DNA from: Microcoleus sp. FACHB-1515
GTDB taxonomy: Bacteria; Cyanobacteriota; Cyanobacteriia; Elainellales; Elainellaceae
Reading direction: 5' to 3'
DNA: 64,000 nucleotides
Assembly (NCBI RefSeq): GCF_014696105.1
Contig: NZ_JACJPO010000038.1
Span: forward strand, 124,001 to 188,000
Positions 1 to 64,000 of this stretch are shown here, one piece after another. The position numbers and the translations under genes are program-made. Below the pieces are notes generated by a model. That model ran no database searches. It was not told the DNA's origin and saw nothing but the letters and a program-made list of their open reading frames with translations. Position 1 is the first letter of the stretch. Each line of letters begins with the position of its first letter.

Positions 1-872
1 AAGGCAGCATCCTCGCTCGATCCCTGCCTCATACCCGCAGATCTGCGGATATTGCCTGCAACAATGGTTACAGCCGCTTCATCGATCAGCAAGCAGCATT
101 CGACTGAAGTAAGCTGACGCCCGATCGCCCGATTCAAAATCTTTGCACATCGCTCATATAGTCCCGGTAGCCGGACGGGATTGGCAACGCCCCCGAAGCC
201 GGACAGGGTTTCACCTGCGGGTCGCACGTCCGAGAGATCGATCGCCACTTGCACAGTATCGGTGAAGCGATCGTCGCTCGATAATTCCAGCAAGGTTTGA
301 TAGGACGACACCCAGCCTTGGCGACTGTCACCGACGAAGATTTCAACTTGATTACCACAGATGTTGACAGTGGTGCGATCGCGCCTTTGCTCTTTCGGAG
401 TCGTGCCAATTTCGCCGCGCAGAGTGACTTCGAGGCGATTGCGGATGGCGGGAAGTTGAGAAATGTATTTCGGTTCAAGCACTGCGCCCGTGCCGCTGCC
501 CATCATGGCGAGATCCATCATTAGGCCGAACGATCGCCAGTCGGTGACGTTGGTGCTGGTGCAGTTGTAAGCACCCGAATAATTTTCCGGCTTGCGAATC
601 CAGTTTGTGCCGCCGACCCACAGCCAGCGACCCGACGTTAAGCTTTTGAGTTCGCGCTGCATCCGCTCGATCAAGCTAACTTCTTCGGGCGTGAGCTTGC
701 CAAGTTCAATTAAGCCCTCCAGGACGCGATCGCTGACTTCGCCCCAGGTTTCGCGCAGATTTTTGTCCTTAAGACCTCTGCGGCTGTAGGTGCGGTAGAA
801 GACAGAATTTGCGGCAGGAGCCGAAGTTGGAAACGGACTGGTCGATCGAGTACGTTCAAGGTCGCGAACCAT
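1..872 (-). CDS. nrdJ: Adenosylcobalamin-dependent ribonucleotide reductase (class II), N-terminal part only
   Basis: Class II ribonucleoside-triphosphate reductase makes deoxyribonucleotides in the cytoplasm using adenosylcobalamin. The frame opens at an ATG (complement of 870-872) and runs without a stop to the left edge, so about 290 N-terminal residues are visible and the rest lies outside. The opening MVRDLERTRSTSPFP is the usual cyanobacterial NrdJ start. Further landmarks are GRWLWVGGTNW at ~81-91 and AYNCTSTN at ~101-108. The Cys at ~104 fits the first redox-active cysteine of the family (inference from position). RRSAGMRQG lies near the edge. The gene is head-to-head with the flavoprotein at 1027. 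Inteins occur in this family, but none is visible in this part. Confidence 0.93.
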   Translation of the reverse strand, partial: MVRDLERTRSTSPFPTSAPAANSVFYRTYSRRGLKDKNLRETWGEVSDRVLEGLIELGKLTPEEVSLIERMQRELKSLTSGRWLWVGGTNWIRKPENYSGAYNCTSTNVTDWRSFGLMMDLAMMGSGTGAVLEPKYISQLPAIRNRLEVTLRGEIGTTPKEQRRDRTTVNICGNQVEIFVGDSRQGWVSSYQTLLELSSDDRFTDTVQVAIDLSDVRPAGETLSGFGGVANPVRLPGLYERCAKILNRAIGRQLTSVECCLLIDEAAVTIVAGNIRRSAGMRQGSSEDAA

Positions 873-1026
873 AGGTCAAAATCTCACTGGCTGAAAAACA
901 GATTTAGCGTTACGTCGTTTTGTTTGAACACTATATACGTTAAAACACAGAAAATCTAGCTTTTAATCTGGCAGCGGTTAGATTCCTCTCAGGCAGCACA
1001 ATAGAAGTAGTTTTACCTCAAATTCA

Positions 1027-1608
1027 ATGTCTCTTGCTCCTTGGCGATCGAGCCTTGCCCGCGCCCTGCACCGCAATCGATCGCTCGTTTACGCCCGCTA
1101 CTTGCAGCTCGCCACCGTCCGACCGGATGGACGACCCGCCAATCGCACGATCGTCTTTCGCGGCTTTTTGGAGGACAGCGATCAGCTTGAATTTATTACG
1201 GACGATCGCAGCGAGAAAATTGTTCAAATTCAGCACCAGCCCTGCGGCGAAATTTGCTGGTACTTTCCCATCACGCGAGAGCAATTTCGGATCGCTGGAC
1301 TGCTGAGCCTGATTGCCGCTGATGAACCGAATGAAACGCTACGCAAGGCACGTCAAACGATGTGGCAAAATCTTTCGGATGCAGCGCGGCTTCAGTTTGT
1401 TTGGCCGCCTTCGGGGGAGGTGCGATCGCCCAACGCCAACTTTTCGCCGAATCCGCCGGATGCGATCGAGCCTCCGTGCAACTTCTGCCTGCTGCTGCTT
1501 GATCCCACACAGGTCGATCATCTAGAACTGCGCGGCGATCCTCAAAATCGCTACAAATATGACAAAGCCGAAGATGGCGAGTGGCACAAGATCGAAGTGA
1601 ACCCATGA
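1027..1608 (+). CDS. Pyridoxamine 5'-phosphate oxidase-related FMN flavoprotein (cyanobacterial PPOX type)
   Basis: A 193-residue split-barrel flavoprotein of the pyridoxamine-phosphate-oxidase superfamily, of the subgroup conserved in cyanobacteria (Npun_F5749/Alr4036-like). The N-terminal half has the expected pattern: LATVRPDGRPANRTIVFRGF at ~28-47, then DDRSEKI (~59-65), the region that usually binds FMN phosphate. The C-terminus ends RYKYDKAEDGEWHKIEVNP, resembling the C-terminal tail of PNPO-like proteins. The substrate is unknown; FMN binding is inferred from the family. It is a single gene between nrdJ (divergent) and htpX (convergent). The ATG at 1027 is preferred, although no strong ribosome-binding site precedes it. 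Confidence 0.88.
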   Translation: MSLAPWRSSLARALHRNRSLVYARYLQLATVRPDGRPANRTIVFRGFLEDSDQLEFITDDRSEKIVQIQHQPCGEICWYFPITREQFRIAGLLSLIAADEPNETLRKARQTMWQNLSDAARLQFVWPPSGEVRSPNANFSPNPPDAIEPPCNFCLLLLDPTQVDHLELRGDPQNRYKYDKAEDGEWHKIEVNP

Positions 1609-1659
1609 AAAAGGACAGGAGGCGTTTGCCCCTTGTCCTCACAGATTTTGCTCGTTAAA

Positions 1660-2539
1660 TTAAGCTTTTGCCGTTGTCAGCGGACGCTGCTGTGCCAGTT
1701 CCATCAGGCGACGAATTCGATCGGCGGTCGGCGGATGCGTGCGAAACAGGGTTTGCAAGCCTTCTGCCGAAAGCGGATTGATGATCAGCAGCGGCGACAT
1801 GGCCGGATTGCCGTTCATCGGGATTTGCTGACCGATCGCCTCTAGCTTCTCCAGCGCACTCGCCAGCGCCAAAGGATTTCCGGTGATTTCTGCGGAACCT
1901 TGATCGGCAGCAAATTCGCGAGTGCGGGAAATTGCAAACTGAATCAGCGCGGCAGACAAAGGAGCCAGCACGATCAGGAAAATCAAACCGATCGGATTGG
2001 TTCCCCGACGGCCATTTGTCGTCACGGGGCCGTACAGCGCTCCAAAAGTGAGAATGCGTCCCAAATAGGTGATCGCTCCGGCCAGCGTTCCGGCGACGGC
2101 TTGCGTGAGCGTATCGCGATTTTTCACGTGGGTCAGTTCATGCGCGAGGACGCCTTCGAGTTCTTGCGGCGTCAGCAGTTCCATAATTCCCTCCGTAACC
2201 GCAACCGCAGCGTGTTCGGGGTCGCGTCCGGTCGCAAAAGCGTTCGGCGATTTTGTGGGAACCACGAAGACCTTTGGCATCGGCAGTTCAGCCCGATCGC
2301 ACAGCCGCGCCACCATATCGTAAATTTCTGGAGCCTGAGCGCGATCGATCGGCTGCGCTCGGTAAGCCGCCAGTGCTGCTTTGTCCGAGTAGTACCACGA
2401 GCCGATGCTCGACAGCGCAGCAAACACAAAGCCGAGAATCAAGCCGGACTCATCGCCAACTTAAGTAGTAGCTTACTAATACAATTAGGCCGCTGAGCAA
2501 GCCGAGCAGCGCAGCCGTTTTAATTTGATTTCCTAGCAT
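1660..2539 (-). CDS. htpX: HtpX-type M48 membrane zinc protease, 5' end interrupted by a +1 frameshift
   Basis: Membrane-embedded zinc metalloprotease of family M48B, involved in quality control of membrane proteins. The long frame shows YYSDKAALAAYRAQ, the zinc motif HELTH (with the glutamate in EFAADQGS as third ligand) and two later membrane segments. By itself this frame is 260 residues, starts only with a TTG (complement of 2440-2442) and lacks the first transmembrane helix. That helix (MLGNQIKTAALLGLLSGLIV) is encoded just upstream, from the ATG complementing 2537-2539, in another frame. The two join perfectly if one base is removed from the TT at 2461-2462, giving SYYL-VGDESGLILGF and a 292-residue protein of normal length. 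So the gene is either a recent pseudogene, is recoded, or reflects a one-base sequencing error. Confidence 0.85.
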
Positions 2540-2621
2540 CATTGCACTCGCGATCGAATGTTGAATCAACTTTAAAGGACGTTTGAGAAGTCAGTAATGT
2601 TGTAAGAAAGCTCTCCAGATA

Positions 2622-2870
2622 ATGAACTGTGAGCGTGAGCAGTCGATATCACTATTGCTTGCATCATACTTTGATGCGTGTGGAATGAAATATCCTATTC
2701 GGCTGATTCTAGATGCAGAACTAGAGGCCAACCACTTCCAAACTGCCATGCGTCCGGTGCCGACAGATTGTGCAGAAACTTCAGGCGAGTTAATCAGCGA
2801 GGCAGATGCGATCGAGTCGGGATTTGAGGTAAGCGCCTATAGACTAGGGCGGCGTCTCAAGACAAGTTGA
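2622..2870 (+). CDS. Doubtful 82-residue ORF
   Basis: An open frame from ATG to TGA with no domain I recognise. The N-terminal half resembles a short mixed-composition polypeptide (MNCEREQSISLLLASYF), and the last 20 residues run into the hairpin at 2847-2880. It lies in the 460-bp gap between htpX and katG, reading away from htpX and towards the 3' end of katG. In its favour: a terminator-like hairpin sits exactly at its end on the same strand. Against it: no clear ribosome-binding site and no recognisable family. It may be a decayed gene. Confidence 0.2.
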   Translation: MNCEREQSISLLLASYFDACGMKYPIRLILDAELEANHFQTAMRPVPTDCAETSGELISEADAIESGFEVSAYRLGRRLKTS

Positions 2871-2888
2871 AACGCCGCCCCTTGTTTT
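2847..2888 (+). terminator. Rho-independent terminator-like hairpin
   Basis: A 9-bp perfect stem, GGGCGGCGT at 2847-2855 pairing with ACGCCGCCC at 2872-2880, with a 16-base loop and followed by CTTGTTTT. The T-rich tail is on the plus strand, so it would stop transcription coming from the left, after the doubtful ORF at 2622. Confidence 0.6.
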
Positions 2889-3000
2889 CTGGCTTCCACT
2901 CGCGTTCAGGATTTCCGCAGGTTTGCGTCGCCTTAACCTGTGATCACTTAATGAGCGTGGAAGTTACGCTGAAAAACCCTTGTAGCCCTTTGCGCTGAAA

Positions 3001-5247
<2,247 letters not shown>

Positions 5248-5285
5248 TTATGTATTTGCAGGTACTGCAAACAAGTAGCACATTG

Positions 5286-5302
5286 ATAACTATGGTAGTT
5301 AT
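5286..5302. promoter_or_regulatory. Candidate operator upstream of katG
   Basis: A perfect inverted repeat, ATAACTA-TGG-TAGTTAT, 90 bp before the katG start codon. Its AT-rich 7-3-7 form is like sites bound by dimeric repressors of the Fur/PerR kind, which often control catalase genes. The link to a particular regulator is inference. Confidence 0.4.
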
Positions 5303-6016
5303 TGGATAATCGATGAGAAATATAATCTAGGAGAAATATAAACAACGTTATGATTTGAAACAATCAGTTATATCAACAGCCCAAAAGTGAACTCGTCCAA
5401 GCATACAAATTTATAAAATGCTAAGATTGAAGTGCAAGCTAGCATTGAAGAATAGCTTGTTACCTAGAACTTCTCAGCTATCAAAAGCTAGTGGCGATCG
5501 CTGTAAAAGATTCTAAAGTTATTTGTTCTCTCCATTAGCAAAGCGCTAATCCCCAGTGTCACCGTTAAAAGCAGATAAAATTCCTATTTAGCCGTTACTG
5601 AACCAACTCTAGTTTCAGAGGGTATCGTCATCCTAATTTGAAATTAGGGTAGCTTTGACGAGTTCTAGGATGAGGCCGATCTGCTTCTGATTCATTTCAG
5701 CCTAAACTTCAAAGTCGGCAGCATTAATGTTGCTGTCGCGATCGACTACGCAATCAGCGTTCAGATGCAGCGATCGATCGCGTGCTGAAGCATAGAATTG
5801 CTCAAACTTCTCTAAAACTTATCTTAAGATTGATAAAAAGTTTGAACATTGCTGTAGTGGATACAGAATGTTGCAATTCCCCTGTATCTCATCTCTATTC
5901 AACTTTACTCGGTCTTCATATTTGCAGTATTTCGATAAATTTCCTGTAAATTACTCGTAAATTTACGGAAGTTTCACAGCACATCATTCTAAATTCAACG
6001 GAAATTCACCTGCGGC
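5303..6016. other. Intergenic stretch without a recognisable gene
   Basis: About 700 bp that is more AT-rich than its surroundings. I find no convincing open frame on either strand. It holds a perfect hairpin-forming palindrome, CCTAATTT-G-AAATTAGG, at 5632-5648, and a GTAAATT direct repeat near 5946-5963. HIP1-like GCGATCG motifs occur here too. It may be the scar of a lost polysaccharide gene block, since the remnant at 6020-6292 follows. Confidence 0.5.
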
Positions 6017-6019
6017 TAA

Positions 6020-6292
6020 GTATTACCACACAATTGTAATGAATGCCCTTTCAAGCAAAACAAGCGTAGGTTGCCAAACGTTATTTACCTGCATCCTCGC
6101 GATTTTGCGGTGGATTGTCCTCGAATCAAGCTATCGGCACTGCGACGCTTTCGCACCTATCACGGGATTACTTCAACACAGTTCAAGCTTGAGTTTCTGC
6201 TGCGCGAATTTCAATGGGCTTGCTGTGCCGCAGTGCTCAATTTAGTTCCTGCTGCGATCTCAACTTGCCAAGCTGAACCGCAAGCTGCATAG
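6020..6292 (+). pseudogene. C-terminal remnant of a polysaccharide deacetylase family protein
   Basis: An open frame (after a TAA at 6017-6019) without an ATG encodes VIYLHPRDFAVDCPRIKL, then RRFRTYHGITSTQFKLEFLL and CCAAVLN. This matches the C-terminal segment of exopolysaccharide-linked polysaccharide deacetylases: the YLHP.(D/E)F motif, then a RRF..Y.G...T..KL..LL pattern. The catalytic NodB domain (~200 residues) is missing; upstream sequence shows no trace of it. A TTG at 6071 is the only candidate start. The remnant sits directly before a WecB/TagA/CpsF glycosyltransferase, so both may derive from one exopolysaccharide cluster. The family assignment rests on motif memory. Confidence 0.5.
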
Positions 6293-6387
6293 TGTTAATT
6301 TTCTAACAGCAATCAAAGTTAAGTTTGGCTGAAAATTGCAGATCTCCACCGCTTAAAGCAGTAAAAAAACATCAAATACCAATCACA

Positions 6388-7191
6388 ATGTTTTCATCAT
6401 TACAATCAGGTAGCGTCCCACAGCAAACAAGCATCCATTCTGTTCGCCTGTACAATACTTCTCTTGCCGCGATCGATGAGCTTCAGTGTGTTGATCTCAT
6501 CGTTGATGCGATCGAGTCGGGAATTGGCGGCTGGTGTGTAACGGTCAACCTGGAAAATCTGCGTAAAGCCGTTGCAGACCCGAAAGTGCATCAGCTTGTG
6601 GAAAGCAGCACGCTTCGAGTTGCCGATGGCATTACGCTTGTTTGGGCGAGTTGGCTGCGAGGAACACCATTGCCAGAGCGGGTGTGTGGTTCTAATTTGA
6701 TTCACAGCCTCACTCGTGCGATCGCTGCTCAGGGTCGATCGATTTTTCTGTTAGGCGGAAATCCAGGCACTGCCGATAAAGCGGCTCATCGACTTCAGCA
6801 AGACAATCCTGGTCTTCAAATTGCTGGAACCTACTGTCCTCCGCTCGGTTTTGAGCGAAATCCAAGTCAAGTTGAGGCAATCAAAAATATGCTTCAGGCT
6901 GCTCAGCCTGACGTGATTTACGTAGCCCTAGGTTTTCCGAAATCAGAACAGTTAATTACACAGCTTCGTCACCTTTGTCCAAATGCCTGGTGGATCGGCG
7001 TTGGTATTAGTTTCAGCTATGTGGTTGGAGATATTAAACGCCCGCCACGTTGGGCGCAAAATCTTGGCGTTGAAACGCTTTATCGGCTGATTCAAGAACC
7101 TCGTCGCCTCGCCAGACGCTATCTGCTGGATGGTCCGATTTTTGTAGTTCAGCTATTCGCTGTATCGCTGATTCAACGCTTTAAGCCATAG
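6388..7191 (+). CDS. WecB/TagA/CpsF family glycosyltransferase
   Basis: A 267-residue glycosyltransferase of family GT26, which adds a sugar such as ManNAc(A) to a lipid-linked precursor of surface polysaccharide on the inner face of the membrane. Key family regions: VTVNLENLRKAV (~45-56), ADGITLVWASWLRG (~71-84, holding the conserved Asp), FLLGGNPGTADKAA, and DVIYVALGFPKSEQ followed by WWIGVGISFSYVVGDIKRPP. The C-terminus has the usual helix-rich EPRRLARRYLLDG. The ATG at 6388 is preferred over an upstream TTG at 6325. A second, clearly diverged member lies at 61085-61834. A deacetylase remnant precedes it, suggesting a reduced exopolysaccharide locus. Confidence 0.9.
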   Translation: MFSSLQSGSVPQQTSIHSVRLYNTSLAAIDELQCVDLIVDAIESGIGGWCVTVNLENLRKAVADPKVHQLVESSTLRVADGITLVWASWLRGTPLPERVCGSNLIHSLTRAIAAQGRSIFLLGGNPGTADKAAHRLQQDNPGLQIAGTYCPPLGFERNPSQVEAIKNMLQAAQPDVIYVALGFPKSEQLITQLRHLCPNAWWIGVGISFSYVVGDIKRPPRWAQNLGVETLYRLIQEPRRLARRYLLDGPIFVVQLFAVSLIQRFKP

Positions 7192-7346
7192 CGCATTTGA
7201 TTAAGGGAAACGACTTAATTTATCAGAAACAAAAGCAATGCCGTTCAACTCATAAACAGCATGAGCTACAATCTGCATCAAGAAATTTCTACGCTTTACA
7301 TTTGGTTAATTCTATCTGCGCTTTTCCTGTTACTGCTGTTTCCAAA

Positions 7347-7778
7347 TTAGCGCTCAACGTAATACTTGAGTTCTCGCGCCATTCGATCGATGCCTTGCTG
7401 TTCATCCCGTCGCAAAAACGGCAGAAATAAGCCGCTCAAGCGTCCTGAAAACGTTTGACGGTAGGTGAACTTGATGCGCTGCCAGCCGACATCTTGCAGT
7501 TCAAGCGTGTGTTCATTGCGGTAGCCCGGAGCGATCGACCGCCACTGCAAACAAACGTTCGGTTGCAAAACCGTGACGATCGCCTCAAACACCGTATCTG
7601 GTTCGCCTTTGAGCCGCTGAACTGCTAAAATCACTGATCGATTCTGTTGAAACTCTCGATCGGGACTGCGATCGAACAGAAATGAATTCCACTCGCGCCA
7701 GCGCTCTTTGTGAATCAAAGCCTCCCAGGCGCGATCGCGACTTCCATTGATTTCAATTTCAGCATAAAGGCTAGGCAT
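7347..7778 (-). CDS. SRPBCC (START-like) domain protein
   Basis: A 143-residue protein of the polyketide-cyclase/START-like ligand-binding fold. It opens with a beta strand and helix typical of the family (MPSLYAEIEINGSRDRAWEA), followed by HKERWREWNSFLF, and ends with the long C-terminal helix (RRDEQQGIDRMARELKYYVE). Members bind hydrophobic ligands or act as cyclases; the ligand here is unknown. No membrane segment or signal peptide is seen. It stands alone, convergent to the glycosyltransferase at 6388. Confidence 0.8.
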   Translation of the reverse strand: MPSLYAEIEINGSRDRAWEALIHKERWREWNSFLFDRSPDREFQQNRSVILAVQRLKGEPDTVFEAIVTVLQPNVCLQWRSIAPGYRNEHTLELQDVGWQRIKFTYRQTFSGRLSGLFLPFLRRDEQQGIDRMARELKYYVER

Positions 7779-8044
7779 TATTTCATCATAAACACAGGCT
7801 GGGTGCTGAATTTAGATCAACAATTCTCTTTCTTTCTGCCTGTGCGAGTGAGCAGAAAATGTGGCGCAATTTGCAAAAGCTGGGCAACAAAAGAGTGACG
7901 CAATGGGTCAGCGTTCTGGTGACCGATACCTGGGGATGAACTGGGGTGAAACCGCACTGATTAACAATTAGGTCACACGCCTAAAATGTTCACAGAAGTT
8001 AACTTTGCGGCATAACGCCGCTCATTCACAAATGACAACATCAA

Positions 8045-8115
8045 AGCGGGTGAGGGGAATCGAACCCCTATCATTAGCTTGGAAGGCTAAGGTTTTACCA
8101 CTAAACTACACCCGC
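8045..8115 (-). tRNA. tRNA-Gly (anticodon TCC)
   Basis: A 71-base cloverleaf on the minus strand. The 7-bp acceptor stem is GCGGGTG/CACCCGC. The D arm is ordinary (TAGTTTAGTGGTA), and the anticodon stem CTTAGC/GCTAAG encloses a loop containing TCC. The T arm is GGGG-TTCGATT-CCCC and the discriminator base is T. CCA is not encoded. Confidence 0.96.
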
Positions 8116-8165
8116 AAAGGCGATCGAACTCTCGACCTGTACTAAGATAGCACATCTTGACCGTG

Positions 8166-9296
8166 CTATCCGGGATTAATCTGCATCGTGACGATCACCT
8201 CGCTCGAAGGAGCTTCGTTCTCGGCAGCCGCCTCCGTATCGGGTGGGCGAAATTCCCATTCACGAACGAGGCAATCCGCGAGGGCGTCGTACTCATTGTT
8301 GCCGCTTCTTTGTAAGGTTGTTACGCCATCTGAACCGACACGTCCAATATCCGGATTGTTAGAACTGCGATCGACACGGACGCGAAACTGAACGGGCGTT
8401 CCCCAAGCAGCAATAACGCCAGGAGTTGCACTGCAAGCGGTTTCAGAACCATCGTTAAGAAAATCTCGACGCGCTACGATCGGTTGAGCAATTTGCTGGG
8501 GAATATCAGTCGAGGGCGGACTGACGCTGATAACGCTTGCCGTAAAGCTCGGCGGCGCTTCGTATTCTGGTACAGGCGGCAAACCTTCAAGGATGCCGCC
8601 TTGCGATTCGCCCGTTCCAGGTTCGCTGCTGCCGTCCTGCTCTGGCTGGCCGGATGGTTCAGATTCGTTGGATGGAGCAGACGGTGATTCGCCAGATTGG
8701 GCAGGGGGTGGCGCTACTGTTTCCGGTGTGGTGGGTGTGGGGCGAGCAGGCTCGGTAGGCGTTGATTCTGGCGTTGGAGGAGCAGACGGAACAGAAGGTG
8801 GCGTTGGAGAAAGTGTGGGCGAAGGAAGCGGAGCGGGAGGCGGGGAAGGCGAAGGAGTGGGCAGAGGAGAAGGTGTTACCTCACCAGGGATCGGAGCGGG
8901 TTGGAGCGGAGGTGCAACGGGCGATGGTTCTGGAATGAAAGGGGGTGCGACAGCAATTTCTGGGACAGGCGGCGCAGGCGGCGCAGCGGATGGGGCGGGC
9001 GCAGACGGTGCAACAGGTTGATCCGGTGGGGGCAGGGGGGCAGCACTTTCATCGGCAGGCGCAATGGCTTCGCCGACTTCGGGTGCTGGAGCCAGTTCAA
9101 CCAGTTCGATCGATGTGGGATCGGCAGTGGCGGTGGCAACGGTGGCGCGAAAATTCATCCAGCGCAAGCCCAGCAGCAGAACAAGATGCAGCGCGATCGA
9201 TCCGCCACCCAAGATCAGCCAAAATCGTCGTGATTCGGTTGGCTGCTGACGAAAGGGCGCGATCGCCGATTGCTTCGTGTCCTTTAAAGAAGTCAT
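8166..9296 (-). CDS. Proline-rich TonB-like inner-membrane protein
   Basis: A 376-residue protein with TonB-like architecture: a short cytoplasmic N-terminus, one transmembrane helix at ~26-44 (FWLILGGGSIALHLVLLLGL), and a long periplasmic region of Pro/Ala/Ser/Thr repeats (~75-230). The small C-terminal domain (~290-376) includes QFRVRVDRSSNNPDIGRV and WEFRPP, like the C-terminal TonB domain. Such proteins pass energy to outer-membrane receptors or act as envelope spacers; no ExbB/ExbD or receptor gene is nearby, so the partner is unknown. The ATG at 9296 is preferred to the GTG two codons upstream. It lies 26 bp after the kinase gene and is likely co-transcribed with it. Confidence 0.78.
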   Translation of the reverse strand: MTSLKDTKQSAIAPFRQQPTESRRFWLILGGGSIALHLVLLLGLRWMNFRATVATATADPTSIELVELAPAPEVGEAIAPADESAAPLPPPDQPVAPSAPAPSAAPPAPPVPEIAVAPPFIPEPSPVAPPLQPAPIPGEVTPSPLPTPSPSPPPAPLPSPTLSPTPPSVPSAPPTPESTPTEPARPTPTTPETVAPPPAQSGESPSAPSNESEPSGQPEQDGSSEPGTGESQGGILEGLPPVPEYEAPPSFTASVISVSPPSTDIPQQIAQPIVARRDFLNDGSETACSATPGVIAAWGTPVQFRVRVDRSSNNPDIGRVGSDGVTTLQRSGNNEYDALADCLVREWEFRPPDTEAAAENEAPSSEVIVTMQINPG

Positions 9297-9322
9297 GCCC
9301 ACAGTAATAAACCTTCATGATT

Positions 9323-11029
9323 CTAGCGATGGGCGGCGGATCGTGATCTGGGCCGACTTGCAGACGGATGGATCAGCCAGTCCACGATCGGCACTAGAAG
9401 ATAATGAGTGATGCTGAGGCAAGCCGCCAGCAATACGGCCAGCAGTCCGAAAAACAATAGGCACGGCCAAAATGTCCAATTGTCTAAGGTGGCGGTTGTC
9501 ACCATTTGCCACAGGCTAAACGTGGCAGAGGAATGGGCTGCCAAAATTGCGATGCAGGGAGGAATGGCGACGATCGCGGCGATCGATCGCAGTAGCGCAT
9601 AGCGCGTCATGCCCAACCCCAGCACAAGCAGCGGAGGCGCGATCGCGGCAAACATGGTTAATCCTGCTGTTGCCCCTTCTGGCTGAACACGGTGCAAACT
9701 GAACCAGCCGATCGAATAGGCCAAAGCCCCGATCGCGCCTGACCAAATGCGCCTGCGCTGTCCGAGTCCGCCTGCTGCCGTCAAGCCCCAAGCCGTACCC
9801 CATCCGGCAAGCGCAAAAATCAGCAGATCGACTCCGATCGCTATTTCAAAGCTGGGCGAGCGATCGCTCAACTGTTGCGACAGCCAAGCGATCAGATTCG
9901 TTCCCCAATCGGTGTAGAACGCCATGCCATAGGCAATGGTTGTTCCTACGATCGCTCCGATCGCCGCTAGGACGGTACTCCACAGCGTTGCAAAAACTGC
10001 CGTGACCATCCACCAGATTGACCGCAGCATCCAGAGAACACTGCGTCCTAAATTTGGCAGCTTGATCGATCGCCGCTGTTTGATCGCAACTGCTGCCGTC
10101 GCACCTGTGCGGGTGTAGGAATCGAGGATGGGCAAAAGGCGCGATCGAATCGCTTCGGCAGATGGAGGACGACGACGCGGATCAGGGTGCGTCATGTCGT
10201 CGAGCAGCGAGGCGAGTCGCGGTGACACTTGGGCGTAGGAGTGCCAGTGAAGTGTGCCAGTGCGCGGATCTTCGATCGCGGCGGGAGATTGTCCGGTCAA
10301 CAACTGGATCAGCGTTCGTCCCAAAGCAAAAAAGTCTGCCGTGCCATTCACGCTTGCCCCTGCGGACTGTTCGGGCGGACTGTAGCCCGGAGAAAACAGG
10401 CGCGTCGAACTAGTTGGCGCAAAACTGTGGAGTTGCTTGACACCACCAAAATCGATCATCACCAGTTGACCGCTGCCCTGCCTCAGCATCAAATTACTCG
10501 GCTTGATGTCGCGGTGAATAATCTGCTGCTGGTGGAGCAGTTGCAGAATGTCGATCGCCTGCCTCAGCCAGTCCACAATCCACTCTGGCGGACAGCCCTG
10601 CGGATACTGCTCGGTCAAATCTTGCAGCGTTTGCCCGTTGATTTTTTCCATCACCAAACAGGGCAGGCGGCGCTGCGGACTGGCGACCTGAAAATAGCTG
10701 TCTGGTTCAACTTGCGGAATGCCCGGATGCCGCAGCCGTGCCAGCACTTGCGCTTCTTGCTCAAACAGTTCGATCGCCTTGGGCGCGGTTTCGGTCAGCA
10801 TCTTGAGGACGCGATCGCGCTGCAACTGAAAATCCCACACGGCAAACGTCATCGCAAAGCCGCCGCTGCCCAATTTTTGCCGCACGAGGTAGCGATTTCG
10901 CAGCAGCAACGGTGTCCCGCAAGCCTGACAATACTTATTGCCTGCGTTCTGGTGGGGCTGGCGACAGTCCGAATTAATGCAGTAGAGCTGTGCAGGCTGA
11001 AGCACGAATTGCAAACCAAGAGACGACAT
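9323..11029 (-). CDS. Membrane-bound serine/threonine protein kinase with N-terminal zinc ribbon
   Basis: A Hanks-type kinase of the cyanobacterial kind (568 residues). A zinc ribbon comes first (C17, C22, C34, C37). The kinase domain follows at ~46-300: glycine loop GSGGF at 54-58, ATP lysine K76 in RVLKML, catalytic HRDIKPSN at 172-179 and IDFGGVKQ at ~192-199. The region ~320-560 holds several hydrophobic segments that should anchor it in the membrane. Substrates are unknown. It is followed on the same strand by the TonB-like protein (gap 26 bp), suggesting a shared envelope role (inference). The ATG complements 11027-11029. Confidence 0.93.
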   Translation of the reverse strand: MSSLGLQFVLQPAQLYCINSDCRQPHQNAGNKYCQACGTPLLLRNRYLVRQKLGSGGFAMTFAVWDFQLQRDRVLKMLTETAPKAIELFEQEAQVLARLRHPGIPQVEPDSYFQVASPQRRLPCLVMEKINGQTLQDLTEQYPQGCPPEWIVDWLRQAIDILQLLHQQQIIHRDIKPSNLMLRQGSGQLVMIDFGGVKQLHSFAPTSSTRLFSPGYSPPEQSAGASVNGTADFFALGRTLIQLLTGQSPAAIEDPRTGTLHWHSYAQVSPRLASLLDDMTHPDPRRRPPSAEAIRSRLLPILDSYTRTGATAAVAIKQRRSIKLPNLGRSVLWMLRSIWWMVTAVFATLWSTVLAAIGAIVGTTIAYGMAFYTDWGTNLIAWLSQQLSDRSPSFEIAIGVDLLIFALAGWGTAWGLTAAGGLGQRRRIWSGAIGALAYSIGWFSLHRVQPEGATAGLTMFAAIAPPLLVLGLGMTRYALLRSIAAIVAIPPCIAILAAHSSATFSLWQMVTTATLDNWTFWPCLLFFGLLAVLLAACLSITHYLLVPIVDWLIHPSASRPRSRSAAHR

Positions 11030-11149
11030 TACCTTAGCGCAGATTGAGGTACTTGCTCGACGAGGGCGGACACTTGAAAGGCGAAAATCGTTGAGCTACG
11101 TCTTAGCTGCTCTGGTAAGATTCACCCAAACGTGCAAAGAGCGATCGAT

Positions 11150-12490
11150 ATGGCAGACTGGCAGGAAATTCCGGGTGGCGTCACGGCTCCAAAAGGCTAT
11201 CGGGCGGCGGGCATTGCCGCCGGGCTAAAACCTTCGGGTGCGCCGGACTTAGCGCTGATCGTTTCGGATGTGGAAGCGATCGCGGCAGGCGTGTTCACCA
11301 CGAGTCAAGTCCGAGCCGCCCCGGTTGATTACTGCCGTCAGCGACTCGAAGCCAAACCGAACGCTCGCGCCATTTTGTGCAATGCAGGTCAGGCAAACGC
11401 CGCAACAGGTGAACAGGGCTGGCAAGATTCGATCGAATCTGCCCGATTGATCGGCGAAGCGTTGGGCGTTGATTCAACTGCTGTCCTTGTCGCTTCAACA
11501 GGCGTCATTGGTCAGCGCATTCGGATGGAAAATCTGGCGGCGAACGTGCCCAACCTGATTGCTGCTTTGTCCGACACCGGATCAGAGGCGGCATCCAAGG
11601 CGATTGTGACTACCGATCTCGTAACGAAATCGATCGCGCTCGAAACTTCGATCGACAATCGCCCTGTCCGCATCGGCGGCATCTGCAAAGGATCGGGCAT
11701 GATTCATCCCAACATGGCAACACTGCTAGCGTTCGTCACTTGCGATGCTGCCGTTTCGCCTCCCCTGTGGCAGGAAATGCTCAGCCGCGCTGCCGACAAA
11801 AGCTTTAATCAAATCACTGTCGATGGCGACACCAGCACAAACGATTCGCTGATCGCTTTGGCAAACGGTCAATCGCGCACTCCGGCCATTACGCAAATGG
11901 ACGCAAACGCTGAGAAATTAGAGGCGATGCTGACGGCGGTTTGCATTCGGCTGGCAAAATCGATCGCCCGCGACGGTGAAGGCGCTACCTGTCTGATCGA
12001 AGTGCAGGTGACGGGCGCACCGGATGACGAGTCGGCGCGGCAGGTTGCTCGGACGATCGCCGGATCAGCCTTGTTCAAATCCGCCATCTTTGGCCGCGAT
12101 CCAAACTGGGGACGAATTGCCGCTGCTGCCGGACGAGCGGGAATTCCATTCGAGCAAAATCAGTTGCGCGTCCAGATGGGCAACTTTTTGCTGATGGAAC
12201 ACGGTCAGCCCTTGCCGTTCGATCGCGCCGGAGCCAGCGCCTACCTGAAGCGGCAGGCCGATTTGAGTACCGTAACGCCGCAACCTGTCTTGACGGCAAC
12301 GGAAGCGGGGAATGATGTCGTCAGTGCAGATACACACCAGCCGATCGATCGGTTGGCAAACACGCAGTCGATCGATCATCCGGTTGTGATTGCGATCGAT
12401 TTGGGCAATAGCTGTAATGGCGTTGGCACGGCTTGGGGCTGCGACTTGAGCTATGACTACGTGAAAATCAACGCCGAATACACTACCTAA
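11150..12490 (+). CDS. argJ: Bifunctional glutamate N-acetyltransferase/amino-acid acetyltransferase
   Basis: ArgJ carries out the first and fifth steps of arginine synthesis, moving the acetyl group from N-acetylornithine to glutamate. The precursor cleaves itself before the nucleophile threonine; here this is T191 in GMIHPNMATLLAF. The C-terminus GCDLSYDYVKINAEYTT is the family signature. The protein is 446 residues, longer than the usual ~410, because of an extra polar stretch around 370-415 (QADLSTVTPQPVL through DRLANTQSIDH) between two conserved C-terminal motifs. A GTG at 11132 could add six residues, but the ATG (MADWQEIPGGVTAP) fits the family better. It is a single gene. Confidence 0.95.
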   Translation: MADWQEIPGGVTAPKGYRAAGIAAGLKPSGAPDLALIVSDVEAIAAGVFTTSQVRAAPVDYCRQRLEAKPNARAILCNAGQANAATGEQGWQDSIESARLIGEALGVDSTAVLVASTGVIGQRIRMENLAANVPNLIAALSDTGSEAASKAIVTTDLVTKSIALETSIDNRPVRIGGICKGSGMIHPNMATLLAFVTCDAAVSPPLWQEMLSRAADKSFNQITVDGDTSTNDSLIALANGQSRTPAITQMDANAEKLEAMLTAVCIRLAKSIARDGEGATCLIEVQVTGAPDDESARQVARTIAGSALFKSAIFGRDPNWGRIAAAAGRAGIPFEQNQLRVQMGNFLLMEHGQPLPFDRAGASAYLKRQADLSTVTPQPVLTATEAGNDVVSADTHQPIDRLANTQSIDHPVVIAIDLGNSCNGVGTAWGCDLSYDYVKINAEYTT

Positions 12491-12611
12491 TCGAAACTTG
12501 GAATTCTTTTAGTCCGTTGAAACGGACTAAAGCTTTTAGCCTTGAACTTTTGTTCAAAGCACTCCAGATCAACAAAACCGCTGCGCCCGTTCTTTTACTT
12601 CACCATCAGCA

Positions 12612-13472
12612 ATGGATCTACAGTCGATCGCGCAAGGCGCAACCACCTACCCGATTACCACCGTGCGGCAAGACCGCCGACTGGTGCAGACCATTCAAGC
12701 CTCGCTCAACCGCATGGGCTTTGCCGCTGGCAGCGTCGATGGCGTTTGGGACAGCGATACGATCGATGCCTACGAACGCTTCACTCGCGAATACGGCTTT
12801 CGATCGGATGGGCTGTCGCCGCGCATCGCTCGATTTCTCGTTTCTTCAGTCGGCGTGATTGAAATTCCCGCCCCCACGCCCACCCCTGCACCGATTCCGA
12901 TTCCGGTTCCACAACCGACGCCGCGCCCTGCACCTGCGCCCGCCGTGCAAGCAGATTTTTTTGATGAAGCACTGCGGTTTTCATTGCGCTGGGAAGGCGG
13001 CTACGTCAACCATCCAAACGATCCCGGTGGTGAAACAAACAAAGGTGTGACGGCAAATACCTATGCGGCCTATCGCAGACGAAAAGGTTTAGCGCCGCGC
13101 AGCGTCCGGAATATCACGGATGCAGAAGTCAACGAAATCTATCGCGACATGTACTGGCAACCTGCCCAGTGTGGTGCGAAAGCTCGACCTCTGGCGATCG
13201 TCCATTTCGATACTGCCGTGAATTTCGGCGTCGGTGGTTCCACGCTCTTTCTGCAAGAAGCGCTTGGCATTGCTGCCGATGGCGTTTATGGATCTGCCAC
13301 TCGTGCCGCACTTGCTCGTGCGAACGCTTCACAAACGGCACAACGCTACTGCCAAGCCCGCATCGACTATCGCTACCGCCGGGTTCAGCAAAGTCCGAGC
13401 CAGCGGGTATTTCTCGCCGGATGGCTCAATCGCGATAACGATTTGCGTCGCTATATTAGTACACTGCGCTGA
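12612..13472 (+). CDS. Peptidoglycan-binding protein with GH108-type muramidase domain
   Basis: A 286-residue two-domain protein. Residues ~18-80 form a peptidoglycan-binding domain (LVQTIQASLNRMGFAAGSVD). A proline-rich linker spans ~86-112. Residues ~117-285 form a glycoside hydrolase 108 (ZliS-like) domain, with the catalytic-type motif RWEGGYVNHPNDPGGETNKG (E128) and a C-terminal peptidoglycan-binding piece (LQEALGIAADGVYGSAT). Such enzymes cut glycan strands and are common as phage endolysins. No signal peptide is visible, so export would need a holin-like route or cell lysis. No other phage gene is nearby. Its 3' end overlaps the convergent gene at 13456 by 17 bp. Confidence 0.88.
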   Translation: MDLQSIAQGATTYPITTVRQDRRLVQTIQASLNRMGFAAGSVDGVWDSDTIDAYERFTREYGFRSDGLSPRIARFLVSSVGVIEIPAPTPTPAPIPIPVPQPTPRPAPAPAVQADFFDEALRFSLRWEGGYVNHPNDPGGETNKGVTANTYAAYRRRKGLAPRSVRNITDAEVNEIYRDMYWQPAQCGAKARPLAIVHFDTAVNFGVGGSTLFLQEALGIAADGVYGSATRAALARANASQTAQRYCQARIDYRYRRVQQSPSQRVFLAGWLNRDNDLRRYISTLR

Positions 13473-13854
13473 TGATCGGTTCGATCGCCTGCTGCCGACA
13501 GCCAGACAAACCGATACTCGGATTTTCTCGATAGGCGCGATCGGGAACCCAAACCTGGACGGTATGATTGGATACCGTGTCAATCCAGTATAAATACTCA
13601 ACATCTGGGTGATAGCTTGTACCCACGCGCAGATTGGAAAAGTCGTCTTCGCACATTTCAAAGCCAAAGCGCACCACAATTTGGGCAACAAGGCACTCTG
13701 GCGTATCAGAAGATTCACCACTCGCTTCTCTTTCTTGCCAAAATTTTTCTAAGAAACGAGTCAAGACGGGCAGGATTTTTGCAGGTGAACCGTTGCGGCT
13801 GGCGTAAATCAAGGCGGGGTTGCCTTCGACCAGGATGTGACAGGGCTGGGACAT
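13456..13854 (-). CDS. Conserved hypothetical protein
   Basis: A 132-residue protein of unknown function, beginning MSQPCHILVEGNPALIYASR. The opening looks like a small alpha/beta domain; a later segment has FGFEMCEDDFSNLRVG and YLYWIDTVSNHTVQVWVP. The frame could start upstream (13950), but the ATG complementing 13852-13854 gives the natural start. No membrane segment is seen. It overlaps the end of the muramidase gene, so the pair is convergent and unrelated in transcription. Confidence 0.65.
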   Translation of the reverse strand: MSQPCHILVEGNPALIYASRNGSPAKILPVLTRFLEKFWQEREASGESSDTPECLVAQIVVRFGFEMCEDDFSNLRVGTSYHPDVEYLYWIDTVSNHTVQVWVPDRAYRENPSIGLSGCRQQAIEPIISAVY

Positions 13855-13997
13855 TGCCGTTCCTTCTAACGAACTGCTCGACCTCCACGCTATCGTGTGG
13901 GGCACGCGCATAACGTGATTCACACTACACAATCTTTGCCTGTTCTGCACACAATGCCCAAACTTGAGCGAGTGAACCCAACGGAGGAAAAGGATCG

Positions 13998-14429
13998 GTG
14001 AATGCGGCTGAACGAGCGACCAACGTGGAACTTGCCAGCAAAATTGCGGCGATCGTCAACCTGATCAAGAGTGAACTGCCGGATATCCGCGCTGACCTGA
14101 AACCCTGGACGAACGATCGCGACACGCGCGAACTGATTGACCCCGAATCGATCGACTTGGGGTTTCACTTTCCGGGGCGATCGCGGCTTTGGCAGTGCCA
14201 AAGTATTTTGCTGCAAATTCGCTTTCACGATGATCCGCTGGTTGGTTCGCACCGTGCGATCGGTGTAGAGGCAGCAGGATTTGACTATCGCGGTCGGCAG
14301 TGGCAGTTTTCAACGATCGAGCAGTGGCGCTTTTCTGGAAACGCCTGTCCGCAGTCGGAAAGGGCTGAACAGTTCAAGGCGTTTTGCGTACAAATTCTGG
14401 AACTGTTCAACGGTTCGCCAAAGTCCTAA
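13998..14429 (+). CDS. Conserved hypothetical protein
   Basis: A 143-residue protein without a domain I can name. It starts with GTG, preceded by GGAGGA at a good distance, and reads MNAAERATNVELASKIAAIV. Other landmarks are ESIDLGFHFPGRSRLWQCQS and VEAAGFDYRGRQWQFSTIEQ. It is acidic, soluble-looking and without cysteine motifs. It is divergent from the gene at 13456. Confidence 0.6.
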   Translation: MNAAERATNVELASKIAAIVNLIKSELPDIRADLKPWTNDRDTRELIDPESIDLGFHFPGRSRLWQCQSILLQIRFHDDPLVGSHRAIGVEAAGFDYRGRQWQFSTIEQWRFSGNACPQSERAEQFKAFCVQILELFNGSPKS

Positions 14430-14756
14430 GCAATCGCCTCGAATTGCCAAAAAAATTGTAAAGTTTTGTTAAGATTTTAGTAAAGTTTCTGGAATTGCGC
14501 GATCGACCTGAAAACCGCTTTTGGTCTCGGTTTTGTTACAAAATAGCTCATCCAAGTTTCCACAAAGTTACTGCTCGTCTTCGTGGATCCCTGATCCCCG
14601 ATCGGAAATCTTCGTGATAGGGTGATCGAGGTCTGAAGCCCGAAAAGTGAATATGTAACGAGTCCGAGTTGAGGCAAACCGGGGTGTGCCACCGAGCAAC
14701 CCACTTTTTTCACTTCCTCCTAACTCGCACTCGCTTTGTCCTTCACGTTGGATTGT
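14430..14756 (+). other. Long leader before rlpA
   Basis: A 327-bp gap with no convincing gene. A segment AAGTGAA (14645-14651) can pair with TTCACTT (14709-14715), enclosing a GC-rich stretch, so a structured 5' leader is possible. I compared it by eye with the c-di-AMP (ydaO) riboswitch and could not find that family's conserved words. Confidence 0.3.
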
Positions 14757-15854
14757 ATGAATCAACAACTTTGGAGCGGTTTAGCCACGACTGCTTTTTT
14801 GCTTGCCAGCTTGAGTGTTCCCTCTGCTAGCAGCGCACAGCAGTCTCAATCTCAAGACGACATCCCTGACGCAAATGTTTCGCTCGAAAGCGAAATTCCT
14901 GAACTGAACCAGCCAGTTTCTTCCGCCGATCGCTTGACTGCCGACAGCGCATCTTCCACCGAAGCAGATGCGGTCAAAGTCGGAGAATACCAATCCCAAG
15001 ACGAACCCGAAGCGGCTGCCGAAACGATCGCCCAGATCCAGCCACACGAGATGCAGGGACGCTCTGCCGCTACCGTTTACGTCCGCGATATTCCCGTTCT
15101 CACCTTTTTGGGCACTTCTTCCAACGAGATTGCTTCTGCCGATCCGGAAGTGAAGGTTGCCACTCCCGATGAACCAGCAGGCGGCGTTGTACCGACCGCC
15201 GCTCCAACGCCCGCAGCCCAAAGCAACGACCCGACCTGGCGAGCCACGACGATCGCCGCTCGCCTCAATCAGCTTCACCACGATCGCGTTGATGCCTCTG
15301 CCATTACCGTGAACTGGAATGGCGATCGCCAGAACTACGTGATCCAAGTCAACAACGAAGAACTGGTCGAAATCAACGCCGACACAATTTTGCCAGACAC
15401 AACTCGCGATCCGGCCAATGATGCATTGCAAGCCGCCAATCGACTGCGGCGACTGTTGGGCAATGCGCCGCCCCTAGAAGAAATCATTGGTCGGCCACAG
15501 CCGCAGCTTGAACCTGAATCGCCAAACATCGTGCAGCGCACGATTCGCGGCATTGCCTCGTGGTATGGCCCTGGCTTCAATGGTCGTCGCAGCGCCAGCG
15601 GAGAAATTTTCAACCAAAACGCTTTGACTGCGGCGCATCGCAGTTTGCCGTTTGGAACGCAAGTGCGCGTGACAAATTTGCGGACGGGACAATCGGTGGT
15701 TGTGCGAATCAACGATCGCGGCCCGTTCAGCGGTAGACGCATTATCGATTTGTCGGCTGCTGCCGCGCGTGCGGTGGGTCTGATGCAATCGGGTGTGGCT
15801 CCGGTCAGCATTGATGTGCTAGACACGCCAGTCGTGAATCGCCGCTCTCGCTAG
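14757..15854 (+). CDS. rlpA: RlpA-family septal ring lytic transglycosylase-like protein
   Basis: A 365-residue exported protein. The signal peptide is MNQQLWSGLATTAFLLASLS, followed by a PSASSA-type cleavage site. A long low-complexity acidic region follows, then the C-terminal double-psi beta-barrel (~267-358): GIASWYGPGFNGRRSASGEI, AAHRSLPFGTQVRVTNL and INDRGPFSGRRIIDLSAAAA. This barrel contains the conserved Asp and His of RlpA lytic transglycosylases, which cut glycan strands lacking stem peptides. The SPOR domain seen in Gram-negative rod homologues is absent, as is usual in cyanobacteria. The ATG at 14757 is chosen over a TTG at 14736 because it begins the signal peptide. Confidence 0.9.
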   Translation: MNQQLWSGLATTAFLLASLSVPSASSAQQSQSQDDIPDANVSLESEIPELNQPVSSADRLTADSASSTEADAVKVGEYQSQDEPEAAAETIAQIQPHEMQGRSAATVYVRDIPVLTFLGTSSNEIASADPEVKVATPDEPAGGVVPTAAPTPAAQSNDPTWRATTIAARLNQLHHDRVDASAITVNWNGDRQNYVIQVNNEELVEINADTILPDTTRDPANDALQAANRLRRLLGNAPPLEEIIGRPQPQLEPESPNIVQRTIRGIASWYGPGFNGRRSASGEIFNQNALTAAHRSLPFGTQVRVTNLRTGQSVVVRINDRGPFSGRRIIDLSAAAARAVGLMQSGVAPVSIDVLDTPVVNRRSR

Positions 15855-15871
15855 GAAGCTGTGTCGCACTG

Positions 15872-15900
15872 CCGCGATCGCTCCAGGTGCGATCGCGGCG
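15872..15900 (+). terminator. GC-rich hairpin after rlpA, built from HIP1 halves
   Basis: An 11-bp perfect stem, GCCGCGATCGC (15872-15882) with GCGATCGCGGC (15890-15900), and a 7-base loop. Only a weak T-run follows (GTTCT), so it may act as a partial terminator between rlpA and the arsenosugar genes. Confidence 0.45.
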
Positions 15901-15939
15901 TTCTCGCTAGAATGGCAGCGTGGTATTCCTCAAGCCCCA

Positions 15940-16272
15940 ATGGATCAGTACTACAAGCCCGAACACCTCGCCCAATTCGCCCAGATCAGCGAGGGTCAGC
16001 CAGAACTTGCCAAAAAATTTTTTGATTACTATGGAGCCGTGTTTGCCGAAGGTGCGCTTTCGGCTCGCGAAAAAGCGCTGATCGCGCTTGCGGTAGCCCA
16101 CACGGTTCAGTGTCCCTACTGCATTGACGCCTACACAAAAGAATCGCTTCAGCAAGGATCTGATTTGGAGCAGATGACCGAGGCGATCCACGTTGCAACG
16201 GCAATTCGCGGCGGGTCGTCACTCGTACACGGAATGCAAATGCTCGATCAGGTTCGGCAGTTGGGCATGTAG
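15940..16272 (+). CDS. Arsenosugar biosynthesis-associated peroxidase-like protein (AhpD/CMD fold)
   Basis: A 110-residue member of the carboxymuconolactone decarboxylase/AhpD fold, with the redox pair CPYCIDAY (C59 and C62). It belongs to the small group found next to ArsS genes. These helical proteins carry a CxxC and are thought to act as peroxidases or disulfide carriers; the precise role in arsenosugar metabolism is not settled. It sits 2 bp before the ArsS gene on the same strand and is almost certainly co-transcribed. The ATG at 15940 is preceded only by a weak ribosome-binding site. Confidence 0.9.
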   Translation: MDQYYKPEHLAQFAQISEGQPELAKKFFDYYGAVFAEGALSAREKALIALAVAHTVQCPYCIDAYTKESLQQGSDLEQMTEAIHVATAIRGGSSLVHGMQMLDQVRQLGM

Positions 16273-16274
16273 TC

Positions 16275-17408
16275 ATGACAAATACCGACATCAAGCCGCA
16301 ACCCGATTCCGGCAGCACTGCGCGACCCGATTCCGGCAGCGCTGCGCGATCGATCCGCGCCACGACTTCGCTTTCTCAGCAGCGATCGTCGCTTGCCGAT
16401 CCGCAAACGCAACTGGCGACGCTCAATCAGCTTGATTTACCCGACGGCAATTTTGGCAAGGCGATCGCACAGCATGGCTGGAACCGTTTGACACCCAGCG
16501 CGATCGAAATCTTTCAAATCAACGTTGGCAAACTGTGCAACATGGCTTGTCGCCACTGCCACGTTGATGCCGGTCCCGATCGCACTCGCGAAAACATGGA
16601 TCGCGACACGATCGACGCCTGCCTCCGTGCCCTCGACCAAACTGAAGCGCACACCGTTGACATCACAGGTGGCGCACCCGAACTGAATCCGCACTTTCGC
16701 TATCTTGTGGAGGAATGCGTTCAGCGCGGCAAACACGTGATCGATCGCTGCAATCTCACGGTTCTGCTGCTGCCCGGACGCCAAGATTTACCGCAGTGGC
16801 TTGGCGATCGCGGCGTTGAAGTCGTCTGCTCGCTACCACATTATCGCCAGCGCAATACCGATGCACAGCGCGGCGACGGCACATTTGAGCAATCGATCGA
16901 AGCCCTGCGCCGCCTCAATGCTGCCGGATATGGACAGGGCAATCCCCAGCGACAGCTTACGTTGATGTCAAATCCGGTCGGGGCGTTTTTGTCCTCCGGT
17001 CAGGCAAAGCTAGAGCAAGAGTGGAAAGTTGGGCTACAGCGCAATCATGAGGTTACGTTCGATCGCTTGATCACGCTTAACAACATGCCGATCTCGCGCT
17101 ATCTAGAATGGCTAGAGCGATCGGGCAATTTGCAGCAGTACATGGAACTGCTTGTGAATGCGTTTAATCCGGGGACGATCGCAGGCTTGATGTGTCGCAA
17201 CACAATTTCGATTTCCTGGGATGGGCGACTCTTCGACTGCGACTTTAATCAAATGCTGGATCTCGAAGTGCAGCCTGTTGACGGCCAGCGTCCAAACATT
17301 CGCGATTTCGATCTGCAACGGCTCGCCCAGCGGCAAATCGTCACTGGACGACACTGCTTCGGCTGTACGGCAGGGGCAGGAAGTTCCTGCGGCGGTGCGA
17401 TCGCGTAG
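16275..17408 (+). CDS. arsS: Arsenosugar biosynthesis radical SAM protein ArsS
   Basis: A radical S-adenosylmethionine enzyme (377 residues) that adds the adenosyl group to dimethylarsinous acid on the path to arsenosugars. The iron-sulfur cysteines are C88, C92 and C95 in LCNMACRHCHVDAGP. The C-terminal domain has the conserved ISWDGRLFDCDFNQ and ends HCFGCTAGAGSSCGG. The first ~25 residues contain a duplicated PDSGS(T/A)AR peptide, from a 24-bp tandem DNA repeat at 16302-16349. It follows the AhpD-like gene directly. No arsM methyltransferase gene is in the window. Confidence 0.93.
   Translation: MTNTDIKPQPDSGSTARPDSGSAARSIRATTSLSQQRSSLADPQTQLATLNQLDLPDGNFGKAIAQHGWNRLTPSAIEIFQINVGKLCNMACRHCHVDAGPDRTRENMDRDTIDACLRALDQTEAHTVDITGGAPELNPHFRYLVEECVQRGKHVIDRCNLTVLLLPGRQDLPQWLGDRGVEVVCSLPHYRQRNTDAQRGDGTFEQSIEALRRLNAAGYGQGNPQRQLTLMSNPVGAFLSSGQAKLEQEWKVGLQRNHEVTFDRLITLNNMPISRYLEWLERSGNLQQYMELLVNAFNPGTIAGLMCRNTISISWDGRLFDCDFNQMLDLEVQPVDGQRPNIRDFDLQRLAQRQIVTGRHCFGCTAGAGSSCGGAIA
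16302..16349 (+). repeat. 24-bp tandem duplication inside arsS
   Basis: Two adjacent 24-bp copies, 16302-16325 and 16326-16349, differ at one base (A or G). Each begins CCCGATTCCGGCAGC and encodes PDSGSTAR or PDSGSAAR, extending the N-terminus ahead of the radical SAM domain. Confidence 0.85.
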
Positions 17409-17585
17409 GGCGATCGAAATTGCTTTCAATCTCATTCTTATCTAAGCGCTGCTCCACTTCATGCCTCAGCACAAACCACCACTCGATCGCGTTTAACTTT
17501 AGTGAGCAGGGCGGCGGATACTACAGATCACAACCCTTACTCGGTGAAGTGGCAGAAAGAGAAATAGTTTTACCTTAAACGTGGC

Positions 17586-18104
17586 CTATGCGTTCTCAGG
17601 CTTGCGTTTGCCGAGCATGTAGCGAGTCGCAGCTAATGCTTCAGGAATTGCCAGCGCAAACGAGACGATCGAACACAAAGTCGCCACCTGACAATAAGCA
17701 CAGAAAGCTTGATTTTCGTCCCACTCTTCGCGAGCCAGCCAAAGGGCAAGCGCGGAATCAAAGAATGTTTTGATCGCAAGGGCGATCGGCAGAATTGGAT
17801 TTTGCGTAGCGCGATTCATGCCGCCTGCCGCTGCAATTAAAGCCGTGATCGAATAGTTCGTCACCATCATGAAGCCGTCGGGCGTATCGAAGCGTTTGTA
17901 GGCATAATTTGAGGCATCCACTTTGCTCGAATCGATCAGCGGAATTGGCGGATCAGGCAGTTCTTTAATCATGCCAACCTGATATAGCGAAACGGCTTCG
18001 CCCATCAGTGCCCCGACCCCCGATAGACCAATAATTAAACGGCGACGAGAAAGATCGGGATTTTTGCCTTCTCGCAATTCTCGGCTCAGTTGGCTCGGCT
18101 CCAT
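17586..18104 (-). CDS. VKOR-like membrane protein lacking the loop cysteines
   Basis: A 172-residue protein with three or four hydrophobic helices (LIIGLSGVGALMGEAVSLYQ, FMMVTNYSITALIAAAGG, ILPIALAIKTFFDSALALWL, ATLCSIVSFALAIPEALAA). It resembles the vitamin K epoxide reductase fold: the motif FCAYCQ, with the family's CxxC, opens the last helix, and a VDASNYAYKRF..P segment matches the loop after helix 1. In VKOR this loop holds a second cysteine pair; here serines stand in its place (DSSKVDAS). So disulfide relay to a partner may differ. The ATG (complement of 18102-18104) follows GCGGAG. A longer frame start at 18239 is unlikely. Confidence 0.72.
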   Translation of the reverse strand: MEPSQLSRELREGKNPDLSRRRLIIGLSGVGALMGEAVSLYQVGMIKELPDPPIPLIDSSKVDASNYAYKRFDTPDGFMMVTNYSITALIAAAGGMNRATQNPILPIALAIKTFFDSALALWLAREEWDENQAFCAYCQVATLCSIVSFALAIPEALAATRYMLGKRKPENA

Positions 18105-18257
18105 GATGAACACTCCGCAATGATTTTCTTCATTTTGGAGAGCGGTTCGGTCAGCAACACCTAACGCAAGACGTACACCGATCGAGAGATTTATTGTGTC
18201 GAGAAAAAGTTCAAATTCGATCGCTCTGACCTGCCTCACAAAGCGATCGATGCTTGC

Positions 18258-18671
18258 TTATCGCGCCATCCACTCGCGATCGTGCTTATTCCAGTAGCGC
18301 GAAAAACGTCGAGAAACAGTTGCTTCTTTGCCCGGATAAATTTCATCGTAAACGACGAGTTTGGCAAACTTGCTCACTTCGCGCTGGTGCGATCGAATGA
18401 TGTGATTTGGCGTTTCGCTGGTCACAATTTCTCGCGTCTGGTGCTGAGCGATGAGCTGCTGCAAAATCGCGACCGTTTCGCCTTTGTAGATTTGGATGTC
18501 AGGAATCTCAAGCAGCGACTCGTAGATGAATTGAATTCGATGCTTGCTGATATTCCACTGCTGGAGATAGGACAGATCGAAAACATAAATTCTCGGTGCA
18601 TCGACATAATCTTTAATCATTTCGTGATCAGGATTAATGCCGTCTTCGTTCAACCAGATTAAAGCTGTCAT
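18258..18671 (-). CDS. Stand-alone photolyase-type alpha/beta domain protein
   Basis: A 137-residue protein resembling the N-terminal Rossmann-like domain of DNA photolyases and cryptochromes, normally the antenna-binding half. Visible matches: MTALIWLNEDG (the family usually has WFRRDLR here, so this signature is lost), RIYVFDLSYLQQW, and RIQFIYESLLEIPDIQIYKGE, corresponding to the R..FL.ESL..L pattern. There is no helical FAD domain; that half is encoded by the neighbouring gene, 12 bp upstream on the same strand. Together they would form a split photolyase-like protein in which the FAD domain is translated first. Family recognition is fair but not certain. Confidence 0.65.
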   Translation of the reverse strand: MTALIWLNEDGINPDHEMIKDYVDAPRIYVFDLSYLQQWNISKHRIQFIYESLLEIPDIQIYKGETVAILQQLIAQHQTREIVTSETPNHIIRSHQREVSKFAKLVVYDEIYPGKEATVSRRFSRYWNKHDREWMAR

Positions 18672-18683
18672 GTCAAATCAAGA

Positions 18684-19499
18684 TTAACGATATTTTCCGG
18701 TACTGCGAGCAGGTTGAGAAACGAAGCTGCCACCAAATAAGCGTTCTTCTAACTCTTCATAGGAGTAGTTGAACGGATCGTTTCGGCGCGGATCTCCAGG
18801 TAGAACTGAGCCACCATAGCGCTCTAGATTTTCACGATTGAAGATGTATGGTTTATTAGAAAAAGTCGAGGCGACCCACTGCCAAGAGAGATGATTGCTG
18901 CCCATATCACCATCAATCAGCAGGCTATACATCCAGTCGGCTCCGACACGCCAAGAAACCTTACGAAAATGCACAATGTAGCTAGCAAGATAAAGGCGAG
19001 CGTGATTATGCAAATAGCCTTCATCTTTGAGCAGTTGAATTAGGGTATCCATTGAAGGAATTCCTGTTTCTGCATTTGCAATATCGTCAGGCAGCGTGGT
19101 TCGATGTTCGCGCATGGAAACCTTTGGCTGTTCAATATCTTGGAGAATGCGATCGCCCTCTTCTAGATAAATCAAGCGAAAGAAAGCTCGCCACGCCAAT
19201 TCCGAAATGAACTTTTCAAGCGCGTTGTATTTCGATCGATTCAGCGCCCACTGCCGCACTTCTTCCAGTTCCAAACAGCCGCGACTGATATATGGCGATA
19301 ACACACTGACTGTGCCGTCGAGAAAATTGCGCTGCTTGGCATATTTCTCAACCGGAAAATGCTCTAGCCGCTGGAGTCCTTTCGATCGCCCGCCTTCATG
19401 GGGCGACAAAACGCCTGGATCTTCAAGAAAATTAAATTCCTCTAGGAGATAGTCTGCGATCGCTTGGCGATCCGTGAGATCAGTACGAAGCTGCTGCAT
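18684..19499 (-). CDS. Stand-alone FAD-binding domain of the photolyase/cryptochrome family
   Basis: A 271-residue all-helical flavin domain. It shows the photolyase signature: WRAFFRLIYLEEGDR, then the run HNHARLYLASYIVHFRKVSW, and DGDMGSNHLSWQWVASTFSN, leading into KPYIFNRENLERYGG. Photolyases use this domain with FAD to split UV-made pyrimidine dimers with blue light; cryptochromes use it for light sensing. The alpha/beta half is absent here and is apparently supplied by the next gene (18258). Activity on DNA cannot be judged by eye. The ATG complements 19497-19499; a 12-bp gap to the partner suggests one transcript. Confidence 0.85.
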   Translation of the reverse strand: MQQLRTDLTDRQAIADYLLEEFNFLEDPGVLSPHEGGRSKGLQRLEHFPVEKYAKQRNFLDGTVSVLSPYISRGCLELEEVRQWALNRSKYNALEKFISELAWRAFFRLIYLEEGDRILQDIEQPKVSMREHRTTLPDDIANAETGIPSMDTLIQLLKDEGYLHNHARLYLASYIVHFRKVSWRVGADWMYSLLIDGDMGSNHLSWQWVASTFSNKPYIFNRENLERYGGSVLPGDPRRNDPFNYSYEELEERLFGGSFVSQPARSTGKYR

Positions 19500-19814
19500 T
19501 GTAAAGATTTATATCTAATGTATTGACGATTCTAGCTTAGTCAGAACGATGCGAACCGACCTGAAGCGCGATTCTCCTAGCTAAACGGCGATCGCTCAGC
19601 GGTTCATCTAGCCCAGTGAGGATGGACGGAGCGATCGCTAGCTGCACACTGACGACATCCGGCACTAAACACCCGATCCCCACGCACAGATGCCAAAATG
19701 AAGAGTAATCGCCATGCGAAGCGCGAGACGCGATGAATCTGAAATTGCGTTAATATTATTTAACAATAAGATTCATTTGTCTCGCACAGAACAACATTAG
19801 GAGGACTACCCTCG
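19500..19814 (+). other. Intergenic region before ftsH
   Basis: 315 bp with no gene seen. An AT-rich segment near 19745-19775 (TTAATATTATTTAACAATAA) may hold the ftsH promoter. An AGGAGG ribosome-binding site lies at ~19799-19804, ten bases before the GTG. Confidence 0.5.
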
Positions 19815-21653
19815 GTGAATAAGCGGTGGAGAAATGCGGGGCTGTATGCGCTTTTGGTCGTCGTGGTGGTGTTTCTAGCAACGGCCTTGCTAGATAACCC
19901 CTCCGAGAGCCGCGACACCTGGCGCTATAGTCAGTTCGTTCAAGAAGTCGAGCAAAATCGCGTTGATAAGGTCAGCATCAGTGCCGATCGCACTCGTGCC
20001 CTCGTCACGGCGCAAGACGGTCGCAAGATTCTCGTCAACCTGCCCAACGATCCCGGTCTGGTGAACATCCTGATCGACAACGGTGTGGATATTTCCGTCA
20101 CGCCGCAAACCGACGATAACGTTTGGGTGCGCGTGGCTAGCACCTTGCTGATTCCGTTCCTGCTGCTGGTTGTGCTGTTCTTCGTATTGCGACGGGCACA
20201 AAGCGGTCCCGGTTCGCAGGCGATGAACTTCGGCAAATCCAAGGCCAGAGTGCAGATGGAGCCGCAAACGCAAGTCACGTTTGGCGATGTGGCAGGTATC
20301 GAGCAGGCCAAGCTGGAACTCAGTGAAGTGGTGGACTTCTTAAAGAACGCCGATCGCTTCACCGCAGTCGGAGCCAAAATTCCCAAAGGCGTTCTTCTAG
20401 TAGGACCTCCCGGAACAGGCAAAACCCTTCTTGCCAAAGCGGTTGCAGGCGAAGCAGGCGTTCCCTTCTTCAGCATCTCCGGTTCTGAATTCGTCGAAAT
20501 GTTTGTCGGTGTCGGTGCGTCCCGCGTCCGCGATCTATTCGAGCAGGCCAAAGCGAACGCACCCTGCATCGTGTTCATCGATGAAATTGATGCGGTCGGT
20601 CGTCAGCGTGGCGCAGGTCTGGGCGGCGGCAACGACGAACGCGAACAAACCTTGAACCAACTGCTGACCGAAATGGATGGCTTCGAGGGCAACACAGGCA
20701 TCATCATCATTGCGGCAACCAACCGCCCGGATGTGCTGGATGCCGCTCTCATGCGTCCGGGTCGCTTTGACCGTCAAGTGGTGGTCGATCGCCCCGATTA
20801 CGCTGGACGGCTGGAAGTCCTCAACGTCCACGCCAGAGGCAAAACCCTGTCGAAAGACGTGGATCTCGAAAAGATCGCTCGTCGGACTCCCGGCTTTACG
20901 GGTGCGGACTTGGCAAACCTGCTAAATGAAGCCGCCATTCTTGCTGCTCGTCGTAACCTGACGGAAATCTCGATGGACGAAGTGAACGATGCGATCGATC
21001 GCGTCCTCGCAGGTCCCGAAAAGAAAGACCGCGTGATGAGCGAAAAGCGCAAGAGCCTAGTTGCCTACCACGAAGCAGGCCATGCCCTCGTCGGTGCGCT
21101 GATGCCCGATTACGATCCGGTTCAGAAAATCAGCATCATTCCGCGTGGTCGCGCTGGCGGTTTGACCTGGTTCACGCCGTCGGAAGACCGCATGGATTCG
21201 GGTCTGTACTCTCGCGCTTATCTGCAAAATCAGATGGCGGTTGCCTTGGGCGGACGCATTGCTGAAGAAATCATCTTCGGTGAAGAAGAAGTCACAACCG
21301 GAGCCTCGAACGATTTGCAGCAGGTGGCTCGTGTGGCTCGGCAGATGGTGACGCGCTTTGGCATGAGCGATCGCCTCGGTCCCGTTGCCCTCGGTCGTCA
21401 GCAAGGCAACATGTTCTTGGGACGCGACATTGCTTCGGAGCGCGATTTCTCTGAAGAAACCGCCGCCACGATCGATGATGAAGTTCGCAATTTAGTCGAG
21501 CAAGCTTACCGTCGCGCCAAAGCCGTCTTGACTGAAAACAAATCGGTTCTCGACCAGTTGGCCGACATGCTGATCGATCGCGAAACGGTCGATGCCGAAG
21601 AACTGCAAGATTTGCTTGCCAGCAACGATGTGAAGATTGCGGCGATCGCGTAG
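19815..21653 (+). CDS. ftsH: ATP-dependent zinc metalloprotease FtsH
   Basis: A membrane-anchored AAA+ protease (612 residues) that removes damaged membrane proteins, including photosystem II subunits in cyanobacteria. Two N-terminal membrane helices (~8-25 and ~109-126) flank a small lumen/periplasm domain. The AAA+ domain carries Walker A GPPGTGKT (197-204), Walker B IVFIDEID (252-259), the arginine finger region RPGRFDR and the zinc-binding HEAGH (419-423). The start is GTG, supported by AGGAGG. Cyanobacteria have several FtsH paralogues (FtsH1-4) forming hetero-oligomers; which one this is cannot be told here. It is followed by a strong terminator. Confidence 0.98.
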
Positions 21654-21672
21654 CTTCCATTCTGCTGAGACG

Positions 21673-21704
21673 AAAAAACCGGAGTCAATTGACTCCGGTT
21701 TTTT
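21673..21704. terminator. Strong terminator between ftsH and the DUF2382 genes
   Basis: A near-perfect self-complementary 32-base sequence: AAAAAACCGGAGTC joined by CAATTG-like centre bases to GACTCCGGTTTTTT. It has T-runs on both strands, so it can end transcription of ftsH and of the convergent gene at 21726. Confidence 0.92.
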
Positions 21705-21725
21705 CATGCCAAAATTCGATCGATT

Positions 21726-22271
21726 CTACTGGCGCGATCGCGAGATCCAGTTTTGGTAGCGAAAAGCATCGCTGCTCGGCAGGCTGATATCGATGCGCGT
21801 CGGCTGGTCGTGTGAGGTTTGGGCGGCGAGTTCGGCCAAGGCTCGATGTGCGGCTTCGATCGAGCTAAAGCTGACCGTCACCATTGAGGACGCAGGTTGC
21901 GAAGTCAGATTGCCAATCGAACCGTTGCTGACTTCGCCGTTGCTCAGTTCCACTCCGCTGATTTCGCCTTGGGACAAATCGATCGAGGCGAGTTGCTTGT
22001 TTTGGGCGCCGACCTGCTCGACAATCAGGCGTTCTCGACGGACGGGAACCTGCACCATGTAGGTTTCGACTTCCTTGCGGACGATCACCTCGCCGACTTT
22101 GCGCTTGCTGCGATCGACCACGACGCGCTCTTCCAGCAGTTGCAGCACTTCTTCGCGCATATCGGTTTGCACATCAGCAGATTGCAGCGGATCGATCGAG
22201 CTGGCAAACGGTTCAGGATTGCCAGTGGGACGAAGGTGCGGGTTGTTTTGCAAGTTTTGATCGGAGTTCAT
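21726..22271 (-). CDS. DUF2382 (YsnF/AvaK) domain protein
   Basis: A 181-residue protein with a DUF2382 core at ~38-90 (LLEERVVVDRSKRKVGEVIV, then RKEVETYMVQVPVRRERLIV), the same domain that forms the C-terminal part of its two neighbours. The C-terminal region differs, carrying SMVTVSFSSIEAAHRALAEL, perhaps a small alpha/beta fold. The function of DUF2382 is unknown; in Bacillus and cyanobacteria it is linked to stress. Its ATG overlaps the stop of the upstream gene by 4 bp, so translation is probably coupled. Confidence 0.83.
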   Translation of the reverse strand: MNSDQNLQNNPHLRPTGNPEPFASSIDPLQSADVQTDMREEVLQLLEERVVVDRSKRKVGEVIVRKEVETYMVQVPVRRERLIVEQVGAQNKQLASIDLSQGEISGVELSNGEVSNGSIGNLTSQPASSMVTVSFSSIEAAHRALAELAAQTSHDQPTRIDISLPSSDAFRYQNWISRSRQ

Positions 22272-23251
22272 TGGTTGTAAATCTCAGGATGATGAGTTGC
22301 GATCGAATCAGTTGAATCAGACGAAAAGCCTTCTGCCTGCACGTCAAGCTGTTCGCTGCGAATTTGGCCTTCAAGCTGCGCGACTTCCTGCTGAACTTCC
22401 TTGCGGATTTTCACCTGTTCGCGGACGACAGGCTGCTTGCGGACATTTGCCGTTTCTTCGTACAGTTCAAACCGCAGCACCTCGCCCGCCTGAAACGCAC
22501 TGCTTCCCGGCGTGACGACTGGATTGCTGACTGTGCCTTTGTAGAAGACGATTCGCTCGCGATCGAGCGGAATCAAAACGCGCGCCTGACGAGTTTCAAC
22601 ATGCTTGCCAACGACAACCTCGCCCGCTTTAACGCGCTGTTTGTGCGCTACCAAGCGTTCTTGGTACAGCTTGAAGGTTGAATTGTCCTCTTCCTTCATG
22701 GCGTACAAATCCGGCTCTTGCTCGTAGCTGTATTCAGGTGCGGCAGGAGTGGGAATTTCTTCGATCGCCTTCACGTCCGGCTCCAAGGACTTAGTGACTT
22801 CGATCGGGGCAGCAGGCGGCACTTCTGCATGAGCAGAGGCACTGCCAAGCGGCACACTGGAAATCATGCCCGATGCTTCGAGCGGAACCGCAGACTCTAG
22901 CGGAGCCATGCGATAGACTTGCCGCACTTGCTCTTCGTAGCCGTAATCGATCGGTTTGGTGGCATCAAAGGCGGGCAGCGCTTCAACCTGCTGTTTGGTC
23001 AAGTCAACGTAGATACGATGCTCGCCAGAAGCACTACGAAACCGTCCAACGGGCAGCAGAACTTCTTTGCCAAACACCCAAAATCCCGTTTCCAAAATTA
23101 GATAGCGAAAGCGCCCTGCTTCGTCTACCAAAATATCGTTGACCTTGCCAATTTTCTGCTGATCGCGGGTGTAAACACTAAAGCCTTTAATCTGTTCACC
23201 CCCCAACTGAGCATCTTGATAATCGGTTTCTGAGATGCGATAAAGCACCAT
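22268..23251 (-). CDS. PRC-barrel plus DUF2382 protein (AvaK-like)
   Basis: A 327-residue protein. The N-terminal PRC-barrel (~18-80; GFSVYTRDQQKIGKVNDILV, FRYLILETGFWVFGKEVLLP) is an adapter fold also seen in photosynthetic reaction-centre H subunits. After a variable linker comes DUF2382 at ~195-300 (YQERLVAHKQRVKAGEVVVG). Such two-domain proteins (AvaK in Anabaena, an akinete marker) accumulate under stress or in resting cells. The start MVLYRISE (complement of 23249-23251) aligns with its paralogue; the longer frame back to 23350 is probably not translated. It is the middle gene of a three-gene set. Confidence 0.85.
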   Translation of the reverse strand: MVLYRISETDYQDAQLGGEQIKGFSVYTRDQQKIGKVNDILVDEAGRFRYLILETGFWVFGKEVLLPVGRFRSASGEHRIYVDLTKQQVEALPAFDATKPIDYGYEEQVRQVYRMAPLESAVPLEASGMISSVPLGSASAHAEVPPAAPIEVTKSLEPDVKAIEEIPTPAAPEYSYEQEPDLYAMKEEDNSTFKLYQERLVAHKQRVKAGEVVVGKHVETRQARVLIPLDRERIVFYKGTVSNPVVTPGSSAFQAGEVLRFELYEETANVRKQPVVREQVKIRKEVQQEVAQLEGQIRSEQLDVQAEGFSSDSTDSIATHHPEIYNQ

Positions 23252-23394
23252 TTGTTTTGCTCCAAGCGAAACGATTTTATTAACAGTTTGTGAATAAAAC
23301 TTGTGCATAAAATCGAGCGAACAGGCAAAGTATGGTGGCTTTACCTGCATCGCTCGATCGATTACCTAACCGACTTTAGGAACGAAAGCCGCTG

Positions 23395-24453
23395 TTAGAG
23401 TTGGTCGCGGTTGATGACGGGATTGCCTTGCGTGTCGATGTCGAGTTCTTCACGACGCAGGGTTTCTTCGGCTTCTACCGTTTCGCGATCGACTTCCTTG
23501 CGGACGCGCACTTCTTCGCGCACAAAGGCTTCTTTGTGAATGTCGGCGGCTTCTTCGTACACTTCGACGCGAGCCACTTCACCTTCGTTGAAATCAACCG
23601 TTCCAGGGGCAACGGCTTCGGTCGTTCCGGGCGTGACGCGCTCGATCACGACGCGCTCTTTCTCAACGGGAACCGCAACGCGCTGAGTTTCGGTTTCGAC
23701 ATGCTTGCCGACCGCAACTTCACCTGCTTTGCGGCGAGTTTTGTTTGCCAGCAAACGCTCTTGGTAGAGCTTGAGCGTGGCATCTTCGTGGCCGAACAAA
23801 GCCGGATCGCGATCGTATTGGTAGGTGTCGCGATCGTAGTCGCGATTGCCTGTCAGCTTATCGCCTACGTTGGCAGCGGCATTCTTGATTTTGTCGCCCA
23901 AGTTTGGACGGTCGGCATCAACGCGATCGGTGCGATCATAGTCGTAGCTGCCCGACACCGGAGCCGTGTTCATCGTGCCAGCATCCAAGGGGTCGCGATC
24001 GATCAGCGCACCCGTCGAGGTGGCATCAACGGCGGGCGAAGTCGAATAGAGGGGGTCGATCGTCGAAGCGCCCATGCGCATTGTGGAAGCACCTGTCACA
24101 CCCGGACGATACACGTCGCGCACGTTTTCTTCGTAGTCGTAGTCGATCTTGAGATCGTCAGTGAATTCGGGCAGCGACTCGGCTTGCTGCTTGCTCAGCT
24201 TGGCGTAAACGCGCTTGTTTGGATACTCCATGCGGGCTTGGCCGATCGGCAACAGCACTTTCTTCCCAAACACCCAGAATCCCATGTCGAGAATCAGATA
24301 GCGGAACGTGCCGTCTTCATCGACCAGCACATCGTAGACCTTACCGAGTTTTTCATCGCCCATGTCGGTGTAAACATCAAAGCCTTTGATGTCATCGCCT
24401 TCGAGGGTGTCGGTGTAGCTAGGATCAAAATCGTGAAGTTTGTAGAGTGCCAT
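23395..24453 (-). CDS. PRC-barrel plus DUF2382 protein (AvaK-like)
   Basis: A 352-residue paralogue of the protein at 22268. PRC-barrel at ~20-90 (DDIKGFDVYTDMGDEKLGKV; FRYLILDMGFWVFGKKVLLP), an Asp/Arg/Tyr-rich linker with repeated YDRD (~165-220), then DUF2382 (~225-335: LYQERLLANKTRRKAGEVAV, HVETETQRVAVPVEKERVVI). The very acidic composition and long flexible linker suit a stress-induced scaffolding protein, but the role is unknown. It starts MALYKLHD and is first in the cluster; 143 bp separate it from the next gene, so the latter may have its own promoter. Confidence 0.88.
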   Translation of the reverse strand: MALYKLHDFDPSYTDTLEGDDIKGFDVYTDMGDEKLGKVYDVLVDEDGTFRYLILDMGFWVFGKKVLLPIGQARMEYPNKRVYAKLSKQQAESLPEFTDDLKIDYDYEENVRDVYRPGVTGASTMRMGASTIDPLYSTSPAVDATSTGALIDRDPLDAGTMNTAPVSGSYDYDRTDRVDADRPNLGDKIKNAAANVGDKLTGNRDYDRDTYQYDRDPALFGHEDATLKLYQERLLANKTRRKAGEVAVGKHVETETQRVAVPVEKERVVIERVTPGTTEAVAPGTVDFNEGEVARVEVYEEAADIHKEAFVREEVRVRKEVDRETVEAEETLRREELDIDTQGNPVINRDQL

Positions 24454-24735
24454 GTTATTTACTGTCCTCTTAACGGTTCAATCAAACTCTTCATATAAAG
24501 TAGAAAATTCAATCCACTATCCTCCTCACTCTATTGACTGAGTTTGCATCAAATACTGCGATCGAAAGAGCATTTGCTGCTATTGATAAATCTAAATCAT
24601 GTGCTTCTCTATCAAAAGACAGACCGCTCGATCGAAGCGAGATTTGAAACGGTAACACTGTTCTACAAATCGCTGCAAAATGCTAGCCACTGTCGCAACC
24701 TTGATAGGCTGAAATAGTTTCGCTTACATTATCAG

Positions 24736-25410
24736 ATGGTTAAAGAAATATTCTTGATTCGACAATCCTGGCAAAAGCAACTGCAAAAAGTCAGATCGAT
24801 CGCAGTCATCCGGGCTGATACTTTGGATCAAGGTTTGGCAATGGCAAAAGCGGTGGCAGCCGGAGGCATGTCGCTAATTGAAATTACCTGGAATAGCGAT
24901 CGCGCTCTTGAACTCGTGAACCGTCTGCGGCAGGAGTTGCCCGACTGCACGATCGGTATGGGCACGATCGTTTCTACGGTGGCAGTGGGTGAGGCGATCG
25001 CAGCGGGAGCCGAATTTTTGTTTTCGCCGCACACGGATTTTCGGTTGATTCATGACGCGATCGATCGCGGTGTGCCGCTGATTCCCGGAGCCTTAACGCC
25101 GACTGAAATTCTGACGGCATGGCAAGCTGGAGCCGCCAGCGTCAAGGTTTTTCCGATCCAAGCAGTCGGTGGAGCTAGCTATATTCGGGCGATCAAAGCG
25201 CCGCTGGGCGACATTCCTTTGATTCCAACTGGGGGCGTCACGCCCGACAATGCGGTGAGTTTTTTGGCCGCAGGTGCGATCGCCGTCGGACTGTCCGGCC
25301 AGCTTTTTCCTCAAGAAGCGATCGCCAGCAGCAACTGGGCGGAAATTACTCGTCGCGCAGAAGGCTTGATCGAGCGCGTGAAATCGTTTCAATCTGATGA
25401 TTTGCATTAA
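24736..25410 (+). CDS. eda: KDPG/KHG aldolase (Entner-Doudoroff aldolase)
   Basis: A class I aldolase (224 residues) that splits 2-keto-3-deoxy-6-phosphogluconate into pyruvate and glyceraldehyde-3-phosphate. The Schiff-base lysine is K137 in ASVKVFPIQ, and the catalytic glutamate is E49 in SLIEITW. GMGTIV (~74-79), PGALTPTE and PTGGV, the phosphate-binding part, are all in place. Cyanobacteria keep this enzyme as part of the Entner-Doudoroff route, although the partner Edd gene is not seen here. Its 3' end overlaps the convergent glycerate kinase gene by 65 bp. Confidence 0.93.
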
Positions 25411-26353
25411 GTGCGATCGCCCAATTTGCTTTCGCCATTAGCGGCGCAATAAACAGTTGCGGATGCAGCGATCGCCAAAAGTACAAGACAAATTCCTTGA
25501 TTTCCGCTGCGCTCATTCCGGCTTTTCCTTGCGCTTTCATCTGCTGCTCGGCCTGCTGCCGCCAAGTCAGACTGAGGCGAAAATCAATGGGAGCCAAAAC
25601 AATCAGCGCGTCGAGCAAATTCCACAGCGGCAAATAGGCGTGGAGGCGATCGTTACAGTCGCGGGCAAAAGCGCGATCGCTCTCAGTTTCGATCGGCCAA
25701 GGCGCATCCTCGAACGCTTGCGGATCGATCGGACGCGCTCCGACAAACCAGCCTTCAAACAAAATCACGTCCGCCCGTTCAACCCATTCAGGATCGATGC
25801 GATCGCCTGCTCCCTGATGCAGCGATTTGTCGAAGCGCGGTAGCCCCGCCGATTCGCCGCGCCGCAGTCGTTCGATCGCTTCCAGCCCTAACTCGACATC
25901 GTGCGTTCCGGGAGGACCGCGCCAGCGCAAACGCGGATCTTGCTGCTGAAGAATTTGGCGATCGCGATAGGTTTTGTACAAATCATCGATCGACAATCGC
26001 GCCACCGACAGCCCAAACTGTTGCAGAATCCGACTGACCATCAGCGCCAGCGTCGTTTTTCCGGTTCCCTGTCCGCCCAAAATGCCCTGCACGATCGGTC
26101 GCCTAATTCGATCGCGCTCCTGCATGAGTTCGATCGCCAGCGGTAGCCACAACTGCCAAGCCAGATCGAGTGGAACCTCTGTCCAACCGATCGATCGGCA
26201 AAGCGTTTGCAGTGCGGGCTGAACATGCCGTAAGCGCTGGAGGCGATCGATCACGGTTGCTTCCGCTGCTTTGGATAGGGAAATTAGCGTTTCAATTTGC
26301 GATTCTGGCTGTGAAAGCGCAATTTCCAAAGATTGCCGCAGTTCGTCATTCAT
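25346..26353 (-). CDS. glyK: D-glycerate 3-kinase (plant-type)
   Basis: A P-loop kinase (335 residues) that phosphorylates glycerate to 3-phosphoglycerate, the last step of photorespiration. It belongs to the plant/cyanobacterial GLYK family, not to the bacterial GarK. Walker A is GGQGTGKT at 93-100, followed by LSIDDLYKTYRDRQ; further family motifs are RWRGPPGTHDVELG, LPRFDKSLHQGAGDR and VILFEGWFVG. Its start codon overlaps the stop of the Ycf20-like gene (TGATG), suggesting translational coupling. Overlap with eda in the opposite direction may lead to transcriptional interference. Confidence 0.9.
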   Translation of the reverse strand: MNDELRQSLEIALSQPESQIETLISLSKAAEATVIDRLQRLRHVQPALQTLCRSIGWTEVPLDLAWQLWLPLAIELMQERDRIRRPIVQGILGGQGTGKTTLALMVSRILQQFGLSVARLSIDDLYKTYRDRQILQQQDPRLRWRGPPGTHDVELGLEAIERLRRGESAGLPRFDKSLHQGAGDRIDPEWVERADVILFEGWFVGARPIDPQAFEDAPWPIETESDRAFARDCNDRLHAYLPLWNLLDALIVLAPIDFRLSLTWRQQAEQQMKAQGKAGMSAAEIKEFVLYFWRSLHPQLFIAPLMAKANWAIALNANHQIETISRARSSLLRDE

Positions 26354-26685
26354 CAGCTACCGAGCTTAAACGATTCGACAAATAGACCGTAGATTAAACC
26401 GATCTTGAGCGCGTTGAGCAGATTAAAGGGCAACGGGCGATCGTTCACGCGCCCCACTCGGTACACCAGCCAGCTACTCAGTTCAGTGAACCCCGCAAGA
26501 ACAGCAGCAATCAAAATATCCAGATCGGCCTGCTGTCCTGTCGTGGTCGAAATCGCCGTCGCGAGAAAATTGCCAAACAGCACGCTCATCAGCAGCAGCG
26601 ACGTTCGCCGCCAAGGATTTTGCAGCCAGCGTCCGAGCGAATCGATCGAGCCATTCACCAAGCGCGTCAGGCGCGTATCTTGCAT
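26353..26685 (-). CDS. DUF565/Ycf20-like membrane protein
   Basis: A 110-residue membrane protein of the Ycf20 family, conserved in cyanobacteria and plastids. Recognised from MQDTRLTRLVNGSI, then LGRWLQNPWRRTSLLLMSVL and FGNFLATAISTTTGQQADLD, with two or three hydrophobic helices. In green algae a Ycf20-like protein is connected to non-photochemical quenching; the molecular role is unknown. The gene leads a two-gene unit with glycerate kinase. Confidence 0.88.
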   Translation of the reverse strand: MQDTRLTRLVNGSIDSLGRWLQNPWRRTSLLLMSVLFGNFLATAISTTTGQQADLDILIAAVLAGFTELSSWLVYRVGRVNDRPLPFNLLNALKIGLIYGLFVESFKLGS

Positions 26686-26915
26686 GGAAATCTCCTGATC
26701 AAATCGATCGATTTCGATCGAAGCCTGGGAACAATCAGTGATTCAGTTTTGCACTTGCTTGATCAAACTGCAAGCCGCACTAGGGCGATCGAAATCACAT
26801 CACTTCCGGTCAAATTGATTTATGAAATTTCGCAAATTTCGATCGAGCGAAATCTCTTGCCCCAAGATGGTTCTTGCTGCCTAGAGTAGAGATAGGCGAT
26901 CGCAAAGGGTGGGAA

Positions 26916-27482
26916 ATGAAGGACATTCGGCACAAGCTTTATCCGGCAATTATCGCCATGCTGATGGTCGCGCTGGGAGCAAGCCTGCTGAGCCGCTGGC
27001 AAATCTCGATCGAAACTGAACCCGCCGCCACTCCTTCGCCCGAAGGCAGTGAAGCCATCGCGCCCAGTCCGACACCCATACAATCACCGACTCCTTCACC
27101 AACTGCCGTCGAGCCGTCGCCTAGTTCTAGCCCCAGTCCGCCTGGAGGCGAAGCGATCGCCCCCACGTCCTCCAGTCGAATTGGCAGTTTGCGCGTCAGC
27201 AATCGCACCGCGCAGCCGCTTCGAGTTGCCCTACTGCCTGCCGTCGGAGGGCAGTATCGAGAGCCTGTGCAGTGGGATTTTGCGCCGGAGGAAGGCAGCG
27301 ATCGTGGCTTGAAGCTTTCTCTACCCGAAGGTGATTTGCAGGTGCGCGATGGCGATGTTCTCGTTGCTTTTGCCCAAGACGGATCGCGCCGCTACTGGGG
27401 GCCGTATGTGCTGGGAAAAACCAATTTGCCGCGCTGGGTGTCGGCTTCGCGAGAATGGCAGCTTGTCTTGCAGCCGGAATAG
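26916..27482 (+). CDS. Membrane-anchored proline-rich hypothetical protein
   Basis: A 188-residue protein with one N-terminal hydrophobic helix (~7-23, YPAIIAMLMVALGASLL), which may be a signal anchor. A Pro/Ser/Thr-rich spacer follows (~33-83, PSPTPIQSPTPSPTAVEPSP), then a globular C-terminal domain (~84-188: SRIGSLRVSNRTAQPLRVAL, RYWGPYVLGKTNLPRW). I do not recognise the C-terminal domain. The ATG at 26916 starts the anchor; a TTG-initiated extension to 26874 is less likely. It appears to be a monocistronic envelope protein. Confidence 0.65.
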   Translation: MKDIRHKLYPAIIAMLMVALGASLLSRWQISIETEPAATPSPEGSEAIAPSPTPIQSPTPSPTAVEPSPSSSPSPPGGEAIAPTSSSRIGSLRVSNRTAQPLRVALLPAVGGQYREPVQWDFAPEEGSDRGLKLSLPEGDLQVRDGDVLVAFAQDGSRRYWGPYVLGKTNLPRWVSASREWQLVLQPE

Positions 27483-27488
27483 GATTGC

Positions 27489-27522
27489 AAAAAAAACGAT
27501 CGCCCCCAACCAGGACGATCGC
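27489..27522 (-). terminator. Terminator of the five-repeat protein gene
   Basis: On the minus strand GCGATCG (plus 27516-27522) pairs with CGATCGT (plus 27496-27502), followed by eight T residues (plus 27489-27496 are A). Note that the stem is again a HIP1-like palindrome. It lies 28 bp past the stop codon of the gene at 27550. Confidence 0.75.
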
Positions 27523-27549
27523 TTCAACAAGTTACAGGTGAATGATGGC

Positions 27550-28113
27550 TTAGTCGAGATAGCCCATTAGACCAGCGCTATCTTCGTCAATGTCGTTGGA
27601 GGCGATCGGACGACCACCCGGCAGCATACTTGACTCCATCAGGTGCGGATCGCTCGCGACGATCGGGCGATGTCCGGGCAGCGTGTCGGTGTCGAGGACT
27701 TGCAGTGCGCTCGCGAAAATTGGACGGTGGCCGGGAATCGTGTCAGAGTCCAAAACTTTCAGGTGGCTCGCTTCGATCGGGCGGTTGTTGAGAATCGTGC
27801 CGTAGACTTCGAGGTGGCTGGCTGCGATCGGGCGTTCGCCGGACACCATCATGCTTTCGACGATTTCGATGCCGCTGGTGTCAACCGGACGGGTGGCAAG
27901 TCCACCAAGCGAGGGAGCAGGTAAATTTGTTTCTGATTGAGGCATGGCTGTAAATTCCTTTGATTCTTTGGCTGACTCTTTCGCAGATTCTTTGGCAGCA
28001 GATTCGGTTGTTGCTGCTTGTTCTTTTTTGCTTTCCGCTTGTTCCACCGTCGTCTCCTTCGTGGTTCGCCTCCGCCCGTTGCGCGTACCCGTATCTGCGT
28101 CTGATGTTGCCAT
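27550..28113 (-). CDS. Hypothetical protein with five tandem RPI repeats
   Basis: A 187-residue protein in two parts. The first ~75 residues are Lys/Glu/Ser-rich and low complexity, with ESAKESAKESKE repeated. The rest (~92-180) consists of five head-to-tail units of about 18-19 residues sharing the pattern (L/I/V)xGxRPIxASxLxVxDxD: SGERPIAASHLEV, NNRPIEASHLKV, PGHRPIFASALQV, PGHRPIVASDPHL and PGGRPIASNDID. Similar proteins occur in other cyanobacteria as far as I recall, with no known function. No signal peptide, cysteine or membrane helix is seen. The repeats could form a regular solenoid or act as a binding scaffold (inference). It is monocistronic with its own terminator. Confidence 0.7.
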   Translation of the reverse strand: MATSDADTGTRNGRRRTTKETTVEQAESKKEQAATTESAAKESAKESAKESKEFTAMPQSETNLPAPSLGGLATRPVDTSGIEIVESMMVSGERPIAASHLEVYGTILNNRPIEASHLKVLDSDTIPGHRPIFASALQVLDTDTLPGHRPIVASDPHLMESSMLPGGRPIASNDIDEDSAGLMGYLD

Positions 28114-28388
28114 ATCGCCTCAAATCAGCATTTTGCGGTTCTTTGTATACGCAAAATTATAAGGCGAAAGCGGACTAGCGCAGATAAAGCCTTGGGGTGG
28201 AAATCTATCGGAATTATTTAACAATCCAATGAATAAATGCAAACTGCGCGGCGGCAACTGCAATTCAAGTTTACAGAAATTCGTGTCCCTTTAGAAAGTC
28301 TCGTTGCAAGATTGCGATTTTTTCCGGCCAGTCAATTTTCGGCAATGTGGGCGATCGCGCCTTGCTCGAATGGTAGAATCAGCACTCA

Positions 28389-29855
<1,467 letters not shown>

Positions 29856-29871
29856 CGGTTCTCAAATAATT

Positions 29872-29911
29872 AAACGGGGTGCAGGTCGATCGACTTTGCA
29901 TCCCGTTTTTT
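29872..29911 (+). terminator. Rho-independent terminator of thiC
   Basis: AAACGGGGTGCA (29872-29883) pairs, with one G-T, with TGCATCCCGTTT (29897-29908), and a run of T residues follows. The stop codon of thiC lies 17 bp before it. Confidence 0.9.
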
Positions 29912-30113
29912 ATGTACTCATTTTTTCTATTATGGGTTAGCTAGAAGCTGTATCGAAACTGAGCGATCAACAGAAGAATGCTGAACCGTATCTGAAATTA
30001 GTATTAATAATATTCATTTCTGTCAGAGGGTGTGATGATTTGGTTTTGGAAGGTAAAGGCTTTTTTTTGATTGGACTGCCGATAAAATCAGCCCAAAACA
30101 GTTCAAGGCTATT

Positions 30114-31214
30114 ATGAATTCGCAATCATCGCTCATTTTCGCGTTAGGACGATTATTGAACTGGTTGGAAATCAACGCACCTGCGATCGCTCAATCGCTC
30201 CAGCCCGGTCTCACTCGTGAGCAAATTGAAACCCAGCTTCAAGCCTTGCCATTCCGTCCGCCTGAAGAAGTTTATCAGTTTTATCAGTGGCGCAACGGTA
30301 GCTCGATCGAAGTAACAGTAGAAGGAAAATCCCATCAAACCTCGATCGAACTATTGCCGATTCATCGATTACTGTCGCTCGAAGAAGCGATCGATGAATA
30401 TACAACCTTCTGCGAAATCTACAGCGATCGAGCAGATAGTAATCATTACCTTCCGCTATTGGCAGATTCGGCAAACTATTACTTAGCAAAAGGCGACAAT
30501 CGATCGACAACTGCGACAATATTTAGTTCTAATGTTTATTCAGATGAATTCTGTTTTGAATTCGACAGCCTTGCGGATTTCATTCAAGCGATCGCAGAAT
30601 GCTTTGAAACAGGCGCTTATTATCTTGAATTGAACGATACTTGGTTCAATTGGAACAATGCGAAAGAAAAGCAAATTTGGTTGAAGTATCAGCCTCATCA
30701 TGCTGTGAATGTCGATCGACTGCTGCAAAATCAAATTCAAGATTTATCAGAACAAGAATTGCAGCGAGCCTGCTTTGATCTCGCGATCAGTCAGCATCCG
30801 CAAGCGCTACCGTTCTTTGTTCAGAAGCATAAAGAAGCTCAAGCAGAATATGAGCATCTTCGCGCCATTAGTGAGGTAAATCAAACTGAACTAACTTTGT
30901 CTGAAAAGCTGGAGGCGATCGAATCTCCTCCTCAAATTCCGAGCCTAAAATTCAGGCCGCTTGATTCAATTAGAAGAATTGATTCGATCGAGGCCATTCG
31001 TTATCTATTCGACCTGTTCAAATCGAGTGATCTACAAGGCCAACAGAAAATTATTAGGCAGTTAAATCAAAATATTGGCGATCGAGATGTTGTTTACGAA
31101 GCAGGACAGCAAGATTTGGAGATGATCGATCGCCTGCGACAAATGCTACAGCAATTTCCGGGAAATCAAGATATGGAAACGCTGCTACAACGACTTGAAA
31201 ATAAATTAGTTTAA
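30114..31214 (+). CDS. SMI1/KNR4 (SUKH) family protein
   Basis: A 366-residue protein. The N-terminal ~200 residues show an SMI1/KNR4-type domain: LTREQIETQLQALPFRPPEE, VYQFYQWRNGSS, FEFDSLADFIQAIAECFETG and AYYLELNDTWFNW. The rest is helical and rich in Glu/Gln/Leu, with a possible coiled coil near the C-terminus (DRLRQMLQQFPGNQDMETLL). SUKH domains are often immunity proteins against nuclease toxins but also occur as general scaffold domains; no toxin gene is adjacent, so the role is open. Its base composition is more AT-rich than neighbouring genes, which may hint at transfer. Confidence 0.78.
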   Translation: MNSQSSLIFALGRLLNWLEINAPAIAQSLQPGLTREQIETQLQALPFRPPEEVYQFYQWRNGSSIEVTVEGKSHQTSIELLPIHRLLSLEEAIDEYTTFCEIYSDRADSNHYLPLLADSANYYLAKGDNRSTTATIFSSNVYSDEFCFEFDSLADFIQAIAECFETGAYYLELNDTWFNWNNAKEKQIWLKYQPHHAVNVDRLLQNQIQDLSEQELQRACFDLAISQHPQALPFFVQKHKEAQAEYEHLRAISEVNQTELTLSEKLEAIESPPQIPSLKFRPLDSIRRIDSIEAIRYLFDLFKSSDLQGQQKIIRQLNQNIGDRDVVYEAGQQDLEMIDRLRQMLQQFPGNQDMETLLQRLENKLV

Positions 31215-31236
31215 GGTCGATCGACAAACCCATAAA

Positions 31237-31310
31237 CGAAAGTGGTAGGACTCAAACCTACATCATTCTGCTTAGAAGGCAGATGCTTTATTCGATTAAG
31301 CTACACTCTC
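31237..31310 (-). tRNA. tRNA-Arg (anticodon TCT), divergent tertiary core
   Basis: A 74-base cloverleaf on the minus strand: acceptor GAGAGTG/CACTTTC (one G-T pair), D stem GCTT/AAGC, anticodon stem TCTGC/GCAGA with loop CTTCTAA (anticodon TCT), T stem GTAGG/CCTAC, discriminator G. The T loop is TTTGAGT, not TTCGANT, so position 56 is T instead of C. The D loop (AATCGAATA) keeps G18 but has A at 19. The standard G19-C56 contact is thus replaced by a possible A19-U56 pair, a matched change that suggests a real, folded tRNA and not decay. It lies 39 bp after rtcB on the same strand. Confidence 0.88.
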
Positions 31311-31349
31311 ACAAGTTGCGGACAAAAGAAGGCTTCTGCCCGCAAATAT

Positions 31350-32531
31350 TTAACCCTTGACGCAGACAACCTGCTTGAGTGTTGCCACGACTTCGACCAG
31401 ATCAGACTGGTTCGCCATCACCTGATCGATCGACTTGTAGGCTGCTGGAATTTCATCCAAAACGCCTTCATCCTTTCGGCATTCCACTCCCTTTGTCTGA
31501 GCGATCAAGTCATCAAGCGTAAAGGCGTTTTTTGCCTTATTTCTTGACATCAATCGTCCCGCACCATGCGAGCAAGAGCAATAGCTTTCCAGATTTCCCT
31601 TGCCCTTCACAATGAAGGATTTTGCGCCCATTGAACCGGGAATAATGCCATAGTCGTTTTCCTGCGCCCGGACTGCACCCTTGCGCGTCACGACTACTTC
31701 TTCGCCGTAGTGGACTTCCTTTTCAGCGTAGTTGTGGTGGCAGTTGACTTGCAGCAACGGCTTGGTTGGCTTGCCGCCTGCCAAGTGCTTTTCCACCACT
31801 TTTTGGAAGCGCGACATCATCACTTCGCGATTCATGCGGGCGTAGTCTTGCGCCCACTGTAGATCGCGCCAGTATGCATCAAATTCTGGCGATCGTGCCA
31901 CAAAGTAGGCCAAGTCTGGATCGGGCAAACGAGTATCCGTCATCTTCGCCAGATGCTTTGCCGTGCTGATGTGATTTTGAGCGAGCATATTGCCAATGTT
32001 GCGCGAGCCAGAGTGCAGCATCAGCCAAACTTGATCTTCGGTATCCAGACATACTTCCAAGAAGTGATTGCCGCCGCCGAGCGATCCCATTTGCCGCATG
32101 GCTTTCGTCTGCAAATTTTGCACACCGGAATGCAAATTCTTGAAATCATTCCAGCCTTGCCAGTTGGAAACCGTTTTGTCTGCGTCTTTGTTTTCGTTGA
32201 AGCCAACCGGAATTTCAGCTTCAATATCCAGCCGGATTTTCTTCAGCTTGCCTTCCAATTGTTCCGCTTTGAACGGCGTTTTCACCGCACACATTCCGCA
32301 GCCAATATCAACACCAACCGCAGCCGGAACGATCGCATCTTTGGTTGCCACAACTGAGCCAACCAGCGCACCTTTACCCAGGTGAACATCCGGCATCAAA
32401 GCCACATGTTTGAAGATGAATGGCAGCGAAGCAACGTTCTTTGCCATCTTGATTTCTTCGGAGCCTAAGTCGTGGTTTGCCCAGGACAAAACAGGCTTTT
32501 CAGTGGAAAAATTAACCGCTTCGTAAGGCAT
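31350..32531 (-). CDS. rtcB: RNA-splicing/repair ligase RtcB
   Basis: RtcB joins RNA ends carrying 2',3'-cyclic phosphate or 3'-phosphate to 5'-OH ends, using GTP and Mn2+. In bacteria it repairs cleaved tRNA and rRNA. The 393-residue protein has the metal site AAVGVDIGCGMCAVK (D75, C78), SLGGGNHFLEV, LMLHSGSRNIG and the guanylylation histidine H322 in CSCSHGAGR. It belongs to the group without the archease gene nearby; neither rtcA nor an archease gene is seen. It is followed after 39 bp by tRNA-Arg(TCT) on the same strand, so the two could share a transcript. The start is MPYEAVNF. Confidence 0.95.
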   Translation of the reverse strand: MPYEAVNFSTEKPVLSWANHDLGSEEIKMAKNVASLPFIFKHVALMPDVHLGKGALVGSVVATKDAIVPAAVGVDIGCGMCAVKTPFKAEQLEGKLKKIRLDIEAEIPVGFNENKDADKTVSNWQGWNDFKNLHSGVQNLQTKAMRQMGSLGGGNHFLEVCLDTEDQVWLMLHSGSRNIGNMLAQNHISTAKHLAKMTDTRLPDPDLAYFVARSPEFDAYWRDLQWAQDYARMNREVMMSRFQKVVEKHLAGGKPTKPLLQVNCHHNYAEKEVHYGEEVVVTRKGAVRAQENDYGIIPGSMGAKSFIVKGKGNLESYCSCSHGAGRLMSRNKAKNAFTLDDLIAQTKGVECRKDEGVLDEIPAAYKSIDQVMANQSDLVEVVATLKQVVCVKG

Positions 32532-32695
32532 AGAATCGTGTCCTTATCGTGAAATGGTCGAGATGGAAACAAGCAATCATTGAATTGGCTTGTCATACTA
32601 CTTATACTACAAATATACTACACGATCGTCAAGCCCATTCCAAAGATTAGTTCGCACCCGACACCCGATCGCCATTCGATCGAACTTGCGGTAGG

Positions 32696-33925
32696 ATGAC
32701 AAGCAACTTTTACCCGCCTCCCCCTGTGAATCTGCGCCGCCTGCTGTGGTTTGCTTCTGATAAAGACTGGGCGATCGAAGCGCGTCTCTTGCGCTGGCTG
32801 ACGTTCCTGTGGATTTTTGTCGGTCTGGCAATTTTGTTTTCCGCCTCCTATGCCGTTGCCGATGTCGAAACGGGCGACGGGCTGTTCTACTTCAAGCGGC
32901 AGATTGGGGCGATCGCGATCGCGCTGATCGGCTTTAACATCATTGTCTATTCTCCCCTGCGCTACGTTTTGGGGATCGCGGACTGGTTCGTGATTTTGCT
33001 GCTGGGCGTAATCGCCTCGACGCTGCTGCCCGGACTGGGAACGACCGTCAACGGGGCGACGCGCTGGCTGGCGATCGGCTCGTTCCTGGTTCAACCCTCA
33101 GAACTGATTAAGCCGTTTTTGGTGCTGCAAAGCGCTCGCATCTTCGGCCAGTGGGAACGGCTGAAATGGTCAACGCGCCTGATTTGGATCTCCATTTTTG
33201 CGCTAACGCTGGCGGCGATTTTGCTTCAGCCGAACCTGAGTACGGCGGCACTGTGCGGCATGATGATCTGGCTGATTGCGCTGGCGGCGGGGTTGCCTTG
33301 GCTATATCTGAGTGGCGCAGCGGGCAGCGGACTGATGTTGGCCGTGATCAGCGTCAGCTTCAAGGAATATCAGCGCCGACGGTTGATGTCGTTTCTCAAT
33401 CCCTGGAGCGATCCGGCGGGAGACGGGTATCAGCTAATTCAGAGTTTGCTGGCGATCGGGTCGGGCGGCTTTTGGGGCGCAGGCTACGGCATGTCTCAGC
33501 AAAAGCTGTTTTATCTGCCGATTCAATACACCGACTTCATCTTTGCCGTCTTTGCCGAAGAGTTTGGCTTGGTCGGCAGTTTGCTCTTGCTGCTGCTGCT
33601 CGGTGCTTATGCGACTGTTGGCTTGCGCGTCGCGATTCGTGCCAAAAATAGTGTTCATCAACTGGTGGCGATCGGTGTCGTCGTCCTCTTGGTCGGTCAA
33701 TCGCTCCTCAACATCGGCGTGGTGACGGGAACACTGCCCACAACCGGACTACCGTTTCCCTTGCTCAGCTATGGCGGCAACTCGGTTATTTCCAGCTTGC
33801 TGGCGGCGGGCATTCTGATTCGCGTGGCGCGAGAAAGCAGCGAGGCAGAAGTGCTGTCGCTCGATAAACGCCGATCGCAGCGCAATCGCTCCTCTCAGTC
33901 CGCCTTCCCCACTTCGGTAGAATAA
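32696..33925 (+). CDS. ftsW: FtsW-type SEDS peptidoglycan glycosyltransferase
   Basis: A polytopic membrane protein of the SEDS family (409 residues, ~10 helices) that polymerises lipid II at the division septum together with a class B penicillin-binding protein. Family motifs: GATRWLAIGSFLVQPSELIK (with the conserved Glu region), KLFYLPIQYTDFIFAVFAEE (aspartate of the active site) and LPTTGLPFPLLSYGGNSVIS. The N-terminus has PPPP followed by a basic segment. RodA is its close relative; the position before cytochrome biogenesis genes is usual in cyanobacteria, where the gene is named ftsW. It starts a three-gene run, with ccdA 25 bp downstream. Confidence 0.93.
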   Translation: MTSNFYPPPPVNLRRLLWFASDKDWAIEARLLRWLTFLWIFVGLAILFSASYAVADVETGDGLFYFKRQIGAIAIALIGFNIIVYSPLRYVLGIADWFVILLLGVIASTLLPGLGTTVNGATRWLAIGSFLVQPSELIKPFLVLQSARIFGQWERLKWSTRLIWISIFALTLAAILLQPNLSTAALCGMMIWLIALAAGLPWLYLSGAAGSGLMLAVISVSFKEYQRRRLMSFLNPWSDPAGDGYQLIQSLLAIGSGGFWGAGYGMSQQKLFYLPIQYTDFIFAVFAEEFGLVGSLLLLLLLGAYATVGLRVAIRAKNSVHQLVAIGVVVLLVGQSLLNIGVVTGTLPTTGLPFPLLSYGGNSVISSLLAAGILIRVARESSEAEVLSLDKRRSQRNRSSQSAFPTSVE

Positions 33926-33950
33926 GGGTAGCGCACTCCTTTTCGCCTCC

Positions 33951-34694
33951 ATGCTCGAATTTGTTCAGCAGCAGCTTTATTTTCTTCAACAGTTCGCCAA
34001 TTCGATCGTTGCCACGCAGCTAACCCATCTGACGCTCTTCAGCGTCGGCGCAATTTTCCTCGCCGGACTGCTGACCAGCCTCACACCCTGTATGCTGTCG
34101 ATGCTGCCGATTACATTAGGCTACATTGGCGGCTATGAAGCTCGATCGCGCCTCCAAGCGGCTACACAATCACTTTGGTTTTCCCTTGGTCTAGCAACGA
34201 CGCTGGCGATTTTAGGAATTTTGGCCGCTGTCCTGGGTGGCGTTTACGGTCAAGTGGGCACAGGATTGCCGATCGCCGTCAGCATCATCGCGATTTTGAT
34301 GGGGCTGAATTTGCTGGAAGCCCTACCGCTGCAACTCCCCGCTTGGGGATCGATCGAATGGGTTTCAAAAGAACTGCCGGAAGGGTTGCGATCGTACCTG
34401 ATCGGCCTAACCTTTGGCGTGGTCGCGTCACCTTGCAGCACTCCGGTTCTTGCGACGCTGCTCGCTTGGATTTCCACCACGCACGATCCAATCTTGGGCA
34501 GCGTTCTCCTGCTAGCTTACACGGCGGGCTATGTCGCCCCGCTGATTTTGGCCGGAACCTTCACCGCTTCGATCAAAAAGCTGCTAGAACTGCGTCGCTG
34601 GTCAAGCTGGATTACGCCTGCGAGTGGGGCGCTATTGGTCGGCTTTGGCGTGTTTTCCCTGCTGTTTCGCTTTTTTCCCGCTGGCGCGTACTAA
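33951..34694 (+). CDS. ccdA: Cytochrome c biogenesis membrane protein CcdA
   Basis: A 247-residue thiol-disulfide transporter with six membrane helices that carries reducing equivalents across the thylakoid or plasma membrane to keep apocytochrome c reduced. The two key cysteines are C47 (SLTPCMLSMLP) and C162 (ASPCSTPVL), each in the conserved proline context. The gene lies between ftsW and ccs1, with only 6 bp to the latter, and works with it in system II cytochrome c maturation. Confidence 0.95.
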   Translation: MLEFVQQQLYFLQQFANSIVATQLTHLTLFSVGAIFLAGLLTSLTPCMLSMLPITLGYIGGYEARSRLQAATQSLWFSLGLATTLAILGILAAVLGGVYGQVGTGLPIAVSIIAILMGLNLLEALPLQLPAWGSIEWVSKELPEGLRSYLIGLTFGVVASPCSTPVLATLLAWISTTHDPILGSVLLLAYTAGYVAPLILAGTFTASIKKLLELRRWSSWITPASGALLVGFGVFSLLFRFFPAGAY

Positions 34695-34700
34695 TTTGTT

Positions 34701-36080
34701 ATGAGTGATTCTTCATTTTTCGATCGCGCCAAACTCGCCATTCGCTATTACTTTCGTCGCGAACTGTTGCCCCTGCTTTCTGATTTGCGGTTGGCGATCG
34801 TGCTGCTGCTGGCGATCGCCGCTTTCAGCATTCTCGGAACAGTTATCGAGCAGGGACAATCGCTTTCTTTCTATCAGGAAAACTACCCGGAAGATCCGGC
34901 TCTGTTTGGCTTTTTGTCTTGGAAAGTATTGCTGACGATCGGACTCGATCACGTCTATCGAACCTGGTGGTTTTTGTCGCTGCTGATCTTCTTTGGAGCC
35001 AGCTTAACCGCCTGCACGTTCACGCGCCAAATTCCCGCGCTGCGCTGGTTTTCGCGGACGTGGAATTTCTACAAATCGCCGCGCCAGTTTCAAAAGCTTG
35101 CCCTGAGTGCCGAAGTGAATCATGCGATCGCAGATCTTGAACCAATCTTGCAGCAAAAAGGCTACCGGATTTTTCGCCAGGATGATGCGATCTACGCGCA
35201 CAAAGGCTTGATCGGTCGGATTGGTCCCATTGTCGTTCATGCCAGTATGCTGCTGATTTTGGTCGGCGCGATCGTCGGCGCAATGACCGGATTTTTCGCC
35301 CAAGAAATTGTGCCGAGCGGCCAAATTTTTCAGGTTCATAATATTTTTGATGCGGGTCCTTGGTCGGCGTCGCAGATTCCCACTGATTGGGGCGTGAAGG
35401 TGAATCGCTTTTGGATCGACTACACGCCCGAAGGCGCGATCGACCAGTTCTACTCGGATTTGTCCGTCCTCGACTCGGAAGGCCAAGAAGTCAAGCGCAA
35501 AACGATCCACGTCAACGAACCGCTTCGCTATCGGGGCGTGACGATGTATCAGGCAGACTGGGGAATCGCCGCCGTTCGCTTTCATCTCAACGCCAGTCCA
35601 ACGCTTGAACTGCCGATGCAGCAGCTTAACGTTCCGGGCGGACGACTTTGGGGAACTTGGTTGCCGACGAAGCCGGATGCAAGTGAAGGCGTTTCGATCG
35701 TCGCCAAAGATCTACAGGGAACGCTGCTGATTTACGACCAAACCGGACGCTTGATCTCGACCGTCCGCCAAGGCATGTCAACCACTGTGAACGGCGTCAA
35801 TTTGGCGATCGTCGAAGTGGTGGGCAGTACCGGACTGCAAATTAAAGCCGATCCGGGCATTCCGATCGTCTATGCCGGATTCGGGCTGCTGATGGCGGGC
35901 GTGATGATGAGCTACATTTCGCATTCGCAAATTTGGGCGCTTCAGCAAGACGGCAAACTCTACATCGGCGGCAAAACCAATCGCGCTCAGGTGACGTTTG
36001 AGCGCGAACTGCTGGCATTGCTCGATCGCCTTGATGCGGCTCCGGCTGAATCGACGGTGGGCGATCGCGTCACCGCCTGA
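34701..36080 (+). CDS. ccs1: Cytochrome c biogenesis protein Ccs1/ResB
   Basis: ResB-family part of the system II haem lyase (459 residues), which with CcsA attaches haem to c-type cytochromes on the lumenal side. It has three N-terminal membrane helices ([38 protein letters not shown] and the helix after [10 protein letters not shown]), a large lumenal domain (~200-390) and a final helix ([18 protein letters not shown]). [19 protein letters not shown] holds the conserved histidine. It follows ccdA after 6 bp. It is named ccs1 or ccsB in different genomes. Confidence 0.93.
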
Positions 36081-36119
36081 TCCTCCCCAACCCTCCTTGG
36101 AAAGGAGGGAGCCGAACCA

Positions 36120-36156
36120 CCCCTCAAAGTCCCCCTTCTCAAGGGGGATTTGGGGG
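36120..36156 (-). repeat. Cyanobacterial interspersed palindromic repeat (G5/C5 hairpin)
   Basis: In minus orientation this reads CCCCCAAATCCCCC, a short loop, then GGGGGACTTTGAGGGG, a common palindromic repeat in cyanobacterial genomes. A related copy lies at 47611-47644. A second hairpin, CCCTCCTT/AAGGAGGG, lies just before it (36091-36109). The pair sits between the convergent genes ccs1 and larE and could serve as a transcription stop. Confidence 0.8.
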
Positions 36157-36207
36157 ATCGATCGCACACCATTCACTCCTTTCCTTCTAGAGCTTTGAAA
36201 ACACACT

Positions 36208-37023
36208 CTAACGGGCAAACTCCAGCACTTGATTCAATTTGCCGCTGCGGAAGCCTTCCAGATCCAGCGTCACAAACCGAAAGCCGTAGGTTTGAAAGGC
36301 GGAAACCAGCGTTTCGAGGTCAGTAGTTAGGACAAAGGTTTTGATTTCTGCGGGCGGCAGCTCGATTCGTGCCGTGTCGCCTTCCGATCGCACCCGCAAA
36401 TTCTTCAGTCCCATCTGCCTGAGATAGCGCTCTGCCCGTCCAACCCGCTGAAGCTTGGCGATCGTAATTTCCTCGCCATACGGAAAGCGCGAACTGAGGC
36501 AGGGCTGCGCGGGCTTGTCCCACCAGGGTAAACCGAGATGCTTGGCGAGTTCGCGTACTTCCAGCTTGGTGATACCGACCTCGGCCAGAGGCGATCGCGC
36601 TCCCCGCTCTTTTGCCGCCTGAATGCCCGGACGATAATCGGACAAATCATCGGCGTTGACTCCATCGACGACGTAGGGATAGCCGCGATCGATCGCGATC
36701 GGCTTCAAGGTATCGTGCAGTTCGCTTTTGCAGAAATAACAGCGGTTGATCGGATTGGCGCTGTAGTTGGGATTGTCAATTTCGTGCGTTTCAACCACTT
36801 CGTGGGCAATGCCAATTTCTGCCGCTTGAATGCGGGCATCTTCGAGATCTTCCGGCAGCAGTGAAGCGGAATTCGCCGTCACCGCCAAGGCGCGATCGCC
36901 CAGCACGTCATATGCAATTTTGGCGACCAAAGTACTGTCAATGCCGCCCGAATAGGCAATCAGAGCGCGATCCATTTCAGCAAACAGCGATCGCAACTGT
37001 TCCAGCGTTCCTAACAGCGTCAT
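36208..37023 (-). CDS. larE: ATP-dependent sacrificial sulfur transferase LarE
   Basis: A PP-loop enzyme (271 residues) that donates a cysteine sulfur to make the nickel-pincer nucleotide cofactor. The PP-loop is SGGIDST (25-31). The sulfur-donating cysteine is C175 in PAQPCLSSRF, matching C176 of the Lactobacillus enzyme. Additional cysteines C95 and C98 lie in RCYFCKSE. LarB and LarC are not in this window, and many cyanobacteria have LarE alone with unclear targets. The ATG complementing 37021-37023 is chosen; an upstream TTG/GTG frame to 37065 is less likely. The Ni/Co importer at 51597 may supply metal, if the cofactor is made. Confidence 0.9.
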   Translation of the reverse strand: MTLLGTLEQLRSLFAEMDRALIAYSGGIDSTLVAKIAYDVLGDRALAVTANSASLLPEDLEDARIQAAEIGIAHEVVETHEIDNPNYSANPINRCYFCKSELHDTLKPIAIDRGYPYVVDGVNADDLSDYRPGIQAAKERGARSPLAEVGITKLEVRELAKHLGLPWWDKPAQPCLSSRFPYGEEITIAKLQRVGRAERYLRQMGLKNLRVRSEGDTARIELPPAEIKTFVLTTDLETLVSAFQTYGFRFVTLDLEGFRSGKLNQVLEFAR

Positions 37024-37094
37024 TGCTTCAACTCCAATCGAAAATTCTGGATTCGCTTGCGGCAAACCCAGTCCTTACCGATCTAGCGTAGCAA

Positions 37095-37535
37095 CTACGC
37101 GAGCTGGAGATGACGAACGATCGCTTGGAGACCGAGGAGATAGCTATTCACGCCGAAGCCGCTGATCTGACCGATCGCGACCGGAGCGATAAACGAATGA
37201 TGGCGAAACGACTCACGCTGATAGACGTTGCTGAGATGGACTTCGACAGTCGGGATTTTTACACCTGCGATCGCATCACGAATGGCGACGCTCGTGTGCG
37301 TGTACGCGCCCGGATTGATCACGATGCCGTCCTGCTGATCGATCGCGCCATGAATCGCATCAATGATTGCGCCCTCATGGTTCGATTGCAGCGTCGCCAG
37401 TTTCACCTGAAGGCGATCGGCTTCTCGCTCAAGCAGCGCATTGACATCGCTGAGCGTGGCATTACCATACACGCCCGGTTCACGCTGACCTAGCAGGTTA
37501 AGGTTGGGGCCGTGTAGAACGAGAATGCGAAGCAA
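37095..37535 (-). CDS. aroQ: 3-dehydroquinate dehydratase, type II
   Basis: The third step of the shikimate pathway: 3-dehydroquinate to 3-dehydroshikimate. The 146-residue dodecameric enzyme has the catalytic tyrosine Y23 in REPGVYGN, N75 in INPGAYTH, H100 in VEVHLSN and R111. The start codon is TTG (complement of 37533-37535), which puts [15 protein letters not shown] in the usual place; no ATG fits. It is 6 bp after the small ORF at 37542, so it may be translated by coupling. Confidence 0.95.
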
Positions 37536-37541
37536 CGATCG

Positions 37542-37679
37542 TTATCTGCGACGTTGGCGATCGTTCACCGGAATGGGAATCGGTTCGGGTTCCGGTTGCG
37601 ATTCGGGGCCGAGCAGCGCGTCGATGATGCGCTGTGCCCATTCTTTTAGCTTTTCCAGTACCTTTTCGATGTAATCCAT
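37542..37679 (-). CDS. Small 45-residue protein upstream of aroQ
   Basis: A short ORF with a proper AGGAG ribosome-binding site about 13 bases before its ATG (complement of 37677-37679). The N-terminal half is an amphipathic helix (MDYIEKVLEKLKEWAQRIID), followed by a proline/glutamate stretch (PEPEPIPIPV) and a very basic C-terminus (NDRQRRR). The stop lies 6 bp before the TTG of aroQ. I believe related small proteins exist in other cyanobacteria, but I cannot verify this. It may be a leader that drives aroQ translation, or a small membrane-associated protein. Confidence 0.6.
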   Translation of the reverse strand: MDYIEKVLEKLKEWAQRIIDALLGPESQPEPEPIPIPVNDRQRRR

Positions 37680-37845
37680 CAATCAGCTAGCTCCTTTTTT
37701 ATAGACTAGACCAGCAGCGTGACCAAGATCTCAATCAGATTTCAACGGTGCTGAAGCGCCTAGCCTAAAAACGTCAACAACTGTCGTTTATCTGATCATA
37801 ACCAATCATCGAAAATGATCAAGGCAACTTCATCTTCCGCGAGTT

Positions 37846-39111
37846 CTAGACGGTGAATTCCGAAGGTAGAAGCTGGCGACGCAGCAGATCGAGGGCGGTG
37901 CAAACGCTGAGGCGGCGGATAAGGGCGCGATCGTGATGTGAACTGAACTGGCAGCGCACACTGGTTACAGCATTCCCACCTGCCAGCCCAATGTAAACTA
38001 GTCCGACGGGTTTCGCTGCCGTTCCGCCATCTGGTCCCGCGATTCCGGTAATGCCAACGCCCCAGGTTGTACCGAGTCGATCGCGCACTCCTGCTGCCAT
38101 CTGCTGCGCCACGATGTCGCTGACGGCTCCATGCTGCGTCAGTGCCTCAGTAGTCACACCGAGAAGCGACTGCTTGACCTCGTTGCTATAGGAAATTACG
38201 CCGCCTGCAAAGTAGCTGGAACTGCCTGCGATCGCCGTCAGCGCTTCGCCCAAACCGCCGCCTGTGCAGGATTCCGCCACGCTCACGGTTTCCTGTCGCT
38301 GTTTGAGTAGCGCGGCTACGACGCTGGCTAGGGTATCGTCATCTGAGCCAAAGTAGTCGGCTCCAGCGATTTGGATCAGTTGGGCGGCGATCGGGTCAAT
38401 TACCTTTTTAGCCTCCTCAACCGTTGCCGCTTTTGCCGTGACGCGCAACCGCACTTCACCTTGAGCCGCATAGGGCGCGACGGTCGGATTGGCAAGATTA
38501 AGAAATTCTGTAACTTTGTCAGCAAGGCCAGATTCAGAGATTCCCCAAAACCTCAGGGTGCGGCTGAGAATCACTGTTTGTCCCCAGCCTTGCTGCTTGA
38601 GGAATGGAACTGCGTCCTGCCACATTCGCCGCATTTCGCTGGGAACACCTGGAAAGGTCAATAGTGTGAGGTTCGATCGCGGTTCCCAGATTAAGCCGGG
38701 AGCCGTGCCGCTAGGATTGGGCAGGATGGTTGCGCCTTCGGGCAAAAGGGCTTGTTTGCGATTGCTGGCCGTGAGTTCGCGGCCACGTTGAGCGTATTTG
38801 CGATCGAGATCTTCAATTACTTCCGATCGCTCAATCAGCCGTGTCTGAAAGAAAGTGGCGATCGCCTCGGTCGTCAAATCGTCGGGCGTTGGACCTAGGC
38901 CACCTGTAAAAATCAGGAGTGTGGATCGATCGCAGGCAGTGGCGATTGCCTGATGGATGCGATCGAGATTGTCACCAACGACCGTTTGAAAAAAGTGAGG
39001 AATACCCAATTCGGCAAGCTGCTGGGCGAGAAATTGCGCGTTGCTGTTGAGAATTTCGCCCAAGAGCAATTCGGTTCCGACGCAGATGATTTCGGCGCTA
39101 GGAGCGGGCAT
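37846..39111 (-). CDS. cinA: CinA-like protein (competence/damage-inducible protein A, NMN deamidase fusion)
   Basis: A 421-residue two-domain protein. The N-terminal part is MoaB/MoeA-like (EIICVGTELLLGEILNSNAQ; LLIFTGGLGPTPDDLT), a domain with ADP-ribose pyrophosphatase activity in some homologues. The C-terminal CinA domain (~260-421; VSVAESCTGGGLGEALTAIA, GITGIAGPDGGTAAKPVGLV) is a nicotinamide mononucleotide deamidase. The protein is tied to NAD recycling and, in Gram-positives, to competence. It overlaps the upstream wecA-like gene by 14 bp. Confidence 0.95.
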   Translation of the reverse strand: MPAPSAEIICVGTELLLGEILNSNAQFLAQQLAELGIPHFFQTVVGDNLDRIHQAIATACDRSTLLIFTGGLGPTPDDLTTEAIATFFQTRLIERSEVIEDLDRKYAQRGRELTASNRKQALLPEGATILPNPSGTAPGLIWEPRSNLTLLTFPGVPSEMRRMWQDAVPFLKQQGWGQTVILSRTLRFWGISESGLADKVTEFLNLANPTVAPYAAQGEVRLRVTAKAATVEEAKKVIDPIAAQLIQIAGADYFGSDDDTLASVVAALLKQRQETVSVAESCTGGGLGEALTAIAGSSSYFAGGVISYSNEVKQSLLGVTTEALTQHGAVSDIVAQQMAAGVRDRLGTTWGVGITGIAGPDGGTAAKPVGLVYIGLAGGNAVTSVRCQFSSHHDRALIRRLSVCTALDLLRRQLLPSEFTV

Positions 39112-40144
39112 GACGCATGACTTTCCAACTGGTGTAGCTCAAAAGCGCGGTGGCGGCGATCGCATACACCAGCCCGCTGGGAATTCCTGAAAAGGCGAGA
39201 GCCAGCGTTCCCACCCAGAGCGTTAGCGAGTAGATGAACAGAACCGTGAGGCGATGCGAGAGTCCCGCTTGCAGAAGGCGATGGTGGAGGTGTCGCTTAT
39301 CCGCGACAAAGGGAGATTTGCCGTTGCGGAGGCGATCGAGAATGACGGCAGACATATCGAGAATTGGAACCGCCAAAATCAAGTACGGCAGCAAAACGGC
39401 GACGGTCGTGACGCTTTTAACCAGTCCGACTACGCCAACTCCCGCCAGCGTAAAGCCCATGAAGTACGCGCCGCCGTCGCCCATGAAAATTTGAGCCGGA
39501 TTGAAGTTATAGCGCAAAAATCCTAATGCTCCTCCGGCAAGCGCGGCGGCGATCAAAGCGGCGGCGGGCTGATCCATAAATAGGCAGACGATCAGCATGA
39601 CGACAGCGGCAATTCCCGATACGCCTGCGGCGAGTCCATCGAGTCCGTCGATCCAGTTGATCGCGTTTGCCATGCCGACCAGCCAAATGATCGTGACAGG
39701 CAAGCTGACCCAAACAGGCAGTTGCATCAGGCCATGAAACGGCACGGTGAGAAAGTTGATTTGCACACCGACCCACCACGCTCCTGCTGCCACTGCGGAT
39801 TGCAGCAGGAGGCGGGCGATCGCAGGCAGACTAACCAAATCATCAGCCAAGCCAATCAGAAAAAACGCGAGACCACCGATCGTCACGCCCCAAATTTGAT
39901 ATTCCTTTTCCGGTGGCAAAACGCCGAAGCCACCGAGATTCCAAACTACCAGCAGGGCAGTCAGCGTTCCTAGAAAAATCGAGACGCCGCCCAATCGCAC
40001 CATCGGACGCTGGTGCATTTTGCGAGCATTGGGCAGATCAACTCGTCCGCTTTTAAGGCCAATTTCTTTAATCGTGGGGGTGCTGACGAGAACGACGATC
40101 GCCGCAACGGAAAACGCAGCCAGGTGATAGAGCTGGTAAGGCAT
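39098..40144 (-). CDS. MraY/WecA-family undecaprenyl-phosphate sugar-1-phosphate transferase
   Basis: A polytopic membrane enzyme (348 residues, ~10-11 helices) that moves a phospho-sugar, usually GlcNAc-1-P, from UDP-sugar to undecaprenyl phosphate, starting a surface polysaccharide or teichoic-type polymer. Catalytic motifs: D101-D102 (GLADDLVS), NAINWIDGLDGLA (N163, D166, D169), FMGDGGAYFMG and the histidine-rich DKRHLHHRLLQAG. The histidine motif points to the WecA/TagO side of the family, not to MraY. WecB/TagA/CpsF proteins in this window (6388 and 61085) could use its product (inference). Confidence 0.9.
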   Translation of the reverse strand: MPYQLYHLAAFSVAAIVVLVSTPTIKEIGLKSGRVDLPNARKMHQRPMVRLGGVSIFLGTLTALLVVWNLGGFGVLPPEKEYQIWGVTIGGLAFFLIGLADDLVSLPAIARLLLQSAVAAGAWWVGVQINFLTVPFHGLMQLPVWVSLPVTIIWLVGMANAINWIDGLDGLAAGVSGIAAVVMLIVCLFMDQPAAALIAAALAGGALGFLRYNFNPAQIFMGDGGAYFMGFTLAGVGVVGLVKSVTTVAVLLPYLILAVPILDMSAVILDRLRNGKSPFVADKRHLHHRLLQAGLSHRLTVLFIYSLTLWVGTLALAFSGIPSGLVYAIAATALLSYTSWKVMRHARS

Positions 40145-40350
40145 CAGAACTCAAGTGGCAAGGTGGATTAGTTTCAGCCAAAGTCTACCTGAATGATTGC
40201 ACTAACGCTAGAGCTTCACGAAATTTAATTCTTATCTTTAGAGTCAGAATTGCTCGATCGCTGCCAGCCCAGGCTGCTCTCATTTGATATAGTGCTTGCT
40301 TCGATCCGAAATCACACTGATCCGGAGAACGATCTGACTCATTCTGCAAC

Positions 40351-40390
40351 AAAAAATCCGATCGACCCGTGAGAATCGATCGGATTTTTT
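40351..40390 (-). terminator. Terminator of glyA
   Basis: AAAAAATCCGATCGA (40351-40365) pairs with TCGATCGGATTTTTT (40376-40390) across a 10-base loop. Both sides are T/A-rich, so it can also work from the other direction. It lies 16 bp past the glyA stop. Confidence 0.92.
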
Positions 40391-40406
40391 CAGAAACTAA
40401 ATTGCA

Positions 40407-41690
40407 CTACACCAGTGCAGGCGTTCCGACGCTCAAATGGGGATAGAGCGGGAAGCGATCGCACAAGTTGGCAACGCGCTGGCGGCACTGCTGCGCGATC
40501 GACTCATCGTCGGGATTGAGCAGGCGATCGGCAATAATGTTGCCAATTTCGCGAAACTCGGTTGTGCCCATGCCACGAGTCGTCATTGCAGGCGAACCCA
40601 AGCGCAGACCGCTGGTGACAAACGGCGATTCAGGATCGAAGGGAACCGTGTTTTTATTGGCGGTGATGTTGACTGCACTGACAAGCTGATCGGCTTGCTT
40701 TCCGGTCATCGGGATCGATCGCAAATCCACCAGCATCACGTGGTTATCGGTTCCGCCCGACACGATTTTGAGATCGCGCTCTTGAAGCTGAGCGGCGAGG
40801 GCTTGGGCGTTCTTCACGACTTGCCCGGAATAAGTTTTGAATTCCGGCTGAAGCGCTTCACCGAAAGCAACGGCTTTGGCAGCGATCACGTGTTCCAAGG
40901 GGCCACCTTGCGTACCGGGAAAGACGGCTTTGTCGAGCTTTTTGCCCAGTTCTGCATCGCGAGTCAAGATCAGCCCACCTCTGGGACCGCGCAGGGTTTT
41001 GTGCGTCGTGGTCGTGACGACATCGCAGTAGGGAATCGGGCTGGGGTGATGTCCGGTTGCCACAAGTCCGGCAATGTGAGCGATGTCGGCCATCAGAATA
41101 GCTCCGCACTCGTCCGCGATCGCCCGAAACTGGTCAAACCGAATCACCCGCGAATAAGCCGAGTAGCCGCAGATCATCAGCTTGGGGCGCACCTGGAGGG
41201 CGAGATCGCGAATTTGGTCGTAGTCAAGCTGCTCGGTTTCCTGGCTGACTCCGTAGTGGCTAACCTCAAACCATTTGCCTGACAGATTCACAGGCGAACC
41301 GTGCGTCAGGTGGCCGCCATGCGACAAATCCATGCCCATAATTTTGTCGCCCGGTTGCAGCAGAGCTAGGAAGACAGCGGCGTTCGCCTGTGCGCCCGAA
41401 TGCGGCTGCACGTTGGCATGGGCTGCACCGAAGAGTTCTTTGGCACGATCGATCGCAATTTGCTCGACGCGATCGACAAATTCACAGCCGCCATAGTAGC
41501 GCTTTTGCGGCAAGCCCTCTGCGTATTTGTTCGTTAGCACGGAACCTTGAGCGGCCAGCACCGCAGGCGACGTAAAGTTTTCGCTAGCGATCAGTTCGAG
41601 GTGATCGCGCTGCCTTTGAAGCTCTTGATCGATCAAGGCTGCGATCGCCGGATCACGTTTCGCCAAAATTTCTGAATTGGTTTCGCTCAC
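40407..41690 (-). CDS. glyA: Serine hydroxymethyltransferase
   Basis: A PLP enzyme (427 residues) converting serine and tetrahydrofolate to glycine and methylene-tetrahydrofolate; in cyanobacteria it also serves photorespiratory glycine flow. The PLP lysine is K231 in [13 protein letters not shown]; other signatures are [25 protein letters not shown] and [14 protein letters not shown]. It is monocistronic with a strong terminator. The ATG complements 41688-41690. Confidence 0.98.
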
Positions 41691-41989
41691 AAGTCATCCT
41701 CAAGAAAATCACGATTTCGACGGGCACTCAATAACGCTACAAAACAGCCTCGCCGCACAAACAGCCTTCCAGATTATCGATCATAGCGCTGATCCACTCC
41801 AGGATAATTTGGCAATCGCAGCTAGCGGCGGCTGAGACTCGATCGCTCCTGCAACCAAAAATTGGCGATCCGGTTTCGTTTGGATAGAATCTTGTGGCGA
41901 GAATTTTCTGAGGCAGCGGCAATCGTGCGATCGCCCTGCGTCACAAATCACGCTGATTAATTCCCATACTTCATTCTTGGAGGACAACA
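41691..41989. other. Intergenic region between glyA and the gene at 41990
   Basis: About 300 bp with no convincing gene; it should contain both divergent promoters. GGAGGA lies at ~41980, as the ribosome-binding site of the next gene. Confidence 0.4.
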
Positions 41990-42376
41990 ATGGACGGTGG
42001 AAATACATTTCGACAAGCCAAATTTCTGGGCACGGCTGTACTTGGAAACGGCAATTCACCCTCAGTTCAGATAGGAGACACGATCGAAGGCAGAGAGCGA
42101 GCAGAGTGGTATCGGTTTCGGATTCGGGGCAGTTCATCCTTACCAACGACACCACTTCTTATATTTGCAGGAGGCGAGTTTGTGCCGCGAATGGAAGTGT
42201 TTCAAGCCGCCGGAAATCGACCCGGAAAACGAATTGCTCGCTTGGATACCGTGAATAGCTCGGTGCGGCGATCGCTTCCCCAAGGAACTTTCTTTATCAA
42301 AATTTCGGGAACGCCTGCCCCTGCAAATTCCGGTCAATTTGCAACTTTTGCCGCTTCGATTAGCTTGTTTGGCTAG
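41990..42376 (+). CDS. Hypothetical protein, PPC-like beta-sandwich
   Basis: A 128-residue protein with a good GGAGGA ribosome-binding site. It resembles the bacterial pre-peptidase C-terminal (PPC) domain: NTFRQAKFLG, the GD.IEG..RAEWYRFRI pattern (~27-45) and TFFIKISGTP near the end. PPC domains usually occur in exported proteins, but no signal peptide is present here, which is odd; it could be exported by another route or be a detached domain of a larger cyanobacterial surface protein. The function is unknown. Confidence 0.6.
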   Translation: MDGGNTFRQAKFLGTAVLGNGNSPSVQIGDTIEGRERAEWYRFRIRGSSSLPTTPLLIFAGGEFVPRMEVFQAAGNRPGKRIARLDTVNSSVRRSLPQGTFFIKISGTPAPANSGQFATFAASISLFG

Positions 42377-42749
42377 GGCGTTGGTCAGTTGAATCCTGTA
42401 CGGCGATCGCGCCACACTCCACAACAAGCTCAAGATTGCAATGTAGCTACTTCAAAGATGAGGAGAGCAAGGTAGGCAACCGCAAAACTACCCCGCTCTC
42501 TTTCTTTGTTTTTAAGGAAACAACAGCAGAAAAGCGATCGCGCCAAAGCTAGATTCCATGAAGTAGAACTACCTAGCCAAAAAGTGATCGCAGACAGATT
42601 TAATAATGAATTCGATAGACGGTTGGCAGAATTCATTAAGAGTGCTGTCGAGGTTACAGCAAGGTAGAGGGAGAGCCGTTAAACTGAGAGTACAAAAGGC
42701 TTCAGAGCATTCTAGCAGCGTGAAGTGAATCGATCGCGGGAGGTGCTTT
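42377..42749. other. Intergenic region with a possible micro-ORF
   Basis: About 370 bp. Most is non-coding by eye. On the plus strand a TTG-started frame at 42506-42667 would encode 53 residues, including RAKARFHEVELPSQKVIADR and FNNEFDRRLAEFIKSAVEV, with an amphipathic, coding-like composition. There is no ATG and no clear ribosome-binding site. GGGAGG at ~42739 serves the gene at 42750. Confidence 0.3.
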
Positions 42750-42947
42750 ATGCTGGTGATTTTGATGGAAAATCAAATATTACAGCCTAAACAAGTTTGT
42801 CAAAGCTGTTTGATGGCAGATCCGAGCGGACAGCCGCGCTGGACAGAAGGCCAATTGCGCTGTGGTCGTGCACTTGTCAAGCTGGGCGATCGCCTGCCCG
42901 ATCAGTTTGAGTGTCAGATGGGCTTTCGGATCGCCAACATCGAGTGA
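42750..42947 (+). CDS. Small conserved cyanobacterial cysteine-containing protein
   Basis: A 65-residue protein whose core reads LQPKQVCQSCLMADPSGQPR, then LRCGRALVKLGDRLP and QFECQMGFRIANIE. Four cysteines (CxxC, then two single ones) suggest a zinc or iron-sulfur site. I recall very similar short proteins across cyanobacteria with no known function. The ATG at 42750 has GGGAGG seven bases upstream; a second ATG at 42765 (MENQILQP) fits the family start and is an alternative. Confidence 0.7.
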   Translation: MLVILMENQILQPKQVCQSCLMADPSGQPRWTEGQLRCGRALVKLGDRLPDQFECQMGFRIANIE

Positions 42948-43031
42948 GAGTCGCCCGCTTGAGCAATTACGCTATCCTAGAAACTTGGTGGCGATCGCTG
43001 CCTGGACTAGCTCAAAGCAGGAGATTTGGAA

Positions 43032-43514
43032 ATGACTTGGCGCGGTTCTTCGACTCCGCTCGATCGAGTTTACGCTTCGCTGCCCTATTTGCTGCCGCTG
43101 CTCGATGGCATTCCATTTGGGCAAGTGCTGTTCGCTCAGTTTCCCGTTTTGAATGCGCTCTTGCTGCCGATCACACCGCTGCTGGCGATCTATCACGGCT
43201 TTCCCTTTGCCAGCTTGATTATCTTTTTCGCCGTATTTCTGCTGGTTGTTCGCAACGACAACATTCCTTACTTCATTCGCTTTAATGCGATGCAGGCAAT
43301 TTTGCTCAGCATTATTCTGGCGCTGTGTGGCATTGTGCTGAATTTGGCGCTGGCTCCGATTTTGGGAGGTGGCCTACTGATGCAAACGCTGTACAACGTG
43401 ATTTTTCTGGGAACGATCGCTGCTGTCGTTTACTCAATCGCTCAGACGGCGATGGGTCGCTTTGCCGAAATTCCGACGCTTTCGGATGCGGTTTACATGC
43501 AGTTGCCTAGATAG
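43032..43514 (+). CDS. Tic20-family protein
   Basis: A 160-residue membrane protein homologous to Tic20, the channel component of the chloroplast inner-envelope import complex, which came from cyanobacteria. It has the N-terminal MTWRGSSTPLDRVYASLPYL motif, then four hydrophobic helices (~35-55, ~60-75, ~85-108, ~112-135) and a short C-terminal tail. The bacterial role is unknown. The ATG at 43032 is favoured over the TTG at 43026. Its 3' end overlaps the convergent gene at 43507 by 8 bp. Confidence 0.85.
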   Translation: MTWRGSSTPLDRVYASLPYLLPLLDGIPFGQVLFAQFPVLNALLLPITPLLAIYHGFPFASLIIFFAVFLLVVRNDNIPYFIRFNAMQAILLSIILALCGIVLNLALAPILGGGLLMQTLYNVIFLGTIAAVVYSIAQTAMGRFAEIPTLSDAVYMQLPR

Positions 43515-44292
43515 GCACGGGGGTTTGGCGCGGCACAACCAAGTTTTCTAGTGAGCCGATTCCTTCAATCTCGATGCGGACGCGATCGCCCGTCTGCATT
43601 GCCCCCACGCCTTCCGGTGTCCCCGTCAGCACTACATCTCCAGGCAGCAGCGTGATCGCCTGGCTGATGTAAGAAACCAGGACATCTGGCGGAAAATTCA
43701 TCTCGCTGATTAGCGCAGACTGAACGAGATTGTTGTTCAAAAAGGTTTGCAGCTTTGCGCCCGGATTGAGTTCGCGCACAATCCAAGGTCCCAGGGGGCA
43801 AAAGGTGTCGAAGCCTTTGGCGCGTGTCCACTGCCCATCGGACTTTTGCAGATCGCGGGCGGTGACATCGTTGGCGATCGTATAGCCCCAAATTTTGCTT
43901 TGTGCCTGTTCGGGCGTACAGTCCACACAGCGATCGCCAATGACTAACGCCAATTCGCCTTCATAGTCAACTCGCTGCGACTGTGGCGGATAGTGAATTT
44001 GAGCATTCGGGGCAATCACAGCCGTCGAAGGCTTCATGAACAGCAGCGGTTCTTTGGGCACTTCGCCGCCCATTTCGATCGCGTGTTTCAAATAGTTTTT
44101 GCCAATCGCAATAATTTTGGACGGGGCACAGGGTGCAAGCAGGTGATAGTCGTCGGGCGCGATCGTTTGCTCGGTGGGTTGTCCGGCCAGCCAAGGTGGA
44201 GCATCGAGAATCTGCACTTGGCGATCGAGCAGCAGCAAGCCATAGAAAAGCTGACCTGACGTAGTTTGAATGCGGACGTAGCGCTGTGCCAT
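43507..44292 (-). CDS. Fumarylacetoacetate hydrolase (FAH) family protein
   Basis: A 261-residue metal-dependent hydrolase, decarboxylase or isomerase of the FAH superfamily. It shows KIIAIGKNYLKHAIEMGG, the metal-binding DYEGELALVIG (the glutamates), ANDVTARDLQ, KGFDTFCPLGPWI and LTGTPEGVGAMQTGD. Substrates in this family vary widely (acylpyruvates, oxaloacetate, cyclic ketones), so the reaction is not predictable here. It is probably cytoplasmic. It is divergent from rpsF. Confidence 0.9.
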   Translation of the reverse strand: MAQRYVRIQTTSGQLFYGLLLLDRQVQILDAPPWLAGQPTEQTIAPDDYHLLAPCAPSKIIAIGKNYLKHAIEMGGEVPKEPLLFMKPSTAVIAPNAQIHYPPQSQRVDYEGELALVIGDRCVDCTPEQAQSKIWGYTIANDVTARDLQKSDGQWTRAKGFDTFCPLGPWIVRELNPGAKLQTFLNNNLVQSALISEMNFPPDVLVSYISQAITLLPGDVVLTGTPEGVGAMQTGDRVRIEIEGIGSLENLVVPRQTPVPI

Positions 44293-44432
44293 AAGCCGAT
44301 TGTCCTGAACCTGGTATATGATTGTAGTTCCTTGTCTTTTCCGTGCGATCGACCTTTCGGCTTCAAGTTAGAGCGAGTCCGTGAGGCGATCGTGCCATGA
44401 AAGACCATTTTGTCCACAAGGAGATTTTTGTC

Positions 44433-44747
44433 ATGGCTTTTGTTTACGAAACGATGTACATCCTGCGTACCGATTTGGGCGAAGAACAAACCGATGCGGC
44501 GATCGCCAAGTATCAAAACATCTTGGCTGAACAAGGTGCGTCAGATATTGAAACGCAGCATCGCGGCAAGCGTCGCCTCGCTTACGAAATTAAGCGGCAG
44601 CGCGAAGGTGTTTACATTCAGATGAACTACAAAGCGCCGGGAACTGCCGTAGCCGTTCTGGAGCGGGCAATGCGTCTGAGCGAAGAGGTGCTTCGCTATT
44701 TGACCGTTAAGCAGGAAGTAGAAGCGACAGAAGCAGTTGAAGCATAG
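44433..44747 (+). CDS. rpsF: 30S ribosomal protein bS6
   Basis: Small ribosomal subunit protein S6 (104 residues), which binds 16S rRNA together with S18 in the platform. Signature: [15 protein letters not shown], then [20 protein letters not shown] and [12 protein letters not shown]. The acidic tail (VEATEAVEA) is typical. The ATG at 44433 has AAGGAG nine bases upstream. A longer frame back to 44397 is not the real start. Here it is not beside rpsR or rplI, as it would be in many bacteria. Confidence 0.97.
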
Positions 44748-44869
44748 CGCGATCGCAAAACCGATTGCTTCGATCGCAAGATCCGATATCGAAAATCTAC
44801 TGACGTAGCGTTAGGCTGGAGGTAATTGCACTTCCAGCTTTTGTCATTTTTCTGAAGGGAACGAGCTTT

Positions 44870-45880
44870 ATGAAACTCTCTAGGAAGAATCTCGATCAGC
44901 GGCTTGATCATCTGTATGACGTGATCATTGTTGGAGGCGGCATGGGCGGCTTGTCGGCAGCGATCTATCTTCAGCGCTATCGCTTGTCGTGTTTGGTGAT
45001 TGAAAAAGGAAAGGGGCGATCGTTTTGGATGCAAGATGTCCGCAACTTCCTCGGCCAAACGCCGGAAACTCCCGGTCGTGACGTTCTCAATCAGGGGCAA
45101 GAGCATTTCCTCTCGCTGGGAGGCGATCATCTGCGCGGCTTTGTAGAGAGTGTTGAGGAAGCCGAAGATGACACCTTTGCTGTGAATGTGAAAGTCGGTA
45201 AGCAAGATGCTACAGGCGTGACGTTTCGATCGAAATATCTAATCGCCGCCAGCGGCATCATCGACAATTTGCCGCAGCTTGAGGACATGCAGAACGTCTT
45301 TGACTACGCAGGCTATAACCTGCATGTCTGCATGATCTGTGACGGCTACGAAATGGCCGATCTCAAGTGCGGCCTGTTTGTCAACACGGAAAACGCGATT
45401 AATACGGCCTTCGTTCTCAACTGGTTCACGCCATACATCACCGTGTTCACGCATGGACTTTGCGAAGTCGGTGACGAGATGCGGCAAAAGCTGAAAGAAT
45501 ATGGCTTCCCCTTAGTTGAAACGCCAATCCAGCGCTTTTTGGGTGAAAAGCACACGATGACGGGCGTGGAACTCATTGACGGCAAGCAGATTGAACTGGA
45601 AACCGGACTGGTTTCGATGGGGTCGCAGTACCACAACGGCTATCTCAAGAACCTCGATTTGACCTGGAAAGGCGAGAATCTTGTCACCGATTCGATGTGT
45701 CGAACTTCGCATCCGCGCATTTTTGCAGTCGGAGATTTAAAAGAAGGGATAAATCAGGTGTCAATTGCCGTTGCAGATGGTACATTAGCTGCTACCGCTA
45801 TTTGGCGCGAAATTCGTCGGGCTTCTCCGCCGCGCCGCTGGCAAGAAAACATCGTTGAGCCGATCGGAGCCTTATCGTGA
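44870..45880 (+). CDS. Thioredoxin reductase-like flavoprotein (DDOR/DTR type)
   Basis: A 336-residue flavin disulfide oxidoreductase of the low-molecular-weight thioredoxin reductase fold. The FAD motif is VGGGMGGLSA (21-30); the redox pair is C154-C157 in HVCMICDGYE; the C-terminal FAD motif is FAVGDLKEGINQVSIAVADG. The usual NADPH-binding GGGDSA-type motif after the CxxC is absent: the segment reads LKCGLFVNTENAINTAF. That fits cyanobacterial types which do not use NADPH, such as the diflavin-linked DDOR. The partner is unknown. The stop overlaps the start of the next gene by 4 bp, indicating a shared operon. Confidence 0.85.
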   Translation: MKLSRKNLDQRLDHLYDVIIVGGGMGGLSAAIYLQRYRLSCLVIEKGKGRSFWMQDVRNFLGQTPETPGRDVLNQGQEHFLSLGGDHLRGFVESVEEAEDDTFAVNVKVGKQDATGVTFRSKYLIAASGIIDNLPQLEDMQNVFDYAGYNLHVCMICDGYEMADLKCGLFVNTENAINTAFVLNWFTPYITVFTHGLCEVGDEMRQKLKEYGFPLVETPIQRFLGEKHTMTGVELIDGKQIELETGLVSMGSQYHNGYLKNLDLTWKGENLVTDSMCRTSHPRIFAVGDLKEGINQVSIAVADGTLAATAIWREIRRASPPRRWQENIVEPIGALS

Positions 45881-46422
45881 ATCAGCCTGTCCCCAATCTG
45901 CCAGAACTACAAACCGAAGTGACGCGCCTGCATGACGAACTGGAAATGCGCGACCAGCTTGTGCAGCAGCTTTCGCAAGAACTGTTTCGCCTCGTCAAGG
46001 GCAATACAGGCTTTATGCCCAGCCCGGAAGTGTCGGAACGCCACATGAGCGAAATGCGATCGCTGCGTGAACAGCTTCAGGGCGTCGAGCAGCAGGTGAT
46101 GTTCTATCAAGAGCAAATCGCCGCCCGCGACGGTGAAATTTATCAGCTTCGCCAATCGGTGCAGGAGTTGACCGATCGATCCAGAATGCTCGAACAGGTC
46201 GTGCAGGAACTTCCGCAGATCTATAAGAAGAAATTCACCGAACGACTCGCCCCGGTGAAAGAAAAAATGGCGCTGATCCAGCGAGAAAATCGTCAGCTTC
46301 AGGCCGAACTGCAAAGCGTCAGCTATCGACTGGCGGTTCGCACCCGTCGCACCACACATATCGACCTGCCCAGCTTTCCCCGCATGGGATCGCCTGCCAT
46401 TCCCACCTTTGGCGACATCTAA
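45877..46422 (+). CDS. Coiled-coil protein (Npun_F5560 family)
   Basis: A 181-residue protein that is mostly long coiled coil (~10-150, with heptad-rich Glu/Gln/Leu: LQTEVTRLHDELEMRDQLVQ) followed by a Pro-rich tail (PSFPRMGSPAIPTFGDI). It belongs to a cyanobacteria-specific family of unknown role. The GTG start overlaps the stop of the flavoprotein gene, and the next gene begins directly after its stop codon, so the three are likely one operon. Confidence 0.8.
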   Translation: MNQPVPNLPELQTEVTRLHDELEMRDQLVQQLSQELFRLVKGNTGFMPSPEVSERHMSEMRSLREQLQGVEQQVMFYQEQIAARDGEIYQLRQSVQELTDRSRMLEQVVQELPQIYKKKFTERLAPVKEKMALIQRENRQLQAELQSVSYRLAVRTRRTTHIDLPSFPRMGSPAIPTFGDI

Positions 46423-47034
46423 GTGAAATCGGTTCTTGTCCTCACCCGCGCCGAAGCTTGGCAGCAAACGGCGATCGAAGCTTTGCGTCAAGCAGTTGAA
46501 GCGGACGGCGGCTCGATCGCGACTGCCGTTCCTGCCGATCTGATCTGTCCGCTCACCTTTAATCTGCCGGATGTTGAGTTTCCCGGTCAAGCGGTCTTTC
46601 AAGCCTGTTGTGACTTCGATGGAATGCGCGATCGCGTCCGCAAATTCGACTATGGCATCGGCTCCGGGTCGCACTGGCTCCCGATCGTCCACACCGCCAA
46701 AGGCACTTTATACGGCGAAGTCATTACAACTGTTGCAGACGCCTACCAGCAGCCTTTGCATCTGAGCGATCGCCTCCGCCAGCCGCTCTACGCTCTGGGG
46801 CAAATCCTGATGCGTGAACTGGCTGCGCCTCCATCCGTTTATCTGCTTCAGTTTGGCCTTGCTGATCACGCAGTCGTGTTCGATCGACTGTGGCCGTTTC
46901 CCGCTGCACCCGCGATCGCCAGCATTGGCGTTCAGCTTCCGAACTTGTATGAATGTCATTGGAAGTGTTTATCGCATCAGGCGATCGTAGATTTGGCGAT
47001 CGCAGGCTCAGCAGACTACAAAACGGTTTCCTAA
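46423..47034 (+). CDS. Conserved hypothetical protein
   Basis: A 203-residue protein that starts with GTG exactly after the stop of the coiled-coil gene. Landmarks are MKSVLVLTRAEAWQQTAIEA, YGIGSGSHWLPIVHTAKG and LLQFGLADHAVVFDRLWPFP. The opening looks like a nucleotide-binding-type strand-helix, but no P-loop is seen. I recall homologues in cyanobacteria only. As third gene of the TrxR-like operon, it may function with the flavoprotein. Confidence 0.65.
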   Translation: MKSVLVLTRAEAWQQTAIEALRQAVEADGGSIATAVPADLICPLTFNLPDVEFPGQAVFQACCDFDGMRDRVRKFDYGIGSGSHWLPIVHTAKGTLYGEVITTVADAYQQPLHLSDRLRQPLYALGQILMRELAAPPSVYLLQFGLADHAVVFDRLWPFPAAPAIASIGVQLPNLYECHWKCLSHQAIVDLAIAGSADYKTVS

Positions 47035-47213
47035 TTTGGTGCAAACACAAGAACAAAATTCGCTTCCGGTTCAATTCGCCGTAAGACGCTGAGATATCCG
47101 TCGGCGTTGCTGCGGTGGTGGAAGCGGGCGATCGTAATTCGCTGCATATTTGGCAACTGCCGAACGATGCACCAAGGATAGAGTTTGGAATTGCGTTGGA
47201 AGCTTGATATCAT
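47031..47213 (-). CDS. Small conserved cyanobacterial protein
   Basis: A 60-residue protein: KLYPWCIVRQLPNMQRITIA, then RFHHRSNADGYLSVLRRIEP and a hydrophobic end. I recall short proteins of this pattern (PWC..R.LPN...V.RF..R.DA..L) in other cyanobacteria; their function is unknown. The ATG complements 47211-47213. Its 3' end overlaps the gene at 46423 by 4 bp, converging. Confidence 0.65.
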   Translation of the reverse strand: MISSFQRNSKLYPWCIVRQLPNMQRITIARFHHRSNADGYLSVLRRIEPEANFVLVFAPN

Positions 47214-47313
47214 AGGGCAATCCTTCCCGCGTTTGCGGGGTTGAGGAACAGCGATCGATCTCTCGTTTTCCAGGCAAGGCGATCGATCGCTCTTGTTTGT
47301 TTAGATCCACCGC

Positions 47314-47329
47314 TGATGCAATTGCATCA
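47314..47329. promoter_or_regulatory. Operator palindrome 1 before the XRE gene
   Basis: A perfect 16-bp palindrome, TGATGCAATTGCATCA. The same core recurs at 47351-47364, with centres 36 bp apart. Both lie just upstream of the XRE gene at 47383, so it probably controls itself. Confidence 0.7.
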
Positions 47330-47350
47330 ATTCAGTGTAAATTTATCATC

Positions 47351-47364
47351 GATGCAATTGCATC
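47351..47364. promoter_or_regulatory. Operator palindrome 2 before the XRE gene
   Basis: A perfect 14-bp palindrome, GATGCAATTGCATC, identical to the core of the first site and 18 bp before the start codon of the regulator. Binding here would block transcription or ribosome entry. Confidence 0.7.
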
Positions 47365-47382
47365 AAAAGTCAACACCTGAAA

Positions 47383-47595
47383 ATGGGGCTGGTTAGGCTG
47401 CGGATTAAAGAACTTTCGGAAGAACGAGGCTGGACATACAAGCAAGTTGCCGATCGCTCTGGTGTTGCTTACAGCACAATTAGAAGTTACGTTCGTCGCG
47501 ACAAGATGGCAATGATTGACTATGCGGCAGTTCAGAAAATTGCTCGTGCTTTTGATGTGGCGATCGAGGATTTAGTGGAAGTCTTGGAAGAGTAG
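47383..47595 (+). CDS. XRE/Cro-C1 type transcription regulator
   Basis: A 70-residue protein that is just one helix-turn-helix domain: VRLRIKELSEERGWTYKQVA, then DRSGVAYSTIRSYVRRDK. The C-terminus DVAIEDLVEVLEE completes the fold, and no extra domain is present. Such small proteins are Cro-like repressors or antitoxins. Two copies of a palindrome directly upstream suggest autoregulation. No toxin gene lies next to it; what else it controls is unknown. Confidence 0.88.
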   Translation: MGLVRLRIKELSEERGWTYKQVADRSGVAYSTIRSYVRRDKMAMIDYAAVQKIARAFDVAIEDLVEVLEE

Positions 47596-47610
47596 ATTGC
47601 CTTGTGACAG

Positions 47611-47644
47611 CCCCCTAAATCCCCCATTCTGGGGGACTTTGAGG
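47611..47644 (+). repeat. Cyanobacterial interspersed palindromic repeat (G5/C5 hairpin)
   Basis: CCCCCTAAATCCCCC, loop ATTCT, then GGGGGACTTTGAGG, followed by ATTTTT. It is the same repeat family as at 36120-36156 (opposite orientation). It lies between the convergent XRE and SDR genes and could stop transcription of the former. Confidence 0.8.
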
Positions 47645-47648
47645 ATTT

Positions 47649-48410
47649 TTAGCTGCGGAGGTAGCTTGCGCCGTTGATATCTACGATCGCGCCTGTCAGA
47701 AATTCCGCCTGTTCTGAGGCCAAAAACAAAACCGTATGGGCGATCTCTTCTGGACGGGCAACTCGATTGAAGCCGCTTTGAGCACGGATTGCCTCGCCTT
47801 GAGGACTTTCGAGCGTCGATCGCGACATTTCCGTTTCTACCCATCCCGGTGCGATCGCACTAACGCTAATTCCATACGGCGCAAGGTGTTGAGCGATTGA
47901 CTGGCTAAACGCATTCAACCCCGCCTTACTTGCTGCATAAGCAGGCGCAGTCGGCTCACCCCGAAACGCCCCGCGAGACGTGATGTTGATAATTCGGCCT
48001 TGGCGACGCGGAATCATGTGCTGCGCCACAGCGTAAGCCGTATGCACGCTGCCGAGTAGATTCACGGCGATCGTCTTCTGCCAAACGGCCTGCCACTCAT
48101 CAAACTTCGTCGCGTCAAGCGGATGCGTCTGATAAATTCCAGCGTTGTTGACGAGAATATCGATTTGCCCAAAAGCCGCGATCGCCTCGTTCACCATTCG
48201 ATCGATCGCCGCAACATCCGCCAAATCTGCCTGCACGGTGATGTGCCCGCTTCCGGTTAACTGCGATTGCACCTGCTCGATCGCGTCCTGCTGCGAGTGG
48301 AAGTGCAGGGCAACCCGCGCTCCTGCTGCGGCAAACTGAACCGCAACCGCTCGACCGATGCCGCGATCGCTGCCCGTCACCAGCACCGTTTTATTTGCAA
48401 AGCTCAACAT
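47649..48410 (-). CDS. Short-chain dehydrogenase/reductase
   Basis: A classical SDR (253 residues). The cofactor motif TGSDRGIG follows the first strand; NNAG, the catalytic Ser in ITSRGAF and the YxxxK in AYAASKAG are all present. APGWVETEM is the family's post-catalytic motif. The substrate is unknown; best-known relatives are 3-oxoacyl-ACP reductase-like or glucose dehydrogenase-like. The start MLSFANKT (complement of 48408-48410) is used; the longer frame to 48563 is not needed. Confidence 0.9.
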   Translation of the reverse strand: MLSFANKTVLVTGSDRGIGRAVAVQFAAAGARVALHFHSQQDAIEQVQSQLTGSGHITVQADLADVAAIDRMVNEAIAAFGQIDILVNNAGIYQTHPLDATKFDEWQAVWQKTIAVNLLGSVHTAYAVAQHMIPRRQGRIINITSRGAFRGEPTAPAYAASKAGLNAFSQSIAQHLAPYGISVSAIAPGWVETEMSRSTLESPQGEAIRAQSGFNRVARPEEIAHTVLFLASEQAEFLTGAIVDINGASYLRS

Positions 48411-48809
48411 TTTGACTTGTCCAAAGCGATTTTTTCTTAACAGTAATTTATTTGAATCGCGCGATCGCACATTTGCTGGCGACAGATTCTTACTATCCAA
48501 AGTTTTTTGCAACTGATCGCTTGAACACACAGCTTCTTCGGTGAAGATAATTAGCCAAAACAATGCTGAATCGAATTTACTTCATCAGCAGCAAGGCAAA
48601 ATCCTTCTAAATTCCTATTAGGAATAATTCTCATTCTGCTGAATGATATTTGCAGTGGACAGGATGCCTTTAACCCGGATTTTTGCTACACTTCAGGCGC
48701 AGCGATCGCAGCAAGCCGCAGAACTTGAACCACAACAGATCATTTCTGCAATTCGATCGCCGCCCGATCAAGGCATAGGATAATTACAGTTAATAATTCG
48801 GTCAAAAGA
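48411..48809. other. Intergenic region between SDR and the gene at 48810
   Basis: About 400 bp, mostly without a clear gene. A small open frame at 48664-48783 (39 residues, MPLTRIFATLQAQRSQQAAE) starts with ATG after ACAGG and ends 26 bp before the next gene; it might be a leader or nothing. A Fur-box-like AATAATTCTCATTC segment occurs near 48623. Confidence 0.35.
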
Positions 48810-49139
48810 ATGATGAGCGCGACAGGGAAGCGTCCTAAAACCTCGATTGTTTCTCAAAAATCAGTGGAACAGGCAGGCGCTTTCTTAGCAGAACTGCCAG
48901 AGAAACCGAAAGAGAAGCTATCGCTGCGGGAAGCCATTACACAAATACAAGACCAAATAAAAGCCGCCTTAGCAAAAGGCTATAGTTACGAGGATATTGC
49001 GAAAATTTTGGGCGATCGCGGCATTGATATTAGCGCTTCCACGTTGAAAAACTATGTGCCCGCTGGCAAACGGCAAGCCACTAAAGAACGCACGGCAAGA
49101 AAGCGCAACGCTAAAGTGCCAGAAGAAGTTGACGAGTAG
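48810..49139 (+). CDS. Small basic protein with plasmid-type HTH-like motif
   Basis: A 109-residue protein. The middle section LREAITQIQDQIKAALAKGY, then SYEDIAKILGDRGIDISAST and LKNYVP, has the pattern found in small plasmid transfer/partition DNA-binding proteins (TraK/KfrA-type) and in other cyanobacterial chromosomal proteins. The tail is Lys/Arg-rich (KRQATKERTARKRNAK). It may be a DNA-binding protein of mobile origin; I cannot name a precise family. The ATG at 48810 or 48813 is the start. It is followed by a divergently reading region with the copper chaperone. Confidence 0.6.
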   Translation: MMSATGKRPKTSIVSQKSVEQAGAFLAELPEKPKEKLSLREAITQIQDQIKAALAKGYSYEDIAKILGDRGIDISASTLKNYVPAGKRQATKERTARKRNAKVPEEVDE

Positions 49140-49210
49140 TGTTATTCAATCATGGAAGGGACGGCAGCGATCGCGTCCCCGCAAACTCAATCTAAAGGTT
49201 AAGCGCTCAG

Positions 49211-49405
49211 CTAGGCAGGTGAATATCCAGCCTGCACGATCGCCTGCTTCACCGTTGTTTCATCGGCAATGGTGTCAATCTGCACCTGTTTGGTTTTGGT
49301 GTCGGCAGAAACTTTAGCAGCAGGGTCGATCGCGTTGACCGCTTGGCTAATGGTGGTGGCACAAGCAGAGCAGGCCATATCGGGAACCGTAAATTGAAGC
49401 GTCAT
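49211..49405 (-). CDS. Copper chaperone (heavy-metal-associated domain)
   Basis: A 64-residue HMA-fold protein with the metal-binding motif MACSAC (~10-15), and the ferredoxin-like pattern LQFTVPDMACSAC and KQAIVQAGYSP. Cyanobacterial relatives (Atx1/CopZ) hand copper to the P-type ATPases CtaA and PacS that feed plastocyanin and cytochrome oxidase. This protein lacks the histidine loop diagnostic for Synechocystis Atx1, so the metal is inferred. It is the only member seen; no ATPase gene is in the window. Confidence 0.88.
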   Translation of the reverse strand: MTLQFTVPDMACSACATTISQAVNAIDPAAKVSADTKTKQVQIDTIADETTVKQAIVQAGYSPA

Positions 49406-49545
49406 GGTAGAAATTGGGAATTATTAACAGTTGATTGCTCAAAGCTATTTGCTTTCATTTTGAAGCCTCCAGTCGAGTAGAAGGTCAAGCCGAAGATTCG
49501 GTTTTCCGCCAACGTTTGAGCGATCGGCATGAGTGAGAATAGGAA

Positions 49546-50961
49546 GTGCAATGTTCTTGGTGTGATACCTTGAGTGCGCCTTCTCGTTCGTCTGATTCTG
49601 CGATCGTTCCCGCTCGTTCCCAAGAGGGACATTTCGATCGTGCCCGTACCAGTTTGCGCCAAACGCTCAATCGCTATCGGCAAGCGCTGCGCGTTCCCGC
49701 CCGGCAACCGCAAGGCGTGGAACTGCAAGCCAGCCTGAAAGCCGATCTCGATCAGATCTCCAGTGCGCTTGACAAGCTCAACAGCGGCATTTTTCGCATT
49801 GCCGTGTTTGGGCTTGTCAGTCGCGGCAAATCTGCCGTCCTCAATGCGCTGCTGGGGCAAAAGATTTTGCAAACCGGACCGCTGCATGGCGTGACGCAGT
49901 ATCCGCGATCGATCTACTGGCCGCCCGACACTTCTGGCCTCAACGTCAACGTTGAACTGATTGACACGCCCGGACTTGATGAAGTCGGCGGACAACTGCG
50001 CGAAGCAATGGCGCGAGAAGTGATTGAACAGGCCGATCTGATTTTGTTTGTAATTGCGGGAGACATCACGCGGACGGAATATCGCGCCCTAGCCGAACTG
50101 CAAGACGCGCACAAGCCGCTGCTTTTGGTGTTCAACAAAACCGATTTGTATCCCGATCAAGACCGACAGACGATCTACCTCAAGCTGAAGCAGCAGTTTT
50201 CTGGTGAACGGCTACGGATTGCGCCCGAAGATATTGTGTTTGTCGCTGCCGAGCCTGCGCCGATCGAAGTGCGCGTTGAATATCCGGACGGACGCATCGT
50301 TCACGAATGGGAAGCGCCACCCACACAAATCGATCCGCTGAGGAGCAAACTGATCGAAATTGTCGGACGCGAAGGTAAATCGCTGCTTGCCCTCACCGCT
50401 TTGCGACAAGCCCGCCGCAGCGAAAATTCGATCGCCCAAACGAGCCTCAGACTGCACAAAGCCGAAGCGGATGACTTGATCTGGCAGTTCGCCAAATGGA
50501 AATCGATCGCCGTCGGCCTCAACCCGATCGCCGTCCTTGACTTGATAGGCGGAGCCGTTACCGATTTGGTGATGATTCGATCGCTTGCCCGACTCTATGG
50601 TCTACCCATGACCCGCTACGAAGCCAGCAAACTTTGGAACACCATCCTGCTTAGTTCTGGCGGCCTGCTGCTTGGCGAGATTGGCAGCGGCCTTTTGCTC
50701 GGTGCTGGCAAAAGCGCCTCAGCCGTCGCCACCGCCTTCGACGGCGCATCGGGCATTGCCGCCTATGGTGGAGCCGCGATCGCTCAGGCTACCTTGGCTG
50801 GATACGGAACCTACCGAGTCGGCAAAGCCGCCCAAGTCTACCTGGAACAAGGCTGCTCTTGGGGACAAGAAGGAGCCAGCACCGTCATTCAAGAAATTCT
50901 GTCACAGGTTGAACCAGATTCGATCGTGCAGCGCTTGCGCCGCGAATTAACCGGAGAGTGA
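49546..50961 (+). CDS. Era-like GTPase with C-terminal membrane-associated DUF697 domain
   Basis: A 471-residue GTPase. The G1 motif GLVSRGKS (~88-95), G3 DTPG (~133-136) and G4 NKTD are all present; the C-terminal ~150 residues hold a DUF697-type hydrophobic domain with several alanine/glycine-rich helices (IGGAVTDLVMIRSLARLYG; LLLGEIGSGLLLGAG). The family is widespread in cyanobacteria and may act at membranes, but the role is not known. The GTG at 49546 gives the longest frame; a TTG at 49570 is an alternative. A terminator-like hairpin follows at 51028. Confidence 0.88.
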   Translation: MQCSWCDTLSAPSRSSDSAIVPARSQEGHFDRARTSLRQTLNRYRQALRVPARQPQGVELQASLKADLDQISSALDKLNSGIFRIAVFGLVSRGKSAVLNALLGQKILQTGPLHGVTQYPRSIYWPPDTSGLNVNVELIDTPGLDEVGGQLREAMAREVIEQADLILFVIAGDITRTEYRALAELQDAHKPLLLVFNKTDLYPDQDRQTIYLKLKQQFSGERLRIAPEDIVFVAAEPAPIEVRVEYPDGRIVHEWEAPPTQIDPLRSKLIEIVGREGKSLLALTALRQARRSENSIAQTSLRLHKAEADDLIWQFAKWKSIAVGLNPIAVLDLIGGAVTDLVMIRSLARLYGLPMTRYEASKLWNTILLSSGGLLLGEIGSGLLLGAGKSASAVATAFDGASGIAAYGGAAIAQATLAGYGTYRVGKAAQVYLEQGCSWGQEGASTVIQEILSQVEPDSIVQRLRRELTGE

Positions 50962-51027
50962 TCGAGCGTTTACCGCCAGACTCGCTCACCGTCTCAAACA
51001 CGCCCTAACCCGTTCAAATGGAGAGTT

Positions 51028-51054
51028 AAGCTGGAAATTTATTTCCTGGCTTTT
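51028..51054 (+). terminator. Terminator of the GTPase gene
   Basis: AAGCTGGAAAT (51028-51038) pairs with ATTTCCTGGCTT (51041-51052), with one T-T mismatch, followed by TTTTC. It is 67 bp after the stop codon and just before the convergent VOC gene. Confidence 0.6.
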
Positions 51055-51060
51055 CTCACG

Positions 51061-51453
51061 CTATTTCAGCGCATAATCGGCTTGATATTCGACTAATTCA
51101 ATTTCGTTACCGTCGGGATCATTCACGTAAATGCGATGCTTGGTCTCCGGCGAATCGTAAGTGTAATATTCAATTCCGGCGCGATCGAGCAGCGCTTTCA
51201 TTTTGTCGCCATCGTCGATCACAAAGCCGACATGATTCACGCCGATCGATTCATAAGCGTGATGATCGCGTTTGGCGTGAGGCGCATGATTGAGCGCGAG
51301 ATAGAACTGGCGATCGCCAAAGTGCATCCAGCGACTCACTGAAGTTTCGCCTTCTGCTCGCACCATCCAGTCAGGAAATAGCGTTTGATAAAACTGGTGG
51401 CTGGCTTCGAGATCGTGACACGAAAGATTGACATGCTCAAAACGGTGGAACAT
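51061..51453 (-). CDS. VOC family (glyoxalase/bleomycin-resistance fold) protein
   Basis: A 130-residue vicinal-oxygen-chelate protein with two beta-alpha-beta units. Metal ligand candidates are H7 (RFEHVNLSC), H79 (VNHVGFVI) and E117 (GNEIELVEY). It is probably a glyoxalase, isomerase or dioxygenase-like enzyme; the substrate is unknown. The ATG is preceded by AGGAGG. It is divergent from the metal transport operon. Confidence 0.88.
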   Translation of the reverse strand: MFHRFEHVNLSCHDLEASHQFYQTLFPDWMVRAEGETSVSRWMHFGDRQFYLALNHAPHAKRDHHAYESIGVNHVGFVIDDGDKMKALLDRAGIEYYTYDSPETKHRIYVNDPDGNEIELVEYQADYALK

Positions 51454-51493
51454 GGTTGCCTCCTGGCAGTGCCCGCTGGGATGCTCTAATCAT

Positions 51494-51512
51494 ACTCATA
51501 ATGACTATGAGT
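51494..51512. promoter_or_regulatory. Inverted repeat between VOC and the Ni/Co transport operon
   Basis: ACTCATA-ATGAC-TATGAGT, a perfect 7-5-7 palindrome in the divergent promoter region, 85 bp before the first gene of the transport operon. It is a candidate metal-responsive operator; the half-site TCATA/TATGA is reminiscent of NikR sites, but spacing differs, so this is only a suggestion. Confidence 0.4.
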
Positions 51513-51596
51513 TAGCCACTGTAGAAATGCTCAATCTCAAGTTGCGCGAGTCGATCGCAGCGCTAAGATGAGAAAGATTTTCATGCCCTGCAAACG

Positions 51597-52130
51597 ATGA
51601 AGTCACAGTTTTTGGGATTGACGATCGCGGCTGGCCTGACGTTGGTGTCGCAAAAGGCGATCGCGCATGGTGTCGAAGTGCAGTATCAGCCGCGCCAAGG
51701 GTTTGAGGTGTCCGCCGCTTACGATTCTGGCGAACCAATGGCGAACGCGCAGGTGATCATCTTCTCACCCGACAATTCCTCGACTCCTTGGCAAACCGTC
51801 CAGACCGACGCTGAAGGCCGCTTCACCTTCGTTCCGACTCGATCGGGCAACTGGCAAGTCAAGATTCAGCAGGCCGGACACGGCGCAGCGTTGACGATTC
51901 CCGTTGCCGCTGCCACCACTGCGCCAACTGCGTCTGTCACCACTGCTGCCGCTGATCAGCCTGCTCATGCAGATGCGCCCATTCTTGATCAGCCTGCTTC
52001 CGTTCCGATGACGGCGGCAACGGCTTCGCCCCTGCAAAAGGGTGTCATGATCGGTTCAGTGATTTGGGGCTGTATTGGCACGGCGCTGTTTTTCTCGCGA
52101 AATTCTAAGCGTCAGCAGCCGCAAAATTAG
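51597..52130 (+). CDS. NikL-like membrane-anchored protein of a Ni/Co ECF transporter
   Basis: A 177-residue protein with a signal peptide (MKSQFLGLTIAAGLTLVSQK, then AIA cleavage), so that the mature chain would begin with His (HGVEVQYQ). Residues ~35-100 look like a carboxypeptidase-regulatory/DUF4198-type beta-sandwich (YDSGEPMANAQVIIF; DAEGRFTFVPTRSGNWQVKI). A His-containing linker (ADQPAHADAP) and a C-terminal membrane helix (VMIGSVIWGCIGTALFF) follow. It precedes cbiM by 20 bp. In nickel ECF systems such proteins (NikL) support the M component; the terminal histidine may bind metal. Confidence 0.75.
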   Translation: MKSQFLGLTIAAGLTLVSQKAIAHGVEVQYQPRQGFEVSAAYDSGEPMANAQVIIFSPDNSSTPWQTVQTDAEGRFTFVPTRSGNWQVKIQQAGHGAALTIPVAAATTAPTASVTTAAADQPAHADAPILDQPASVPMTAATASPLQKGVMIGSVIWGCIGTALFFSRNSKRQQPQN

Positions 52131-52150
52131 CACGTTATCAGAGGCGATCG

Positions 52151-52801
52151 ATGCACCTTCCTGACGGTTTAGTTTCGGCTCCGATTTGCGCGGCAGGTTT
52201 TGGCCTGACCGGATTGGCGACTTGGCTTTCGCTGCGATCGATTCACCGTCAGCCCAACCCCACAGCCGGAGTTCCCAAAGCCGCCCTGCTGACAGCCGCC
52301 TTTTTCGTCGCCTCTTCAATTCACATTCCGCTGCCGCCCACCAGCCTGCATTTGATCCTCAACGGCTTGCTGGGTGCGGTTTTGGGTGCTTATGCGTTTC
52401 CGGCGGTTTTGGTCGGCTTATTCCTGCAAGCCGTCATGTTCGGACATGGTGGACTGACGACGCTCGGCCTGAATGCGCTCGTGATGGGACTGCCAGCGAT
52501 CGCTGCTGCTCAACTGTTCAAGCTGCACTCGCGATTCTCGAAACATCGGTGGGCGATTCTTCTGTTTGCATTTCTGGCAGGTGCGATCGGCGTTGGCCTG
52601 TCCACGCTGCTGTTTGCGACGCTGACGATCGCTTTTCTGCCCGCAGGTCTGGATGTGGCAACGGAACGAGCCGCAATCTTGGGATTGCTTGTCACCAACC
52701 TGCCGCTGATGCTGATTGAAGGCATCTTCACCGCCTTGCTAATCGGATTTTTGCAGCGCGTCAAGCCGGAACTGGTTCCCGCGATCGATTCGCGATCGTG
52801 A
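52151..52801 (+). CDS. cbiM: Nickel/cobalt ECF transporter S component CbiM/NikM
   Basis: A 216-residue membrane protein with about seven helices that binds the metal ion. It starts MHLPDGLVSAPIC; the family's second residue histidine is a metal ligand, hence the start at 52151 is decisive. SSIHIPLPPTSLHLILNGLL holds a further conserved His. It cannot be told by eye whether cobalt or nickel is preferred; lack of a CbiN gene and presence of the NikL-like gene favour nickel. It is part of the four-gene operon 51597-54318. Confidence 0.9.
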   Translation: MHLPDGLVSAPICAAGFGLTGLATWLSLRSIHRQPNPTAGVPKAALLTAAFFVASSIHIPLPPTSLHLILNGLLGAVLGAYAFPAVLVGLFLQAVMFGHGGLTTLGLNALVMGLPAIAAAQLFKLHSRFSKHRWAILLFAFLAGAIGVGLSTLLFATLTIAFLPAGLDVATERAAILGLLVTNLPLMLIEGIFTALLIGFLQRVKPELVPAIDSRS

Positions 52802-52819
52802 CGATGCACCTGGAAAACG

Positions 52820-53575
52820 ATGCAGCCTGAAATTGACCAATTCGCCCGCCTGAAATCCCCGATTCACCAGTGGGAGCCGCGCTGTAAGCTGATTGGTTTG
52901 CTGTCGATCGCCTTTGCCTTCGCAACCGTCAAAACGCTGTGGCTCGTTCCCTGGATGCTGAGCGTCACGCTGCTGCTGTACGTCGTTTCCCGCTTGCCGA
53001 TCGACTTTTGGACGAGCCGGATTCGCTATCCGGGCGGAATGCTGCTGGCGATCGTGCTGCTGCTGCCGTTCATTTCCGGCGAAACGATTGTGTGGCAGTG
53101 GGGAATTTTGAGTCTGCGTCAAGAAGGCATGATGGCGATGCTGCTGATTGTCGGGCGATTTTTGGCGATCGTCACGATCAGCTTGATCTGGCTGGGCACT
53201 GCGCCGTTTCTGGTGACGGTGCGATCGATGCGGGCGATCGGACTGCCGCTGATTCTCACCGATTTACTGCTGCTTTCCTACCGCTATGTGTTTGAACTGA
53301 GCGCCAGCTTAGCGCAGATGCAGCAGGCGATGCGGCTACGGGGATTTACGCTTAAGCGTCCGCGTCGCGACTGGCCGCGCATCGCCGCCTTAATTGGAAC
53401 TTTGCTGATTCGCAGCTATGAACAGGCCGATCGCGTCTATCAGGCGATGCGACTGCGCGGCTACGGTCAGCCTGTGCGATCGAGTCTGCCTGCGATCGAT
53501 TTTGCCAGCCGTCTCAAGCTGGCGATTGCCCTGACGATCGCAATTGGCTTTGTCGTGGCGGATGCTTTATGGTGA
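52820..53575 (+). CDS. cbiQ: ECF transporter transmembrane component CbiQ/NikQ
   Basis: A 251-residue T component of the metal ECF transporter, with about five membrane helices (FATVKTLWLVPWMLSVTLLL; RYPGGMLLAIVLLLPFIS; FLAIVTISLIWLGTAPFLVT). The two Ala-Arg-Gly-type coupling motifs are AMRLRGFTLKRPRR (~170-183) and AMRLRGYGQPVRS (~210-222). These helices link to the ATPase CbiO. It lies 18 bp after cbiM and 23 bp before cbiO. Confidence 0.92.
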   Translation: MQPEIDQFARLKSPIHQWEPRCKLIGLLSIAFAFATVKTLWLVPWMLSVTLLLYVVSRLPIDFWTSRIRYPGGMLLAIVLLLPFISGETIVWQWGILSLRQEGMMAMLLIVGRFLAIVTISLIWLGTAPFLVTVRSMRAIGLPLILTDLLLLSYRYVFELSASLAQMQQAMRLRGFTLKRPRRDWPRIAALIGTLLIRSYEQADRVYQAMRLRGYGQPVRSSLPAIDFASRLKLAIALTIAIGFVVADALW

Positions 53576-53598
53576 GAAACGTTGCCTGAAGTTGCCGC

Positions 53599-54318
53599 AT
53601 GGATGCGATCGCCGTCTCGAATTTGTCCTTTGCCTATCCAAATCAAGATCCGGTTTTGAAATCGGTGAATTTGACGATTCATAAGGGCGATCGCGTCGGC
53701 CTGATCGGACATAATGGCTGCGGCAAAACCACATTATTTCTGTTAATTTGCGGTGTTTTGATTCCACAATCTGGCGAGATTTTCGTCTTTGAAAAACAGG
53801 TGCAGCCCGGAGCCTTTTGCCCGGATATCGGTCTGGTGCTGCAAAATCCCAACGATCAGCTATTTTGCACGTCCGTTTGGGACGATATTGCGTTTGCGCC
53901 GCAGAATTTGGGCTTGTCAGCAGCCGAAATCGATCGCCGTGTTGGTGAGGCGATGCGCTGTACCGGAGTGGAAGCTTTGGCGCAGCGTCCGCCGCATCAT
54001 CTTTCCGGGGGTGAAAAGCGAATGGTGGCGATCGCAGGCATTCTCGCCATGCAGCCGCAGGTGATCCTCTACGATGAACCCAGTGCGAATCTTGACCTCC
54101 GCGCCCGTCGTCGCCTGATTGAATTCCTCAAAACCGCGCCTCAAACGACCGTCATTACTTCTCACGATTTCGAGTTTTTGCTGGAAGTTTGCGATCGCAT
54201 TATTCTCATGTCAAACGGTCAGGTAATCGCAGATGGAACGCCACAGGAAATTATGGGCGATCGCGCTTTGATGACCGCTTATGAATTGGAAGTTCCCGCT
54301 TCGATCGCGGCTGAATAA
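53599..54318 (+). CDS. cbiO: ECF transporter ATP-binding protein CbiO/NikO
   Basis: A 239-residue ABC ATPase that drives Ni/Co uptake. Walker A is GHNGCGKT (37-44); the signature HHLSGGEKRMVAIAG and Walker B VILYDEPSANLD lie downstream, with the H-loop in TVITSHDFEF. Only one ATPase gene is present, so the complex would use a homodimer. It ends the operon; uvrC begins 103 bp later. Confidence 0.95.
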   Translation: MDAIAVSNLSFAYPNQDPVLKSVNLTIHKGDRVGLIGHNGCGKTTLFLLICGVLIPQSGEIFVFEKQVQPGAFCPDIGLVLQNPNDQLFCTSVWDDIAFAPQNLGLSAAEIDRRVGEAMRCTGVEALAQRPPHHLSGGEKRMVAIAGILAMQPQVILYDEPSANLDLRARRRLIEFLKTAPQTTVITSHDFEFLLEVCDRIILMSNGQVIADGTPQEIMGDRALMTAYELEVPASIAAE

Positions 54319-54421
54319 CGCAGTTTGTCGGTAGATTCACCCTTGCCAATTCGGATATTCTCCCGCTGGGGAAAGAGGAGCGCAGTATTCTAGAAGTAGA
54401 TCGATCGCCCCTTTTGCACCC

Positions 54422-56329
54422 GTGACGACATCCCCTAAGCCGCTAACGCTCGTCAAAGACCCCGATCGCCTCAAGGCGCGGCTCAAAGAGATTCCCCAAG
54501 AACCGGGAGTCTACTTTATGCGCGATGCCAGCGACAATATTTTGTATATCGGCAAGTCGAAAAGTTTGCGATCGCGGGTGCGATCGTATTTTCGCGAAGA
54601 CCACGATCGCAATCCGCGCATTGCCCTGATGGTGATGCAGATTGTTGAGATTGAATTTATCGTCACCGACACCGAAGCAGAAGCGCTCGCCCTCGAAGCG
54701 AACTTGATTAAGCAGCATCAGCCCCACTTCAACGTGCTGCTGAAAGACGACAAGAAATATCCGTATCTTTGCATCACCTGGAGCGAGGAATATCCGCGCA
54801 TTTTCATTACGCGCAATCGACGCGCAGGCAAAGAAAAAGATCGGTACTATGGCCCCTACGTGGATGTGTATGCGCTGCGGAGTACGTTGCGGCTGGTCAA
54901 GCGGATTTTTCCGCTCAAGCAGCGATCGCAACCGCTGTTCAAAGACCGCGCCTGCCTCAACTACGACATTGGCCGCTGCATGGGCGTCTGTCAGGGACTC
55001 GTTTCGGTGGAAGAATATCGAAAGATGATGCAGCGCGTGGCGATGATCTTCCAGGGACGCACGAAAGAGCTTGAGGACATCCTTCAGGTGCAGATGGAAA
55101 AAGCGGCTGAAGAATTGAACTTTGAGTATGCTGCCCGACTGCGCGATCAAATTCGTGGCTTGCAGTCGCTTAGTGCCGATCAGAAAGTTGCCCTGCCGGA
55201 TGATACGGTTTCGCGAGATGCGATCGCCCTTGCCGCTGACGAGCAGCACGCCTGCATTCAGCTTTTCCAAATTCGCGCAGGTCGCTTGGTCGGACGCTTG
55301 GGCTTTGTCGCCGATGCTCAGTCGGGCACAGCGGGCGCGATTTTGCAGCGCGTCCTAGAAGAACACTATCAGATGGTCGATCCGGTCGAGATTCCTGCCG
55401 AAATTCTCGTGCAGCACGCCATTCCGCAGCAGGAATTTTTGAGCGAATTCTTGAGCGATCGCAAAGGCCGCAAGGTGTCGATTTTTGAGCCGCAGCGCCA
55501 AACCAAAGCGGAACTGATCGAAATGGTCGAGCGCAACGCCGAGTATGAACTGGCGCGGACGCGCAAATTTAGCGATCGCAACAACGCCGCCATGCTCGAT
55601 CTGGCGCAGATTCTCGATCTGCCCGATTTGCCGCACCGCATCGAAGGCTACGACATTTCGCACGTGCAAGGCTCGGATGCGGTCGCTTCGCAGGTCGTGT
55701 TCATCGACGGACTTCCGGGCAAGCAGCACTATCGGCACTACAAAATCAAAAATCCGACTGTGCGATCGGGTCACTCCGACGACTTCGCGAGCATGGCCGA
55801 AGTGATCAGCCGCCGCTTCCGTCGCTATGCCCAAGATCCAAATTTGCAGCGCGTCGGCAATCCCGACTTTCCCGATCTGGTCATGATCGATGGCGGCAAA
55901 GGCCAGCTTTCCGCTGTTGTGGAAGTGCTGCGCGAGATGAACCTGATGGAGGACGTGAAAGTCGTCAGCCTTGCCAAACAGCGCGAAGAAATTTTTCTCC
56001 CCGGTGAATCGCTGCCCTTAACCACCGAGGCCGAACAGCCCGGAGTGCAATTGTTGCGCCGTTTACGTGACGAGGCACACCGCTTCGCCGTCAGCTTCCA
56101 CCGTCAGCAGCGCAGCGCCCGCATGAGTCGATCGCGCCTCGAAGAAATTCCCGGACTCGGCCACCATCGCCAAAAATTACTTCTGGCGCATTTTCGATCG
56201 ATCGATTATCTGCGCGAAGCCAGTCCCAAGCAGATTGCCGAAGTTCCCGGCATCGGCCCCAAAATGGCACAGCAAATCTACGAATATTTCCATCCGCAAA
56301 CGCCCGCCGAAGAAACCTCCGTTTCTTGA
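54422..56329 (+). CDS. uvrC: UvrABC system protein C (excinuclease)
   Basis: The dual-incision nuclease of nucleotide excision repair (635 residues). GIY-YIG domain at ~26-105 ([20 protein letters not shown]), UvrB-binding UVR domain near 215-250 ([17 protein letters not shown]), RNase H-like 5'-incision domain ([31 protein letters not shown]) and the C-terminal helix-hairpin-helix pair ([34 protein letters not shown]) are all intact. The start is GTG with weak upstream context. Confidence 0.98.
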
Positions 56330-56364
56330 TGATTGCTGTGGCAATTTGCTTCCTCCCCATTCGC

Positions 56365-56396
56365 AAAAAAAACCCCTGACGGCGAACCGCCAGGGG
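56365..56396 (-). terminator. Terminator on the minus strand after pepF
   Basis: On the minus strand CCCCTG-g-CGG pairs with CCG-t-CAGGGG, enclosing a TTCG tetraloop, followed by eight T residues (plus 56365-56372). It lies 175 bp past the pepF stop. Confidence 0.85.
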
Positions 56397-56570
56397 AATG
56401 AATCAGGGTGCATCTACCATTCCCTTCTTCCCTAAGTGCCTGTAGCAATCCGGAAGAAATCGGAGAAATTTTTGCCGTATTTTTGCGGGGCGCGATCGAA
56501 TGTCGTCAAAAGGCGATCCGTTCCGGATCAGCTTTGCTGGCCGCGAAGCGCTGTCCGTAGGAATCGATCC

Positions 56571-58403
56571 CTACAGCGTTGCCTGGAGCTGATTCAGCAA
56601 CCCTTCCACATAATTCAAGGCATTCCGAATCGTAGTGGGATCTTCGATATCCACGCCAACATACTGCCGCAACGCCGCTACCTGATCCTGACTACCACCT
56701 GAAGCCAACAGCTCCAAATATCCTGGAATAAACTCTTTGCCCACTTCGCGATATTTTTGATAGCAAGCCAGGCTGACAATATTGGAGGCCGTGTACTGAT
56801 AGCAATAGAACGGCTTGAAGTAAATATGACCAATTCTCGCCCAGTCATATTGATGTTCTGGCAGCAGTTCAACCGCATCGCCACACAAATTTTGATACAG
56901 CGACATCCACTGCTCATTCACAAATTCGTGATTGAAACTGCCTTGCTGAGCGCGATCGTGAATCGCCAATTCCAACCGACTGATTGTGCTTTGTCGAAAC
57001 AGCAAATTAAGCTGATCCTCAAGCTGGCGCGTGATCAGCGTTTTGCTCAACGTCTTGTTATCTTTTGCCTGAGCAAGCAAATAATCGAGCAGCAGCAATT
57101 CGTTGAACGTTGAAGCAATTTCGGCCAGCACCATCGGCGGATTGCTGTTGAAATAAGATTGGCGATCGCCAATCCAAGCAAAGTGCAGTCCGTGCCCCAT
57201 TTCGTGCGCCAGCGTGAATAGCGAGTTGTAATCTTCGGTGTAGGACATCAGCAAATAGCTGTGCTTTCCGTAGGTATAAGCGCAAAATGCACCGCCGCGC
57301 TTGCCCGGACGCACTTTCGCATCCACCCAATTTTTGACAAAAAATTCTTCTGCCCGCCGCGCATAATTCACGTCAAATTGCTCCAGCGCAGACAGCAATG
57401 TTTCGACACCAGACTGATAGGAAATCGGTTCCGGTGCAGCATCTGACCAGGGTGCATAGATGTCACAAATGCGAATCGACTGTCCGATCGCCTGACTTTT
57501 CAAACGGTAGTAGCGCTGAAATAGCTCAAATCGATCGCCCGTTCCCTGCATAATCGCTCGAAACACAGGCTCCGACACCTGATCGGCCAAAAGCTGCTTG
57601 TGCAACGTCGATTCATGCTGCCGAATTTGGCTTTCAATTCGGTGGTCTTGTGCAACCGTATTCAGGATGAAGCCATAAAGGGAATTGTGCTGGCGCATCA
57701 CTTGCCGCACAGACTGATAAGCCGCCAAGCGCACATCCGGTGACGGATGGAAGAGCAGCGCACCCAATTCTGCCTCAGAACTAGCGGTTTTGCCTTCCGG
57801 CGTTTCGACAGGGGTGTATTCTTGTTCACCCAAATGAACCGATCGCAAATTGATAAACGCCTGCCGTCCGGTCAAGCTGTCTTGATTGCGCGTTTGCTCG
57901 ACGGCTTCGGGCAGTTTGTGCGGACGATATGCGGCAATGCGATCGAGATAGTGCTGATAGTTTGCTAAAGCGGAATCAGCTTGCAGCGTGGTGAAGCGAT
58001 CGGCGGGAATTTCTTGCAGTTCCAAGTCGAAAAACAGCAGTTGATTTTCAACTTCGGTCAAGGCTTCCATCACCTTGTCAAGAAACTGCTTGGCTTCGGT
58101 ATTGCGCGTGTCAGCAGAAAAAACCAGCGAGGGAAAAGCATAGAGATAGCCGGATTTTTCGGCGATCGCTTCCAGTTCCCTCAGTGCCGCCGTCAGTGCC
58201 GTCGCATCCAGTTCACCGACCTTGCCGCGATGCTGGTCGCGAAAGGCGATCGCACTGTGCCGCAAATTGTCAAGATCTGCTGTGAATTGTGGATCGTCAA
58301 AACCTTGATAGAGATCGCTCAAGTTCCATTCTTGAGGGGCATCAAGCTGAGTGGCAGATGTGAGAGAGTCAACCAAAATAGGCTCCTTTGTCGTTTTCTT
58401 CAT
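56571..58403 (-). CDS. pepF: Oligoendopeptidase F (M3B zinc peptidase)
   Basis: A 610-residue cytoplasmic zinc metallopeptidase that cuts short peptides. The active-site motif is TLAHEMGHGLHF, with H400, E401 and H404; the third ligand glutamate is in LAEIASTFNELLLLD. The long alpha-helical N-terminal region (~20-340) is normal for the family. It is monocistronic, divergent from the regulator at 58603. Confidence 0.95.
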   Translation of the reverse strand: MKKTTKEPILVDSLTSATQLDAPQEWNLSDLYQGFDDPQFTADLDNLRHSAIAFRDQHRGKVGELDATALTAALRELEAIAEKSGYLYAFPSLVFSADTRNTEAKQFLDKVMEALTEVENQLLFFDLELQEIPADRFTTLQADSALANYQHYLDRIAAYRPHKLPEAVEQTRNQDSLTGRQAFINLRSVHLGEQEYTPVETPEGKTASSEAELGALLFHPSPDVRLAAYQSVRQVMRQHNSLYGFILNTVAQDHRIESQIRQHESTLHKQLLADQVSEPVFRAIMQGTGDRFELFQRYYRLKSQAIGQSIRICDIYAPWSDAAPEPISYQSGVETLLSALEQFDVNYARRAEEFFVKNWVDAKVRPGKRGGAFCAYTYGKHSYLLMSYTEDYNSLFTLAHEMGHGLHFAWIGDRQSYFNSNPPMVLAEIASTFNELLLLDYLLAQAKDNKTLSKTLITRQLEDQLNLLFRQSTISRLELAIHDRAQQGSFNHEFVNEQWMSLYQNLCGDAVELLPEHQYDWARIGHIYFKPFYCYQYTASNIVSLACYQKYREVGKEFIPGYLELLASGGSQDQVAALRQYVGVDIEDPTTIRNALNYVEGLLNQLQATL

Positions 58404-58602
58404 GGTAGCGATACCGTTCCGGGAGCGCTGACGCGATCGTGTTTCAATTGAGCCGTTCCTCGCACTGATCCAGCCGTTCTTGTATCCAAAGATTGAAAAC
58501 TTTTTGACCCCTCGGACAGATGTACTTTGGTGGGAGTTTAACCGAAACTACGAACCTATTCTCGGCCTGATCGATTGACGCCAACTCCTAGGATCTTCGC
58601 TT

Positions 58603-59763
58603 GTGATTTCGCCTCATTTTGCTCGTGTCGCCAATCTAGTGACAGGGAGAGTTTCCGAACTGCTGTTCGCTCCAGTCTGCGTCACCAACGATCGCGGCAT
58701 CGTGATCACCAGCAGCGATCGCGATCAGATTGGTTCAACTTCTGATCAGGTCAGTCAGTTTTTGCGCGTGCCGTTTCGCTTGCAGGCGCAGACGGGCGAA
58801 GTGATCGTCGGGGAACCCAGCGGCGATGAAGCCATTTCACCCCGACTGGCGCAAGTGCTGGTGGAACTGGTCATCCATCAAACTACGGGACAGGCGCGAT
58901 CGATTTACTCGCCAGAAGTCAAGCATCAGTTTTTGGCGGATCTGCTGCACGGGCGATTGAGCGACGAGGTAGCGATCGATCAGGCCAAACCGCTCGGTAT
59001 CGATTTGTCGCCGCCCAGAGCCGTTATTTTGATTGATGCGGCGAATTTCGTCTTAGCAGGCGGCAACAGCGAAACCGAACGCCGCCGTGCTCAGCTTGTG
59101 ATTGGCAGCGTCGTCAGCTTTTTTCATTTGCCCAGCGACACGATCTGCGCTGACTTGGGAGAAGGCAAAGTTGCCGTCCTCAAAGCCAGCGACAGCAAAA
59201 ACCTAGAGCTATGGGCAGACTGTCCGCCCAGCGGCGAATGCACTTCATCCTGGACAAACCTGACGGCGTTGCGACGAGCGGCGGATGCACTGCTGCTGCG
59301 ACTGCGTAACGACACGCGAGCCGCAATCAGCGTCGGCATTGGCCGCTATCATCCGGGGGTGCGGGGTTTGGCGCGATCGTATCAAGACGCGCAGGCCGCT
59401 TTATCCTTGGGCAGTCGCTTTCAAGGCTGCAATCAAGTCTACTGCCTCGGTCGCTTGGGGATCGCCGCCTTTGTCGGGATTGCCGACGAGCGCACGAAAA
59501 TCGAACTGGCGCGATATCTGCTCAGCCCGCTCGACCACGAGCCGGATTTGCTCACCACACTCAACGCCTTTTTCACCGAGGACTGCTGCCCCTCGACAAC
59601 CGCCAAACGCCTTTCGATTCATCGCAACACTCTAAGCTACCGCCTGGAGAAAATCACCTCATTGACCGGACTGGAGCCGCGCCGCTTTGACGATGCTGTG
59701 CAGATGCGCTTGGCTTTGGTGCTGCGATCGCTTGCCGAAGTTCAGCCCGTAAGTTCGCTCTAA
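58603..59763 (+). CDS. PucR/CdaR-type transcription regulator
   Basis: A 386-residue regulator. The N-terminal half begins with a sugar-diacid-recognition-like domain (FAPVCVTNDRGIVITSSDRD); the middle carries a GGDEF-related region; the C-terminal PucR helix-turn-helix is STTAKRLSIHRNTLSYRLEK (~335-360). CdaR relatives control sugar-diacid and glycerate metabolism. No diacid operon is adjacent, so the target is unknown. The start is GTG (58603). Confidence 0.85.
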   Translation: MISPHFARVANLVTGRVSELLFAPVCVTNDRGIVITSSDRDQIGSTSDQVSQFLRVPFRLQAQTGEVIVGEPSGDEAISPRLAQVLVELVIHQTTGQARSIYSPEVKHQFLADLLHGRLSDEVAIDQAKPLGIDLSPPRAVILIDAANFVLAGGNSETERRRAQLVIGSVVSFFHLPSDTICADLGEGKVAVLKASDSKNLELWADCPPSGECTSSWTNLTALRRAADALLLRLRNDTRAAISVGIGRYHPGVRGLARSYQDAQAALSLGSRFQGCNQVYCLGRLGIAAFVGIADERTKIELARYLLSPLDHEPDLLTTLNAFFTEDCCPSTTAKRLSIHRNTLSYRLEKITSLTGLEPRRFDDAVQMRLALVLRSLAEVQPVSSL

Positions 59764-59799
59764 TGATTAGATCGCACTGATGTTACTAATTTCGACTGC

Positions 59800-60273
59800 C
59801 TATTGTAGTAATGCAAGCAATATACATAATGCTCCGATCAAGCAAATCGAGACATGCAGTGTAGACCAAAGATATAAAGTCGGCACTTTGCTAAAAAACA
59901 AGCTCTGCTGTGCGCTTTCATCTAATGCTTTATGCTCGATTTCTCGTAGCTGTGCTTCTGGGCAAAGCTGAGAAATACGATTTCTAATTGACCTAGCTAC
60001 CCTATCATTTTTTATGTAATGCTGCGAATACTTCGCTGACATAAATAGACCAAACAAACCAAGCAAGATTGTTAAAAAACTGATAATAATCGTTTTTCTT
60101 GAGAACCCTTGTTGTGAAATGAAAGCGAACATGACAGCGGCAATTGTAATTAAGAAATTACTCATTGTCGCTCTTTGATCTTCAGCTTGTTTAGCCAGCA
60201 TGTATCTGGTTTCGTACATTTTCAACAGCACTTCAACCGCAAGCTGTTTATCTGGTTCAGGAGTCTCCTGCAT
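59800..60273 (-). CDS. Hypothetical membrane protein with three helices
   Basis: A 157-residue protein with an N-terminal helical part (ALVEVLLKMYETRYMLAKQ region) and three membrane segments: LITIAAVMFAFISQ, TIIISFLTILLGLFGLFMSA and LHVSICLIGALCILLALL. The layout resembles small membrane effector-like proteins (SLATT/RipA types), but I cannot confirm this. The coding sequence is visibly more AT-rich than the genes around it, which may reflect recent acquisition. It lies 47 bp after ftsE on the same strand. Confidence 0.65.
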   Translation of the reverse strand: MQETPEPDKQLAVEVLLKMYETRYMLAKQAEDQRATMSNFLITIAAVMFAFISQQGFSRKTIIISFLTILLGLFGLFMSAKYSQHYIKNDRVARSIRNRISQLCPEAQLREIEHKALDESAQQSLFFSKVPTLYLWSTLHVSICLIGALCILLALLQ

Positions 60274-60320
60274 ACTGAAACCTTATTGACTGGTTGCTTT
60301 AATCTATCTAGATAAATCGA

Positions 60321-61037
60321 TTACCGCAGCGGCTGAAACAATCTGCCGTCGCGAAGCTGCACGACATGATGGCGATGCAGACGCACCAGATTCTCATCGT
60401 GCGTGGTGATAATTACGGTGATGCCAATGCCGTTGAGCTTTTTGAGAATCTGCACGACCTGCGCGGCGTTGTCCATGTCAAGATTTCCGGTTGGCTCATC
60501 GGCCAACAGTAAGGGGGGCGTACTGACGATCGCACGAGCAATGCTGACGCGCTGCTGTTCGCCGCCCGAAAGCTGATCGGGAAATCGATCGCCTTTATCT
60601 TGCAGGCCGACCATTCGCAGCGTGGGCAAGAGACGGCGCTGAATTTCTTTGCGCGTGAAGCCCTGCGACCACAAGACAAACGCAACATTTTCGGCGACTG
60701 TGCGGCGGGGAATCAGCTTGTAGTCTTGAAAGACGACACCGATGCGACGGCGTAAGAGCGCGAGTTGGTGCGATCGAATCCGCATCAGGTCACAATCTTG
60801 CACCTGCACATCGCCCTGCGTCGCGCGTTCAGCTCCATACAAGAGTTTGAGCAGCGTGGATTTGCCTGATCCCGATGGCCCCGTGATGAAAATAAAATCG
60901 CCTTGATGCACGCGCAGATTTACGTCGATCAGACCGCGAGCACCGTTCGGGTAAACCTTTGTTACCTGTTGCAGTCGCACGATCGGGGCGGTGGTTTCGG
61001 TGCGATCAGGAGATTGAGTCGGTGTTGCAAACGGCAT
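60321..61037 (-). CDS. ftsE: Cell division ATP-binding protein FtsE
   Basis: A 238-residue ABC ATPase that, with membrane partner FtsX, relays division signals to peptidoglycan hydrolases. Walker A is [10 protein letters not shown]-loop [20 protein letters not shown] is characteristic of FtsE; signature [15 protein letters not shown] and Walker [13 protein letters not shown] are present. FtsX is not adjacent. The ATG at 61037 is chosen (MPFATP); a TTG at 61043 would add two residues. Confidence 0.92.
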
Positions 61038-61084
61038 AGCCAATCTAGAAACTTTGGCAGGTCATTGTAGCGGCAAGCTGGAAC

Positions 61085-61834
61085 TTAGGGAAGCGATCGC
61101 AGCGAAACGATCGATTTCCAGGCAAATTTCGGCAGAGCCAGCATTCGCCGCCAGCGCCAAGGCTCCTGATAAAGTCGGTACGTCCATTCGAGATGATTGT
61201 CGCGCAGCCAGCCTGGAGCGCGATCTTTCGTGCCCGCCCAAATGTCAAAGCTGCCGCCAACGCCAATCCAAATTGCCTTGGGACAAATCGATCGATGCTC
61301 CGCGATCCAAAGCTCTTGGCGCGGCACGCCCAAGCCCACCAAAATCACGCTCGGCTGAAGCGTCCGCAGTTGGTTCAAAAGCTGGGCTTGTTCTTCGCTC
61401 GATAAAAAGCCGTGTGCGGTTCCCGCGATCGTCAAATTGGGATCGCGACGCTGCCACTCGATCGCCGCCTGCTCGGTCACTCCGGGCGCACCGCCATAAA
61501 AGAAAACCGTTGCATCCGCAGGCAACCGCCGCAAAACTGTCTCCGCCAGTTCAATCCCCGGACAGCGCTGCACTTTGTGCCCGCGCATCCACAGATACAG
61601 CACGACACCCGACCCATCGGGAATTACGAGTTCAGCGCGATCGATCACCTGCGCCAAAGCGGAATTTTGCTCGGCCTGCATTGCCATTTCTGCATTCAAT
61701 GTCACGACATGCACGCCCTGATGGTGGACTCGATCGAGCAGCCACTGTGGATAGTCATTGAGCAAATGAATTGGGGAACCCAGCACTGTTGCTTGGGACG
61801 ACTCAGCGTTCGCCTGCGATCGCGATACTTCCAT
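61085..61834 (-). CDS. WecB/TagA/CpsF family glycosyltransferase (second copy)
   Basis: A 249-residue GT26 enzyme, well diverged from the one at 6388. Family regions: VVTLNAEMAMQAEQNSALAQ, LVIPDGSGVVLYLWMRG (the Asp), VFFYGGAPGVTEQAA, VILVGLGVPRQELWIAEH and IGVGGSFDIWAGTKDRAPG. Members make the second sugar linkage on an undecaprenyl-linked carrier. It is close to ftsE on the same strand (47-bp gap); joint transcription is possible. The substrate is unknown. Confidence 0.92.
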   Translation of the reverse strand: MEVSRSQANAESSQATVLGSPIHLLNDYPQWLLDRVHHQGVHVVTLNAEMAMQAEQNSALAQVIDRAELVIPDGSGVVLYLWMRGHKVQRCPGIELAETVLRRLPADATVFFYGGAPGVTEQAAIEWQRRDPNLTIAGTAHGFLSSEEQAQLLNQLRTLQPSVILVGLGVPRQELWIAEHRSICPKAIWIGVGGSFDIWAGTKDRAPGWLRDNHLEWTYRLYQEPWRWRRMLALPKFAWKSIVSLRSLP

Positions 61835-61903
61835 CTACACTCCTCACAAAAGCGATCGATACAGCAGGGATTTTAGCTTGTCTGGTTCCAGAAAAGTCAA
61901 TCA

Positions 61904-62116
61904 TTAAATCTCTCGCTTGAAATGGACAAGGAGACCACCGCCAAGATGATTAACCGTCACCAGTTCCCAGCCGTCACGCGCCGATGTATTCAAATAGTCC
62001 ACCCAGCGCCTACCTTTCCATTCCGGCTGCTCTTGTCCATTGATTCGCAGGATGCGAATTTCCTCACTTACGCCAATTCCATGAAAGACACAAACAACGC
62101 TGCGATATTCCAACAT
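61904..62116 (-). CDS. Small DUF4177-like cyanobacterial protein
   Basis: A 70-residue protein, MLEYRSVVCVFHGIGVSEEI, then WVDYLNTSARDGWELVTVNH and VHFKRE. The LN..A.DGWELV...G....FKRE pattern resembles DUF4177-type proteins of unknown role. The ATG complements 62114-62116. It is a single small gene between the glycosyltransferase and nirD. Confidence 0.7.
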   Translation of the reverse strand: MLEYRSVVCVFHGIGVSEEIRILRINGQEQPEWKGRRWVDYLNTSARDGWELVTVNHLGGGLLVHFKREI

Positions 62117-62193
62117 CTCGATCGTTCCGCCTGATACGTTGAAAGCCGCCGATTTTAGATTTCAGCGGCTTCTTCGATCATAGTCAGCAGCGA

Positions 62194-62544
62194 TTAAGAG
62201 CCTACGCCAATTTGCACTTGATCTTCAACAATGCGGACTAAATAGATGGGAAGGCTGATTGATTCATCGTCGAAACATTGCCCTGTGCTGAGGCAAAAGT
62301 TTTGCTTGTAGATTGGAGAAGCCACTTTCGGTTGACCGTTGCGATCGCCCACAATTCCCCGCGACAAAACAAACGCTTTGCTAAACGGATCGTAGTTAGA
62401 AATGGCATACAAGCTATCATCAACGCGAAAGATGGCGACCTGTTCACCATTCACCAAAGCGCAAACTCCGGTATTGGGAAGAACGCGATCGATCGAACAA
62501 ACCGTAATCCATTGAGTCTCGGTAATCGAAGGTGCAAAAACCAT
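62194..62544 (-). CDS. nirD: Nitrite reductase small subunit NirD
   Basis: A 116-residue Rieske-fold subunit of NAD(P)H-dependent assimilatory nitrite reductase. As in other NirD, the Cys/His iron-sulfur ligands of true Rieske proteins are missing (GEQVAIFRVDDSLYAISNYD; ASPIYKQNFCLSTGQ). It supports the large subunit NirB. The ATG complementing 62542-62544 (MVFAPSITETQW) fits the family; the frame up to 62562 is a likely overextension. It lies 71 bp after nirB and is likely co-transcribed. Confidence 0.9.
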   Translation of the reverse strand: MVFAPSITETQWITVCSIDRVLPNTGVCALVNGEQVAIFRVDDSLYAISNYDPFSKAFVLSRGIVGDRNGQPKVASPIYKQNFCLSTGQCFDDESISLPIYLVRIVEDQVQIGVGS

Positions 62545-62615
62545 AACTTTGTCCACTCTCAAAATAATTAGCTGGAGAGACGTGAACCACGCCTCTCCAA
62601 AATTCAGTCAATCGC

Positions 62616-64000
62616 CTAGTTCATTGCCATCAGGCGTTCATGCTCGTATGCAGGGCGTTTTTGTCCGCGTTCTTCCACCTGCATCAAACTGGGATCAGGC
62701 GACTCGATGTTGACAAAATGCGCGAAGCGTTGAAGGGCTTGCGGATTTTCGATCGTTGTCTTCCATTCGCAAGCATAAGTATTCACCTGGTGCTGCATTT
62801 CGGCTTCAAGTTCAGCGCAGATGCCGATCGAATCTTGCACAACAACCTGCTTCAAATAGTCCACTCCGCCTTCCAATTTGTTCAGCCAAGTTGCAGTCCG
62901 TTCAAGCCGATTGGCGGTGCGGATATAGAACATCAAGAAGCGATCGATCAAACGAATCAAAGTTTCCTTATCCAAATCTTCTGCTAACAGTTGCGCGTGC
63001 TGCGGTTTCATGCCGCCGTTGCCGCAAACATACAGATTCCAGCCTTTTTCCGTTGCAATAACGCCGAAATCTTTGCTTTGGGCTTCGGCACATTCGCGGG
63101 TGCAGCCCGACACAGCAGACTTGATTTTGTGAGGAGCGCGGAGGCCGCGATAGCGCAGTTCCAGTTCGATCGCCAAACTGGTCGAATCCTGTACGCCAAA
63201 CCGACACCAAGTGCTGCCAACGCAGGATTTCACCGTCCGCAGTGCTTTCCCGTAGGCGTGACCCGACTCAAATCCAGCATCCACCAGTCGCCGCCAAATG
63301 TGCGGAAGCTGATCGACTCTTGCGCCCAGTAAATCAACCCGCTGACCTCCGGTAATTTTCGTGTAGAGGCCAAATTCTTTCGCCACTTCGCCCAAAGCAA
63401 TTAGCTGATCGGGCGTCAGTTCACCACCGGGAACGCGAGGAATAACCGAGTACGTGCCGTCGCGCTGAATGTTGGCGAGAAATGCGTCGTTCGTATCTTG
63501 CAGTCCGACATGTGGCGCGTTGAGAACGTAGTCGTTCCAAGCGGACGCAAGAATCGAAGCAACAGTGGGCTTACAGATTTCGCAGCCGCGTCCGGTTCCA
63601 TGTGACTGTAGCAGTTCGTCAAAGGTGCGGATTTGGTTCGATCGCACAATGTGATAAAGCTCCTGCCGCGAGTAGGCGAAATGCTCGCACAGGTGATTCT
63701 TCACTTCGATCCCCGCCTTTTTCATCTCTGCCTTCAGCAGATCGGTGACGAGCGGAACGCAGCCACCGCAGCCAGTTCCCGCTTTGGTGCAGGCTTTGAC
63801 GCTGCCGACATCCGTAAAGCCGTTCGCCTGAATTGCCGTACAGATGTCGCCCTTCGTCACGTTGTTGCACGAGCAGATTTGAGCGGCATCGGGAAAACTC
63901 TCAACGCCCATCGCAACAGGCGCTCCCGTCCGAGGTGGTAACAGCAAATCTTCGGGATGCGGTGGGAGGGCGATCGCATTTTGCACGAGTTGCAGCAGAT
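62616..64000 (-). CDS. nirB: NAD(P)H nitrite reductase large subunit NirB, C-terminal part only
   Basis: The C-terminal ~460 residues of NirB, which reduces nitrite to ammonium with siroheme and a [4Fe-4S] cluster. The frame stays open to the right edge, so the N-terminal FAD/NAD domains lie outside. Visible: the BFD-like [2Fe-2S] domain (ICSCNNVTKGDICTAI; CTKAGTGCGGCVP), then the sulfite/nitrite reductase ferredoxin-like and siroheme domains, with cluster cysteines in SCVGSTWCRFG and SGCTRECAEAQ. The stop is followed by nirD. Most cyanobacteria use a ferredoxin-type NirA, so this enzyme is of interest here. Confidence 0.95.
   Translation of the reverse strand, partial: LLQLVQNAIALPPHPEDLLLPPRTGAPVAMGVESFPDAAQICSCNNVTKGDICTAIQANGFTDVGSVKACTKAGTGCGGCVPLVTDLLKAEMKKAGIEVKNHLCEHFAYSRQELYHIVRSNQIRTFDELLQSHGTGRGCEICKPTVASILASAWNDYVLNAPHVGLQDTNDAFLANIQRDGTYSVIPRVPGGELTPDQLIALGEVAKEFGLYTKITGGQRVDLLGARVDQLPHIWRRLVDAGFESGHAYGKALRTVKSCVGSTWCRFGVQDSTSLAIELELRYRGLRAPHKIKSAVSGCTRECAEAQSKDFGVIATEKGWNLYVCGNGGMKPQHAQLLAEDLDKETLIRLIDRFLMFYIRTANRLERTATWLNKLEGGVDYLKQVVVQDSIGICAELEAEMQHQVNTYACEWKTTIENPQALQRFAHFVNIESPDPSLMQVEERGQKRPAYEHERLMAMN

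Follow-up and report, generated by a model that had tools for sequence, protein, structure and literature searches.

Two adjacent genes of Microcoleus sp. FACHB-1515, found in a stretch of 64,000 nucleotides (hereafter the window), look like the two domains of a photolyase encoded separately and in reversed order, and the question is whether their products act together and, if so, as what. The preliminary description of this DNA had placed an FAD domain first and a small alpha/beta-like gene 12 bp behind it; both frames, and the motifs quoted for them, are indeed found on the minus strand, as follows.

18684..19499 (read 19499..18684), minus strand: FAD-domain gene, 271 aa; putative catalytic subunit of Phr4/SPL type, without Fe-S cysteines
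18846..19211, minus strand: Pfam FAD_binding_7 stretch, residues 97-218 of the FAD protein; FAD-binding and active-site core
18777..19055, minus strand: Fe-S cysteine positions of other split members; window residues 149 Ser, 234 Pro, a gap column and 241 Asp
18672..18683, minus strand: spacer between FAD gene and small gene, 12 bp: stop TAA, then TCTTGATTTGAC, then ATG
18258..18671 (read 18671..18258), minus strand: small gene, 137 aa; putative antenna-domain-like subunit of Phr5 type
18291..18305, minus strand: FSRYW motif, small protein residues 123-127, near the C-terminus; resembles SFSxFW of the Z-domain

Both genes lie in the same frame with two stop codons between them, and the FSRYW motif of the small protein is conserved. 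Scans for promoters and terminators returned nothing above chance. Directly downstream, and likewise on the minus strand, follows a gene for a VKOR-family protein with a CxxC motif (17586-18239), which starts 18 bp past the small gene if a GTG start is used; a radical SAM protein with a DUF3641 C-terminal domain is encoded at 16275-17408 (plus strand).

The same reversed-order split arrangement was described in 2022 as phr4/phr5 of marine Synechococcus and Cyanobium, together with phr6, a fused form in two Cyanobium strains, and Nostoc punctiforme was stated to have the same complement (PMC9426592). The premise that photolyases are one polypeptide with one domain order was therefore already outdated, and the split reversed arrangement itself is not a new kind of system. 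What the present analysis adds is a freshwater variant free of the Fe-S site, the strict pairing of both genes, their exclusion with cryptochrome DASH, and a link that the small-protein family makes between the antenna domain and the Z-domain of NewPHL photolyases.

The FAD protein, its active site and the iron-sulphur cysteines

The FAD protein scores 82.7 bits against Pfam FAD_binding_7 (cut-off 27), over profile positions 1-125 of 203 only, so that the usual C-terminal end of the domain is absent. It matches 44 distinct solved photolyase and cryptochrome sequences in the PDB, from E 4.8e-18, and reaches 91.7 bits with the cryptochrome DASH model TIGR02765, under the cut-off of 317. Phage matches to this protein are distant (28-32% identity, coverage of at most 76%).

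When its active-site residues were mapped onto the A. nidulans photolyase, most flavin- and CPD-contacting residues were found to be kept, including all of E283, W286, R287, N349, the flavin-binding D380, D382 and N386, W390 and W392 (numbering of that enzyme). Met353 of CPD photolyases corresponds to Leu169 in the window, a Leu that is also found in 15 of the 26 NewPHL rows, and the usual electron chain lacks its distal tryptophan; these two changes also set the protein apart from class I CPD photolyases such as that of A. nidulans. The window pair shares with this class the presence of both domains and most of the flavin and CPD contacts, and differs from it in having two genes, in reversed order, with an FAD domain that ends early.

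The fold is common to cryptochromes, and the missing tryptophan and the changed active-site methionine would both be compatible with a blue-light sensor that repairs nothing, which is one of the two functions suggested in the preliminary description. We nevertheless regard a sensor as quite improbable, since the CPD site is otherwise conserved throughout the group and the pair has neither a signalling extension nor an adjoining signalling gene; nothing in the data points towards this half of the suggestion.

Four Fe-S cysteines were stated for all Phr4 and Phr6 proteins (PMC9426592), and of the 40 FAD homologues that we aligned, 37 have all four corresponding cysteines. Ser, Pro, a gap and Asp stand there in the window, its genus mate and one further genome (G229), and further members of the Leptolyngbyaceae have one or two cysteines only, located elsewhere than in the Fe-S columns. 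As judged from the alignment, the window lineage is thus without all four cysteines that the other split members keep, which makes the window pair a variant rather than a plain member of Phr4/Phr5. In a tree of 76 FAD domains the window clade forms its own branch with support of 100/99, and the tree does not separate which of Phr4/6, NewPHL or Phr7 is its sister, so that it fits equally a site for Fe-S that was lost and one that never existed in this clade.

The window pair and Phr4/Phr5 have homologous subunits and the same layout, a separate FAD gene followed by a gene for a DNA-photolyase domain; the window FAD protein is 41-47% identical to the split relatives found, and the small protein about 24-32%. 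Apart from the cysteines and the well-supported branch, the window lineage differs from Phr4/Phr5 in its short spacer of variable length. The SPL class, with a third Synechococcus elongatus gene assigned to it, was named in PMC9178010. NewPHL/SPL proteins, including Phr7 of Prochlorococcus, have the FAD domain first, no Fe-S cysteines and a related catalytic domain (up to about 50% identity with that of the window); as in these proteins, the catalytic domain of the window comes first, without an N-terminal antenna domain in the same chain. The Z-domain of NewPHL forms one polypeptide with the catalytic domain, whereas the window has a separate small gene that is homologous to it at the family level only, and the two lie on separate branches of the tree.

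For Phr4/Phr5 a (6-4) photolyase activity was predicted from the Fe-S cysteines, and Phr4 mutants were reported to be more sensitive to UV-C than to UV-B (PMC9426592). The close homology of the window pair to Phr4/Phr5 would extend this prediction to it, but we consider it unlikely here: the cysteines on which the prediction was built are absent from the window lineage, and Asn349 of CPD enzymes is kept. The genome of the window also carries one separate PF04244-type gene, belonging to the group that includes the prokaryotic (6-4) photolyases, which again argues against a (6-4) function of the pair.

The small protein and the photolyase antenna domain

Taken alone, the small protein falls under the cut-off of Pfam DNA_photolyase (E=0.023), and as a single sequence it gave chance-level matches only in the PDB, so that its relation to photolyases becomes visible only by a family profile. 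The profile built from an alignment of 45 relatives was compared with that of the N-domain of 26 canonical photolyases and matched it with 94.7% probability and an E-value of 5.9e-8 over 108 columns; reversed controls gave 0.1% probability and E-values of 0.54-0.59, all E-values being per single comparison. In this profile alignment LIWLNEDG falls on LFWHRRDL, so that WLNEDG of the small protein takes the position of WHRRDLR, with which canonical photolyases start and where WxRRDLR is the norm; this bears out the earlier remark on a lost WFRRDLR-type start.

The AlphaFold2 model of the small protein has a five-strand alpha/beta fold (mean pLDDT 83.6). Foldseek with this model listed photolyases and cryptochromes, with TM-scores up to 0.68 on the query, along with two other groups of the same HUP-type fold, universal stress proteins and phosphopantetheine adenylyltransferases, and no match passed E 0.001. 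The fold search alone is therefore unspecific and it is the profile match that singles the antenna domain out; taken together, profile and model indicate that the small protein has a photolyase antenna-domain fold, and not the unrelated fold that would have spoken against the pair.

The small-protein family also matches the C-terminal Z-domain of NewPHL-type proteins, with 75.5% probability in a profile comparison. Direct comparison of the Z-domain profile with that of the canonical N-domain failed (1.7%), so the link between these two domains runs only via the small family, which in these profile comparisons appears to connect the antenna domain to the Z-domain of NewPHL photolyases.

Co-occurrence and linkage of the two genes

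Of 386 genomes of the phylum, 81 have the small gene and 82 the FAD gene; 79 carry both. In the family of the window both genes are present in the same 10 of 36 genomes. The three genomes with the FAD gene only hold two natural one-gene fusions (L105, L106) and one NewPHL-type protein (L107), and the two with the small gene only hold a truncated copy or relic (L108) and a gene that runs off the edge of its contig (L109). The pairing expected in other cyanobacteria thus holds, and a split FAD gene was found alone in none of the 386 genomes. In 55 of the 79 genomes with both, the genes are adjacent with the FAD gene first; in the other 24 they are not adjacent, and 22 of these have them far apart or on other contigs. 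What argues most strongly for two subunits acting together is that the genes remain paired even where they are not linked.

In one genome (G284) the two genes occur a second time, as partial copies next to each other (L113), apparently a decaying duplicate, and in a low-coverage metagenome assembly (G413; L004 and L171) the FAD gene is broken into two frames and the small gene intact, probably by assembly error. Three proteobacterial loci (L007, L013, L044) have a full-length photolyase/cryptochrome gene directly after a NewPHL-type gene.

Whether phr4/phr5 yield a frameshifted single protein or a heterodimer was asked in the 2022 work, which raised the fusion because of the constant spacer in marine Synechococcus (PMC9426592). 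A programmed frameshift or stop read-through would give one fused, reversed-order photolyase like phr6, and this constant spacer, the existence of the natural fusions L105 and L106 and the shared frame of the two window genes would all fit such a product. Against it, the window has its two stop codons, the spacers of close relatives measure anything from 0 to 34 bp and put the genes in any of the three frames, and the genes are not adjacent in 24 of the 79 genomes; frameshift fusion was set aside on account of these unlinked pairs, and we hold it to be very improbable. Strict pairing fits two separate subunits and speaks against frameshift fusion as the rule.

For a joint model the FAD gene and the small gene were joined artificially by translating in frame through the stops (NCBI table 27), and this chain was aligned with the two natural fusions and unpaired rows. 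The model reached a pTM of 0.80 over the two domains, with a low-confidence linker (residues 257-276), and in the PDB it resembles photolyases most, the match lying over the FAD domain; for this artificial chain the model hints at a docking of the two subunits and is no proof of it.

Cryptochrome DASH and the proposed two-subunit photolyase

Eighty-one genomes carry the pair or its fusion and 63 carry cryptochrome DASH over the cut-off, with an overlap of 0 where 13.2 would be expected (Fisher p 8e-8, from counts that ignore the shared ancestry of the genomes). In the family of the window (36 genomes), 10 have the pair, 22 have DASH, 4 have neither and none has both; on an rpoB tree this corresponds to two or three switches, too few for the sign test, which is not significant. 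Genomes with the pair and genomes with DASH also stand side by side in the families f10 and f18. The genome of the window otherwise holds one photolyase nearest to the 8-HDF type, somewhat under the cut-off of that model. These observations suggest that the pair replaces cryptochrome DASH: it apparently fills the same slot of the photolyase set. DASH itself differs from the pair in being a single chain with the usual domain order. This apparent replacement and the largely intact repair site point to repair, so that of the two functions first suggested, sensor or unusual repair enzyme, the second is the likelier.

We propose that each gene encodes one half of a single photolyase and that the two chains would dock in trans: the FAD protein as catalytic subunit (Phr4/SPL type), the small protein as its antenna-domain-like partner (Phr5 type). 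Light would excite the flavin, possibly helped by a chromophore that the small subunit carries; an electron would then split a cyclobutane pyrimidine dimer, with single-stranded DNA as the probable substrate. The pair would take the place held by cryptochrome DASH in other cyanobacteria, and the window lineage would manage this without an iron-sulphur cluster. We give a probability of roughly 0.6 to the pair being a two-subunit, Fe-S-free photolyase, probably for CPDs in single-stranded DNA, a reading in which docking, chromophore, substrate and strand preference are inferred. That phr4/phr5 raised the survival of E. coli after UV-C counts in its favour, but the gain in the light did not differ significantly from that in the dark (PMC9426592). 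Against it also count the (6-4) prediction for Phr4/Phr5, the Met353 to Leu change, the missing distal tryptophan, the shared ancestry behind the genome counts and the artificial chain from which docking was modelled. A broader scheme is tentative and, on balance, rather doubtful: an Fe-S-free, obligate two-subunit photolyase that replaces DASH, with a small subunit linking the N-terminal antenna domain to the C-terminal Z-domain and a domain order reshuffled via a two-gene stage.

For the family, the pairing of genes that lie far apart favours separate subunits over a frameshift fusion as the answer to the question left open in 2022. In the window lineage and its cysteine-bearing relatives, nature provides the same split enzyme in forms that differ in the Fe-S cluster and can be compared, and the distribution gives a rule that can be tested: a cyanobacterium has the pair or it has cryptochrome DASH, never both.
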